Assembly (NCBI RefSeq): GCF_037893015.1
Contig: NC_133666.1
Coordinates: 560,366,541 to 560,430,540, forward strand
From: Macrotis lagotis
Lineage: Eukaryota > Chordata > Mammalia > Peramelemorphia > Peramelidae
Direction: 5' to 3'
Length of the DNA stretch: 64,000 nucleotides
Shown: positions 1 to 64,000 of the stretch, in pieces
Position numbering within the stretch: the stretch's first letter is position 1
Layout of the letters: every line of letters starts with the position of its first letter
The notes under the pieces: model-generated
Told to the model about the DNA's origin: nothing
Databases searched by the model: none
What the model saw: only the letters and a program-made list of their open reading frames with translations
Position numbers and translations under genes: made by a program

Positions 1-9
1 TTAATTATT

Positions 10-24
10 AAATAAATAAATAAA

Positions 25-65
<41 letters not shown>

Positions 66-67
66 AT
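10..67. repeat. (AAAT)n followed by (TA)n microsatellite
   Basis: Tandem aaat units then alternating ta with two interruptions. Confidence 0.9.
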
Positions 68-1665
68 TCATTTGTTTCAGCCACCAACTTGATCCTATTT
101 TTGAATAAGGCATTTTGTCCTCACCTTTAGAATTCTCAGCTGCTCAGCTTAGCAGGTAGGTGGGACATTGCCAAAGAGTTTTTGGCCCTTCTTGTTTTTC
201 AGAAAACTGACTAAATAAGGCTCTGGAGGAACTCTGAATCCCTAGTGCCCTCTGCAGTAAACATGTATTCTTGGCACCAACATTTTTAGCTTTGCAAGAA
301 AAACAGTCAGAGATCCAGAGCCGGCAATTTTATTTTATTTCTCAAGTGCACTGAATGGAAACCCAAAACCTGCCCATTTTTGCTACCCCTAGCAACTGCA
401 CATCCTTATCTGAAAAAGAAACAAAACCTCCAATCCACATGAGCTCTGCACAGATCCACATTTTCAGAGCTTTGAATACCTCTTATCCAGGGCCAGTGCT
501 CTTCTCACAGTTCTCTTTTTTGTTCCTTGCTACCTTTGCACATAGAATGATGAGACATTTTTTATCCCTTTGTCCAATAGTCATTTACCCTTGAAAGAAA
601 AATCATTGTCAGCCAGCTTTGATGTTGGTTTAGAGAATTGCACGGATGTGCAAGGAAAGCATTTCCTATGTCAAACTAAGACTGCAAGAGAAACCAGCAA
701 CTGGTCTCAAGACTGAGGTTGAAAAGAGTCAAAAAAAGAGGCAACTTTGTTTTTTGCTATTCCAGGTCAAAGGCAGAGTGTTGAGTTGGTGAATATTGCT
801 GGTTGACAATGACAAGTTTATGCAACAGTACTCTCCCTAAGGGAATAGTAAGCCCAGGTTGATGTTGGTTTAGATGATTTTGCTTCCTATTCTCAAATGC
901 TGTAATTCTATGAGTAGCAAGAGTCAAAGGGTGAAATGAGTAAGGGAGGTTCTGACCAAAACCACAATGGTCAAGGAAGTAATAAAATAAACATTACAGA
1001 TTTGAGGAAGAAGTAAGAACAAAGGGAGGTTCCAAAGGTTAGTAGACAAAGAGGCAACTGACTGTGCCTCATCTGTGTTTTTTTCTTTTTTGAGGTCTTA
1101 AGATATCAGAAGGTTAAAAGTGTAGGAGGAAGTTTGAGAGGGGGGACAAAGAAAAGAAGAATTTAACAAAAGAGGCCAAACAAAGAATAGTAGTCTTGAA
1201 TAGACTCTTTTATCTTGGAATATGTATGTGTACACACAAACAAAATTTTTTGTTCCTTATCTCTAAATAATACTCTATTACTTAAGACCCTTCCCCACAT
1301 ATAAGATGTGATTGAAAGCCACTGCTATATGTTGATTTCTAACATTGACATAAACCTTAATATATCCTCCCTTTCTCCCTACTTCCCACCTTTCTGGAGG
1401 ATAAAGTTCAATTTCAAGATGGTTGTTCTCTGACAAAGATTTCAAACCAGTGGGCCTGGAATAAGCATAAGCTTATAGGTAAAAACATGAGAGGACAAAT
1501 CAACCCCAAAAAATTATATTCATGAAGAACTAAGAAAAATATAGAACTGAGATTCTTTTCTTCACAGTCAACTTAGGGCATGGGATTTAATAGATGTATA
1601 TGTATATTTCAAAATAGTAGAAATGTTAAAAAATACATTTATGATTTATTTATGTCTTGGAGAAA
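68..1665. other. Unrecognised intergenic sequence
   Basis: AT-rich; no gene, RNA or clear repeat was recognised. Short open frames here show no family resemblance. Confidence 0.5.
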
Positions 1666-1669
1666 CAAC

Positions 1670-1800
1670 TTGCTATAGTAGAAAATACATGGAGGGATTA
1701 GGTTGAAATCCTGGCTCTGAAAATGACTAACTATGTGATTTTCCCCTTCCTGAGACTAGTCCTCTATAAAATGCATATAATAATATTTTAAAATGTATAT
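1670..1800 (+). repeat. MIR/CORE-SINE fragment
   Basis: Carries the decayed core 'ttgaaatcctggctctg ... ctgagactagtcctctataaaatg' typical of MIR. Confidence 0.5.
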
Positions 1801-3490
1801 AACATATAATAATATTTGTAATGTGTGTATATGTTGACAAAGCTTCTTGGAAAGGAACTAGCAAAAATAATGATCATTAGGTTTCAAAAGTCTGTCAGTG
1901 TTTTGGCTGCGAATTTTGTCTACAAGAAGAGTTTGGGAAAAGTATCTGGAGAAAAAAAAGAAAAGCCATGTAATGAAATAAGATAATGGCTGTAAAGCAG
2001 TTTGAAAATTTTAAAATGTTATTTAAATGACAATTATTATATTATTCTTACATTAAGCTGTCCTAAGAATTGAAAATACCAGATCAGTCAGCAAAACTGA
2101 ATTGCTAAGAGAGGAATGTACAGAATCATAGAGACAAGTTAATCCAACTCAGCTTCTGGTCCTGAGGCTAGACTGAACCAAAGACCTGCTATGTGTGGAG
2201 AGCAAGGACTCAGCATCTTATCTGTTAGTAGAGGTCTCCAAGGAAAGGGTACAGAACTTCCAAAACAATCTGAAACTGAAGACTAGATGTACAGGAAACT
2301 GATTTCCAGAAGTACTTTCCCAATATCATCTCATTACTATCTCTAAAGAGTTGGTTAGTATTATGGGAAAGTCTCCTATTGTGCAATGTACTGAAATGAT
2401 GCTGGGCCCACAGGAGGGGAGTGGATTGGGGGAGTGGGAGTACTATTTCCATTTTCTATTCTGTACTTAGGCATGTGATTTACTAGGTTCCTTATTTTCA
2501 CATTCTTTGGCTCACTAAACCTTCACCGTCTCCTTCAGGGACAATTATACTTTTAGTTTAGGTCAAATATTTCCTTAAAAAGGGGGGAGGGGGACTGCAA
2601 AAAGGAATAAGATATGGGGTAGAAAATTTAGTCCTACATAAAAGAAAAATTAAATATAAAAGTCTTACACCTTTTAAAAATAGCATTCAGTAATTTAACT
2701 TATATTTACTGATACAATCTGCTGAGAAGTTAAAGCTTAAACCCCATTAGACCATACAGCTGTTTGCAGGACTGCTAATTAGATATATTATTTATTTTTC
2801 CTCCACTGTTCACGATGGAAACAACTCAAAGAACATGTCTACTGGTAAAAAACAAACAAACAAAAAATCCAACCAGATTTAGATCAATCTACTTGTCAGG
2901 GCCCAAACTCTCCAATTCAAAAGCTTCCCCTGCTACCAGCAGTCCAATCATTAGATCCAGAACCTTCAGACTTCTAGAACTTCTGAGAACACTTCGAAGC
3001 TTGGACATATTCAATTTAAGCTTAATCTTCTTCATGGAAAGAAAATACAAAATAATGGTAACCCAGGCTCCAGGTCCATATTCAAGTAGCTAAATGCATA
3101 CATGGTCTATGTGGGAACAGTGATGGGATGGGGGGGGGGCTGGGAGAGGAAGGCAGCCTCCTCACTTCCTTCTCAGCAGATTTCAAACAAGAGGAAACCC
3201 ACTGGCAACTCTTTCTCTTATAATTGACTTAGAATCCTACTCCGCCGTGTCACTGTCACTGGGGAGGACTAAGGGACAACTCAGGGTTTTCAACATATGA
3301 AAGTTGCAAGTTTGGATGTAGCCCTTAAGTTTGTCATCTGCCAGGACTTAGTAGTATATATCAACAGATTCCTAGAATCCCTGAAAAATTTCCAGTGGGC
3401 AACCTAGAGACCAATCCAATCTCACTACAATTGAAACCAGGGAAATGAGCAGCAGAGGTTTCCCCTCACTTATTGACATTTAAACCTCTT
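1801..3490. other. Unrecognised intergenic sequence
   Basis: Nothing supported; includes purine-rich G runs at about 2581-2594 and 3129-3139. Confidence 0.4.
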
Positions 3491-3499
3491 CTCAAATAA

Positions 3500-3935
3500 G
3501 CATCCAACTATTCTTTCCAGATTTCCTATACATTATTTTCCTTCATTTTCACTTTGTTCCAGTGTGCTCTTCTCCTTACATGAAATTTTATCTCCAGTTT
3601 CCATTCATATATAAACTGATGCCTATATGTGCAAGTTATTACCGTCTTTCATCCTTCACAAATTCTATCTCCCTTCAAGGCTCAGTTCAGGCACTGTCTC
3701 CAACCTGAGGTGCTTCCTTGTTACTCTAGTTATTAGTACCCCACTCCACATAGCTTTGTTTTTACTTAGTATATTTTTTTATCTGTATAGAATTTATTTT
3801 GCCTCAAGAGAATGTAAGTTCTTCGAGGGCAGGGACTACTTAATTTTTTATCTTTTCCTCCACCAATGACAAATACAGTGCCTAACACAATAATGTGTTT
3901 CATAATTGCTTATTGAATGAATAAATGGAAAGATG
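3500..3935 (+). repeat. L2-type LINE 3' end
   Basis: Ordered L2 3' landmarks: cttcaaggctcagttcagg, 'gaatgtaagttcttcgaggg cagggact', 'acaatacagtgcctaacac' region and the terminal ttattgaatgaat. Confidence 0.65.
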
Positions 3936-4509
3936 AAGCTCTCAAGAATGTTATTGCTAACAGCAGATAAGAGGAGCCGTCTGTGGGTTAGAGAAAGGAA
4001 CTGGGGTGGGGGAAGAGGCTTTGCCTTTTAGACTACAGAATAGACAAGAACAAAAGAGGAAAAGACCTGTTTTTGCTAGAAATATCTTATCATTTGGAAC
4101 ATGCTGGTTTCCGTATGAAGAAAAGGAATATAAAATTGAAGTTGAGGCTGGTTAAGACAGCATGTGCCAATTACAGGACAAAATTGCAACAGTATATCAT
4201 ATTTAATTGTTATTAGATTTTATTGCAGAATGTTAAAATGCTAATATGCACATAAATCTGCTTCAAGCTCTCTGAGAAATGTCTATATTATGGCATATTG
4301 TTTTAAAAAAAAATGAAAGCAATAGAAGGTAAAAGGAACCCAGAACATATATTATTAATTTCCCAGCAAACAAGTAAAATTGTATGATTAATTCCCAGAA
4401 AATTTGCTCCTTGATAAGAATAAGAGTACCCGGGAATTCTAATCTTTTCAAAGAAAAATACTTTAATTCTATACAAAGTCCTTAGGATGACCCAAAAGGA
4501 ATAACTTTA

Positions 4510-4700
4510 CTAGTAAGAGGCAATGTGGCATAGTGGATAAGGAACAGGTTTTACAACCAGGAAAATGTAAATTCAAGTTCAGATTATAACACATACTATT
4601 TGAGTATGGGCAATTCAACCAAGTATTCTTACCTGGAAGCTCCCTTTAGAAAAGAAATTATAGGTCTATCCCTATTCATTAGTAGTAGGAAAATGATGAT
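4510..4700 (+). repeat. Degraded tRNA-derived SINE
   Basis: Head gcaatgtggcatagtggata and tail acctggaagctccctttag. The same tail wording recurs at 23630, so both belong to one older SINE family. Confidence 0.55.
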
Positions 4701-4750
4701 GTGAGCTTGATGGACAATCTATATGAAACACTGGAAAGGAAATTAACTTT

Positions 4751-4863
4751 GAGGTTACTATCAAAGATGCCACCATTATCCCAGTCAGGCTTGCATTTAG
4801 GTGTCATTCTCCTCTAAATGCAAGCCTGACTGGGATAATGATGGCATCTTTGATAGTAACCTC
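4751..4863. repeat. Inverted repeat: 50-base arms, 13-base loop
   Basis: Left arm 4751-4800 and right arm 4814-4863 are reverse complements at 49 of 50 positions. The loop is gtgtcattctcct. The right arm runs straight into an L1 3' UTR fragment. Confidence 0.95.
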
Positions 4864-4935
4864 AGATTGCCTTCTGTGTGGGGGGGAGAGGAAAGTGAGA
4901 TTGGGGGGGAAATTGTAAAATTAAAAAAAATGTAA
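4864..4935 (+). repeat. L1 3' UTR fragment
   Basis: gattgccttctgtgtgggg, a G-rich stretch and an A-rich end, as in the L1 3' ends at 17565-17700 and 35995-36128. Confidence 0.7.
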
Positions 4936-5112
4936 AAAGTTATTATTTTTAGCTTTGGAAATCTCTCTAAACACTTATTTTTTTCCTCATCTGACACTGT
5001 CACCACCCTGGTGCAGACCTTCTCCACCTTATGCAGTAAATAGCTTGCTACTTGTTCTTTATAACTGAAGTGTCTCCCCATTCCAATCTTCCAAAAGCGC
5101 AAGTAGAGCCAC

Positions 5113-5745
<633 letters not shown>

Positions 5746-5878
5746 TCTAATTCCAGAACAAATTCAATAATGGATCAGGGTCAGTCAGGAATCAAAGATT
5801 AAAGAAAGGAAATGGACAACTGACCCTTAAATTGAGAATAATATCATTTTATGGTAAAATGGAAGAAGGGATTAAGTG

Positions 5879-6018
5879 GGGCGGCTAGATGGCATAGTGG
5901 ATAAAACACTGGCCCTGGAGTCAGGAGTACCTGGGTTCAAATCTGGTCTCAGACACTTAATAATTACCTAGATGTGGCCTTGGGCAAGCCACTTAACCCC
6001 GTTTGCCTTGCAAAAAAA
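5879..6018 (+). repeat. MAR1/WSINE-type SINE with target duplication
   Basis: Full SINE from ggcggctagatggcatag to ttgccttgcaaaaaaa, flanked by ggattaagtg at 5869-5878 and 6019-6028. Confidence 0.92.
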
Positions 6019-6044
6019 GGATTAAGTGCTAATACCCAGTTTTG

Positions 6045-6250
6045 GGAAGCTGGATTCAAATGCTGCTTCTGACACTTACCACTTGCATGATCCCAGGCAA
6101 GTTGTTAAATCCCTCTAAACTTCAGTTTCCTCATCTGTAAAACAGAAATACTAACATTAATAGTATCTACTACCACATCAGGTTGTTGTGAAGCTCAAAC
6201 AAGGCAACGAATGCAAAGTGCTTTGTCAACTTTGAAGGGTTGTAAATGTT
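6045..6250 (+). repeat. MIR/CORE-SINE
   Basis: 'tggattcaaatgctgcttc', cagtttcctcatctgtaaaa and aatgcaaagtgctttgtcaa in MIR order. Confidence 0.8.
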
Positions 6251-7390
6251 CTGTTACTTTTCTGAACTCTATGTCTTAATAAATACATTATTCTACCAAC
6301 TCTTCAGGCTATTATCCCACATCTTGATCGGAGAATGTTGACTCCTCACAACCAAGAAATGACATACAACTCTGCAGCATTTCAGGGGAAACTTAAGGAA
6401 AGAGTATGTCCCTGGTTCATGAAGAAATGACTCACCAAGGAATCACAAATATAGCTAAATATTAATGGAAACACCGTTATATTCTCTTATTGACAGCAGA
6501 AATGGAGATGACAACAGAACTGGTCTCTAACCTGTGGTTTGCTGGGGTCAGACAAAGCAAGTTAGAGGCAGGAGAGGCAGGAAACAAACAAAAGTTAATT
6601 TTAGAGTGAGGAAAAAGATGCTCACAAAAAGAACACCCCCTAAACCCCTCTTGAGAAGGAGCATTTATCTTGCTAAGGGAAAGTTAGAGTTTATATATAT
6701 AAATCACAAGTGGACCACACCATGACATAATCATTTTTAGGTCTTGAGTTGCTTTTTTCCACAACAGGTACATGAATGGTATTCCTGGGTCCTTGGGAAC
6801 AGTTCTTAAACTGATTGTGTCAAGTCTTGGGGGTCTTGATTACTCAATAGTATGCAAAAACCAGAATTCTGTATGGGAACAAGAGTATAGTATCTAGTTC
6901 AGTTCACTTGGCAGATACAAGGAATAGGAATTGTGAGCATATGAACAGAGGTGATGGATGGCTATAGGTCACAGCACATGATCTCTCAGGTCCCTGGGAA
7001 ATAGGGGGCATAAATCTCTTATTGAATACCTGATGCTGGTCAAAGCAAGACACTTTGCAAAAAGGGTGAGATAATCCAGAGTACAAAGGATGATAGTTAT
7101 CCCTAGCTCAGGACACAAGTTGCTTGTTGTGTCAGCTCTGGGAAACAAAATATTTTGACAACTCACAATTCCTGTAATCCTTCTTCCTCTGCTGCTCACT
7201 AAAATCTCTGTGGAGTGGTACCAAGATACCTTCTCTTCCATATGCTCTGTCTCCATAATTGGTTTGAGGATCTTATTGTGAAGTATTTTGTACTTTTGCT
7301 GATACCTATTCTATATAGTAAGTCAACATATATTTAGACACATTTCCCTGGAACTTTCTTACAAATCAAGTTCTTCCTATTACTCCTTTC
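6251..7390. other. Unrecognised sequence
   Basis: No gene or confident repeat. The 6520-7250 part has a uniform, non-L2 character and could be an old LTR, but no diagnostic ends were found. Confidence 0.35.
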
Positions 7391-7394
7391 TGTA

Positions 7395-8330
7395 CTTCTC
7401 CTTTCTTCATTGGTATATCATCTATATCCCTCTTCTTAAACCTGGGTATCCCTCATGGATCCATCCTGGGTCCTCTTCTTTCCTCAATCCATATTCTACC
7501 CCAAGGTAACTTTGTTAGTTCCTATAGTTTCAATTACTATTTCATTGTTTAAGGTTCCATGGTCTATAGTGCCAGCTCTAATTCCTCCTAATCTCTAGTC
7601 ACAACTTGCCTGTTAGATTCCACTACCTGAGTATCTAATTGGCATTTCAAACTCAAGATGCTGAAAACAGAACTAACATCTTTCTACTTTTATCCCCTCT
7701 CCTTTTCAGCTTCTTTTTTCCTATTGACTCCCTTAGCCTGTTCCCTTACCTCCAATCATTAAAGGCAAAAATTGCCTTTTTTCCCTTACTTCTATCACCA
7801 GTTAGCACAATTTCTGCACATAATAGACTCCTAATAAATGTTTTTGGTCTATAGATTATAGCCACCCCTCCTCCAAGCTTCCTTTTTGCAATTAAGATGA
7901 TACTATTCTTCTTTACCTTTAACCCACTTTCTTACCCTCCCCCACACATAGAATAATTCTTGCCTATCTTTTCTAATAACATCTCTCCCGTCTGTATGCT
8001 TCTCACATAGTTACTGCCTTAATCTGGTCCCTTTTCACTTCTCCCTGGACTATTGCAATAGTTTCCTAATTTGTCTCCTTCCTCCCAGTCTTCCTCTTTT
8101 CTAATCTATTCTCTACAAGGTTACTAAAATAGGCTTTAAGTTTCAAGTCAGATAAAGACAATTTTCTGCTCAAGAGCCTTCAGCAGGGCTCTTTTGTCTA
8201 TAGAGTGAAATAAAAAACTCCTAAATTTGCTGTTTAAGGACTTCTACAATTGGAATCCAACTTAATAGAAGCCTCCAACTTTTCCTTCTCAGGAACCTGC
8301 AACCTCTTCTCCTACTCCCCGTTTTTTTTT
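7395..8330 (+). repeat. L2-type LINE remains
   Basis: Pyrimidine-rich run with L2-like phrases: 'catttcaaactcaagatgctg', 'ggactattgcaatagtttcc', 'gtttaaggacttctacaatt'. Borders between copies are uncertain. Confidence 0.5.
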
Positions 8331-8489
8331 ACTCCAGGAAGAACAGGAAGCTCTTTATGAAAGATAGGCTGTGGTACATGAAGAGTTCAGAAGTTTTCTA
8401 ACCAACAGTTGAGGCAGGCTACTTCTTTATACGTCCTTTTGGTGAAACTGTTGGTTGGAGAAATTTCTCTTGCTAAGAAGATGGTAGTT

Positions 8490-9705
8490 TAATGTCCTAG
8501 TTCTATTCTGAGCCCTCTTTTTAAATTCCTCTATATTACTTCATCTGGCAATCTCATCAACTCCCATGCATTTAATTACCATTGCTATGCTGATAATTCT
8601 CAAATCAACCCATTCTTCTCCAACCACTCTTCTGATCTCATATCTTGCATCTTCAATTACTTGTTTTTTTAGGTTTTTGCAAGGCAATGGGGTTAAGTCT
8701 CTTGCCCAAGGCCACACAGCTAGGTAATTATTAAGTGTTTGAGGTCACATTTGAATTCAGGTCCTCCTGGCTCCAGGGCCCAGTGCTCTATCTACTGCAC
8801 CACCTAGCTGCCCCTTTCAATTACTTTTTATTTCTCAGACATTCTGAACTAGATATCCTGTAGACATTTGAAACTCAACATATCCAAAGTGGAACTCAAT
8901 TATCTTCTTGATTTATCCTCACTATCTCTCACCTCCATCTCCTTATATTCAATCTGTTGCCATCACTTCTTTCCAAAATGTCTCCTTCTCTCCTCTGACA
9001 TTGTTACCCCTCTGACATTGTGACATGAGGTCTTAATCACTTCATATATGGACAACTATAATAGTCAGCTAATAGGTCTGACCACCTCAAGCCTCTCCTC
9101 CCTCTAATACATACTTCATTTAACCACTAAAATGATTTTTTTCTAAAACATAAGTCCAACTTTGTCATACCTCTCCTAAATAAATGCTAGTGGCTCCCTG
9201 TCACTTCCAAGACCAAATGCAAAATCCAGTTTGGTACTCAAAGACCTTCACAGGCTAGCTCCCTCCTACTTTTACTGTCTTAGATCTTATACACCTTCAG
9301 GTACACTTTGACTCAATGACACTGCCCATTTGCTGTTCTACAAATGAGACATTCTATCTTTAGTCTCCAAATATTTTCTCTGGTTGTCCACCATGATTGG
9401 AAATATTCACTCTCCTCATTTCTGCCTACGGAATTCCCTGACTTCCTTCAAGTTTCAACTAAAATACCATCTTCTGAATGAAGTTTTTCTTCAGCCCTCT
9501 TAATTCTAGCTATTTTCCCTTTCATAATTACTTCAGATTCCTATATTTAGCTTGTTTGTACATATTTGTTTGATTGTGGATCCCCTCATCAGAGTGTGGG
9601 TTTGTTGACAACAGGAATGATCTTTTGCCTTTCTTTATACTGGCTTGGTACAAATAGTTGCCTATTTATATTAAATGTTTATTGACTAACTATCTGATTG
9701 ATGGA
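8490..9705 (+). repeat. L2-type LINE 3' region split by a SINE
   Basis: L2 landmarks continue on both sides of the SINE at 8663-8815: aatgctagtggctccctgtc, 'caaagaccttcacaggctag', 'cttccttcaagtttcaac' and a terminal aatgtttattgac. Confidence 0.7.
8663..8815 (-). repeat. MAR1/WSINE-type SINE, inserted in L2
   Basis: Antisense copy ending cacctagctgcccc, with ttcaattact duplicated at 8652-8661 and 8816-8825. Confidence 0.92.
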
Positions 9706-9814
9706 AGAATTTTCTAGTTTTTTGACCAGGTAAAACAATGGCCAATCTGGGAATTGAAGCAGAGCCTAGGAGTAGCTAGGAGTAATATTATAGTAATAAT
9801 AATGATAGCTAACT

Positions 9815-10135
9815 GATTTTTAACATAGCTCAGATTATATCATCCCTGAAACATTTATATAATACCTTAAGATTTGCAAAGCACTATATAAATACATATA
9901 AACAAGTAAACTATTCTATATCATATATATGTATATATGCTTGCACGTGGAGTTATATAATCTCATTTAGTCCTTACAATAACCTTGTGAATTAAATTTA
10001 TGATTATGCCCCTTTTTAATAAAAAATATTGACTCAGAAAGGTTTAGTGACCTGGTCAGTGATTGATGCAAAATGTGACATCAGAGCTTCCTGTCTCCAG
10101 GTCTGGCATTCTATCCTCTACACTGGGAGTGTTAA
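9815..10135 (-). repeat. MIR/CORE-SINE
   Basis: 'gatttgcaaagcactatat', tcctt acaataacc, 'cagaaaggtttagtgacctg' and 'ttctatcctctacact' in reverse MIR order, with a TA-rich expansion inside. Confidence 0.7.
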
Positions 10136-10139
10136 ATCA

Positions 10140-10645
10140 TAAAATCCTAGTAAGACAAAAATTAGATTAAAATGCAACTGGGAAATATTTAACAAAATAA
10201 ATGAAAATACAACTCAATGCAGATAATATTAATTTGTGTTTTTCTAACATAAATAAAAAGTCCGTGATGATCTGTTTTCTATACGAGTTTGTCACCACTT
10301 CATTATACCATCCATGTCTATGAGTAGCCCCTGAGATAAGAGACACCAGGACCTTCATGGAGATGTCATGACCAGGAGCCACATAAGGAGAGAAAGGTAC
10401 AGCCTCAGTCCTTTGCTGGAGTCTTCAGCCATAAGGCCATCTAGAAAACTCCTTTGGCAGCATGCTTCCCCTGTCAACACATGATGACTTCTGGAAAAAC
10501 TTCCCAAGACACTCTGGAGGGTGGGAGTAGGAGAGAAAGGGACAAACTTTAGAATCATTTTCAGACTGTGTGTCAATTTTCTTTACTTACTGTTTATTTT
10601 CCCTCATTTAAATGTTTTATTGTCTCAGAGCTATTTTGTTAGCAT
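10140..10645. other. Unrecognised intergenic sequence
   Basis: No gene or repeat recognised. Confidence 0.4.
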
Positions 10646-10649
10646 AACA

Positions 10650-11230
10650 TGCTACAAGTCAAGACCCCTCAATTGCTATTAGAAGTTCTCACAATTCAAA
10701 ACTTTGAGGGACTTTTAGCTCACATTTCTCCCCTTTATACATTCTAAATCACAGTCAAACCAGGCTATATTTGGCCATGATATCTCCAACCTCTATACAT
10801 TTGTACAAGCTGTCTGGAATATATTCCCTCAAGTGCTCCTCTCAGAATCTTAATCTTTCCTCATGACTCAATTTAACTACCACCTCTTTTGTGAAACTTT
10901 CCTTTTTAAAATTTTTTTTGTGTTTTGGGGATTTTTTTTTTGCAATACAATAGGGTTAAATGACTTGCCCAAGATCACACAGCTAGGTAATTATTAAGTG
11001 TTTTAGGTCATATTTGAACTCAGGTCCTCCTGACGCTAGGGCCAGTACTCTATCCACACTACACCACCTAGCTGCCCCAAGTGAAACTTTCTTTGATCCT
11101 CCTAGTTGTAAATACTCCTTCATTAAATTACCTAGTATTCATTAATCTGAGTAAAATATGTAATATCACGGTAGGTATTTTAAACTTCTTGGTGCCTTAC
11201 ACATGCTTAAAACCATTTGTTGGAATGAAA
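10650..11230 (+). repeat. L2-type LINE 3' end split by a SINE
   Basis: 'tgtctggaatatattccctc', 'aactaccacctcttttgtga', then after the SINE 'aactttctttgatcctcc' and a tail ttggaatgaaatg. Confidence 0.6.
10902..11080 (-). repeat. MAR1/WSINE-type SINE, inserted in L2
   Basis: Antisense SINE with gtgaaacttt at 10891-10900 and 11081-11090. Confidence 0.9.
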
Positions 11231-12075
11231 TGAAACTTCTATTCAGTTTAATACAGCTAAAACATTTGATCCTGTGGACACATTCCTAGGTAAACTTCTA
11301 TACAATTGTTCCTAAAACTTTTCCATATTTCTTACTTCTTTCCTTCATTATTCTCATTCACCCTGAGCATTTTAAGAAAAAAATCAGGGTTCTCACCCTG
11401 AAGGTTAACAGTTTATTCCCTCCAGTCATAGACTAGATTCTTCTCCCTGCCCTGTCCTGCTTCACCTTATCCCCATGCTATGGCCAAATACATCAGAACC
11501 TTTGTGTAAAATCCAGCTCCATAATATTTAATGTGAAATGAGATTTATTTAAGAGAATTTAAAAATTGATCAAAATCCTCATTAAAATACTGGTACATAT
11601 GGTACGTTTCTCATTAGATATTTTCAGTGTCAGTTAAGAGAGAATAATCTCACAATTTATTTTGTTCTGTTCCAAATTAGCCCCAAGGCTATTTAAATGC
11701 ATCACAAAACCAAATCTGCCTAACTGACAGATAGAGTGGCAGCAGCCCAGAGCACATTCATAATGTATATTCCAGCTCTAGGAAAAGACAGTAGAGATTC
11801 AATGACAGAAAGGTTCATGTGGCATTCTCAGGAGGTCAATGCAGTAGTCTGGGGGAGGAGAAAGTAAAAGGAAGAGACAAGTTAGGTAGAACAACTGAAA
11901 TGGCTGTGGTCCAAATTCCACATTTGTGCTTAGATATTCTTTATATAATTTTCCATATGAATGAATAGACTACCCAATTGGAACAAAATGTTGCATATTT
12001 ATAATCATATTCAATATGGAAAATTCAGCTTAGCAACCCATCTTGGGTTTGTCACAGCTTTTATCATTTAGAACC
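11231..12075. other. Intergenic sequence upstream of DCSTAMP
   Basis: No repeat recognised from about 11640 to 12070. A tatttaaatg box at about 11691-11700 is the only promoter-like sign I can point to. Confidence 0.3.
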
Positions 12076-12077
12076 AT

Positions 12078-12330
12078 ATCTAGGTAGTACAGGGACACTG
12101 CTCTTGGAGTCAAAAAGAGTTGAGTTCAAATCTTACATGAGACATGTAATTTGTTATTTAATTCTGAGCAAGTTATGTAACCCTGGTCCACCTCAATTTC
12201 TATATCTGTAAAATGGGAATAATATTAGCACCTACCCTCCAGGGCTATTGTGAGGATCAAATAAGAAAAGCACTTAGCAAACTGTGAAATTCTCAATGAT
12301 AATGATTGTTATTGTTATCATTATCAGTAT
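12078..12330 (+). repeat. MIR/CORE-SINE with tRNA-like head
   Basis: 'gttgagttcaaatcttac', 'tatatctgtaaaatgggaat', 'gctattgtgaggatcaaat' and 'aagcacttagcaaact'. Confidence 0.75.
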
Positions 12331-12429
12331 CCATTATTAATGACACAGCTGGTAGGGATTCAGAGAGCATTCCTTCAAACATCCTTGACAATTAGAGGAA
12401 TGTTGGTTAAAACATCATAAACAAATATC

Positions 12430-12690
12430 TATTGCCTCCATACTGCTCCTTAGATAAGATATAAAATACTCAGACTAGAATTTAAAGCTTTCTACAATTT
12501 GGCTCCTACTTTCCCCATTTTATTTCATATTATCTTCCACACACTTTCCATTCTAGTAAAATTATCCTGCCAAATATTCCTTTACATGGCATGGCACCTC
12601 CCTGGTCTTATTTTTGTTAATATCTTCTGTTTTTTAATCTTCATTTCTGAATGCTTCCCTTCTCCATTATTTGCTGGCTCTCTTTTTGCA
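12430..12690 (+). repeat. L2-type LINE fragment
   Basis: 'gaatttaaagctttctacaa', tttggctcctactttcccca and following pyrimidine-rich L2 wording. Confidence 0.5.
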
Positions 12691-12859
12691 AAAAAAAAAG
12701 ATTTAAAAAGAAAAATAAACTCAACAGTACTAAGAAACACAATAATATCTACATGCATGGTCTTCTACATCAGCAATATGAGTATATTTTCCCAATGTCT
12801 TTCCAAAATAAATTATAAATATGCAACATTTTGGTTCTTTTTTTTCTGTTTACATTGTA

Positions 12860-13023
12860 GTTGTGTTTTCCTGGAGGCTGGTGCATTGGATAGAGCACTA
12901 GAGAAAGTGAAACTGGTGACTTAGCAAAGAAACCCTTCACTCACATCCAATTCATGCATATGTCATGGCATCACCTCCTTGATGTCATGGTCTTCTTTGA
13001 AAATCAAGGACAAACATTATTAT
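12860..13023 (+). repeat. SINE with RTE-like LINE tail
   Basis: Ends 'gatgtcatggtcttctttga' then aaaatcaaggacaaacatta and ATT units. The same tail closes the LINE at 55540-56425, and antisense copies lie at 44235 and 57594. Confidence 0.65.
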
Positions 13024-13245
13024 TAGACAAGCACTCAGGAGACCTGAGTTCAAATTCAGTTTTTAATATTTTCTATTTGTGTAACCCTGGGCAAGTCACA
13101 TAACTTATCTGCCTCATTTTCTTCAATTGTGAAATAGGGATAATAATTTCACCTACTTTCCAGGATTTTTGTGAGGAAATGACATGATATTTGTAAGTGC
13201 TTAGCACAGTGACTGGCATAGAGTAAACACTTAAATAAATACTTG
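13024..13245 (+). repeat. MIR/CORE-SINE
   Basis: 'gagacctgagttcaaattca', 'ccctgggcaagtcacataac', 'aagtgcttagcacagtgac'. Confidence 0.8.
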
Positions 13246-13249
13246 CTTC

Positions 13250-13720
13250 TTCCTTTCTAATTAGGCTTATTTCACTCTCATTTGTACATCCAAGTTTTCC
13301 CATACTTCTCTGAAGCTTCCACATTTGTTTTTTCTTATTGCACATAATATTATCTCACTGCCCAACTGATCACTCCATAGTGACTTTCAGAGGTGGATTC
13401 CTATGCCTAGAATATACACCCTTCTTACCTTCTCCATAGCAAGAAATCATTTGCTTTCTTAAAAGTACCCAGATTCAAGGTCTGTGTTTAAAAGCTCAAT
13501 GACAAACACAGTCTCCTTCTTGAAGTTATTTTGTATGTACATTGTATTTATGTATATATATATAATCTCTATCCCCTCCCACCCAATAGAATGTAAATTA
13601 TTTGAGGATGACCATTGTTTCTTTTTTCTTTTTTTTTAATTTTGTTTCCCTATGCCTGTAATACTGTCTTGAACATTTTTTGGGTGCAGATTAATGATTT
13701 CGTTGGTGTAAGAAACTCCT
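13250..13720 (+). repeat. L2-type LINE 3' end
   Basis: 'tttcagaggtggattcctat', a T-rich stretch, 'gaatgtaaattatttgagga' and a degraded tail. Confidence 0.5.
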
Positions 13721-13784
13721 TATGAGGAAATGTCTTCTATTAAAGCAAATTATCCTTTAAGTTATTATTGTAGAAGATTGTCTA

Positions 13785-13915
13785 CAGAACTGAGACATTA
13801 AATGACTTATCAGACTCCTCACACAACTAGCACATTTGTCAGAGGTGGGACTTTAATGCGGGTTTTTCTGACTCCTGGGCCAATCTTGTCTTCTCTGTGA
13901 CATGCTTCCTTCTCA
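13785..13915 (-). repeat. MIR fragment
   Basis: 'aactgagacattaaatgact', 'gtcagaggtgggacttt' and 'gactcctgggccaat' in reverse MIR order. Confidence 0.5.
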
Positions 13916-14193
13916 TCTTGTACATAGGTGGTAGTTAAATAAATATTTACTAAATTGATTTGAATTGAATAAAATTGAATTGGTAGCAATAATCATGATG
14001 GGTAAAACACTGGTGGTAGTCAAACAGAGACTGGAGGACCCTAAGATGGAGATGTCAGGAATATTAAGATCACTTAGTAGGGATGTTAACTATGAAAACA
14101 CAATAGCCGCAATCTGCAATCAAAAGTAAATGATGATCTTTGCTCCCTCTTAATTCCAGCTGGTGCATCAGTGACAACATCACTACGAACAGC

Positions 14194-15225
14194 ATGATTA
14201 CTAGAACCTCAGTCACTGAAGTTTTCTTATGTCTTTGGAGATTTTATTTGTCTCCAAGGAGCACTGGATGGAAAGGTTTCTGGCAGCATTTTGGAGTTTG
14301 CTGTGTGGTTGGATTCATCTCAACTGTGCTCTTATATCTTGGCTTGTATTGGTTCCTGTCATCCTTAGCAATTTTCTTCATTCCATTTTGGATTACTATG
14401 TCCATCCTACTGTGTTGGTCCAAGCATGTACGGTGCTTTGGTATTCTCTTCTTTCTCTCTTGTGGACTACGTGAAGGTAGAAATGCTCTGATTACTGTTG
14501 GAACAGGGATTGTGACATTTGGCCATGTGAAAAATATCTTCCATAACCTGAAAGGCCTTCTGGAAGGAATAACCTGCAATCTCAGTATCAAAAGCTTTAT
14601 TATCCTTTTCCCTTTCTTGAATAAATACATTGAAGCAATTAAGTGGCTTTATAGTCTTGTCACAGATATCAATCTTTTTGAAGAGATTGTCTCTTGGAAT
14701 CATACTTTGGACTTGTCTGTTCTCAGTCCAAGCAAGGCCTTCGAGATTAGACTAAATGACACCAAAGGAGAAATCCTAAGTGTGATAGACCATGTAACCA
14801 CTGTCACAGAGGTGGTGTCTTCTCTGGGCCAAGGACTATTGACCATCATTGGGTTTGCTCTAGTCCTCCTCAACACAGGACTCTTCATGAGACGCTTCTT
14901 GGGCCCTCACAGCCACAGATTTGAAAACATCTACATCACTAAGCATTTTATTCAGTTTGATGAAAGTGAGAGGCATCAAAAAAGACCCTGTGTCCTTCCA
15001 CTTAATAAACAGGAAAGAAAGAAATATATTATTATTCCTTCCATCTACTTGACTTCTAAAGAGAAGAGAAACCTTGGACTGTTTTTCCTCCCCATACTGA
15101 CAAATCTCTATGTCTGGACCCTGTTTGCAGCCATTGATTATGGGCTGTATCAACTGATTTCTTCAGTAAACAAACATCTCCCCAACTTGCCAGGAATGGA
15201 GGTTCACTTGAAACTATATAATGAG
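14194..15225 (+). CDS. DCSTAMP: DCSTAMP first coding exon, residues 1-344
   Basis: A pyrimidine-rich acceptor ending in ttccag at 14159 precedes 34 bases of 5'UTR and the ATG at 14194. That ATG starts MITRTSVTEVFLCLW, which aligns with the human start MGIWTSGTDIFLSLW. The open frame runs further upstream, but those codons cross the splice acceptor and are not coding. The exon carries the first five or so membrane segments and the extracellular loop with the sequons. It ends LKLYNE followed by the donor gag|gtaagt at 15226. Human DCSTAMP also has one large coding exon with the same end. The ending GTAAGT would read on for some codons if the intron were retained; that is intron sequence. Confidence 0.95.
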
Positions 15226-18200
15226 GTAAGTGAGGATCATGGGATCATAGATTAAGAAGTGGAAAGGACTTCAGAGAGCATCTAATCTTACCACTTTATT
15301 TTACAGATGAGGAAAGTAAAGGGAAGGGAAATAAGTGACTTGCCATATGGTAAGAGAAGCAAAATTTGAAGACAGATCCTCAGACCCCAGATAGAATATG
15401 TTTTCCGCTAAATTACAGTCTTGCTGCCTTTGGACTCAGAGATGTAGAGAGATGATAGGGAGTGAGACTACAAAGGGCTCTTAAGTTTTGAGCTAGATTG
15501 TGTGACTTTAAGACAGGAAATATATATATATATATATCCAATTTTCTCAGATTCAGCTAGGTTATATGACTTTAGGTCATTCACAATTCCTTAAAATCCT
15601 TTAATGAAAATCACTTTTTTTATTAAAACAAACAAACAAGTTCTCAAGGGAGGTCCTTCAAGGGTTTAAGATGGTAATTGTATCTACCAAAGTAAAAAGA
15701 AATTCTAATGAATAAATTCATATTAATAACAATAGCACATCTCTATCATATTTAATAATTATAGCTAGTATTCAAATAGTGTTTTAAGTTTTGCAAAATA
15801 CTTTATAAATATTATCTGGTTTTATTGTCATAAAACCACAGAAAGTAGATGTTATTATTATCCCCATTTTAAGATGAAGAAACTGAGGCTAAGAAAGATT
15901 AAGGGACTTGTCCAGGGTCAGATGTCTAGTAACAATCTAGGGCAAAATTGAATTCAGGACATCTATCTAAATATCCAGGGTTAAATTCACTGTTGCCTCT
16001 AATGTTGTTTAGATTACCCTTTCCCCACAAAAACTGTATGAGAAAAATGCTATTATTTTCTATGTTCTTCATATAGGCCATTCTACCTCTAAAGCTACAT
16101 CTTTCCTACCATGAATGCCTAGAATGTACACCCTCTTTATCTCTGCCTGATTTTTCTTCCCTTAAGGCATGGTTCAAGGAACATCTCTGAAGACTTGCCT
16201 GATGAAAGACTAGCATCCTCCTTCTTAAACAATCTTCAGTTAGCCACTTTGTATATATTTGAATGTATTCACTTGCATTTATGCTGCATGCATATTTTAT
16301 ATGTCCTCATTGACTTCTCCATCAGAATCTATGCTCTTTTTGAGCAGAGATATTTTCATTCTTTGTACTTATAACTCCAGTGTAGGTTGTAGTAGTTTAA
16401 TAAATACTTGGTAGATTAATAAATATTTGATGACTGATTGATCAATGTTCATTTTACAAATAAGAAAACTGAAGCTGAGAGTTTAAGTGATTTGCCCATG
16501 ATCACAGATTTATAAATTTACAGTTTGTAAGTAAAGTTGTCAGGAATATTAAATAATAACCATTAGGGGTAAGTCAATTAACTGCTCTGTGCCTCATTTT
16601 CCTCACCTGTAAAATGAAGTGATTGAATAATATGCCCTTTTAGTTCCTTGCAACTCTAGATTTACAAACCTGTGATCCAAAAGGAAGAATACTGGATGGA
16701 AAAAAATGAGGCTTGAGCCAAGGCCCCTACAATTCAAATCTGTGATTCTATGATCAATTTGGAACCAGGTTATCTTTCACTTTACAAACAAGAGCTGAAC
16801 TTTTCCTTTCTGGATAGTATTTGATTTATGATTTGTAATTAGAAGCAGTATATTACATTGGAAAAAACATTGGATTTAGAGATAGAGAACTTAAGGAGAG
16901 GGAAATTCCTCAAGAGTTATACATAGTTTCTTTGGAAAGAGAATCCATTAAAAATATGTGAGTAGACAGGGTCTATACCCTGAAGAGATCTTGCAAAAGG
17001 ATAAAAACAACACTTGTACAAAAATATTCACAGCACTCCTGTTTGTGGTATCAAAGAATTGGAAATCATGTGAATGTACAGCAATTGGGAAATGACTGAA
17101 CAAATTGTGGTATATGGTATGTTATGGAACATAATGTTCTATTAGAAATCAGGAAGGATGGGGATTCAGAGAAGCCTGGAAAGACTTGCATGGACTGATG
17201 ATGAGCGAGATAAGGAGAACCAGAACACTGCACACCCTAATGGCAACATAGAGGTGATGATCAATCTTATTGGACTTCCTCATTCCATCAATGAGATAAT
17301 CAGAGACAATTTTAGAGCATCTGTGATGGAGAATACCATCTGTACCTTGAGAAAGCCTATGAGTTCAAAGACCAAAGTCTATTACCTTCAATTTTTTATT
17401 AAAAAAGTGTCTTATGTACTACATAATTTTGCTATCTCTAATATTTTATTTTCTCCTCAAAGATATGATTTCTCTCCCAACACATTCAATTTCGATCAAA
17501 GTATAGCATGGAAGGGGCGGCTAGGTGGTGCAGTGGATAGAGCACAGGCCCTGGAGTCACCAGACTGCCTTCTGTGGGGGGGGATGGGGGAAGCAAGGGA
17601 GGGCGGGGGAAAGTTTGTAAAATTCAAAACCTTACAGAAAATGATGGGTAGAAGCTATTATTATATGTATGATTGGAAAACAAATAAAATATTAATAAAA
17701 ATGTGAGTAGGAAGGAGAAGGAAGAAAAAGGAAGGATAAGTAGAGAGAAAATAGTGGTAAGAAAGAGAAGAAAAAAGAAAGTCAGAAAAAAGTCAGAAAG
17801 AAAAAGAGAAAGAGCAAGAATGAGCAAGAAAGAAAGGATGAAGGAAGAAAGGAAGGGAGGAAGGGAAGAAGGGAAGAAGGGAGGGAGGAAGGGAAGAAGG
17901 GAGGGAGGAAGGGAGGGAGAAAGGAAGTAGGGGAAGAAAAAGAAAGAAAGAAAGGAAGGAAGGAAGGAAGGAAGGAAGGAAGGAAGGAAGGAAGGAAGGA
18001 AGGAAGGAAGGAAGAAAGGAAGAAAGGAAGGGAAAGAAAGAAAAAGGAAGGAAGGAAGAAAGGAAGAGATAAAAGGAAGGAAAAAAGGATTGGAGAGAGG
18101 GAGGAAGAAAGGAAGGAAGAGGGGAAGAAAAGAGATGAACAAAAGTAAGAGGAGAGGGAGATGGAAGTAGAAGTGGTAAGAGAGGGATCTTACTTTGGTC

Positions 18201-21200
18201 AGACCAAATACAGTCATTTTAAATTCGTTTGAATTTTATTTTGTTGGTTGAAAATTGAAACAGAGGCTCTGTCGTTCCGGGAGCTTATTCTAAGAACCTG
18301 AAACCCTAGGGTGCCTTATAATTAACTAATTCCTTGGGCCTGGGAAAGGGGGTTGGGTGGTGTTCAGTGTAATCAGTTTGAAAAAACTAAGTAAATGAGA
18401 AAACAAACAAAATGTACCTGCTGAGAAGCAAGCAATGAATCTGAGAGGAGGGCCTATTTAGATTTAAGCAAGAAGTATCTAATGCTCTTTAAAATGCTTG
18501 CTCTGCAGTGTATAAATACAGATACTTGCCAACATAATGGAATTGAAAATGAGAGATAAAGTTCCATTTCCATCCTCTCTCCTGCATTTTTCAGTTCTAT
18601 GACCAGATTCATTTATTGTTTGCTAAATTAGTGAAATTCAGAAATGTTTATGAACGCAGGGATATTTACATGGTTACACACACACACACACACACACACA
18701 CTCCCATAGATACAGAAAGAAAATAAAAAAGTAGGAGTTCAAAGCCTAAAGGATTTCAAGACTTCAATGTGAGGGGGAGATGACAAGGCATTGTTAAGCA
18801 GGCCAGAGAATAAACAAGTCCAAACAGGAAATGATTGGGAGTGACAAGAAGGGGGCAGAGAATGGAAATAATTGGGAAATGGGAGGTTTCCCAATGGGGG
18901 AACAAGACAGAGCTTGTTAAAATTAATTTTGTCATTGGATTCCTCATAGGTGCTAAATGTCTGAATTCGTGATTTGTGTGGTTTTTTACCTGCTATATGT
19001 GAGCAGGTTCCCTTAGATTTTTCAAGTATGTTGATAAAGAGCAATTTGGAGGATCATAAGTTGAAGGTTAGAAAGAACCTCAGAGGTCTTCTACTTTAAC
19101 CCTCCTTCTTTTAAAATTGAGAAAATGTATGACCCAATAAGGAAAATGACTTGCCCAAGCTCACTACACTAGTGACATCATCCACACTATGATTTTTTAA
19201 AAAATTTTTATTTAAGGCAATGGGTTTAAGTAAATAAGTACCAAGGTCACATAGCTAGCTAGGTATTAAGTGTCTGGGACCGTATTTGAATTCAGGTACT
19301 CCTGACTCCAGGGCCGGTGCTCTATCCACTGCACCACCTAGCTGCACTATGCTTTTGAAAGATGAAATGTTTCAGGGCATAGGATGAATTGAAGTTCAGA
19401 TGGATCTGAATTGGTGAATCAAGTTAGATTTCTCTCCCATTAGTCCAAGAGAAAAGAAATGATGGCCTGAACTAGAGTACTGGTTGAGAAAACACTTGAA
19501 ACATTCACCTTCTGAAAGAGTTAAATATAAAAATGTTTACTCACTGCATTTATAACACAGCTTCCCAACCCTCAAATCCCTGCTTAGCTTCCTTGATGAA
19601 ATGCCTACTGTGCCACCTCGAAATTGGCCACATGCTGCTTTGTTATTGCAGGATTTCTCATCAGCCATTAAGTCTGGGTGTTTTGGCAATTTCAATTGTA
19701 GGGAAGAACTGGCACATTTGCTCAGGAGAACTAAACTTACCTATTTAGTTGCAGAGGTTCATTTTTAATTTGTTAATTAGAGATAGGCCACAGAAATTGT
19801 TTCCCTTGCTTTCTTCCCTAGACAACAGAACATTAATCCTCTCTTCCTCATTTCTATGACCCTGCAGTATCTCTATTATGTCCAAACAGGGGAAAAGAAA
19901 ATGTGTTGATCCCTGGGTATGATCAGGTTAGCATTCTAAGTCTGTGACCACCAGAGTATTAGGATGTTGGGATAGTAATCGAGGACTAAGTATCACATAT
20001 CCCTGAGGTTTTAACTCTCAAGTCCCAAGGCACTTCATTTAAACTGGAATATGTTATTCATGGATAGGATCTGGTCCATTAATTCCTGTTTTCCAAATGT
20101 GAAAACTAATCCACAGAGAGATTAAATGACTTTCCTAGGTCAGGGAAAAAGCTGAATCAACAAACCTGACTATTCTTATTGGCTTCATTACCTGACTATC
20201 AATGTCAAGTTCTTAATTCTGGGCCAAACTTAAGCATTTCACATTGACCTTGGTATGGTACCTGCATCATCCATTTTTTTTTTTGCTTCGATTAGGAAGG
20301 CAAATATTCCTAGTCCAAAATATACCCCAGATTCATGAAACAGTATTATATTTTTAAAGAACTCCAGAAAAAAATTTGGAGGGAACATCAGAAAAATGCT
20401 TTCTTATGTGGAACTTATTTTAGCATCCAACAACCAATATGGTATTTTTTTGGGGGGGTCACAGAATGTTGTTTCAGAAGATGCTTTAGTCTCCTATCAC
20501 TTATATCAGAATAGAATTTTCCTGTCAGGATGGAAAACTTATACCTCAGGGATGGGTTATATAGAATCTAACCCCACCTTTTATAGAAACTAGACCCAAA
20601 TGAGAACAGTCCCTCTTCTTGGATCAAGTTTTTAATGGAAAAAAAAATTGTTTTCCCCACAATTTTCAACATCTTTATTTAAAGTTTTGAGTTCCAATTT
20701 CTATTCCTCTTCCTTCTGTCTCCCCCTTCCCTTCTCCCCCTCCCTGAGAAGATAAACAATAAGATATAGGTTATACTTGTGCAATTTTGTAAAACATTTC
20801 CATAGTAGTCATTTTTGTATAAGAAGACTTGAATAAAAGAAAAAATGAAAGAAATTGAAAAATAGCATGCTTTAGTCTGTATTCAATCAATATTAGTTCT
20901 TTATAGTATGCTTCATCATTAGTCCTTTGGAATTATCTTGAATATTGTATTATTGAGAATAACTATTATCCACAATTCTTCATTGAACAATATTGTTGTT
21001 ACTGGAGACAATTCTCTTGGTTCTATTCATCAATTCATGTAAGTCTTTCCAGGTTTTCCTGAAATCATCCTACTTGTCATTATAGCACAAAAATATTCCA
21101 TTACAATCATATATCACACTTTGTTTAACCATTCCCCAATTTATGGGAAACTTTGATTTCCAATTTTTTGCCTCCATCACTACTTAGCTTCCTTCAAATC

Positions 21201-24200
21201 AAGTCCCATCTTCTGCAAATGTAATTGTACTAATTTTGTACATATTTCTTCAAAGATGTCTCTTTTATTGGATGTCTTTGACATAACAGTGGTATTGCTA
21301 GATCAAAGGTATGCATAGTTCCAAATTGCTGTCCAGAATGATTGATTCAGTTCACAATTCCACCATAATGCATTAGTGTCCCAGTTTTCCCACAGCATCT
21401 CCATACCATGTAAGCTGGTACTTCAGAGTTGTTTTAATTCATATCTAAAACATGGATCCCACTAAGTTTCATCATCCTGATGTTGGTAGTGCTGGGTCTG
21501 CTGTCCTCCATTCTGATTAATAATGATTTAGAACATTTTTATATGTCTATAGGAAACTTTGATTTCTTTGTCTGAAAACTACCTGTTCATATCCTTTGAC
21601 TATTTATCAATTGGAAAATGAATGGTTTGTTTTTTTATAAATTAGACTCAGTTCTCTATGTATTTGAGAAATCTCTTTATCAGAGATATTTGTTGCAAAA
21701 ATTTCCCCCAGTTTTCTGCTTTCCTTAATAATAATTGTGATTGAATTGATTTTGTTTGTATAAAACTTTTTAATTTTACATGATCAAAATTATCTATTTT
21801 ACATCTTGTCACTATCTTTTTTTGTTCCTAAATTCTTCTCTTATCCATGAATCTGATAGATAATTATTCCACATTCTCTTAATTTGTTTATGATATCACT
21901 TTTTATGTTTAAATCATATATCCATTTTGATTTTATCTTGGTGTACAGTGTGAGGTCTGTAGGAAAACTAGGTTTCTACCTAATTTCTGCCATACTATTT
22001 TCCAGTTTTCCCAGCAGTTTTTGTCAAATAATGAGTTTTTCCCAAAAAACTTAGAAACAACTTTAATTAAATATGAGTTATATAAAAGCTAAGAAGATCA
22101 AAATTGTATGAAGTTGCAGCACTGAAAAAAGAAGAGATTTGGATATCAAAACCAGATGGGGTTTGATTTATGAATCTCACATATTATTAAATTTATTTAG
22201 TGCTTTGAAATTTTAAAAGTACTATATATGATATAATATATTATATACATATATGTTCTATCTTTTTATCCTTACAATTCTGTAAAGTAGGTTTTGTAAA
22301 TGTAATTAAATCCATTTTACAGATGAGAAAACAGAGCCTCAAAAAAAGATTAAGTGATTTGCCTATAGTCAATGCTAACTAGTATGAGATTCCAATCCAG
22401 GTCTATCCTAACACTAAATTCAGCATTTTTCAGATCCTGCTTTGACTTTTGGGCCCTTCACAATGTGGTTTCTTTCTTCCTTTGCAGTCTTATTTTCCTC
22501 TATATAATCTTTAGTCCAGTGACACTAGATTCCTTAATGTTCCCCTTTACACAAGCCTGGAATTCTCTCCCTCCTTCCATCCCCACCATCACTACTATAT
22601 AGCTTCCTTCAAACCAAGTCCTATCTTTTGCAAAACATCTTCCCAATTCCCCTTAATCCTAATTCTTTTCTTCTGAAATTATCTTTAAAGTATCCTGCAT
22701 GTATCTTGTTCATACATAGTTATTTACAACTTGATTCCCAATTAGGCTGCAAACTCCTTTAGAGCAGGGACTTTTTTTGCCTTCCTTTGTAAACTCAGAA
22801 CTTAGTAGAGTGCCTTATATACAGTATTTAATAAAGACTACTTGATTTAACTTGACTTTGCTTGTGTTTTAGGTGAAGGGAAATCATGACATCATAACTG
22901 ACTCTTCCTTTAATATATCTATGTTTGAGCCCAACTGTATCCCCAAACCTGAGCTCTTTATATCTAAAACATGGATCCCACTAAGTTTCATCATCCTGAT
23001 GTTGGTAGTGCTGGGTCTGCTGTCCTCCATTCTGATGCAATTTAAAATCCTAGTGTCTGGATCATTCTACCCTGATGTAGAAAGGGACCGGATACACTAT
23101 CTGCATGCCAAGATCCTCAGGAGAAGATCCAAGCAGCCACTGAGGAAAGGAAAAGAGAAACTGAAGCAGTTAACTTCAGAGGTAAGAATTGGACGGGACA
23201 AAAGAAGCCTAACTGTGCCTGTATTTAATCTGAGAATCAGATTATGGTGTTTACCAAGATGCAGTGTTAAAATGAAAATGACAGACTTTTTTTTTTAAAC
23301 CACTTTGACATTTATATAGTACTTTGAAGTTCACAAGAAAATGTTAGAAGAGGGATTCAAAGTCAGGTCTTCTTAACTCTAAGAGCAGTGTATTTCTATG
23401 CCTTTTACCATAATGATTCCTATCAAGGCAGGCCCACATTTAAACTGTATATGCAAAGGAAATGAGGTGTGTGGTTAGAGAGCTCACCTCTACTATGCAG
23501 GAAGAGCTACATTCAAATCCTGTCTCTGACACATCTTGGCTGTGTGATCTCGGACAAATCATTTAACCTCTGAGTACTCTAGACAATGACTAGAGAGAAT
23601 TTCATCACCTGGAAGTTCCCTCTACCAACGAATTCATGGTCTAATCCCTATTCCACAGCAGACAAATCTTTGGGGTATCATGAACTTGTGCATTAGAAGT
23701 ATAATTATTAGGGTTTAAATTTTTTTGCTTTGTTTTGTTTAACTAAGAAAGCAGTTGTTAAACTTTAAAAACAAAATCTTAAAAATATAGGTTAAAATAA
23801 AACAACAGAAAATATAGGTTAGACATAAAGTTTTATTCTCTATTAATTCCCATTAACCTATAGATAGAGGCCATTCTAGTAATGACCACACCAAGCAGAG
23901 AGAAATCAGAAAACTTATCCTGCAATAAGGGGAGTATACATAACAAGAGTTAAGCTTAAACTTCCCTGAAGACCATTCTATTATTTGATATCCAAGAGAA
24001 CCATCCTTCTGAAATGCTATTTTGCCTGAGGGAGGCCACTTGTTTTATGACTTTAAGAAACTGTAGGGCAGGACAAGTCTGACTTTCAAAATCTGAGGAG
24101 GACACACTCCACCCTTCACAATAGCTAAGAAATACCAATCTTTGACCAGGTACAGTTGTAAAAACTTACAGTAATTATTAAACCTTGACACAATTGAGTT

Positions 24201-25812
24201 CTACAAGATGTTCCATTAAAATCTATTTCAGGGGCAGCTAGGTGGCCCAGTGTATAGAACACTGGCCCTGGAGTGAGGAGGACTTGAATTCAAATTCAGG
24301 CTCAGACATTTAATAATTGCCTGGCTGTGTGACTTTGGGAAAGTTACTTAACCCCATTGCCTAAATTTTTAAAAAGTAAAGAAAATTTGTTTTAAATCTG
24401 CATATGCCTCACTAAAGGGAAGTTTCCTGATTATTTTTTGAAAGATCCACTCAATCTTATCAATATATTGTCCTCTCTTTAGGACCTTCCTTTAGTGTAT
24501 GTCAACAAAGGAATTGATTAGTCAGTGAATGTGCATTAAGTTCTTACTATCTGCCACTCACTCTGCTAGATGTTGGGGATACTAAAGGAAAAAAAAGGTT
24601 CTCAAGGAGCTTGCATTCCATGGGAAACAACTTGTCCATGGTAGCACCATGGTAGTACCATGGTAGCACCATGGACAGCTCGCGTGCATCCCATGCTAGT
24701 CCTAGAATCTGTCTGGGGAGGTGAAAAGGAGTATCAGAATAACTGACTCATTATCCCCACCCTGAATTAAAACTTTTGGGAAATCTGGTTGAGGTTTTGG
24801 TATAGCTCTGGTTGTTGTTGTCACTACTGTTGTCATTGAGGCATTTCAGTCATGTCTGACTCCCCATGACCCATTTGGAAGTTTCTTGGCAAAAATACTG
24901 GAGTGATTTGCCATTTCCTTCTCCAACTCATTTTACAGATGAGGAATTGAACTCTTTATTCTTTGCTGGATCTTCCTCTATATAATTCCCTTTAACCATA
25001 GTTGACCCTTTATATTCTGTCCATAGTCCTCCTCTCTTCTCATTCTATTGAGACTACTCAGGACTACTTATTCACTTGATGATTTCATCAACTCCCAAGG
25101 ATTTAATTACCATCTTGGCTGATTCTCTCATCTAGTCTACTTTATCCCATTCTCTCCACAGACCTCAAATCTCACATTTTCAACTGATTGAATGTCCAGT
25201 AAACATCTTAAACTCAGGATCTCCAAAGCAGAATTCATTATCCATACCCCCTCCCCCACTTCTCCCATTCTTTCCTTCCCTGTCCCCATAGAAGGCAACA
25301 CCTTCTTCCCAGTCCTTCAGGCTCACAACCTAGAAGTCATCCTAGATTCTTCACTATCTCTTACTCCCACCCACCACTCCCATATCCAAGCTGTTGCCAC
25401 CACTATAGTGCAGACTCCCATCACCTCATTCCTAGATTACATCCCCCCCTCCAGCCTCCAACCACACTCAATAAACTCTAGAGGCTTTCAATTGATTTTA
25501 GGATCAAGTATAAAATATTCTGTTTGGCATTCAAAGTCCTTCATAATCTAGGCCTCTCCTGCCTTTCCAGTCTTAAACTTTACTCTCTAGTCATGTACTT
25601 TCAGTACAGTGGCATTGGTCTCCTGATTATTCCAGGGATTCCATTTCTTTGGACTCTTGAGAATTTTCTCTGACTCTAACCCATGCCTGGACTACTGACT
25701 AACCTGGCTTCATTTAAGTGCCAACTACATCCCCACCTACTACAGGAAGCCTTTCATGACCCTTTAATTCCAGTGCCTTCCCTCTGTTAATTATTTTCTA
25801 TTTATCCTTTAC

Positions 25813-25860
<48 letters not shown>

Positions 25861-26604
25861 TTGTTTGCATGTTGTAGCACCCCGCCCCCCCCATTGGATT
25901 GCAAGCTCCTCGAGAATTGAGGACAAGAACCTCTTCTTCTGCCTCTTTTTGTGTCTCCAGTATTTATTAAACTACTTGGCTCCCAGCAGGGACTTAATAA
26001 ATGTTTATTGATTGAATCCTATGAGAATGTAAACTAGGATGCTTTCATAGGACAAGCTGTACTTTGATAGAATATACCAGAGTACCTCTTCTAAACCTTA
26101 GTCAATAAATCATTAAGAGGCAATTCCAGTCCACCAAACCCAATCAGTAAGGTGTCAGTACATGAATCCACTTCCAGGAGGGATGGAATGAAGTTTCATT
26201 TGCTTTAGGAATATCTGTTCCTCTCATTTCCTTCACCCCTCCCCCAAAATCTAAGTTCCTGGAGGGTACAGACTTTTAAACAAACAAACCCACAAGTCTT
26301 TGCGTTCCTAGCACCTGCCACAATATCTTGAACAGAGCTGACAGTTTAATAAATGTTTGTAGAATTAAATTGAATTGTCCTCTACCACCCCCATTTCCCC
26401 TCCCAAGAAGGAAAGTAAGGACCTTTGAAGAGTCCTCTTAGGTCTACAGATTATGCAGTAAGTAGCTTTGACAAACACCTGGTATTTGAGGCTAATTTGA
26501 TTCCAATTTGCCTTTTCCGTCTTTTCCAGCTGCATTTCTGGGTTCCTGTCCTGAAAATGCTTGGGGAGGGCACCACATCCCCTGCAAATGAAAACAATCT
26601 TTGA
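14194..26604 (+). CDS. DCSTAMP: DC-STAMP, whole coding region (three exons)
   Basis: Coding join 14194-15225, 22873-23181, 26530-26604 gives 471 codons plus TGA, against 470 residues in human DC-STAMP as I recall it. The protein is a multipass membrane receptor needed for fusion of osteoclast and macrophage precursors, and it also acts in dendritic cells. Recognition rests on long stretches close to the human protein, such as LSCGLREGRNAL, GTGLFM-like and ENIYIT segments, RPCVLPLNK, LGLFFLPIL and FEPNCIPKP. Hydrophobic segments lie near residues 33-55, 57-75, 79-110, 212-232, 294-322 and 377-401. The C-terminal half matches the DC-STAMP-like domain family. N-glycosylation sequons occur at N169 (NHT) and N188 (NDT). 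All three splice junctions are GT-AG and phase 0, and no stop interrupts the frame, so the gene looks functional. Introns are about 7.6 and 3.3 kb and full of repeats. The 5' noncoding exon was not found. Confidence 0.95.
15265..15420 (-). repeat. MIR fragment in DCSTAMP intron 2
   Basis: 'ttacagatgaggaaagtaaa', 'gtgacttgccatatggtaag' in reverse MIR order. Confidence 0.65.
15750..16005 (-). repeat. MIR/CORE-SINE
   Basis: 'ttttgcaaaatactttataa', 'gatgaagaaactgaggctaa', 'gggacttgtccagggtcaga'. Confidence 0.8.
16080..16440 (+). repeat. L2-type LINE 3' end
   Basis: 'aggcatggttcaaggaacat', 'tttgagcagagatattttca', then aataaatatttgatgactga. Confidence 0.65.
16445..16680. repeat. Two MIR fragments in opposite orientation
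   Basis: 16445-16545 reads as antisense MIR ('aagaaaactgaagctgagag'); 16565-16680 as sense MIR ('cctcattttcctcacctgta'). Confidence 0.6.
16966..17700 (+). mobile_element. L1, 5'-truncated 3' end
   Basis: End of ORF2 and 3' UTR ('gaacaaattgtggtatatgg', 'ggagaataccatctgtacct', 'acagaaaatgatgggtagaa'). A duplication atgtgagtag lies at 16956-16965 and 17701-17710. A SINE head sits inside at 17514-17560. Confidence 0.88.
17514..17560 (+). repeat. SINE head only, inside L1 3' UTR
   Basis: The first 47 bases of the MAR1/WSINE family, ggggcggctaggtggtgcag to ctggagtcac, with no body, tail or target duplication. Confidence 0.85.
17701..18185. repeat. Polypurine tract with (GGAA)n
   Basis: About 480 bases of almost only A and G on the + strand. 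Bases 17840-17926 and 17929-18069 are purine only, with a run of about 15 GGAA units near 17951-18012. It gives the spurious frames rich in K/E/R (+) and L/P/S/F (-). Confidence 0.97.
18186..18673. other. Unrecognised intron sequence, possibly conserved
   Basis: No repeat recognised; moderately complex sequence around 18470-18640. A cross-mammal alignment would tell whether it is conserved. Confidence 0.3.
18674..18702. repeat. (CA)n microsatellite
   Basis: Fourteen or so CA units. Confidence 0.95.
19050..19184 (-). repeat. CORE-SINE fragment
   Basis: 'aaagaacctcagaggtcttc' and 'aaaatgacttgcccaagct'. Interrupted at its end by the next SINE. Confidence 0.6.
19192..19344 (-). repeat. MAR1/WSINE-type SINE
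   Basis: Antisense SINE ending caccacctagctg, with cactatg at 19185-19191 and 19345-19351. Confidence 0.88.
19352..20654. other. Mostly unrecognised intron sequence
   Basis: Only a MIR-like antisense fragment near 20080-20230 ('agagattaaatgactttcct') was recognised. Confidence 0.4.
21175..21219 (+). other. L2-like patch inside the antisense L1
   Basis: 45 bases matching 22587-22634 (part of the L2 just before DCSTAMP exon 3), with three transitions and a three-base gap. It replaces normal L1 sequence between ttttttgcc and the following L1 segment. Same orientation and same spacing range (about 1.4 kb) as the exon patch. Confidence 0.6.
21441..21517 (+). other. 77-base duplicate of DCSTAMP exon 3 inside an L1
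   Basis: Identical base for base to 22960-23036, which codes residues about 374-399 (last membrane segment) of DC-STAMP. It lies in the same orientation, 1,519 bases upstream, within the antisense L1 at 20655-22045. There it replaces the short stretch of L1 ORF2 normally found between gagttgttttaatt and aataatgattta. It has no splice sites of its own. Confidence 0.9.
22185..22420 (-). repeat. MIR/CORE-SINE
   Basis: 'ccattttacagatgagaaaa' and 'gattaagtgatttgcctata', with a TA-rich middle. Confidence 0.7.
22440..22858 (+). repeat. L2-type LINE 3' end abutting DCSTAMP exon 3
   Basis: 'agcttccttcaaaccaagtc', 'ggctgcaaactcctttagag', cagggactttttttgcctt and the tail 'aataaagactacttgattt', ending about 15 bases before the exon. 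Confidence 0.75.
22873..23181 (+). CDS. DCSTAMP: DCSTAMP second coding exon, residues 345-447
   Basis: The acceptor tgttttag ends at 22872 and the donor gag|gtaaga begins at 23182. The 103 codons read VKGNHDIITDSSFNISMFEP and onward. They match human DC-STAMP through NISVFEPNCIPKP, the last membrane segment (about residues 377-401) and the cytoplasmic YLHAK...RSKQPL stretch. The sequence upstream to about 22858 is an L2 3' end, so the acceptor sits only about 15 bases from a repeat. Bases 22960-23036 of this exon recur exactly at 21441-21517. Confidence 0.95.
23455..23690 (+). repeat. Older tRNA-derived SINE
   Basis: 'ggaagagctacattcaaatc', 'ggctgtgtgatctcggacaa' and the tail 'acctggaagttccctctacc', shared with the copy at 4510. 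Confidence 0.65.
23700..24230. other. Unrecognised intron sequence
   Basis: AT-rich with short direct repeats around 'aaaatataggtta' (near 23783 and 23810); no element recognised. Confidence 0.35.
24231..24375 (+). repeat. MAR1/WSINE-type SINE
   Basis: ggggcagctaggtggcccag through 'aaccccattgcctaaat'. No clear duplication. Confidence 0.88.
24500..24634 (-). repeat. L2-type 3' end, antisense
   Basis: 'cactctgctagatgttgggg' and 'tctcaaggagcttgcattcc', the reverse complement of the usual L2 tail wording. Confidence 0.5.
24635..24676. repeat. 11-base tandem repeat with CCATGG palindromes
   Basis: Unit ccatggtagca, three copies (one with ta for ca) plus a final ccatgg. The whole block begins gtccatgg and ends ccatggac. 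Confidence 0.9.
24800..24955 (-). repeat. Long-form marsupial SINE, antisense
   Basis: 'gtcatgtctgactccccatg' and 'gatttgccatttccttctcc', the reverse complement of the 3' half seen at 45180-45292. Confidence 0.75.
25000..26018 (+). repeat. L2-type LINE 3' region
   Basis: 'gaatgtccagtaaacatctt', 'tttggcattcaaagtccttc', 'tacaggaagcctttcatgac', tggattgcaagctcctcgag and a tail 'aataaatgtttattgattga'. A (TA)n run lies at 25815-25857. Confidence 0.75.
26215..26375 (+). repeat. L2-type 3' tail
   Basis: 'aagttcctggagggtacaga' to 'aataaatgtttgtagaatta', just before the last DCSTAMP exon. Confidence 0.6.
26530..26604 (+). CDS. DCSTAMP: DCSTAMP last coding exon, residues 448-471
   Basis: The exon is too short to be seen as a long open frame. 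Acceptor cttttccag ends at 26529, and the 24 codons read LHFWVPVLKM then LGEGTTSPANENNL and TGA. The first ten residues match human IHFWLPVLKM, in the right order after exon 3 and in phase 0. The last 14 residues do not resemble the human tail IRKKQMDIASADKS, so the extreme C-terminus is poorly conserved. An L2 tail ends about 150 bases upstream. Confidence 0.9.
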   Translation: MHFWVPVLKMLGEGTTSPANENNL

Positions 26605-26894
26605 CAAATCCCAAGCAGCTCTTCAGCTAAATTTATCTCAGCGACTCCCCTCAGATTTATGGATGGTTGGCACATGTCACGGTTCATTCCTAACTCTATG
26701 GAAATGTGACATTTACTTTCACTTTATAGGTTTAGAATTTTCAGGGCCAGCACTCCAGAACTCTAGAGACTGGTTATTTCCTCCAGGGTCCATATTAGGT
26801 GCGATTAACTTGGGTTGCCACCAGCTTGGCATAAGGGGGAGGGTCAAGTGGAGGAAGAGTTTGATTGTAACTTTGTAAAGAGAAGCATGGTGAT
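26605..26894 (+). other. DCSTAMP: Probable DCSTAMP 3' untranslated region
   Basis: Sequence after the TGA with no recognised repeat until a MIR begins near 26895. I see no canonical AATAAA here, so the end of the transcript is not placed. It could extend into the following repeats; an AATAAA lies near 27617. Confidence 0.4.
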
Positions 26895-27155
26895 GTGGAG
26901 AAAAGGAAATAAGTATTTATTTAGAACCACTTTGTGACTGACAGTATGCCAAGTATTTTGCAAATATTATCCCATTTGATCTTCATACAACAACCTGAAA
27001 GGGAGGGGCTGTTGTTATTACTCTCATTTTATAGTTGAGGAAACAGAGGCAGATTATGTGACATGTCCAGGGTCATACACTTAGTTGAGTATCTGAGGAT
27101 GGATTTGAAAACATCCTATCTCTAAGTGATCTATCCACTGAACTACTTAACTACT
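26895..27155 (-). repeat. MIR/CORE-SINE
   Basis: 'aagtattttgcaaatattat', 'gttgaggaaacagaggcaga' and 'gtgatctatccactgaacta'. Confidence 0.8.
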
Positions 27156-27159
27156 TAGG

Positions 27160-27640
27160 GGAAAGGTAGCTAGACTTGGAATCAAGCGAAATCTGGGTCC
27201 AAATTCTGCCTCTGACATTTACTGAGTAGCTATAGTAAAGTTATTTTGCCTCAGTTTCTCATTTGTAAAATAGACAACATTATTAGGCAGCACAGTAAAT
27301 AATGCACTGGTTGTGGAATCAGAAAGACTTATCTTCATGAGTTCAAATTCCACCTCAGGCACTAGATGTGTGACCCTGGGCAAGTCACTTAACTCTGCCT
27401 TGATACCTATCTGTAAAATGAACTGGAGAAGAAAATGACAGCCCACTCCAATATCTTTGCCAAGAATATCCCAAAATTCTATAGTCAAGAGTTGGACACA
27501 ACTGAACAATAACCTAATTAACAGGTTGCTCTTGAGGATCAAATGAAAAAGCATTTGTATGTATATGTGCGTGTATGTGTATGTGATAAAGCACTTTTTA
27601 AATCTTCAGCACTAAAATAAACGACAGCTATCATTATTAA
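27160..27640 (+). repeat. MIR/CORE-SINE split by a SINE
   Basis: First half 27160-27284 ('tgcctcagtttctcatttgt'); second half after 27512 ('tgaggatcaaatgaaaaagc'). Confidence 0.65.
27285..27512 (+). repeat. Long-form marsupial SINE nested in a MIR
   Basis: 'ggcagcacagtaaataatgc', 'ctgggcaagtcacttaactc', 'gagttggacacaactgaaca'. Confidence 0.8.
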
Positions 27641-27894
27641 TGAGGTCTACGCTATTACTAGTAAGGCATTTGATTTGAGTCAAAGTTCTGAATTAAAGCA
27701 CATCCCTTATTCCAACTCTGGACAGAATAACCATAGCATGCCTGTTCTACTGGGGAGGTAAATTATTGTAATTAAGGGTGAAATGCCAAAGAGAAAATAA
27801 TTCATTTAACACAAACTTATTAAAGTCATAGAAGATGTCCCAGGAGGCAAACTGAGAAGCTCTTTTAAAGCAGAGAGTGAAATTTTTCACTTCT

Positions 27895-28110
27895 AAAGGA
27901 CTTCCTAAAAGTTCCCTGACCCCAAATGTTAGACCTCCTTTTCTCCACCAAATGTCTTCCCCTTACTAAACTTTGAATAGTAGTTTCCTACCCAATAGAA
28001 TGAAAGCTCCTTGAAGCCAGGATCTGCTTTTCATCTTTTTTTTATCCTCAGCCTTGCACATAGAGAGATGTAGGAAGCTGTAAACTGAATGAATGAGTTA
28101 ATGAGCAAGT
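27895..28110 (+). repeat. L2-type LINE 3' end
   Basis: 'tgaaagctccttgaagccag' and 'actgaatgaatgagttaatg'. Confidence 0.55.
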
Positions 28111-28445
28111 GAGTTTATTTAGAAACTGATGAAGCTTTAGTGACTTATCTTTCCCTAGAAAAATTGTCTCCTGACTTAGCCTGATGGCTGTTTGCAGAAG
28201 AGCCCAACATTACAGTAAGCCATGTGTTCATATCATAATGTTTCTAGTCCCATTCATGGCAACAAAAGAGCACATGAGACATGTGGGAATTAGAATAATG
28301 ACTGATACTTATGGGGTGTGCCAAGGGTTTGAAAGACAATTTTACACATGTAATAAAATAGTGTGAACAAAATGAGTGGGTCTGCATATGTATCAGAGCT
28401 CATTATACTTAATCTCATTTGATGCTTACAACCTTGAAAGCTAAG
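28111..28445. other. Unrecognised intergenic sequence
   Basis: No element recognised apart from a possible MIR trace at the right end. Confidence 0.35.
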
Positions 28446-28449
28446 TGGT

Positions 28450-28665
28450 ATGGAGGCATGAAGGTGAGGAGGGAAGAGGTTCTGGTTCTGGAATTGAATA
28501 ACTCAGGTTTGAACCCTTGCTCTGCCTACCATTTGCTGCCTGTCTGACTTCAGAAAAGTGACAACTTCTTTGGAACTCAGTTTCTTCATCTATAAAGTGA
28601 AGACCTTTGGATTCTCCAATCAGCTCTGTATCAGTGATCTTATGACTTTACATATAGTTTACAAT
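28450..28665 (+). repeat. MIR fragment
   Basis: 'ctcaggtttgaacccttgct' and 'ctcagtttcttcatctataa'. Confidence 0.65.
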
Positions 28666-29034
28666 TTACAAAAAAATGGAGTTAACCAATTTTATGTGAT
28701 ATTTCTAGGGTATGTAACAAGGTTAATAAGTTTCTGTCATGATGTGAACTCATGATTCCAAGTTTAATACCACACTACCTCCTAAAAAGGGGAATATGAT
28801 CTGTGTAATCTTTTTTCAGTTAATAATTTAAATTAGCTAGTATGTTAATGAATTTTCAAAAATAAACATAATAAATAATAAAGGAGCAAAAGTGTATAAA
28901 ATCATTTGCATTTATCTTTTTGACTGAATTTTACCCATATCAAGGCGGAGATGGATGTTGTAGTTCTGCCTATAAGAAATGACTGGTCATTTTAAATTTA
29001 CATTGCTTTTTTTTTTTTTAGGTTTGTCAGTAGA

Positions 29035-29420
29035 TCATTGTATCATTGATTTAAAACTGGATGAGACTTTTATGTCATCTAGTCCTACCTATACATATTA
29101 CAGATAACAGCACTAGTGTCCAAGGACACACAGGCATTGAGTGACAATCTGAGTCCTGAGCAGGGATCCCAGCTTTGCTGCTTATGACTTTTCTAATCTT
29201 ACAATCCTGATCTCAGTTTTTTTTTAATCAGTAGAATAAGGAAATTGGACTAGATGGTCTTTATTATCTCTAAATACTACGGAGCCAAGATCCATTAAAT
29301 CCAATGAATAGCAATTTCTAGAAGCAACATGGTTTAGTAGACAAGGAGCTTGGCTTAGAAAGTGCAAGACCAGGGTTCAAATTTCACACTTATTCACTGT
29401 ATAACTCCATACAGCTTATC
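29035..29420. repeat. MIR fragment and old SINE
   Basis: 29035-29190 reads as antisense MIR ('cagataacagcactagtgtc'); 29310-29420 as a decayed sense SINE ('aagaccagggttcaaattt'). Confidence 0.45.
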
Positions 29421-29439
29421 TATCCTCTTTGACCTTCAA

Positions 29440-30020
29440 GCACTGCTCTAGAACTTCTATATTGTCACAAATGAGTTGCTAACATTGTCTTTCACTTGAA
29501 ATGAATAACTAAACCTCAAGCATCTGCCCCATTCTCTTTCTAATCCTCAATATCTCTTTATCCACGGCTTCTTCCAAACTTCCCACAAAGATACCCAGAC
29601 TTTCCTCATATTTTTTTTTCCAGGTTTCATTGACTCTTTGTGGATACCTGGTGTCCCATTTTTCCAGGTTCTAGGTGTTTGGAAGGCAGAATCTTTCAGA
29701 CCAAAGCTCAAAAACTCCCATCAAAGTGTTCTGCTTTTCACTAGTCAGCCATATGATATACTCAGTGAATAACAAAGCTATTTAAATTAAATAACAAGCT
29801 AAATTAAGTAACAAACTATTCCTCCCATAAACCTTGTATTCATTCTCCCATAAATAGTACACATTCTGTAGAAAAAAAATGTCATCTTCAACATTATCAA
29901 TGTAGCAAATTTGCAAAATCTTAAATTCATGCATACATATATACAAATATACATCTACAAATTTATATTCATATACATATATATTCACATGTAGTTTCAC
30001 TTGAAATTTATAACTCCCTG
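29440..30020. other. Unrecognised intergenic sequence
   Basis: Includes an AT-rich part near 29930-29995; nothing supported. Confidence 0.35.
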
Positions 30021-30034
30021 GAGAAGACATTTTT

Positions 30035-30190
30035 ATTCTGTAAAATGCTACCCAATTTACATATGAGAAAACTGAGACTGAAAGAGGCTAAGTGAATTCT
30101 CTAGGGTTACAGATAGAAAGTGTTAAAGGCAATATTTGAACTAAGATCTTCAAAACTACAATTCCAGCACTTTATTCACTACATCAACTC
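30035..30190 (-). repeat. MIR fragment
   Basis: 'atatgagaaaactgagactg' and 'gaggctaagtgaattctcta'. Confidence 0.65.
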
Positions 30191-30379
30191 TTAAGAATTT
30201 GATATGGGATATTTTATATCTACACATGGAGATAAAGTGGGTGCTTCCATATGAAAACATGAACAAATAGGGAACATATGTGACAAGATCTCATGCACAG
30301 AGAATTTTCAAAACCTTGCATTGTCTATAATGTTAATGTCTTTAACTTTGTCCTTGAACTGATCTTTGGCAGCCTATTT

Positions 30380-30690
30380 CCCCACAATGCATTGCTTTCT
30401 TTTTCAGGAACTGACTGTCCATTACTCTCTATGAATAAAGGATCTTTCTATATGGAGTTGTTTGCTGCTGCCTCCACCAGACATTGTTCTCTGCTTTAGC
30501 TATTCCTCAATTCTAATTTCCTACTCTTTGAATGATTCTTTTCTGGCTGAATTTCCACTCAACCACCATGCTTGGAATTCTATGCTCCTTGAGAACAAGA
30601 ATTGTCTTCTACCTTTCTTTAAACTACCAAATGCTTAACACAGAGCTTGGCAAATAGCAAATATTTAAAACCTGATTATTGACTTGACTT
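30380..30690 (+). repeat. L2-type LINE 3' end
   Basis: 'ggaattctatgctccttgag', 'aacaagaattgtcttct' and 'cacagagcttggcaaatagc'. Confidence 0.6.
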
Positions 30691-30699
30691 TTCAGAATT

Positions 30700-32135
30700 G
30701 CCTAATAATATTATTTACCACAGCTCCTAGGGAATCCAGGTTATAACTGTTTTGTGAGTTTTTAAAAAGACATCTACCTTCTATTGTGTGATAGGTGAAA
30801 GATAAAATGACTGAGGAAAACAAAGGTTTGATTTTCTAAGCCCTTCTATTTATTGCAGCAATGCTTGTCAATTAATTGTCCAACAAACTGGGAATCAGAC
30901 TTTCTCAGTTGAAGACTGGATCCTGAATGCAGAGGGAAATAGATTTTTATATATTAAAAACAATCAAATAAAACCAATTAATTAAAAAGAAGCAATACAA
31001 CATTAGGCAATCTGATTTCTAATTGGATGGAAGATTAGGGAGAGTGAGAGCAAACAGCAATTTTCTGAATTCAGAAAAGGAAGTGTCCCACTCCCCCAAG
31101 TATTTATAAATAATCAAAGGAACATAAAAACAATAATTAATCATTATGAGGTCAATTTTCATTTAAGACATGTGGATTACTTGATATGTTCGATTGTAAG
31201 AAAACTCCTTGAATCAGTCTTTGGGTCTGATTGGGCTTCTGGTCAGCATCAGCTAGATTTTTAGTAAAGGGTCATTAAACCACAGCTAGAGGTCTTCCAG
31301 TTTCCCAGCTACCCAGAAACACCCCAATCCCATAATTATCGTTTTTCATAAGACAGAATTTGAACTAGACCTATAATTGAATAGAAACATAAATTGAGCT
31401 AGCTCCAGAATTGAGCCTTAAGATGCGGTCAGGGTGGTTCATTCAATTCCCACAATTCCCATTTGCTGTTCTAATCCCCTGAATTTCCTCAGTTTTCCTC
31501 AATTGGTGTGGTGGGAATATGGGTGAAGGAAGGAAGGGGGCAATGATATTGTGGTTGCTACAGGAACAGTTGACACACACAACATTTTTACTACTATATT
31601 CTCCATCCTACTACATTTTCTATATGGATTTTAAAAAAATTACACTACATCAGTAAATGCAGCTTGGTCCTTTGAGATATTTTAAATCATATTTCTTCTA
31701 TTTAATAAAGTTCTTCTGTCTTTTCTGTCAGTTTATTCAGTAATCTCCCTTCTCTATATTAGTTAATCCATAACTGAGGTTGAGTTACTTACTTGTAACT
31801 CTGCATCTAGTGAAGGAAGAAGGGTTTTACTTTGCATCTCTCTCTGACAAAGAACTCCCTAAAGAAAGAACAAAGAACAACTAACTCTTCTTAGCCAACA
31901 TTCTCAGTAAATAATGGAAATTTGCTGAAGCCTATGTAATTTTCTTAACCAATTATAATGAAGTCTTTTTGTATTCACTCATATTATACCAAAAATATGT
32001 AGTCTATGTAGTTTTCTTAATCAATTGCAATGAAGCATTTTTTTTTTATCTTAAGCCCTACTATACTAAGAAATGTGTTTAATTTTAAAACCTTAGTCAA
32101 CTTGGAGATCTCAATCTAACTTTCCAGTCCAGTTG
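30700..32135. other. Unrecognised intergenic sequence
   Basis: No gene or clear repeat. Contains two similar phrases, 'tatgtaattttcttaac' (31934) and 'tatgtagttttcttaat' (32005), a short diverged direct repeat. Confidence 0.4.
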
Positions 32136-32139
32136 TACA

Positions 32140-32600
32140 TTTCTCCCTCTTCTGTATTTTGCAATCCATTCAAACAAACTTCTTGTGGTTTTTCTCAAGC
32201 ATGACATTTCATCTCTCATCTCATTTTTTTTCTCCTTCCTTACCTCACTCTGCCTCAGAGTCTCTCTTTTCCTTTAAGATGAAGTGCCAATATTAACTCT
32301 TGCATTAAGGCCTTACTGTCCTTCTAATATCTTGTATTTAACAATATTGTATTTGTATGTATATGTGTGTATATATACATGTCTATATTATATATGTATT
32401 GTATGCATATATACACCTATTTATAAACTTCATTTTTTGTTATGCTATATATTTTTATATGTCCTAATATTTTCCCTAAGATCATAAGTTTATGACAAAT
32501 GGGAATTGGTTCATTCTTTTCATTTGCATCCCCATTGTCTAACACAGTATTTGGTTCATTGCAAGCACTTAACAAATACTTGTGCATGATTGGTTATGCC
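32140..32600 (+). repeat. L2-type LINE 3' end
   Basis: 'aatattaactcttgcattaa', a (TA)-rich stretch, 'tttgcatccccattgtctaa' and 'cacttaacaaatacttgtgc'. Confidence 0.5.
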
Positions 32601-33425
32601 ATTTGACTTCTTCCTAGAATTTTTCTGTTAACTCTTTTTCTTCTGAGTTCCTTTCAGTTCTACTTGCCTCATCTCTGAATAGCCTTGTTCTCTAGGACTC
32701 TGATGAAGAAAGGGGAGAAATGGAGACAGACATAGAGAAACAAAGACAAAGTTACAGAGGGAGACAAAGATAGAACAGGTTATGACATGTTGATAAAGTC
32801 AGAAAAGGTCAATAATTTTTCTTGGAATTTCTAGCCAGCATAATTATAACCCCAACTTGTACTTACAGGTCAGGTCTCCCAGAAGTTGACAACTTTAGTT
32901 TTAAGTGGGCTATAGTGTTCTAAGACAATTGTTCCAGAGCCTCTATCAGTGATTTTACTTTTCATAATCAGCCAGTGGATAAAATTAACTCATAGGAAAG
33001 GAAAAGCATTTACTGAAATGTTCTAACATAAGCAGAGGTAACAAATCTCCCTATTCTCCCCCCAAAAAGAGATTTATATATAGCATCAGTGAAAAGAGGG
33101 CCTTTGTGACAGTAATCTTGAAGAGAAGCACACATTTAAAAAATATGCAACCAAATCAATTTATTTCTCCAATGTTTTTCTTTCCCTTGTTGTGACATCA
33201 TTCTGATGCTTCCTGTATGCAGTATTTCTTCTGGTCAGATCATTTGACTAGCTAGGCTTTCAGGCCCTTCTCTCTGAGGTTCAATTCTTGATGCCCAAGG
33301 CTCTCTCAATTCTTGCTAAATTGCTTGACTCCCACTTCAATTCTACATATCTGGATTCTATCATGATGGGGAAGAGGAGAAAGAAAGGCCCCAATTTCCC
33401 TTATATCCTAAAAGTCAACTTAGAG
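32601..33425. other. Unrecognised intergenic sequence
   Basis: No feature supported. Confidence 0.35.
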
Positions 33426-33611
33426 CAGGGGTTCTTAACCTGGGGTCCATGAGCTTGTTTTAAAATATATTTTGATAACTTCTTTTCTATATAATTGATT
33501 TCTTTTGGAATTCTATGCTTTTTGTTTTATTCATTTAACATTTTACATTATTCTAAGGAAAGCTCCATAGGTATTGCCATACTATAAGGGGTCCATGATC
33601 TGAAAAGGGTT
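33426..33611. mobile_element. hAT-type nonautonomous DNA transposon
   Basis: Ends caggggttcttaacc and, inverted and decayed, gggttaaaagcctta; interior 'ggggtccatgatctg'. Candidate 8-base duplication acttagag / ccttggag, six of eight matching. Confidence 0.6.
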
Positions 33612-33639
33612 AAAAGCCTTACCTTGGAGAATGTTACTT

Positions 33640-33777
33640 GGGTATTTAAATTTTTTATTTATTTAAGGCTATGGGGTTAAGTGACTTGGCCAAGGTCACA
33701 CAGCTAGGCAATTACTAAGTGTCTGAGGTGTCAGGGCTGGTGTTCTATCCACTGCACCATCTAGTGCCCGCCCCCCA
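33640..33777 (-). repeat. MAR1/WSINE-type SINE
   Basis: Antisense SINE with an internal deletion; agaatgttactt at 33628-33639 and agaatgctactt at 33778-33789. Confidence 0.88.
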
Positions 33778-33789
33778 AGAATGCTACTT

Positions 33790-34700
33790 TTTAAAAGACT
33801 CCAGAGACATGGCTGATTTATCTTAATAGTCCATCAAGTGATTGTTCAAAGAATTTCTTCACTCCTCCTTGAGTAGTAATATAATACAAATATTTCTTTG
33901 CATTTACTTTTAGACCATAACCCCCCATTGTCAGTATTTCACGCTTCTTATTTCTATAATTTAATCAGGTAATATGGGGATAGAAGTGTGATGGAGCCTG
34001 TTATATTGACTCTGAGATGGAACTGTTAAATTTTCAGTATGAGTAAATCAGGGCTTGATTTATTGTTTTGTTGATTATCTAGACTTAAGAAGCAATGGAA
34101 GAAGTGTTAACAATGAAGATTAAGCATTATGGTGTGTCACATAATTTGTTCTCTCCTTCCTCACCCCTACCCCAGGAGTCAGCATTTGCCTTCACCCTGA
34201 GTCTAGAGGGGAAATTCAATTAGGAGTTTCCTCTTTAAACCTATCACTTCAGATAGAACAGTTTTTAGAAACCTTTTTTTTTTTTAATACAACCTCTTCT
34301 TTTCTGCATAAAACAGAATGGCTGCTTGGTTGAGATTAAAGTAGATGTTTAATAGTGTCTCTTCACCCCTTTTCTGTTTGACAAAATGAGTACCTAGAAA
34401 GATTTATCTGGACCAGGGATATGATGCATCCTACAGTGAATTTCTAGCTGTAAATTAGTTGATAACTGAATTGAGAGACTCAGGGCAGGGCCATGCATTT
34501 CAGCCAGAAAGCTGAGAAGAGTTAGAAGAGTAGCAGACAATTCAGAAAAAAGAGATGCAATTAAGAGAATTGTTCTAAAAAGAGGTCAAGGGGCACACCT
34601 CAGCAAAGAGTTTTCTACTTCTTAGTACAACCTGGTTAAGAAGAATAGAATTTTGTAGTTGCTGATTAAGAGAAGCTTAACTGAAGAATTTTTCTGAACT
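33790..34700. other. Unrecognised intergenic sequence
   Basis: No feature supported. Confidence 0.35.
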
Positions 34701-34704
34701 TTTG

Positions 34705-35368
34705 ACAGAAAATGCTAGCTGCTAGGTATATAAAGACAAAAGAAAAATAGTTCCCCTAACCTCAAGGAGATTACTTTCTAATGAAGCAATCAACATGCAT
34801 GTTTATAAAAATATGCAAAACACATGCACAGCATGGTGGAGGATATAGGTTCAAATGAGGGACTAGGAAGAGAATCAGGAAAAAGTGGAACAACAAAGAG
34901 TTGGCCAAAATATAACCCACCCTTCAAAATCCACTCCTCTTTTAACTTCTCTATTTCAGAGGTAGATACCACTATTTTTCCATTTACCCAGAATGGAAAC
35001 AATGAAATCATCTTCAACTCTATATTTATACTCAACCGTAATCAGTTGTCATACCTCATTGATTCTGCTTCTGCAGTCTTTCTTACATCTATTCCCTTTT
35101 CTCTGCCAGTCACCCTGATATTCAGACACTCAACAACTCTTCCCTGTACTATTCCAGTACTATTACAATAGTCTTTCATTTCACCTCTCCTTTTTTTGGT
35201 CTTTCCTTTCCAACCCATCCTTCCTAAAGCTGTCAAATTTATATTCTTAACATGGCCTGCTCAAAAAAAATTGTTAATAGTTCTTGTTTCTTATTAAGCA
35301 CCTACTATAAACTATAAATATCCTAGATTCTGGAAACATGAAGACAATTATGAGGCTCTCTTCACCCT
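34705..35368. repeat. L2-type fragments in both orientations
   Basis: 34705-34860 antisense ('aacctcaaggagattacttt'); 34920-35235 sense-like pyrimidine-rich ('ctattacaatagtctttcat'); 35280-35368 antisense ('ttaagcacctactataaact'). Confidence 0.45.
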
Positions 35369-35387
35369 TAAGAAGCTGGCCCACTGA

Positions 35388-36128
35388 ATGTGTAATACCC
35401 CTACTAGATCTATATCTTGAGGAGTTCATGGAAAAGGGTAAAAATCCCACATATGCAAAAATATTCATAGTAGCTCTTTTTTTAGCAGTAAAGAATTGGA
35501 GATTGAGGGGATGTCTATCAGTTGGGAAATGACTGAACAAATTGTGTTATATGAATGTAATGGAACACTACTGTTCCACAAGGGGATATATTCCATGAGG
35601 GGATATTAGAAAAGGATTTCAAAAAAGCCTAAAAAGACATGCATGAATTGATGCTGAATGAGATGAGCAGAACCAGAAGAATACTATACACCTTAACAAC
35701 AAGATGGGGTGATGGTCAGCTATGATGGATTTGTTCATTACATCAGTGCTATAATGAAGGACTATTTTAGGGCATTTGTGATGGAGAATACCATCTGTAC
35801 CCAGAGAAAGAACTGTGGATTTTAAGCAAAGACCAAAACTTTTTATCTTCATTTTTTAAGAGTTGTCTTATGTATTATGCAATTTTGCTATCTCTAATGT
35901 TTTCTTTCTTCCTCATGGATCTGATTCTTCTCTCATAACATGCTCAATTTTGATCTAACCATCATAGATGCAAATATAAAGCCTATATCAGGTTGCCTTC
36001 TGTTGGAGAGGAGGAGAGAGGGAAAGGAAGGAGGGAGAAAAATCGTAAAACTCAAAACCTTGCAGAAAATGATTGGTAGAATCTGAGACTATGAAGGAAA
36101 AAAATGGAGAATTACATGAGGGAAAAAA
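35388..36128 (+). mobile_element. L1, 5'-truncated, inserted in a SINE head
   Basis: L1 ORF2 end and 3' UTR ('caaaaatattcatagtagct', 'gggaaatgactgaacaaatt', 'cagaaaatgattggtagaat'). Duplication aagaagctggcccactga at 35370-35387 and aagaagctggtccactga at 36129-36146, 17 of 18 matching. Confidence 0.9.
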
Positions 36129-36390
36129 AAGAAGCTGGTCCACTGAGTAGAGCACTGAACCTGGTGTCAAGAAGACCTGAGGGTAAATCCAGTCTTAGAT
36201 AATAGCTATGTGATCCTGGGCATGTAACTTAATTGCTTCTGTCTCAATTTCCTCAACTTAAATATAGGCACAATAATAGTAGCAACCTCACAGGGTTGTT
36301 GTCAGAATCAAACAAGATATTATTTGTATAGCACTTAATATAATGTCCAGTATCAATTAGGGGATTAATAAATGTTAATTTCCTCCTTTC
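36129..36390 (+). repeat. CORE-SINE with tRNA-like head
   Basis: 'agcactgaacctggtgtcaa', 'gaagacctgagggtaaatcc', 'cacagggttgttgtcagaat'. Its head was the L1 target. Confidence 0.75.
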
Positions 36391-36420
36391 TCTAAAGAAA
36401 AATGCAAAATTTCATGACAT

Positions 36421-36628
36421 TTAATCCCTTTGAAATCTGATTCTAAATAATTTTTCTCAACTGATCACTCTCCCATACTCTGGATTTAAGTCAAACTGAT
36501 TCCTTTGGTATTGACATAAAACAAGCTTCATCTTCTTCCTGCATGCTGAAGTATAACCAGTTCCCCCATGCTTCTTCACTTCTTCCTCTTGAAATCCCTA
36601 ACTGTTTTCAAGAGTCAGCTCAACCACA
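36421..36628 (+). repeat. L2-type fragment
   Basis: Pyrimidine-rich L2-like wording such as 'gttttcaagagtcagctcaa'. Confidence 0.45.
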
Positions 36629-39125
36629 AAATAAACAAGAAGGAAGTTAAGAAGGTAAATGAAATCTTAGAAAACTTAGATATGATAGACTTTGGGAGAA
36701 AACTTAATGGGGATAGAAAAGAATATACCTTTTTCCTCAGCAGTACATGGCACCTCTACCAAAACTGATTATGTACTAGGGGACAAAATCCTAATAATCA
36801 AATGAAGAAAAGCAGAAATAATAAATACACTCTTCTCAGACCATGATGCAATAAAAATTATATGTAATAAAGGGTCATTCCAAAAACTAATTGGAAAATA
36901 AAGATCTTAATTTTAAATAATGGGTGGGTCAAACAGCAAATAATAGATGCAGCCAAGGAAGTTTTGAGGGGAAACTTTATATCTCTAAATGCCTATATGA
37001 ATGAAATAGAGAAAGAGGAGATCAATGAATTGAGTATGCAACTAAAAAACTGGAAAAGGAAAAAAATCAAAGATCCCCACTTTAATGCCAAATTAGAAAT
37101 TATGAAGATTAAGGGAGCAATTAGTAAAATTGAAAGCAAGTAAACCATTGATCTCATAAATAAAATTGTGTTGGTTTTATGAAAAAAAGATAATAAAATG
37201 GACAAACCTTTGGATAATCTGATTTAAAAAAAAACAAAAGAAGATTAACAAATTACCACTATCAAAATTAGAAAGGGTGAACTAACCACCATTGAGGAGA
37301 AAATTAAAGAGATAATTTGGAGTTACTTGACTGAACTGTATGCCAATAAATTGAATAATCTGTGTAAAATGGATGAATATTTACAAAAATACAAACTGCC
37401 CCGATTAACAGAAGAAGAAATAAATTACTAGGGGCAGCTAGGTGGAGCACCAGTCCTAGAGTCAGGAGTACCTGAGATCAAATCCAGTCTCAGACACTTA
37501 TTAATTACTTAGCTGTGTGACTTTGGCCAAGTCACTTAACTCCTTTGCCTTAAATTTTTTTAAAAAGGTTAGGAAATAAATTATTTAAATAACTCCATTT
37601 CAGAAAAAGAAATTGAAGAAATCATCAATAAACATCATAAGAAAAAATCTCCAGGTCAAGATGAATTTACAAGTGAACTCTACCAAACATTTAAGGAATG
37701 CTTCCTGTTTTACATAAACTATTTTAAAAAATAGGAGTTCTGCCAAACTCCTTTTATGACACCAACATGTTGCTGACACCTAAACCAGGGAGAACCAAAA
37801 CAGACAAAGAATATTATAGACCACCAGTCTCTTTAAAGAATATAGATGTGAAAATGTTAAATAAGATTTTAGCCATGAGACTACAGCAGTTACTAGAATA
37901 ATACACTATGATCAGGTAGGATTTACACCAGGTAGACAGGGATGGTTCAATATTAGGAAAACACTCAACACAATTGAATATATCAATAGCAAAAACATCA
38001 AAAATCATATGATTGTCTCAATAGATGCTGAAAAAGTCTTTGATAAAATACAACATCTATTCCTATTAAAAACATTAGAAAGTTTAGGAATAAATAGAGT
38101 TTTCCTTAAAATAATAAATGGTGTCTATCTAAAACCATCAAGAAATATTATTTGTAATGTAAATAAACTTGGAGCATTTCCAATAAAATCAAGGGTGAAA
38201 TAAGGATGCCCTTTATCACCATTACTATTCAATATAGTATTAGAAATTCTAGCTATAGCAATAAGAGAAGAAAAAGAAATTGAAGGAATCAGAAGTGGCA
38301 ATGAGGAAGCAAAGTTTTCACTCTTTGCAGACAATATAATGATATGCTTAGAGAGCCCAAGAAAATCATTTAAAAACCTCCTTGAAACAATTAACAAATT
38401 CAGCAAAGTAGCAGGATATAAAATAAACCCACATAAATCATCAGCATTTCTATAAACAATAAAGCCCAAGAGCAAGAGATAGAAATTCCATTTAATGTAC
38501 TATAGACAATATTAAATACTTCAGAATCTTATGATAAAGCACTTCTCATCCAAATAAATTAAGATCTAAATAATTGGAAAAATATCAGTTGCTCATGCTT
38601 AGGTTGACCTCATATAATAAAAATAATTCTACCCCAATTAAATTACTTATTCAGTGCTATATCAATCAAACTACCAAATAACTACTTTACTGAAGCAGAA
38701 AAAAAATAGTAAAAAAAAATTCATCTGGAGCCACAAAAGGTCAAGAATAGCAAGGAAGTTGATGAAAAAAATGTAAAGGAAGGTGGTCTAGCTCTACCAG
38801 GTCTGAAACTATATGATAAAGCAGCAGTCATCAAAACTGCCTAATACTGGTTAAGAAATAGAGTACTGGATCAATGGATTTGGATAGGTTCAGAAAAAAT
38901 GGCAGTAAATGATCACAGTAAATTACTGTTTGACAAACCCAAAGAAATTAGCCTCTGGGATAAGAACTCATTGTTTGACAAAAATTGTTGAGGAAACTGA
39001 AAAATAGTATGGCAAAGACTAGGCATAGATTCACATCTCACACCCTATACCAAAATAAGCTCAAAATTGGTTCAGGATTTAGATTAAAAGGGTGACACCA
39101 TAGATAAATTAATAGAGCAAATATG
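36629..39125 (+). mobile_element. L1 ORF2 fragment, broken
   Basis: Parallel to the L1 at 51238-53620 along its length ('aaacttagatatgatagac', 'ggatagaaaagaatatacct', 'ctcaatagatgctgaaaaag', 'caggtctgaaactatatgat'). Reverse transcriptase wording survives in pieces, e.g. [13 protein letters not shown] near 38012. Many stops; 5' and 3' ends missing. A SINE lies at 37431-37568. Confidence 0.88.
37431..37568 (+). repeat. MAR1/WSINE-type SINE inside L1
   Basis: ggggcagctaggtggagcac onward with a short head deletion; gaaataaatta at 37417-37427 and 37573-37583. Confidence 0.9.
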
Positions 39126-39432
39126 CAGTTTTAATTTTTCATTTGAAAACTGTCTATTCATACTCTTTCACCATTTGTCAATTGAGAAATGACTTGTGAC
39201 CTTATAAATTAGATACAATTCTCTATGTTCTTTAGAAATGAGACCTTTGTCAGAACCCCTAGTTGTGAAGATTGTTTTCCAGCTTTCTGCTTTCCTTATA
39301 ATTTTGGCAGCATTGACTTTATTAGTGCAAAACCTTTTTAATTTAATATAGTCAAAATTATTCATTTTGCAATTCATAATGTACTCTCTTATTTAATCAA
39401 AAATTTATCCCCTTTCCATAGATCTGATAGAT
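39126..39432 (-). mobile_element. L1 ORF2 fragment in inverted orientation
   Basis: Reverse complement of L1 ORF2 sequence equivalent to about 53690-53950 ('catttgtcaattgagaaatg', 'ctttctgctttccttataat'), directly joined to the + strand fragment. Confidence 0.8.
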
Positions 39433-39449
39433 CTATGTACAAGTCTGTA

Positions 39450-39715
39450 CTACAAGTACTTGTGGTATTATCCCCATTTTTCAGATGAGCAAATTGAGAC
39501 TTATAGCGTTTAAGTGACTAAACCAACTCCACTAGTAAACAGCAGAACTGGAATTTATTCTTTCTTTTTCCAACTTTAGAACCAGTAACCAACATTTTTG
39601 ATCTAATACTATGTGCAAAATTCACTGTGCTGGTTTCTGGAGCTGCAAAGAGATGGAAAACTATCCCTGTGCTCCAAATTATTGCAATATAATGAGGTAA
39701 ATAGGAGAGTTAAAA
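39450..39715 (-). repeat. MIR then L2-type fragment, antisense
   Basis: MIR: 'ttttcagatgagcaaattga'. L2-like: 'ctatgtgcaaaattcactgt'. Confidence 0.5.
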
Positions 39716-41041
39716 GGCTTGAAATAACTAACATCCATGATCTTTTTTGGATTCTGATTTTACCCTGACATTGCTTCATTTTTTGTTAAAAATGCAAAAT
39801 TCATCCTTTTACCCATAAATGGTGAGGAATCTTGGTGAATTATTTTCTTTTACATAAAAACTAGCTTTCTGAACTGATGCTATCTATATTTTTTCAATGG
39901 TGTTTTAAAGGATTTGGAAATCCTTTGTTGATAACAAAGAAGACCTTTTTAGGAACATTTTCCCTCTAATCTGAAACTGTTTTCCTTCTTCTTGCTATAT
40001 TTTAAAGGACAGATCAGAGAGTCAGACTGAATACAAAAGAGGAATTTGGTCTTTAAAACCTTGCCTTGGCTAGGCTAGGCTAGATCACAAGGGCCAACCC
40101 TGCCCTGTGACAATAAAGTGCTTATTTAATTATAGCTTATCTCGTTAAGCTTTATAAAAATGGGTTGTAAAATTCCTTGAGACACATTTTGTGAAAGGTG
40201 CTATATTAATCTTGTACTGGCAGAGAGAGACCATGCTGGATAATTTAATAGATCTTTCCTTTCCACCTCTAATTTTAATGTCTTATAAAAGTATATTGTG
40301 TTATATTCTAGCTCATCATTTCTCATCTCACTTATCACTATTTGGTGACCATATTTAGTTATCATTTTCTAAATGTCTCAGAAACGTCCTTTTGAACCCT
40401 ACATTTATCTCTCAGTTGATTTTTTTCTTTAGAAATGACTTAGGTACTTACTATGAGCCTTTTTTTAATAGTAAAGTTCTAGTTATTCTAATGGGAGTGA
40501 TGAAAAATAACTGGTCTTCACAGATTCACCAAATCACATTTTCTCTATTGTCTTATCCATCATAAATTTTATTTATTGACTTTTTTACATACATTTTTAT
40601 TTCTTTCTTGCTTGTATTCAGTAAGCAGAAGAGAGGAGATCTGAATCCCAACCTTGTCAATAAGGGCAAGTCTTCCCACCCAAGACAAGGACTATTTACC
40701 AAACTGAAAAATCCTTATTAAATGCCTCTTATGGGTAGAGCTCAAGGTGTTGGGAGAGATAAAACTAATTTACCACAAGGTCTTTTATTCTTTTTAGGGG
40801 GCAAGAAACAAACAACATACAAAATTATCATTCATTTATTGAATACCCCCTGTGAAAAAAGAGAAGAACAAAGTTTAGCTAAGATACATACATAGTCCCC
40901 TGCTCTCTTGTCTGTAGGATTTAGAATCAGAGAAAATGGGTTTGAATTCCAGGTCTTCCATGCATTATTTATCTAAGAATAGATATAGAAACTGGACTTG
41001 TAATTTCACATGAAACTCCCCTCCCCTCTACCAGTGCAACA
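39716..41041. other. Unrecognised intergenic sequence
   Basis: No feature supported; 40725-40850 may be a decayed antisense L2. Confidence 0.35.
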
Positions 41042-41053
41042 TTGGCACCTTTA

Positions 41054-41205
41054 TTTATTTATTGGGTTTTGCAAGGCAATGGGGTTAAGTGATTTGCCCA
41101 AGATCACACAGCTAGGTAATTATTAAGTGTGTGAGGTCAAATTTGACTTCAGATCGGACTCCAGGGTCGATGCTCTATCCACTATGCGACCTAGCTGCTC
41201 CAACT
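41054..41205 (-). repeat. MAR1/WSINE-type SINE
   Basis: Antisense SINE with ttggcaccttta at 41042-41053 and 41206-41217. Confidence 0.92.
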
Positions 41206-41283
41206 TTGGCACCTTTAGAGAGTTACCTAGAATTTAGGCAGGTTAAATGACTTGCCCTATAAGTCAATGTCAAATAGCTAGTA

Positions 41284-41430
41284 CATATATATTTATATAT
41301 ATGTGTATATATATATATATTTGACATTGGACAAGTCACAACATCTTTGGGACTCAATTGCCTCATATTATATAAGAACATGAAACTATACGGCCTCCAA
41401 GGTCTTTTCAAGTACTGGATCTAAAATTAT
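41284..41430. repeat. (TA)n followed by a MIR fragment
   Basis: TA/TG alternation to 41322, then 'actcaattgcctcatattat', a sense MIR trace. Confidence 0.55.
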
Positions 41431-42534
41431 TTGATCTAAAGTAACTTTGCAAATTGCAGTCTGGGAAAGGAATAAATAACTCTAAGATGCAATAGTACAA
41501 ATTATATGTAAAAGAAAGAGACAAAGCAAGTACTATGTGAACTCCAGGTTCTTGTGGGTTGAGAAGAAAGAATTGATATTTCATAGAAAAGAAAGTTTTG
41601 AACTGGACCTTAAAGGTTGACTGATGCTTCCAAAGGCAAAAATAGTGGAATCTCTTACCTGATATTCTGAAAGCAGGAAAAGGAATGAGCAGAAATTCAC
41701 AGGTAGAATGTTCCAGAATCTATAACAGGGATATCATAAAATATCATATGACAATATCATAGAAAATAATATAATATAAAAGAAGCCAGGGCAGTTGAAC
41801 TGTGGGGCCAGAAGGCAAGAGTGATGGGGAGAATCCGTGAGTTTTGCACCAGATTCTTTTCCATGCTAGGGCTATTTGCAGAAAGAAAATAAAACCCTAG
41901 AGAGACAGGACTTCTGGGGAGGTAATTACCTAATATTGCTTTCACAGCTTGTTATCTCTGCAGAAGAAAGAGAATCAGTTGGGACTTCTCTGAGATAATG
42001 CAGTACAGAGGTAAGAGTCTAGGTAAGAGGTATTTCTAGGTACCTGTTTATTTTTCCCTATATTGTGTATGTCTGAAGAAATTTTACTTATGGGCCAAGT
42101 TACAAGCTACCTGTAGTCTTGGGTACAAAGAACATCAAATAGATTTGCAAAAGAAGATTCTGTCACAGCACTGCAGGTTGGAATTGAGCTCAGAGGCTAG
42201 GGAATTAAACCATATGTATTAGTGATAGTGACAAATTGGCTAATTGATACTTGATCCTTTCCTCTATCTCTTCATTTATGGAAATAAGCAAAAGCTGAAT
42301 TCTTTGGGGATCTCCTCTTCTATCTCTTCCCCAATGGAAGGCTTAGGACATGATCTTTTCTTTGATCAACATCTTCTCCCTTTCTCACTCACTAGATTTA
42401 ATTGGCTGCAAATTTTAGCTTTACTTTCACCTTAGGCTATATATAATAACTATAAGATGCTTTTCTTTGTTATTTTATAGAGCCTACAAAGAAGAAAAGT
42501 TATTAATATAACAACTCAAAACCTTTAATTTAAC
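41431..42534. other. Unrecognised intergenic sequence
   Basis: Possible decayed antisense L2 at 41480-41760; otherwise nothing supported. Confidence 0.35.
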
Positions 42535-43375
42535 AGAAATAATAAATGTATGGTAAGAGAACCAAAAACTAGTTGGAAAATAAAGAACTTAATTTTAAAT
42601 AATGAGTGGATCAATCAACAAATCATAGAAATAATCAGTAATTATATCCAAGAAAATGATAGTAATGAGACATCATACCAAAATTTATGGGATGCAACCA
42701 AGGTGGTTTTGAGGGGAAAACTTTATATTTCTAAAATGCTAATATGAATAAAATAGATATAGAAGAGATCAATGAATTGGCTATGCAACTAAAAAACTAG
42801 AAAGAGAACAAATTAAGGATCCCCAATTAAATACCAAATTCTGAAAATTAAGGGAGAGTTAATAAAATTGAAAACAAAATAACCATTGATCTCATAAATA
42901 AAACTAAAGAGTTGATTTTATGAAAAAAAACCCACAATAAAAATATATAAACTTTTGGTTAATCTGATTTAAAAGACAAAAGAAGATAACCAAATTATCA
43001 GTATCAAAAATGAAAAGGGTGAACTAACCACCAATGAGGAGAACATTAAAGAGATAATTTGGAGCTACTTTGCCAAACTGTATGCCAATAAATTTGATAA
43101 CCTGAATGAAATGGATGAATACTTACAAAAGTACAAACTTCCCAGATTAACAGAAGAGGAAATAACATACTTAAATAATCCCATTTCAGGGGAAAAAATT
43201 GAAGAAACCTTCAATAAACTCTCTAAGAAAATGTCTCCAGGTCTGATGAATTTACAAGTGAATCATACCATTTAAGGAGCAATTAAATCTTTTTCTACTT
43301 AAACTACTTAAAAAAATAGGGGAAGAAGGAGTTCTGCCAAATTCCTTTTATGACACCAACATGGTGCTGATGAAA
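42535..43375 (+). mobile_element. L1 ORF2 fragment, broken
   Basis: Parallel to 51480-52280 ('gaaaataaagaacttaattt', 'ctatgcaactaaaaaactag', 'caaatgaaatggatgaat'-like wording), with deletions and stops. Confidence 0.85.
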
Positions 43376-43499
43376 CACAATTCTTATAAATTCCCTCTAC
43401 TGAACAACCCCAAATTATCCTATATTTGTTTGTACATAGTAATTTGCTGTTATCTCCTTTATTAGACTGTGAGTCCTTGAGAACAAGGACTGTTTTGCA
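43376..43499 (+). repeat. L2-like tail between two L1 fragments
   Basis: 'tttgtttgtacatagtaatt' and 'agactgtgagtccttgagaa', then the L1 resumes at ORF2 further 3'. Confidence 0.6.
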
Positions 43500-44062
43500 C
43501 TAATAAAATCAATATTGCCAAAATAAGAAGGAAAGCAGAAAGCTGGGAAGCAATCTTCATAGCTAGGAGCTCTGATAAAGGTCTCATTTCTAAAATATAT
43601 AGAAAACTGCATCAAATTTTTAAGGTTGTAAGTCATTTCCCAATTGATAAATGATCAAAGGTTATAAATAGACAGTTCTCAAATGAAGAAATTAAAGTTA
43701 TATATAATCAAATGAAAAATGTTCTCCAAAAACGAAAATTAAAACAGCTCTAAGGTATCACCTCACACCTATCAGATTGGCTAAGATGACAAAAAAAGGA
43801 AAATAATAAATGTTGTAGAGGTTGTGGGAGGATTGGGACATTGATGCATTACTGGTGGAGTTGTGAACTGATCAAACCATTCTGGAAAGCAATATGGAAG
43901 TATGACCAAAGAGCAATAAAACTGTTCATAGCCTTTGACCCAACAATTCACAAAAATGGGAAAAGTTCCACATGTTATAAAATATTCATAGTAGGTTTTT
44001 TTGAAATGGCAAAAAAATTGAAAATTGAGGGGATGCCCATAAATTTGGAAATGGTTTAATGT
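43500..44062 (+). mobile_element. L1 ORF2 C-terminal fragment
   Basis: 'aaagcagaaagctgggaagc', 'ggtctcatttctaaaatata', 'aaatattcatagtaggtttt'. Lacks the 3' UTR. Confidence 0.85.
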
Positions 44063-44234
44063 AACAAACAAATACAGTATAATTTGGGAGTGCTCAACAG
44101 AGGGAAGTTATAAGAATTGTGTTTCATTATTTTTTTTTCCAGTTCTAGTCTTAAAACCCTAGGTAGGGCTAGAGATGCTGTCTCTTCTGCTCATGTAGAA
44201 CCTACTTCTTCCTCTCAGACTCTCCTCTCACAGA

Positions 44235-44400
44235 CCATTGTTATTGTTGTTTGTCCTTCAGTCTCCAAGGCCACCAATAGCATCACCAAGGTGATGTCTT
44301 GACTTGTAAGTAACTTGCATTTAAGTGAGGCAGAACTGCACAAAGTTATCAGCCTCACTCTCTCCTTCAGAGCAGCAAGACAAAAGTCAAGATGACTTGA
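44235..44400 (-). repeat. SINE with RTE-like tail, antisense
   Basis: gttgtttgtccttcagtctc at the left is the reverse of the LINE tail; 'cagcctcactctctccttca' in the body. Confidence 0.7.
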
Positions 44401-44479
44401 AATGACCCATTCAAGTCCATTTAACAGCTCTTAGGAATGACTAAAGAGGTCCAAAGAACCAGAGTCCATCTAACCCTGT

Positions 44480-44528
<49 letters not shown>
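44480..44528. repeat. (CA)n microsatellite
   Basis: About 24 CA units. Confidence 0.98.
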
Positions 44529-44530
<2 letters not shown>

Positions 44531-44699
44531 ACAGGAATTTCATCTGCAATGTAGAAAAGGGACATGAGATCAGCATACTTTATCACAAGGTCAACAATAG
44601 TTCTTTACTTTGTAGCATCTTTGTAGTCCTTCCTAATTCCCTTGACTTATGCTCTGACAAAAAAAAGCAAGCCTAGGAGAATGAGGAAGGGTCCAGGTT

Positions 44700-44960
44700 T
44701 TACAATCAAGATAGTTTGCAACCTTAGGTTATCTTTAGCCATTCCCTCTTCCCCTCACAGATCTAATGGTTTATCAATTCTGTTCAATTCCATTTCTGCC
44801 ACATTACTCATATCCATTTGGACTATTGTAATAGCTTCCTTAAGAGCCTCCCTGCCTGCACTCTCCTCCTCATCTACAAGTCATACATTACACTGCTACC
44901 AGAACAATTTTTCTTATGGATGATTGTTTTCTGAAGTCCTTTCCAACTCTGAGATTCTGT
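44700..44960 (+). repeat. L2-type fragment
   Basis: 'tggactattgtaatagcttc', 'cattacactgctaccagaac'. Confidence 0.55.
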
Positions 44961-45039
44961 TTCATTCTGTAAGTTTTGAACCGAGTACTAGGAATTAATG
45001 AATGAATCTATTTTTTAAAAACTTATCCAGTACCTATTG

Positions 45040-45292
45040 GGGGAAGGTAGGTGGTGCAGGGGATAGAGGGTCAGGTCTGATATCAGCAAGACTTGAAATC
45101 AAATCTGCCCTAGACATTTAATAACTGTATGGCCCTGGACAAATTACTTAACCTGGTTTGCCTCCATTTTCTCATTTATAAAATGAGATGGAGAAGGAAA
45201 TAACAAACCATTCCAGTATCTTTTTTTTCAAGGAAAAACCCCAAGTGTCATGAAGAGTCACAAAAAACTGAAAAGCAACTGAACAATATAAC
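45040..45292 (+). repeat. Long-form marsupial SINE
   Basis: 'aaggtaggtggtgcagggga', 'aatgagatggagaaggaaat', 'gaagagtcacaaaaaactga'. A possible duplication aaaaactta flanks it. Confidence 0.85.
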
Positions 45293-45305
45293 AAAAACTT
45301 ACTAT

Positions 45306-45527
45306 GAATAAAACTAGGTGGCTCAGTGGATAAAGCACAAGATCTGGAATCAGGAAGATCTGAGTTCAAATACAGATTCAGACACTTACTGGATATTAGA
45401 CTCTGGACAATTCACTTACCCTCTGGATGCTTCAGTTTCTTCATTTGTAAAATGGAGTAGTTATTTTTCAGGCTTGTTATGAGAATCACATGAGATAACA
45501 TTTGTAAAGCCCTTTGAAAATCTTAGG
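45306..45527 (+). repeat. CORE-SINE with tRNA-like head
   Basis: aactaggtggctcagtggat, 'cagtttcttcatttgtaaaa', 'tgtaaagccctttgaaaatc'. Confidence 0.85.
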
Positions 45528-45775
45528 ACAGCTAATGTAGCACAATGAATAGAGTATTAAACTTGGAATCAGAAGATTCATCTTCATGAGTTCAAATCTG
45601 TCCTGAGATACTTATTAGCTGTGTGAACCTGTCCAAGTCACACAATCCTGTTTTCTTCAGTTTCCTCAACTATAAAATGAACTAGAGAAGAAAATGGTAA
45701 GTTATTCCAGTATCTTTGCCAAGAAAACCCCAAATGGGGTCACAAAGAGTTGGACACAACTGAAAAAATTACTGA
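45528..45775 (+). repeat. Long-form marsupial SINE
   Basis: 'gcacaatgaatagagtatta', 'ccaagaaaaccccaaatggg', 'agagttggacacaactgaaa'. Confidence 0.85.
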
Positions 45776-46264
45776 AAAATCTGAAAACTTAAAGCAATAT
45801 ATAATTATTTTTAAAATACTGTATTAAACACTATTCCAATTGCTGGGGATAAAAATGCAAAAGCAATAAAAATTACTTCTACTCATAAGGATTTTACTAG
45901 TCTGGGAAGGGGAGGTAACACTTACCAGGGGAATAGGAAAATTTGCTTTGATCTGAAAGTAAAAAGGAAAGGTGTTAGGGTCATAATACCTTAAACACAC
46001 CCTTCCAAGAACAAAGGCTGAATTTATCTGATTCATCAAACTGGCATGAGGAGGGAAGTGAAGTACTGGTAGGGTACTTCTGTCATTTTATTCTGTCAAA
46101 AAGATGGTGAGAAAATAGAGAATGAAGTAAAGCATGAATGGATATTACCTGAAGAATGGGAAGAGAAGAAACAATCACTAATCAAGTTCTAAGGTAGAAG
46201 ATCATAGATTAAAGGAAGTGGTTTCCAATCTGGGAGATAGGCTGATTAGGAGAGATGCAAAATA

Positions 46265-46400
46265 GTGGGAAGAAGAAAAAAGAGCTCAGAGATCATCCAG
46301 TTCAAACCCCTTATTTTGAGATGAAGAACCTGAGGTCCAAAGTAGTAACAGAGGCAGGATTTGAACTTGTATCCTGATTCCTAATTCAGTGTCCTTTCTG
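46265..46400 (-). repeat. CORE-SINE fragment
   Basis: 'ctcagagatcatccagttca', 'gaggcaggatttgaacttgt'. Confidence 0.7.
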
Positions 46401-46429
46401 GTAAATATTATTATCTCCTGATTTTCTGT

Positions 46430-46850
46430 GTCTCAATCACACTGGCCATTTTGCTGTTCCCACACCCAACATACCATCTCCCATCTGTTATCATATTGCC
46501 CCATACTTGCAGTATTCTCCCTCATCACCTCTCCTTCTTCAATGGTTGATTTGTTCAAGACTTGGCTCAGGCACTATATCTGGGCTAGATTTTTTTCTCC
46601 CTCATTTTTCCTACTAGCTGCTTGAGCCTCCTCACCAAATCTTCCTGTATTTCCTTTCTGTTTGGTGTATTCATTCATATGTACATACTTATTTGCATTT
46701 TCATTAGAGTATAAGTTCCTTGAGGTCAGGAATTATTTTACTTTTGTTGTCATATTCCTAATACCTCACATAAAATATATATATAGTAGTGATATATAGA
46801 TATATGTATGTGGTGCAAAGTAAACATTAAATAAATAATGACTGGTTGTA
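46430..46850 (+). repeat. L2-type LINE 3' end
   Basis: 'cacactggccattttgctgt', 'agagtataagttccttgagg', 'aaacattaaataaataatga'. Confidence 0.65.
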
Positions 46851-47218
46851 TGAAAAAGTCTTCAGAGATAAGAGCACCAAAAGCACCATCTTTGTTTTTG
46901 AGCTCTAGATTCTGGAAAGGTATTTCCAAAGCTAATTACCATCCACAGTTTCACTCCTATCCTAGTTCTAAGTATCTGTAAGTGGATATGAATAAAAGCT
47001 TGGCCAACTTACCCATTAAATAAACAGAAATAATTTCACCCAATTGTAAGTGAAATATTTAAATGAGGCTTTGAGTTCATAAGGCTTTTTGGAAATACTA
47101 GGTATTATAATAATCTGAAACTTTTAAAGTTCAGTTCTTATTATCTGGATAAGGGAATGACCTGGAATTTCCTCTTTTAAAGTTTTGTTTTGGGTAGTTT
47201 GGGGAAAGGGGAGAAAAG
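46851..47218. other. Unrecognised intergenic sequence
   Basis: No feature supported. Confidence 0.35.
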
Positions 47219-47535
47219 GAACAAGCATTTCTTAAATGTCTACTATGTGCCAGTCACTGTGTTTAGTGCTTTACAAATATTATCTTCATCTTTACAGTAG
47301 CCCTGGGAGGTAGAAAGGGAAAAAAGAAAAGAAATAAATAAGAATTTAACAGTGCTTTATAGATATTATCTTATGGGAGGCAGATATTATTCTTATCCTT
47401 ATTTCCTCAATTGAGAAAACTGAAGCAGATGAAGTTTAATGACTTGCCAAGGGTCCCACAGCTAGTAAGTGTCTGAGGACAGATTTGAAATCAGGTCTTC
47501 TTGACTTTGGACCCCAATACTCTATCCATTCCTCC
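47219..47535 (-). repeat. MIR/CORE-SINE, antisense, two overlapping pieces
   Basis: 'actatgtgccagtcactgtg', 'gccaagggtcccacagctag'. The 'tacaaatattatctt' motif occurs twice, suggesting one MIR joined to another. Confidence 0.65.
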
Positions 47536-47539
47536 TTTG

Positions 47540-48250
47540 TGCAATGTTATAAGGAAATGTTTAATAAATGACTTAGAATATTTGCCTCCATTTAAAGAGA
47601 GAGACTATCTAAAAAAATGGAGGAGGGATTAGGGTCCTCATACTAGGATAAAAATTCCTAGGTAATGTTCTCCTATATGGTTAAAACTACCAGGGCTGTC
47701 ATATCACCCACTCAGATTGAAAATAAAGGAATAAAGAAAAATACAGATGACTGAATTGAATGTTATAATAGAAAGGATATAAGAAATAACTGACCTGAGC
47801 ACATGAAGGCCAGTGTAAACCAGTGTTTATGATAGGGGCCAGAGCATGGAATAAAGGTTGTAGGAGTCTTTCTCATGTACCTTTCCTGACCAAAACTTCT
47901 CACCTTAAAGTTCCATAATCTAGAACCATTTTCATACCTCTTTCCATGACTGTGGAGGGTCACTACTTTTAAGTTACCAACCTCAGATATGCTTCTATGG
48001 GTCAGGGTAAATAAAGCCTTCCCTCTCTCTCTTACAACTCTTGAGGAGCTTTCCAATCTAGCTAGTCTCTTTGCCTGGGGAGATGAGAGTAAACTCAAAA
48101 TCCCAGAAATCTTTGTGTTTCCAGACCACTCCTGCTGCCTGAGGAGGAAACAATCAGCTGTGTCTATCTCCTTCCCCACAACTTATTACAAGGTCAAATT
48201 CATCCAGAACAATCTCTATAAATTGTGTATATAACTCATAACGACTCCAA
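47540..48250. other. Unrecognised sequence, possibly an LTR fossil
   Basis: Unlike the surrounding L2/MIR sequence. A ggtaaataaagccttccctc stretch near 48006 resembles the polyadenylation region of an LTR. No ends, primer site or internal region were found, so this is only a guess. The long open frames here look like chance. Confidence 0.2.
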
Positions 48251-48251
48251 A

Positions 48252-48281
48252 GGCACAGGCACAGACACAGGCACAGGCACA
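48252..48281. repeat. Short hexamer tandem repeat (ggcaca)n
   Basis: Four to five units with one change. Confidence 0.85.
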
Positions 48282-48282
48282 A

Positions 48283-48490
48283 TGTTCTTGCAGTTAGTTA
48301 TAGTTCTAAGTCAAATCTCTCCTCAGAAACTTACTAGCAGTGTGATCCTGTGCAAGTTTCTCAAGTTCTGTTTGCCTTAATCCACTGTGGATGAAATGGC
48401 AAACCAATTTAGTATCTTTGCCAAGAAAACCCCATGGATAGTATGGTTCATAGAATCATGAAAAATTGGATATGACTGAACAACCATATG
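48283..48490 (+). repeat. Decayed long-form SINE
   Basis: 'actagcagtgtgatcctgtg', 'tatctttgccaagaaaaccc', 'ggatatgactgaacaac'. Confidence 0.7.
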
Positions 48491-48499
48491 CATCATTGT

Positions 48500-48790
48500 G
48501 CTAATTTCTTTTTACAAATAGCATATCATTTGATCCTCATAATAATCCTAGAAGATAAAGGCCATTGTTATCTCTATTTTACAACTGAGGAAATTGAGGC
48601 AAATAAAGGTTTAGGGACTTGCCTAAGGTCACACAACTAATAAATTTCTGAGACTAGATCTGAACTTAGATATTCCTGATTCCAGGCCCACTACTCTATT
48701 CACTGCACCTCCAACTTCCTCACTATCCTACTTTTTCACTTTTATCTGTACATAGTAGGCACATAGTAAATGTTTGTTAAATGAATGAAT
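48500..48790. repeat. MIR (antisense) and L2-type tail (sense)
   Basis: MIR to 48715 ('ttttacaactgaggaaattg', 'gggacttgcctaaggtcaca'); then 'cacatagtaaatgtttgtta'. Confidence 0.7.
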
Positions 48791-49099
48791 AGCTGATAGA
48801 AATATTATGAGGGTTGGTAGTGTCACTGAGAATAAATGGACAAGGAGAAATGAATAGTGATTTCACTAATTTTATTCTAAGAGAGCTTCCATAGGGGAGT
48901 AAGTAAAGTTGTGTAAGGGTTGATAAGTCAGTGGGCTATAACTGTATGTCTTGGATGTTCTATTAAGCTTGTATTATTATTAACCTTTCACTCAGTTCAG
49001 AGATGCAGACTAAATGGCCCATAAGGTTTATCCATATGTTATAAGCTAGGAAGGAAATAGAAGTGACTTGACTTATGAGTCACTATCAAAAATACTTCC

Positions 49100-49367
49100 T
49101 TGCTCAACCCATAAAGTTGGGAAATACTTTTTACAGCTAGTGTTTTTGATAAAGGAGTCATTTATAAAATAATAGAGAATTGAGTCAAATTTCTAAGAAC
49201 ACAAGTCATTCTCTAATTGACAAATGATCAAAGGATATGAAGAGGTAGTTTTCAGATGAAAAATTTAAACAATGAAGAAATCCTCCAAATCAAATGCAAA
49301 CTAAAACAAATCTGAGATACTACCTCACACCTTATCAGATTGACTACAATGACAAAAAAGAAAATGA
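49100..49367 (+). mobile_element. L1 ORF2 C-terminal fragment
   Basis: 'caaatgatcaaaggatatga', 'gatactacctcacaccttat'. Cut by the 5' end of the next L1. Confidence 0.8.
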
Positions 49368-52300
49368 CTGAGCTTCCAGCCAAGATGGCAGAGAAAAGAC
49401 AGGCACTGTGATAGGTGCTCTCTTTTTCCCCTTCAAAAATAGAATGGACCAATTGGAAAAGGAGTTGCAAAAGATAAATGAAGAAAAATCTCTAAAAAAA
49501 AGAATGGAATCAGTGGGAACTAATGACTTCATGAGACAACAAGATTGTGTTAAACAAAACCAAAAGATTGAAAAAATAAGAAAAAATGTAAAATACCTCA
49601 TCAGCAAACCCACTGACCTCAAGAATAGGTCAAGACAGGAGACTCTGAGAATTATTGACCTTCCTGAAAACATTGAAGAGAAAAAAAAAAAGCCTGACCT
49701 TAATATTACAGGGTTTAGTGATGGAAAATTGCCCTGATATTATGGAACCAGAGGGAAAAATAGTTAGTGAAAGAATACATCAATCTCTTCCAGAAAGAGA
49801 TCCTAAAATGAAAACAGCAAGGAATGTTGTGGCCAAATTCCAGGACTATCACATAAAAGAAAAAATCCTACAAGCAGTCAGAAAGAAAAAATTTAAATAC
49901 CACAGAGCCACAGTAGGGATTATGCATGACCTGGTTGCATCAACATTAAGGGATATAAGGGCCTGGAATGAGATATTCTGAAGAGCAAGGGAGCTTGGAA
50001 TGCAGCCAAGAATCCACTACCCAGCAAAGTTGAGCCTTCTCTTCCAGGGGAAAAAGATGGACATTTAATGAAATGGGAGACTTCCCAGATTTCATGGTGA
50101 AAAGACCAGAGCTAAATAGAAAATTTGGACATCAAACAGGAGGCTCAAGAGACACATGAAAAGGTAAAAAAAGAAATTGCTATCCAATAAGATGGAACTG
50201 GTTATATATCCACTTGGGAGAAAGAGTCTCATTACTCTTGAGAACTGTAACTGTATTAGAGAGAATATACATAGCCAGAAGTGATGGACAATCATAACTT
50301 TACTGTGACTCAGATAGAATGATTTAAAAAACAATACCTCCTTAAAAATGGGGGCAGTAAGGAGAAGGGAGGTTGGAGGGAGACTGATGGGGTAAATCTC
50401 ATTACATCAAGAGGTACAAAAAGACATATTTTAACTGAGGGGAAGAAGGAAGGAGGTGAGAACCAACTGAATCTTCCTCTCATCAGACTTGGCTTAAAGT
50501 TAACTTAGGCACACTTAATCAAATTAAGAAACTTATCTTACCTTTCAAGCATTAAAAGAGAAAAGGGGAGGGGGGGACAGAGAGAGGGAGAAAAAGGGGA
50601 AACTAAAGAAGGAAGGGAAGGTGGGGAAAAGGGGAAGGGGATAAAAGGGGAGGGGGTTAATATAAGAGGGCAAACACACTGAAGGTAGAGGTATTCAGAA
50701 ACAAAGCACTGGGGAATATAAAGAAAGTGCAAAAAGGGGAAAAATACAAACAGAAGGAAGATAGCATGAAGGGCAATAAAGAATTAGTAATCATAACTTT
50801 GAATGTGAATGGGATGAATTCTCCCTTAAATGGATAGCAGAGTGGATTAAAAACCAGAATCCTACAATATGCTGCTTACAAGAAACTCATTTGAAGCAGA
50901 GAGATACATATAGAATATGTATCTATAGAGAATATGTATCTATATAGAATATGTATATATTTTGCTTCAACTGAAGTGAAAAAAGCAGGAGTAGCAATCC
51001 TTATCTCAGACAAAGCAGCTGCAAAAATAGATAGCTTTAAAAGAGATAAGGAAGGAAACTATATCCTCCTAAAAGTGTACCATAGACAATGAAGTAATTT
51101 CAATACTAAATATGTATGCACCCAATGGTATAGCATCCAAATTATTAGAGAAGTTGAAAGAGCTACAGGAAGATAGATGGCAAAATTCTACTAGTGGGAA
51201 ACCTCAACCTTCCACTCTCAGATTTAGATAAATCGAAGGAGGTAAATATATTGTTAGAAAACCTAGATATGATAGACCTATGGAGGAATTTGAATGGGGA
51301 TAGAAAAGAATATACTTTTTTTCTGCGGTACATGACACTTACACAAAAATTGGCCATGTATTAGGACATAAAAACCTAATGATCAATTGCAGAAAGACAG
51401 AAATAGTGTTCACCTCTTTCTCAGATCATAATACAATAAAAATCATATGCAATATTGGGCCAGGGAGATATAGACCCAGAACTAACTGGAAACCAAATAA
51501 CCTCATTTTAAAGAAAGAGTGGATCAAGCAACAAATTATAGAAAGAATTAATTATTTCATCCTAGATAATGACAATAATGATACAGCATATCAAAACCTA
51601 TGGGATACACTCAAGGCAGCTGTCAGGGGATATATTATATCTCAATGCTTACATGGATAAAATAGAGAAAGAAGAAATCAATGAACTAAATTTGCAACTA
51701 AAAAGATTAGAGAAAGAACAAATTAAAACCCCCCAATTAAATACCAAATTAGAAATTCTAAAAAATTAAAGGAGAAATTAATAAAATAAAAAGTGATAAA
51801 ACTGCTGAACTAACAAATAAAGCCAAGAGCTGGTTTTATGAAAAAAAAAATAACATTGACAAACCTCTGGTCAATTTGATTTAAAAAAAACTAAATTGCT
51901 AGTATCATAAATGAAAAAGATGAACTCACCACCAATGAGGAAGGAATTAAAGTAATAATTCAGAATTATTTTGCCCAACTCTATGCCAAAAATTTGACAA
52001 TCTAAATGAAATGGATGAAAATTTACAAAAATATAAGTTGCCCAGATTAAACGAAGAGGAAATTAAAAACCTAAATAAATCTATCTCAGAAAAAGAAATT
52101 CAACAAGCCATTATTGAACTTCCTAAGGAAAAAATCTCCAGTGGTCAGATGGAGTCACAAGTGAATTCTATCAAACATTTAAGAATAATTGGTCCCAATT
52201 CTATATAAACTCTTTGGAAAAATAGGTGAATAAAGAACTCTGTCTAACTCTTTCTGTGACACCAATATGGTGCTGATACCTAAACCAGGAAGAGTTAAAA

Positions 52301-54530
52301 CAGAGAAAGAAAAATTATAGACCTATCTTTCTGATGAATATAGATGCAAAAATTCTGAAATAAAATCTTAGTGAAATGATTACAACAAATTATCCCTAGG
52401 ATAATACATTATGAACAAATAGGATTTATCCCAGGAATGCAGGGTTGGTTCAATAATTAAGAAGACTGTTAGTATAATTAATTATATCAATATACCTATC
52501 AGAAATCATATGATCATATCAATAGATGCTGAAAAAGCTTTTGACAAAATAAAGCACCCATTACTAATAAAAGCACTAAAGAGTGTAGGAATAAATGGTT
52601 TGTTCCTTAGAATAATAAGCAGTATCTATCTGAAACCATCAACAAGCATTAATCAGGGGTGAAAAAACAGTGCCCATTATCACCACTACTATTCAGTATT
52701 GTATTAGAAATGTTAGTCTCAGCAATAAGAGATGAAAAAGAAATGGAAGGAATTAGAATAGGGAAGGAGGAGACAAAACTCTCACTCTTTGCAGATGACA
52801 TGATGGTATACCTAGAGAGTCCCAAAAAGTCATCTAAAAAACTACTAGAAATAATTAGCAACTTTAGAAGTAGCAGGATATAAAGTAAACCCTCATAAAT
52901 CCTCAACATTTCTATATATTAACAGCAATATACAGCAGAAAGAGCTAGAAAGAGAAATCCCATTCAAAGTAACCTCAGACAAAATAAAATATCTGGGAGT
53001 CTACCTGCCAAGGCAGACTCAAAAACTTTTTGAAAACAATTCCAAAACTCTTTTCATGCAAATAAAATCAGATTTAAATACCTGGGCAAACATCAACTGT
53101 TCGTGGATAGGTTGAGCTAACATAATAAAAATGACAATTCTACCAAAACTAAACTACTTGTTTAGTGTCCTACCAATCAAAATTCCAAAAATTATTTTAA
53201 TGAGTTAGATAAAGTTATAAGTAAATTTATATGGAGAAAGAAAAAGTCAAGAATTTCCAGGGATTCAATTGGAAAAAGTGCAAAAGAAGATGGCTTAGCT
53301 TTACCAGATCTAAAATTATATTATAAAGCATCAGTCCTCAAAACTGTCTGGTATTGGATAAGAAATAGAGTCATGGATCCATGGAATAGACTGGGTGCAA
53401 TAGCAGGAAATGATTATGGTAATCTGCTGTTTGATAAACCCAAAAAGTTCAGCGATTGGGATAAAAACTCTCTGTTCAATAAAAACTGTTGGGAAAATTG
53501 GAAATTAGTATAGAAGAAACTTAGATTAGACTAAACATCTCACACCCTATACCAAGATAAGATCAAAAGGAATACAGGATTTAGACATAAAAAGCCAACA
53601 TTATAAGCAAACTAGAAGATCAAGGAGTAGTTTACCTGTCATATTTATGGAAAAGGAAACAGTGTATGACCAAGGAAGAGATAGAGAACATCATGCAAAA
53701 CAAACTAGATAATTTTGACTTCATTAAATTAAAAAGCTTTTGCACAGACAAAAAAAACCACTGTAACCAAGATTAAAAGAAATATAGGAAATTGGGAAAC
53801 AATTTTGCAACTAATATTTCTGACAAAGGACTCATTTCTAAAATATACAGAGAACTGAGTCAAATTTTCAAAAAAAACCAAGCTATTCCCCAATTGACAA
53901 ATGGTCAAAGGATATGCAAAGGCATTTTACAGATGAGGAGATCAAAGCAATCCATAGTCATATGAAAAATTGCTCTAAATCATTACTTATTTGAGAAATG
54001 CAAATTAAAACTTCTCTGAGGTACCACCTCACACCTCTCAGACTGCCCAATATGACCAGAAAGGACAATAATCATTGTTGGAAGGGTTGTGGGAAATCTG
54101 GGACACTATTTCACTGTTGGTGGAGCTGTGAACTCATCCAACCTTTCTGGAGAGCAATTTGTAATTATGCCCAAAAGGCAATAAAACTGTGCATACTCTT
54201 TAATCCAGCAATATCTCTGCTAGTCCTATGCACCAAAGAGATCTTAAGAAAGGAGAAAAGACCCACATGGACAAAAAATATTTATAGCAACTATTTTTGT
54301 AATAGAAAAGAACTGGAAATTGAGAGAAGGCCTGTCATTTGGGGAATGGTTAAACAAATCATTGTATATGAATATGATCGAGTACTATTGTGTTATAAGA
54401 AATCATGAGTGGTCAGAATTCAGAAAAGGCTAGAAAAACTTGCATGAATTGCTGCTGAAGTGAGCATAACTATTGTATACATTAACAGAAACATTGTGAG
54501 ATGATCGACTATGATGGACACAGTCCATTC
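49368..54530 (+). mobile_element. Nearly full-length L1, broken
   Basis: Starts gagcttccagccaagatggc, an L1 5' end. ORF1 remains at about 49440-49981 include a coiled-coil-like MDQLEKELQKINEE and a C-terminal RNA-binding part (KIVSERIHQSLPE ... RDIRAWNEIF), split by a frame change near 49720. ORF2 starts near 50767 (MKGNKELVIITLNVNGMNS, the endonuclease N-terminus). Its reverse transcriptase YADD-like box reads FADDM near 52794, and the C-terminal part has CWWSCELIQPFW near 54110. ORF2 has stops and frameshifts throughout, so it is not active. The normal 3' UTR and A tail are absent. Confidence 0.9.
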
Positions 54531-54875
54531 TTCCTTTCTCCTTTCCAATTTTCTGCTTGCTTAGAAGAAGAAGAAATATAGTAAATCTGTATTTCTGAAT
54601 AGCCTCCATGTCTTCCATATCTTTGTGTGGCTTTTTTCCACCTTATCTGCATCTCAGATGTATGGTTTCCCCTAAAAGAAATAAGTTCAAAGCAACTAAA
54701 AACCTAGAAGGATCTAAGGCTTTTCCATGCTATCCCTGAATATCCTAGTTAGTGGTCCTCCTCTACATCAATAATGATTTCTCTGAAGGAGTGGTTATAC
54801 TTATGAATAGCAAATATATACTAAACATCTCCAGTTTGTAAAGCACCTTACTAAGACTTGGGGTGGAGACACAAC
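54531..54875. other. Unrecognised sequence after the L1
   Basis: The L1 similarity stops near 54530; no element recognised afterwards. Confidence 0.35.
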
Positions 54876-54890
54876 ATCATGTTTATTTAT

Positions 54891-55054
54891 TTTATTTTAT
54901 TTTATTTTTTTAGATTTTTCAAGGCAATGGGGTTTAGTGGCTTGCCCAAGGCCACACAGCTAGGTAATTATTAAGTGTCTGAGGTCGGATTTGAACCCAG
55001 GTACACCTGACGTCAAGGCTGGTGCTCTATTCACTGCGCCACCTAGCCGCCCCT
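54891..55054 (-). repeat. MAR1/WSINE-type SINE
   Basis: Antisense SINE ending ccacctagccgcccct, with atcatgtttattt at about 54878-54890 and 55055-55067. An A-rich tail has grown (TTTTA)n. Confidence 0.93.
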
Positions 55055-55239
55055 ATCATGTTTATTTTTGAAAGCTTCCTTGAGAATTTATGTAACAATA
55101 GTTCAATATATATTTGAATTGAATAAACAAAATACCATGAGAGTTCCAAAAGAGAGATATAGTTTCCAATTGGAGAAAAAGAGAAGACTTCTTTGAGTAG
55201 GTGCATGGACTGAGAAGAGGACAGGATGACCTGCAGGTG

Positions 55240-55440
55240 TATTTGAAAGACCACAGAACTAGAAGTCAAATGACCCAGGTTCGAATCCTAATTCTGCCAC
55301 TTAATTGAGTAGAGTGGTCTGGGCAAATTAGTTTACTCCTTTGGGTCTCAATTTCCTCATTTGTCAAATAATGGAACTAGTCTAGAGTGCATATAGTCTT
55401 TTCCATCTCTATCATTCTTTATAAGAATCCCTCTTAGGTT
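55240..55440 (+). repeat. MIR fragment
   Basis: 'cccaggttcgaatcctaatt', 'tcaatttcctcatttgtcaa'. Confidence 0.75.
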
Positions 55441-55539
55441 CAGATAAATATTTACAAATAACAATAGAATTACTCTCTCCTCATCCAAGATGTCTCTTGT
55501 CTTGTGGTTTGTAGTTCTAGATAAAGGACTTTACCGGTG

Positions 55540-56425
55540 CTATCACTGAGCTTTCAAGGCAGTACTGACACAAGCCTCTGAAACTGAGATGCAACAAAGT
55601 ATGGATTGATTCTCTGCTGCTTGTGCTAATTTTGGTCTAATAATTAACACCAAGAAAACTCAGGTGCTCCATCAGCCAACACTACACCATCCATATGTGG
55701 AACCATTGATTACAGCAAATGAAGAAGGTTTTTTTTTTTTAGGTTTTTTGTTTTTTTTTGCAAGGCAAATGGGGTTAAGTGGCTTGCCCAAGGCCACACA
55801 GCTAGGTAATTATTGTCTGAGACCAGATTTGAACTCAGGTACTCCTGACTCCAGGGCCCGTGCTTTGTCCACTGCGCCACCTAGCCGCCCCCAGAAGTTT
55901 TGAATAGTGTGGACAAGTTCACTTACCTTGGTAGTGTCTTTTCCCAAGGAGGTACTTGGCAATGAGGTTGACACTCACATTACCAGAGCTGGTTCAGTTA
56001 TTTGGGAGACTGAAAGAAAATGGTGGAGAGCATAGGTATTAGACTAATTACCAAAGTAAAGGTCTTCAGAGCCATTGTGCTGACCTTGTTGCTATATACC
56101 CTGAAGGTCTCTTTTAAGAATTTCAGAATTGATTGTACAGCATGGGAGACACTGGCACTAGACTACCCAGTGTAATGTGCCCTCATCAGTGAGGGTGCTA
56201 TACTCTAAGAGGAAGGCATAATTGAAGGAGCTCAAAGGAAAAGTGATATCCATAAGCTTAGAATACCCATCCTGGGCATTCACAGGGACTATTTGTGCCC
56301 AAGGTGTGGTAGAGCATTCCAAGTTCATATTGGTCTGATCAATCACAGTCAGACACACTGTCATTTGTCTCATGCATAGTGAGGTTATTTTGGTCTTTTT
56401 CAATAATGAAGAACAAGAATCAGTG
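55540..56425 (+). mobile_element. RTE-like LINE 3' end, broken
   Basis: Fragments of the C-terminal reverse transcriptase region (IINTKKTQVLHQP, VDKFTYLGS) lead to a CCHH finger at 56287-56358 reading CPRCGRAFQVHIGLINHSQT-H. This order is known for some vertebrate RTE-like LINEs. The 3' end tctttttcaataatgaagaa resembles the tail of the SINEs at 12860, 44235 and 57594. Frameshifts and stops show it is dead. Clade assignment is from memory. A SINE interrupts it at 55733-55892. Confidence 0.7.
55733..55892 (-). repeat. MAR1/WSINE-type SINE inside the LINE
   Basis: Antisense SINE ending ccacctagccgccccc; agaaggtttt / agaagtttt flank it. Confidence 0.92.
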
Positions 56426-56459
56426 ACACAAGCCAAGTCAATATTTTTGATGTAGGAGA

Positions 56460-57590
56460 CAGGCCTTACATAGCAGACTGACATTTTTGCATTCAGAAAT
56501 TTAGAACTATTAGTTAAACATTAAGAGACTAATTTTTTTATCAGAAATTTATAGATCAGAAATACTAATTTTAAAATAAAGAATATCAGACTGGACAGTA
56601 TCTACTCATTCACTGTTCCCTTGACTTTTTACGCTTGGTCCCTGCCTTAGTTGCTTTTTGAATTTTTTTTTGTCCAAAAGAAAATCTTTTTTATGTTTGT
56701 ATTTATTACCTATTGCTCGGAATCAGAACTCTGTTCTGACACAGATCAAGGCTCAATCTTGAAAGTGCATCAAGAATTAAAACTATAGATTGCTTGCACT
56801 TCCACACAGGTTTTTCTTAGAGAATATCAGAATCTTTTTAATTTTATCGTTCATTAAGATGGTTTCCTAGCAAGCATAAAGCTAGCATAGAATTGAACAT
56901 AAAAAAAATTTTATATACTATATGCCATATGCTATATTGTCTATGAAACCTGGACAGTCTACCAGTGCCATGTCAGGAAACAATCATTCCATTTAAGTTG
57001 TCTTGGGAAGATTCTGAAGATCACCTAAGAGAAGTTACCAGACATGAGATCCTTTCTTGAGCTTCTTCATGTATGACCAACAAGAAACAGCAACAGCAAC
57101 AGTAGGAGCAACATATTCTCTCCCTCTTCCTTAGTCCAGGAAGATGCTGCTCCATCTAGCTATTACTGCCTCTGGAACTTGCATTCACTTCCTACTACAG
57201 CTAAACTGCCACAATAGTAGCTGCTATTTGTTCCAGGATAAGTTTGGAAGCTTGTCAACCATTGTCTCTGCTATTTTCTCAGCAAAGTGTTATAGTTTTT
57301 TGAGAAGGAAGATGCCTTCACTTTAGGCTGCATATATTCTGCTTTATTATTATTCAGGCATATAGTAATCTCCTAACTAGAAGACACCAAAAATGGTCCC
57401 TTAGGCAGCTGTGCACTACTCCTAACTCATCCTTCCTAACCCTAAGACCTTGGCTTTTTGGGTCTTGTTTCCTTTGTTTCTTCTTCAAAGTTCAGCCAGA
57501 ATGCCCTGTCAACCTCATCTTCAAAGTCTTTTTGGAGCTACTTGAAGACTTTCCATTTGCCTGTATCTGCTCTGTCATCTATCTTGTTGT
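56460..57590. other. Unrecognised intergenic sequence
   Basis: No gene or repeat recognised; short open frames lack any family resemblance. Confidence 0.4.
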
Positions 57591-57593
57591 GGT

Positions 57594-57761
57594 GATTTGC
57601 CCTTCCTTTTCAAAGGTGATGCCATGGCTTGCAAGTGATTCAGATTTAAGTGAGGAAGGACTAGGCAAAGTCACCAGCTTCAATTTCTCCTCCAGATCTA
57701 ACTGGGTCAAATGTCCAGATATGCATCAGGATGATTGGAGATGGCACTGGATACAGTGAGA
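57594..57761 (-). repeat. SINE with RTE-like tail, antisense
   Basis: Left end gatttgcccttccttttcaa (reverse of the tail); body 'gccatggcttgcaagtgatt', 'gatgattggagatggcactg'. Directly followed by the CYCS target duplication. Confidence 0.7.
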
Positions 57762-57776
57762 GACCTTGAGCTTTTT
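57762..57776. repeat. Target-site duplication, 3' side of CYCS retrocopy
   Basis: gaccttgagcttttt, identical to 58975-58989. Confidence 0.93.
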
Positions 57777-58974
57777 TTTTTTATATTCACAAATGTTTAA
57801 TGGCTGAATCAAATTTTGGGGGTGACCATGGATGCACTAATGGCACATCTCCATACAACTGAATCCTCCAAGTGCATTAAGTTTTAAATATGGCTACAGA
57901 TGTAATACTAATGGTACATCCCTAAACTGGACTCTCCAAGTGAATATACCACTGCTATTCACATACTAAGAACATGTCTGTAATCTTTCGATTCAACAGG
58001 TCTTCGGGAGATCCTATCTCCAACTGAACTGCAGCAGGGATGGGATGACCTTTACTCAAGTCCTTAGACAATACACTGAAATGCCTTTCAACAAGTGAAA
58101 GGCAGTATTTAATGAAATCATTGTAATTTAAGTTACTTATGCACAAAGTTAGGGAACTTAAGATGGATTCAATAGGACTGGCCTTTGGACAGGCTGGGGC
58201 CTAACCTCCCCCAGAACAATCCCCCCACCCCCCCAAAACTGGTAACAGGTAAAAGTCATATGAAATTATTAAGTAGGCTTCCCCCAGACTTTGGTTAAAG
58301 AAGCCAGATTTAATTAAAACTTTTCTAAGACGTGGGGCACAGGCACCTAGCCCTTGCTTTAAAAAAAAAAAAAGTTGCCTAAATCTTTTAAAATAAACAT
58401 TCAAGTGTGACAGCTTGGTGGTGACCGAAACAGAGAGAAGGGAGATTTCTAACCCCAAGCCTACCTAATCTGCATAATTTCTCTATTGGAACAGCTATTC
58501 ATGATCGAAATGCTCAGGGCCATGAAACCAATTAAATAGGGCCGTTATGGTACAAGTACAAAAAGGAAAGGAGTCTCCTGGGCTGCTTCGGACAATAAAT
58601 AAGGCGGCGGCGCGGCTACTCGCTGGTGGCCTTCTTCAGGTAGGCTATCAAGTCGGCCCGCTCGCCCTTCTTCTTGATGCCCACGAAGATCATCTTGGTG
58701 CCCAGGATGTACTTCTTGGGGTTCTCCAGGTACTCCATCAAGGTGTCCTCGGCCCAGGTGATGCCTTTGTTCTTGTTGGCGTCGGTGTAGGAGAAGCCGG
58801 CGGCCTGGCCCGTCTTGCGGCCGAACAGCCCGTGCAGGTTGGGGCCGGTCTTGTGCTTGCCGCCCTTCTCCACCGTGTGGCACCGGGCACACTTCTGCAC
58901 GAAGATCTTCTTGCCCTTCTCCACGTCCCCCATGGCGGCCCAGTCCCCGGCTCGGCCCACTGCGCCCAGCGCTC
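57777..58974 (-). pseudogene. CYCS: Processed retrocopy of cytochrome c mRNA, full length with UTRs
   Basis: The copy has no introns: a short GC-rich 5'UTR, a 105-codon frame, about 840 bases of AT-rich 3'UTR, an ATTAAA signal and an 11-base A tail (T run at 57772-57782 on the + strand). A perfect 15-base duplication gaccttgagcttttt flanks it at 57762-57776 and 58975-58989. Read on the - strand, the target is cut as TTT/AAAA, the L1 endonuclease preference. These marks show L1-mediated reverse transcription of a spliced CYCS mRNA. It landed directly beside an RTE-type SINE. No promoter of its own is evident. Confidence 0.92.
58616..58933 (-). CDS. CYCS: Intact cytochrome c frame inside the retrocopy
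   Basis: The frame from [10 protein letters not shown] to KKATSE is uninterrupted, with ATG at 58933 and stop at 58616-58618. An upstream in-frame ATG would add nine residues, but the inner ATG matches the family start. Family function is electron transfer between complexes III and IV and apoptosome activation. The haem-binding CARCH (C14, C17, H18) and the ligand M80 are present. Three positions differ from what I know of mammalian cytochrome c: R16 for Q, A60 for G and L76 for the nearly invariant P before GTKM. L76 fits a CpG transition (CCG to CTG). The codons are GC-rich, unlike the surroundings. It is most likely a young unexpressed copy; expression as a retrogene cannot be excluded. 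Confidence 0.75.
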
Positions 58975-58989
58975 GACCTTGAGCTTTTT
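58975..58989. repeat. Target-site duplication, 5' side of CYCS retrocopy
   Basis: gaccttgagcttttt, the original target reading on into aaactaag. Confidence 0.93.
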
Positions 58990-60231
58990 AAACTAAGTTT
59001 TTAAACTGAGTTTCATATTGACTGAGGCAACATCCATTTGATGATTAAGACTAGGTAAGAAATAAGGAAAAGAATGACTTTTTATTACTCTGAAGATTAA
59101 CAAGACAAGATAACACTAGGAAGCCTAAAGGGGAAACATAATTGGAGAAAGGGAAGGAAAATACTAAAATATCATCTAATGACCAAATTTGTCTTACATA
59201 TGCTGTATCTTCTTTACTAGAATGTAAGTTTCTTCAGGAAAGTAATAAGGTTTTTTTGTGTGTCCCATGTATCTAAGAGGATGTTATCCATACAAATGGC
59301 TCATAAGTCAATACCTCACAACCTCAAATGTTCAAGGATATTCCTTCCATTTGATGTATTTCTTCTATGTGTTGGGAAAATGGTCATAGATTTGCTATGG
59401 GTCACCATAAGGTGGTGGCCCAGCCTAATAACCAAAGGTGGTGGCCCAGTCTAATAATCAGTCTACAAATGTAGCAGGACTGATACCTAGATGGCAGATA
59501 TGCCATCTGTTTTCTTGAAGCCTTTCCATCTTCATAGATATTGCTAGAACTCACTTTACTAGAATCAAATTTGAGAACTCAGGCTTATCTGCATGCCATG
59601 ATAATAGGAAAAGTACTTTGATGGTGGCATGAGGTGGTGATGATGAGAGGATTATTTGTTATGGGATTGATCAATCAAAGTTATGAATATCATCTTCAAA
59701 AGGAAAAGGAAAATTAAATATCTTGACTTCATGAAGTGAATTTCCTGGAGTGAATTTCCCAAGGTAAGAAAATGTTCCTAGTTCCATGGATATTTAGATA
59801 TCATTTTAAAGTTTTGCCAAGTTCTACATATGCTTTACCTCTTTGTTCTTTACAACTTTATGAAGCAGGAACTATTAAACTCACTGTTTAGAGAATTAAA
59901 GCCCAGAAAAACTAGATGACTTGGTAAGATTAGAAAGTGGATCTTTCTAGTTCAGTAGGGAACCTACAGCTATAAGCCATATTGGTCCGGGATTGCCAAG
60001 GCAACTGCAAAGCTAGGAGCTTTTAGGGATGAATCAATTAAAATATTTGACCAAATATAGCCTCGAGTGATGTTATAAATATTCAAATGACCCTTGGAAG
60101 AGAAAAGGTTTCCCACCCCTCTTTAGTTTTTAAGCTTAACACTTCCCCAATATATTATGTAGCTTCATTGAGATAGAAAAACTGAAAAAGATGGGAATGA
60201 AATGATGGTTCCTCAAGTTGGTTTCAGAGAA
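58990..60231. other. Mostly unrecognised intergenic sequence
   Basis: Contains a diverged direct repeat of about 25 bases, aaggtggtggcccag + ctaataa, at 59409-59433 and 59434-59458. A MIR trace lies near 59840-59975 ('agaattaaagcccagaaaaa'). Confidence 0.45.
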
Positions 60232-60233
60232 AC

Positions 60234-60265
<32 letters not shown>

Positions 60266-60268
60266 GTT
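60232..60268. repeat. (TA)n microsatellite
   Basis: Alternating ta with one tg interruption, flanked by aaacata / atgttt as an inverted repeat. Confidence 0.9.
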
Positions 60269-60339
60269 TCTTTGAAAAGGTGGGTTATATGTGATGTGAG
60301 ATATTGCATATATATTTTTAACCTCCACTAATATGGTAG

Positions 60340-60460
60340 CTTTGTTGTTGAGTCATTTCGGTCATGTCTAACTCTTCAAGGTCCTATTTTGTAGTTAAAA
60401 ATAATGGTAAAAATAATGACTCCAGGCCCAACACATTATACACTTCATCACTTAGCTATA
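60340..60460 (-). repeat. Long-form marsupial SINE, truncated, antisense
   Basis: 'ttgttgagtcatttcggtca' then a jump to 'gactccaggcccaacacatt'. Confidence 0.65.
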
Positions 60461-60479
60461 CCATTACATTCTTTTAATA

Positions 60480-60790
60480 AGATCATAGATTTAGAATTAG
60501 AAAGGATCTTAGAGATGACCTAGTCTAATCCTCTAATTTTATGAAGATCTCTAAAGTCCAAAGAGATTAAATGACTTGTCTTTCACACGAATAGGATCAT
60601 AAGATGTAGATCTGGAGAAATCTTTACACCATCCACTCCAACACTTTCATTTCAAAGAGGAGGAAATCAGGGCTTTGGGTGGTGAACTATCTTGCCCAAA
60701 ATCATAGAACTCATAATCAGCACTGAAATTCAATTCCAGATTCTCAAACTTCAAATCCAGCTTCCAATGACAACATCCTCTTCCATGGAA
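60480..60790 (-). repeat. CORE-SINE fragments
   Basis: 'aaggatcttagagatgacct', 'agattaaatgacttgtcttt', and a second start at 60596 ('atcataagatgtagatctgg'). Confidence 0.65.
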
Positions 60791-61655
60791 GATAACTAGT
60801 CTAGAGAGTTTGGTTCAAAGCAGTTCTTCCCCTTTATTGACTGGACAACTTTAGGGAAGACTTTCATCTCAAAAAGGTCTCTTTCTTCACATTTAAAATA
60901 AAATCTTTTCTGACTCTCAAATTCCACGATGCCGTGAAAATTCCATGATGCCAAGACTATTTTGTTCATTTCAAATGAAACTGCAGTTCTTGTATACATG
61001 ATCATGAGTGGTTGAGTCACACTGACCATTTCTTCCTCCTTCAACATTCCCACCTCCTCTCCCCACCTTTCTCTCCTAAGACTTCTCGAAGAGAAAAATA
61101 AGACATATTCAAGCTCTCCCAAATAAGGATGACTATTCAAAAAAATGATTCTGCCCACATAAATAAATGAGTACTGAAAGAAGTTTAAGTTTGTGAAATT
61201 TCTTCTCTCCTTAAATGAGATAATATTTGTAAAAAAAAGCAAGTATATAATATTATGTATTATATAAATAATATACCCTTTCCTTCCCAATTTTGAATGT
61301 CACTGCTACATTTATACAAAACAAAATTATTCTTCTAAAGGAACAAACCAATGCCCCAATTATTTGTGTAGAAAATTGCCTTCAATGTTCATAGATTCAT
61401 AGGATCACAAGTTTAGAAGACAGGAAGTTCCTGGTAAATGTTTAACAACAAACTCTACAAAATGCACATAAAATACATTTTTAGATTTTTAGATTCAATA
61501 TGCATTAACATTTTTCCATCACTTTATTAACTCTAGATGATAAACAAGCTTTGATTTGAAACATTTGCTAATTTCTGAGATGCAAATGCTTACACTAAAA
61601 CTTTAATAATTAGCTCTTCCCTAGTTAGTACAAACTGAGTTCAGCACATCACTAG
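60791..61655. other. Unrecognised intergenic sequence
   Basis: A 164-codon open frame on the - strand (60796-61290) has no recognised motif and ordinary AT-rich composition; I take it as chance. Confidence 0.4.
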
Positions 61656-61659
61656 ATGA

Positions 61660-61820
61660 AAGGGTTCTTGATGTTCATTTAATCCAATAAATTCATTTTA
61701 CAGATGAGGAAATAGAGGCTTAGAGTGAAGTGAGTTGTCTAAGGAATTGACAGGGCCAGGCTTTGAAATGCAATCATCTGATTCTAAGTCCAGTTCTATT
61801 TCCATTTTACTACATCTTTT
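61660..61820 (-). repeat. MIR fragment
   Basis: 'cattttacagatgaggaaat' and 'gaagtgagttgtctaaggaa'. Confidence 0.7.
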
Positions 61821-62089
61821 TTATAAAGATCTATTTAAGGTAAAAGTAATGAACATTTTTATTCCACTTAAATAACCATGTCAACCCTCTGCAAATGTCT
61901 ACATGATCAAATCTGCAAAATTCTAGGCAAGTTGCAAAGAGATGATGTTCCCAGAACATGCTGAACCCACAGATGATGCTATTTATAGCAAAGTCCCATC
62001 CACAGCAAGTCTCCCCCCTTAAATGCATTTCAGTATCTATACATGTCACCAACATAACTCAGAGAGGGGGAATCTAAACTGGATGAGTC

Positions 62090-62106
62090 AGCAGCAGCAG
62101 CAGCAG
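62090..62106. repeat. Short (GCA)n run
   Basis: Five to six gca units. Confidence 0.9.
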
Positions 62107-62439
62107 AGGATTTGACAATCATTCTCTCTTTAAGTTAAAAAGAGGATATGGGAAGTTTTGTGTAATGGTTGTGTACTAAAAGAAAACTGACCACTGATTT
62201 TTTTGGTTGTTATTATTCCCACATCCTGTTACTAAAAAACAAAACCAATAACCAAAAAAATCCAAATCTACAAAAAAAAAAATCACCCCCCCAACCTTCC
62301 CCCCCCCCCGTCTCTATAAATGTATAATGGTATGTTTTCTCTTGGTTCTTTAATTATTCTTCTTTTTCCTCTTTGACTTCTCTTCACTCTTCCATGTATC
62401 AGACAGTTACCAATGGGGGGGGGGGGGGAGAAACACTGC
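62107..62439. other. Low-complexity homopolymer-rich stretch
   Basis: A run (62271-62281), C run (62301-62310) and G run (62417-62431) with no element between them recognised. Confidence 0.6.
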
Positions 62440-62545
62440 TAAAAAGGTCAAAGACAGAGGGAAAGTACCCATGTCCAAAAACTATTTATAGCAGCAATTT
62501 TGTTATAGTGAAAAACCTAGAAACAAAGTGGGATAAGAATATAGT
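62440..62545 (+). mobile_element. L1 fragment
   Basis: 'aaactatttatagcagcaat' and 'agtgaaaaacctagaaacaa', as in L1 ORF2 3' end. Confidence 0.6.
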
Positions 62546-62661
62546 GAGAGTATTTTTCCATTGGAAATTAAATTATTATAGATTCAAAGAAATATAGGAA
62601 AACATAAAAACTGAAACAGAATCATGAGGACAATTTGCTTAAAGTTGTCAATAATGCAAAG

Positions 62662-62882
62662 CAGCAGTTATTAAACTTTTTGGTCTCAGAGCTTCTTTAT
62701 ATTCTTAAAACATATTGAGGAACCCCCCCCCCCCATCAAGAGCTATGGTTTGTGCAGGCTATATCTATCCATTATAGATTTAAAAAAAATCTTAGTATTA
62801 TTATGAAAATTATTTTGTCCTCCTGGATCCCCTGAAAAAGAATGGGAGCTGCCCAAGGCAGTACATTTTGAGAACGCATTTG
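62662..62882 (+). mobile_element. hAT-type DNA transposon remnant
   Basis: Left end cagcagttattaaacttttt followed by ggtctcag; right end ttttgagaacgcatttg, the decayed inverse of cagtggttctcaaa. Interior 'ggctatatctatccattata'. Known mammalian nonautonomous hAT layout. Confidence 0.65.
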
Positions 62883-62910
62883 AGGAAAACAACTTTAAAA
62901 CAACTGAGAA

Positions 62911-63093
62911 GGGGCAGTTAGGTGGCACAGTGGATAAAGCACTGGCCTTGGAGTCAGGAGTACCTGAGTTAAAATCTGACCTCAGACACTTAATAATTAC
63001 CTAGCCCCGTGTGGCCTTGGACAAGCCACTTAACCCCATTGCCTTGCAAAATCTAAAAAAAAAAAAAAAACAAAACCAAAAAACAAAAAAATG
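62911..63093 (+). repeat. MAR1/WSINE-type SINE
   Basis: gggcagttaggtggcacagt onward with a long A-rich tail; actgagaa at 62903-62910 and 63094-63101. Confidence 0.93.
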
Positions 63094-63101
63094 ACTGAGA
63101 A

Positions 63102-63425
63102 TTCTGATCAACATGATAACCACCAATGATTTTATAAGATGGATGACAGAGAATTTGGCATGAAGGTTAATCATGACACATATTTTCAGACATAAACAAT
63201 ATGTTGATGTGTTTTATTTGACTGCATTTATTTGCTTCGAATGAATGCTCTTATTTGGGTAAGAGTTGGGGTATGCTAGTAGGTAATGATAGAAATAAAA
63301 AAGAAAGTAAGAAAAGAGCATCAATAAAACTTTAAAAATACACATAAAGCAAAAAGAAGCTCAGGAGGCACATAAAAAACACCTGTTACTACTGCATTTA
63401 ATTTCACATAATTTAATTTAACTTA
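63102..63425. other. Unrecognised intergenic sequence
   Basis: No feature supported. Confidence 0.4.
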
Positions 63426-63429
63426 CTTC

Positions 63430-63960
63430 AATTCATGTATTAAACAACTTTTATGTGCCAGTCACTGTACTAGCCTTTGAAGATATTAAAAATAGAAAAA
63501 AAAAAGACAATTTCTGGCTTCAAAGAATTTATACTCTGTTGAGAGGAGATAGTATGCAAACAAGCACATACAAAACAAGCTATATACAAGATAAAAAATA
63601 AATAATAATAGGAAAGAAGGCACTAGAATTAAGAGGGGTTGGGGGAAAGTTTGCTTTAAGAGGAAAATGAAGGGGGAAAGTTTGCTTTAAGAGGAAAATG
63701 AAGAGCATTTTAGTTGGAACTTAAAGGAAGCAAAGAAGGCAAGTAGTTGGAGTCTCTGCCAGCAGAGACTACAGTCACAGAGAATGCTCAGAGACAATAG
63801 AAATGCAGTATCTTTTTCCTAGAATAACTAGAAGACCAGAATCATTCAATCAAAGAGCATATATTGGGGAATAAAGTGTAAGAAGCCTGGAAAGGTAGGA
63901 GAGGGCTAGGTAAAGAAGGGCTTTGATCACCAAACAGAGCATTTTATAATATATATTTAA
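63430..63960 (-). repeat. L2-type LINE 3' region, antisense
   Basis: 'tatgtgccagtcactgtact', 'aaggcactagaattaagagg', 'agaagcctggaaaggtagga', 'aagggctttgatcaccaaac' in reverse order of the usual L2 3' end. It contains a 31-base tandem duplication at 63641-63702. Confidence 0.7.
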
Positions 63961-64000
63961 ATTAATATAAACTTTTTAAAAGCTACTAATAGAGTTCAAA

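Follow-up and report, generated by a model that had tools for sequence, protein, structure and literature searches.

A local templated insertion as the best explanation for an exact 77-base copy of a DC-STAMP exon in an old intronic L1 of Macrotis lagotis

The DC-STAMP locus and an exact 77-base repeat

The window analyzed here is a stretch of 64,000 nucleotides from Macrotis lagotis (C9:560366541-560430540 of an assembly of 3,655,600,598 bases in 607 contigs), which carries coding parts of DC-STAMP on its forward strand. A large open frame at 14137-15252 (+ strand) includes the main DC-STAMP coding exon, the exact ends of which are approximate, and matches the Pfam family DC_STAMP (PF07782) with an E value of 1e-31. 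Downstream, an exon at 22873-23181 (+ strand), flanked by the splice-like signals TTTTAG and GTAAG, has an open frame that matches the C-terminal part of PF07782 (E value 4.1e-17). Another open frame, at 26419-26604, is probably the last coding exon and contains LHFWVPVLKML, which we take to resemble the C-terminus of DC-STAMP.

Between the two PF07782 exons, bases 21441-21517 (+ strand; hereafter patch 2) were identical to bases 22960-23036 (+ strand) at 77 of 77 positions, in direct orientation and with a spacing of 1519 bases. From this identity, the PF07782 match of the exon at 22873-23181 and a genome search, the donor was placed within that exon. The first-pass annotation had reported an exact copy of a DCSTAMP coding exon, in the same orientation and about 1.5 kb upstream in the same gene, and its coordinates, source and orientation were all borne out. 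To the left, a single mismatch, with C in the copy where the exon has T, is followed by two more matches, so that the pair extends to 80 bases at 98.75% identity. No longer exact repeat was listed for the window, in a listing that omitted 25-mers occurring at least 50 times; the next entries were microsatellites of at most 59 bases, led by an AAGG repeat. Across the 3.66 Gb assembly, the 77-mer gave 2 candidates and 2 matches, both at the DC-STAMP locus, and a search with the whole exon returned only the exon itself and the fragment at 21441-21517. Because matches of a 32-base piece, 3 mismatches being allowed, were expected by chance 0.00 times (100 shuffles), the shuffles and the repeat listing together rule out a chance match as the origin of the pair; a dispersed family is likewise ruled out by the finding of only two places genome-wide. 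A 29-base exon pattern had no match in viral contigs, Rfam gave no match at the gathering threshold over 20-24 kb of the window, and no title on this DC-STAMP copy was among the literature matches listed, including 8 of 2,356 on marsupial DC-STAMP. Read in the frame of the exon, the copy is directly preceded by a stop and runs into another 45 codons on, and thus encodes no usable part by itself. No result indicated a function for the intronic copy.

The interrupted L1 and the junctions of the copy

The host of patch 2 is an old L1 ORF2 remnant at 21027-22045 (- strand), antisense to the gene, the span given being the stretch that has L1 relatives in the window. Its minus-strand piece matched human L1 ORF2p weakly in the top four of 7 matches listed (E values 0.098-0.22), two unrelated proteins being among the 7, and a related L1 copy at 53.5-54.5 kb of the window matched L1 ORF2p with an E value of 2.8e-4. 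These matches agree with the first-pass view of the host as an antisense L1, and the layout of the acceptor presumably agrees with human L1. For comparison, 40 of 4610 candidate L1 places were scored, 39 of which are not the acceptor locus. Taking 20 of those 39 from the top down (C4:240721448, C6:46782017 and C1:239356171 were skipped on the way) together with two of six relatives in the window gave 22 L1 copies; the remaining four window relatives stand outside this count.

An insertion at the site of patch 2 was found in 0 of the 22 copies, and an L1 piece near 49.2 kb of the window, one outside the count, spans the site with a deletion and without an insertion. The bases between the equivalents of 21439 and 21518 number 14 nt in 18 of the 22 copies, and 13, 11, 7 and 0 in one each. 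The common form reads GTTTTAATT, then TGCATTTCTCTAAT or ...TGAT, then CAATARTGATTTAG, and the target reads GTTTTAATTC, the copy and TAATAATGATTTAG. Ordinary L1 sequence is thus broken up by the exon piece. The direction of copying was from the exon to the L1, as the coding sequence of the exon is intact and the insertion is missing from related L1 copies. An intact donor elsewhere and a known empty form of the interrupted target, two features of templated insertions, are both present. The L1 lost 14 nt at most at the site, or about 4 nt when CAT (left) and TTCTGAT (right) are assigned to it, so that the few missing L1 bases described in the first pass amount to about 4 to 14 nt, depending on the assignment of ambiguous bases. 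Near patch 2, at about 21400-21417, the L1 is also without some 40 bases of most relatives, between ...CTCCA and ...GTGTGAGGTGG, as judged by eye.

At the left junction, most L1 copies agree with base 21440 in having C, where the exon has T, and the AT that follows is common to the L1 and the exon. The right end of the copy reads ...CATTCTGAT, and its final 7 bases, TTCTGAT, may be the L1's own. The number of bases shared with the L1 copies at this end was 7 nt in three copies, 6 in two, 4 in one, 2 in eleven, 1 in four and 0 in one. TTCTGAT is accordingly the best candidate for microhomology, with 6-7 nt given the L1 form of 5 of the 22 copies and 2 nt for 11 of the 22. When the donor end was moved along 22.08-24 kb, a range that takes in the true end, the best of the 22 copies reached 7 nt at 0.6% and 6 nt at 1.8% of positions, and single copies reached 2 nt or more at 24%. 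Microhomology at the right junction would therefore be favored only if the acceptor L1 had the minority form (5/22), and the copies sharing 2, 1 or 0 nt count against a local templated insertion. The bases to the right of the copy (TAATAATG) are ordinary L1 sequence where the exon reads GCAATTT. Because the L1 continues there, the TAAT after the copy belongs to the L1 and not to the exon, and the 'taat' microhomology proposed in the first pass gives way to TTCTGAT.

The edges of patch 2 also bear on retrotransposition by the L1 machinery and on nonallelic gene conversion, which together we regard as extremely improbable. The site adjoins TTTTAATT, which we take to resemble an L1 endonuclease site and which would suit retrotransposition, but no poly(A) or poly(T) was seen at the copy edges and the TTAAT that flanks the copy on both sides is native L1 (TTTTAATT on the left; CAATAATG or, in the copy L035, TAATAATG on the right). 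Since both occurrences match native L1 sequence, they are no target-site duplication, and none was found around patch 2. The absence of retrotransposition marks noted earlier thus holds, and an L1-mediated retrocopy (class 1 TSIP), for which poly(A) and a target-site duplication are diagnostic, was rejected. Nonallelic gene conversion, which the first pass had offered alongside template switching, is diagnosed by homology around the tract and was rejected as well: the exon and the L1 share little homology to seed a tract, and because only a few edge bases are common to the L1 copies and the exon, a classical conversion tract would be without a pairing partner. No result supported the first-pass idea that the copy could act as a local donor converting the exon; 77 bp would be short for mammalian gene conversion, and, the two copies being identical, conversion of the exon by the copy would now change nothing.

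A further patch of greater divergence within the L1

The same L1 contains another patch, missed in the first pass, at 21171-21219 (+ strand; patch 1). These 49 bases match 22583-22634 (+ strand) in direct orientation with 86.5% identity over 52 aligned positions. The matched sequence, which lies in this intron too, is part of an old dispersed repeat and, as the best-scoring match, is the probable donor. By eye, the place of patch 1 reads as L1 in 20 of the 22 copies, without such sequence, and L043 and L047 are no longer L1-like there. The donor repeat had 27 scored matches in the genome including itself; the other 26 showed 68-84% identity, and only four of them reach position 61 or before of the 181-base query. 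Under one scoring scheme, which covered 12 of these 26 copies, patch 1 scored 69 against the local donor. The 13 loci holding the 12 other repeat copies (L012 and L057 being one and the same) gave 18-35, a set of 20 L1 copies 14-19 and the 20 sampled 10-kb loci 18-28.

Patch 1 and the local donor have a gap in common that is absent in five of six aligned family copies. Two observations count against a local origin. L054, which is also the best-scoring other repeat copy (35), has a similar, longer gap, and at the three interior substitutions patch 1 sides with family copies (6, 3 and 4 of 6) and not with the local donor. The substitutions would fit a patch that kept the older state of the donor, and would also fit an origin from another copy. 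A search of the assembly with patch 1 (91 bases) found only itself but was blind at the 86.5% level; because the local donor, alike to this degree, also escaped it, the search leaves other donors possible. A weak repeat around GGAAACTTTGATTTC (21146, 21553) was considered as a third patch and rejected, because CTTTGATTT stands in L1 relatives at both sites.

Patch 1 also bears on whether exon sequence was wrongly put into the L1 during assembly. The perfect identity of the two copies of patch 2 is what such an error would give, but the contigs are chromosome-scale (up to 934 Mb), the insert lies within an L1 from which a few bases are missing, base 21440 differs from the exon, and the divergence of patch 1 is too great for a copy made in assembly. 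We therefore consider an assembly error very unlikely.

Age, number of events and mechanism

The first-pass annotation held that full identity implies a very recent event. However, 0 differences in 77 bases bound the divergence only at 3.8% (95% upper bound), so that a very recent event is allowed and not forced. At a rate of about 2e-9 per site and year per lineage, a value not specific to this species, 3.8% would correspond to up to nearly 10 million years. Between patch 1 and the local donor, 3 of the 46 interior sites differ; with the edge base and the 3-base gap, the differences number 4-5. Presuming the local donor, equal age of the patches had a probability of 0.05-0.11 for 3 differences, falling to 0.007-0.05 for 4 or 5, the range being set by the exon constraint assumed. 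Because of the fall to 0.007-0.05, two separate events appear more likely. A single complex event made up of several template jumps to the block 22583-23036 would be a sub-case of our preferred explanation, and we think it rather doubtful: the two patches lie in the same L1 in the same orientation and colinear order, their donors are 325 bp apart, and 3/46 versus 0/77 differences are compatible with one age, whereas counting 4-5 differences speaks against it. Tentatively, the old L1 may have acted as a trap for local copying, patched at least twice, or by one multi-jump event, from a 454-bp block downstream, and local template switching would in that case seed exon pieces into introns without retrotransposition.

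Taking these results together, we conclude that patch 2 is a real and well-resolved local templated insertion, a known kind of mutation, and that patch 1 is the more notable of the two. Template switching, already named as a likely cause in the first pass, gains from the exact local copy, the small L1 loss, the lack of retrotransposition marks and the presence in the same L1 of patch 1, for which the best match is likewise local. We assign a probability of roughly 0.8 to the explanation that patch 2 was inserted from a local DNA template, either by template switching or through break repair of the copy-and-join kind. The lesion, the enzyme and the DNA nature of the template are parts of the account that we infer. 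In this account, a DNA break or stalled fork would have arisen in the germline within the old intronic L1, some 70-77 bases would have been copied from DNA 1.5 kb downstream (on the sister chromatid or a resected strand), and the L1 would then have been rejoined, the process being template switching of the SDSA, MMBIR or pol theta type. The enzyme cannot be read from the sequence, and 77 bp is longer than typical for pol theta insertions. The pol theta insertions described in PMC11724358 otherwise resemble patch 2 in being copied from close to the break and in having a small deletion, as well as microhomology, for which patch 2 has a candidate; the same paper reports templated-insertion signatures in 6205 of 56,222 complex substitutions of the human pangenome.

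An RNA template was also weighed, in which DC-STAMP pre-mRNA would be reverse transcribed and the cDNA would patch a break, giving a class 2 templated sequence insertion. As described by Onozawa and Aplan (PMC5110952), class 2 insertions resemble patch 2 in having no target duplication or poly(A), a small junction deletion, possible microhomology, an intact donor and a similar size (73-414 bp in the experimental ones), and the authors favor RNA; both patches moreover have the transcript orientation. However, the donors they describe are distant regions, whereas the donor of patch 2 lies within the gene itself at a distance of 1.5 kb, and both best donors are 1.4-1.5 kb from their patches. Because both are local, an RNA template is less likely than DNA, and we judge it unlikely.

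Returning to a DNA template, PMC8421209 and PMC5104497 describe MMBIR/FoSTeS templated insertions, human germline variants possibly with several templates, which like patch 2 are short copies of nearby DNA and are joined at a few homologous bases, as patch 2 may be. MMBSearch, as presented there, seeks inverted copies with templates within 100 bp, in contrast to the direct copy at 1.5 kb found here, and PMC5104497 includes template switching at complex breakpoints in mammalian repair reporters. For insertions at human meiotic breaks, PMC7615360 reports template switching and a surplus of those sized within the resection range, which is about 2 kb. These hotspot variants resemble our case in template switching, as proposed here, in possible microhomology and in sizes within that range, and differ in being human polymorphisms. 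Because the donor distances of 1.4-1.5 kb fit this range, we counted them in favor of local templating.

In patch 2, the copying of a local template in an animal germline has left a clean record, and a single assembly shows its source, its target, relatives with an empty site and the two junctions. The two patches together suggest that an old transposon can preserve more than one scar of this kind, and that fragments of coding exons can reach introns with no retrotransposition involved. As a direct repeat, the 77-bp pair might in principle mediate a 1519-bp deletion, which would take away the splice acceptor of the exon.

A background survey by blastn self-search covered 20 sampled 10-kb loci and the window (264 kb, including 9306 N), a sample too small for a genome-wide rate, and its listing dropped rows below 35 bases, below 85% identity or of low complexity. 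Among the rows listed, the 77-bp pair was the sole one at 100%. The next was an inverted 40-bp pair at 17520-17559 and 19303-19342 (97.5%), probably parts of dispersed repeats. A direct 267-bp pair in the sampled locus L019 (1644-1906 and 2676-2942; 94.8%, 770 bp apart) may be a local duplication or a repeat family, and long AC and AAGG microsatellites lie near 5116-5218, 44482-44528 and 17952-18014 of the window.
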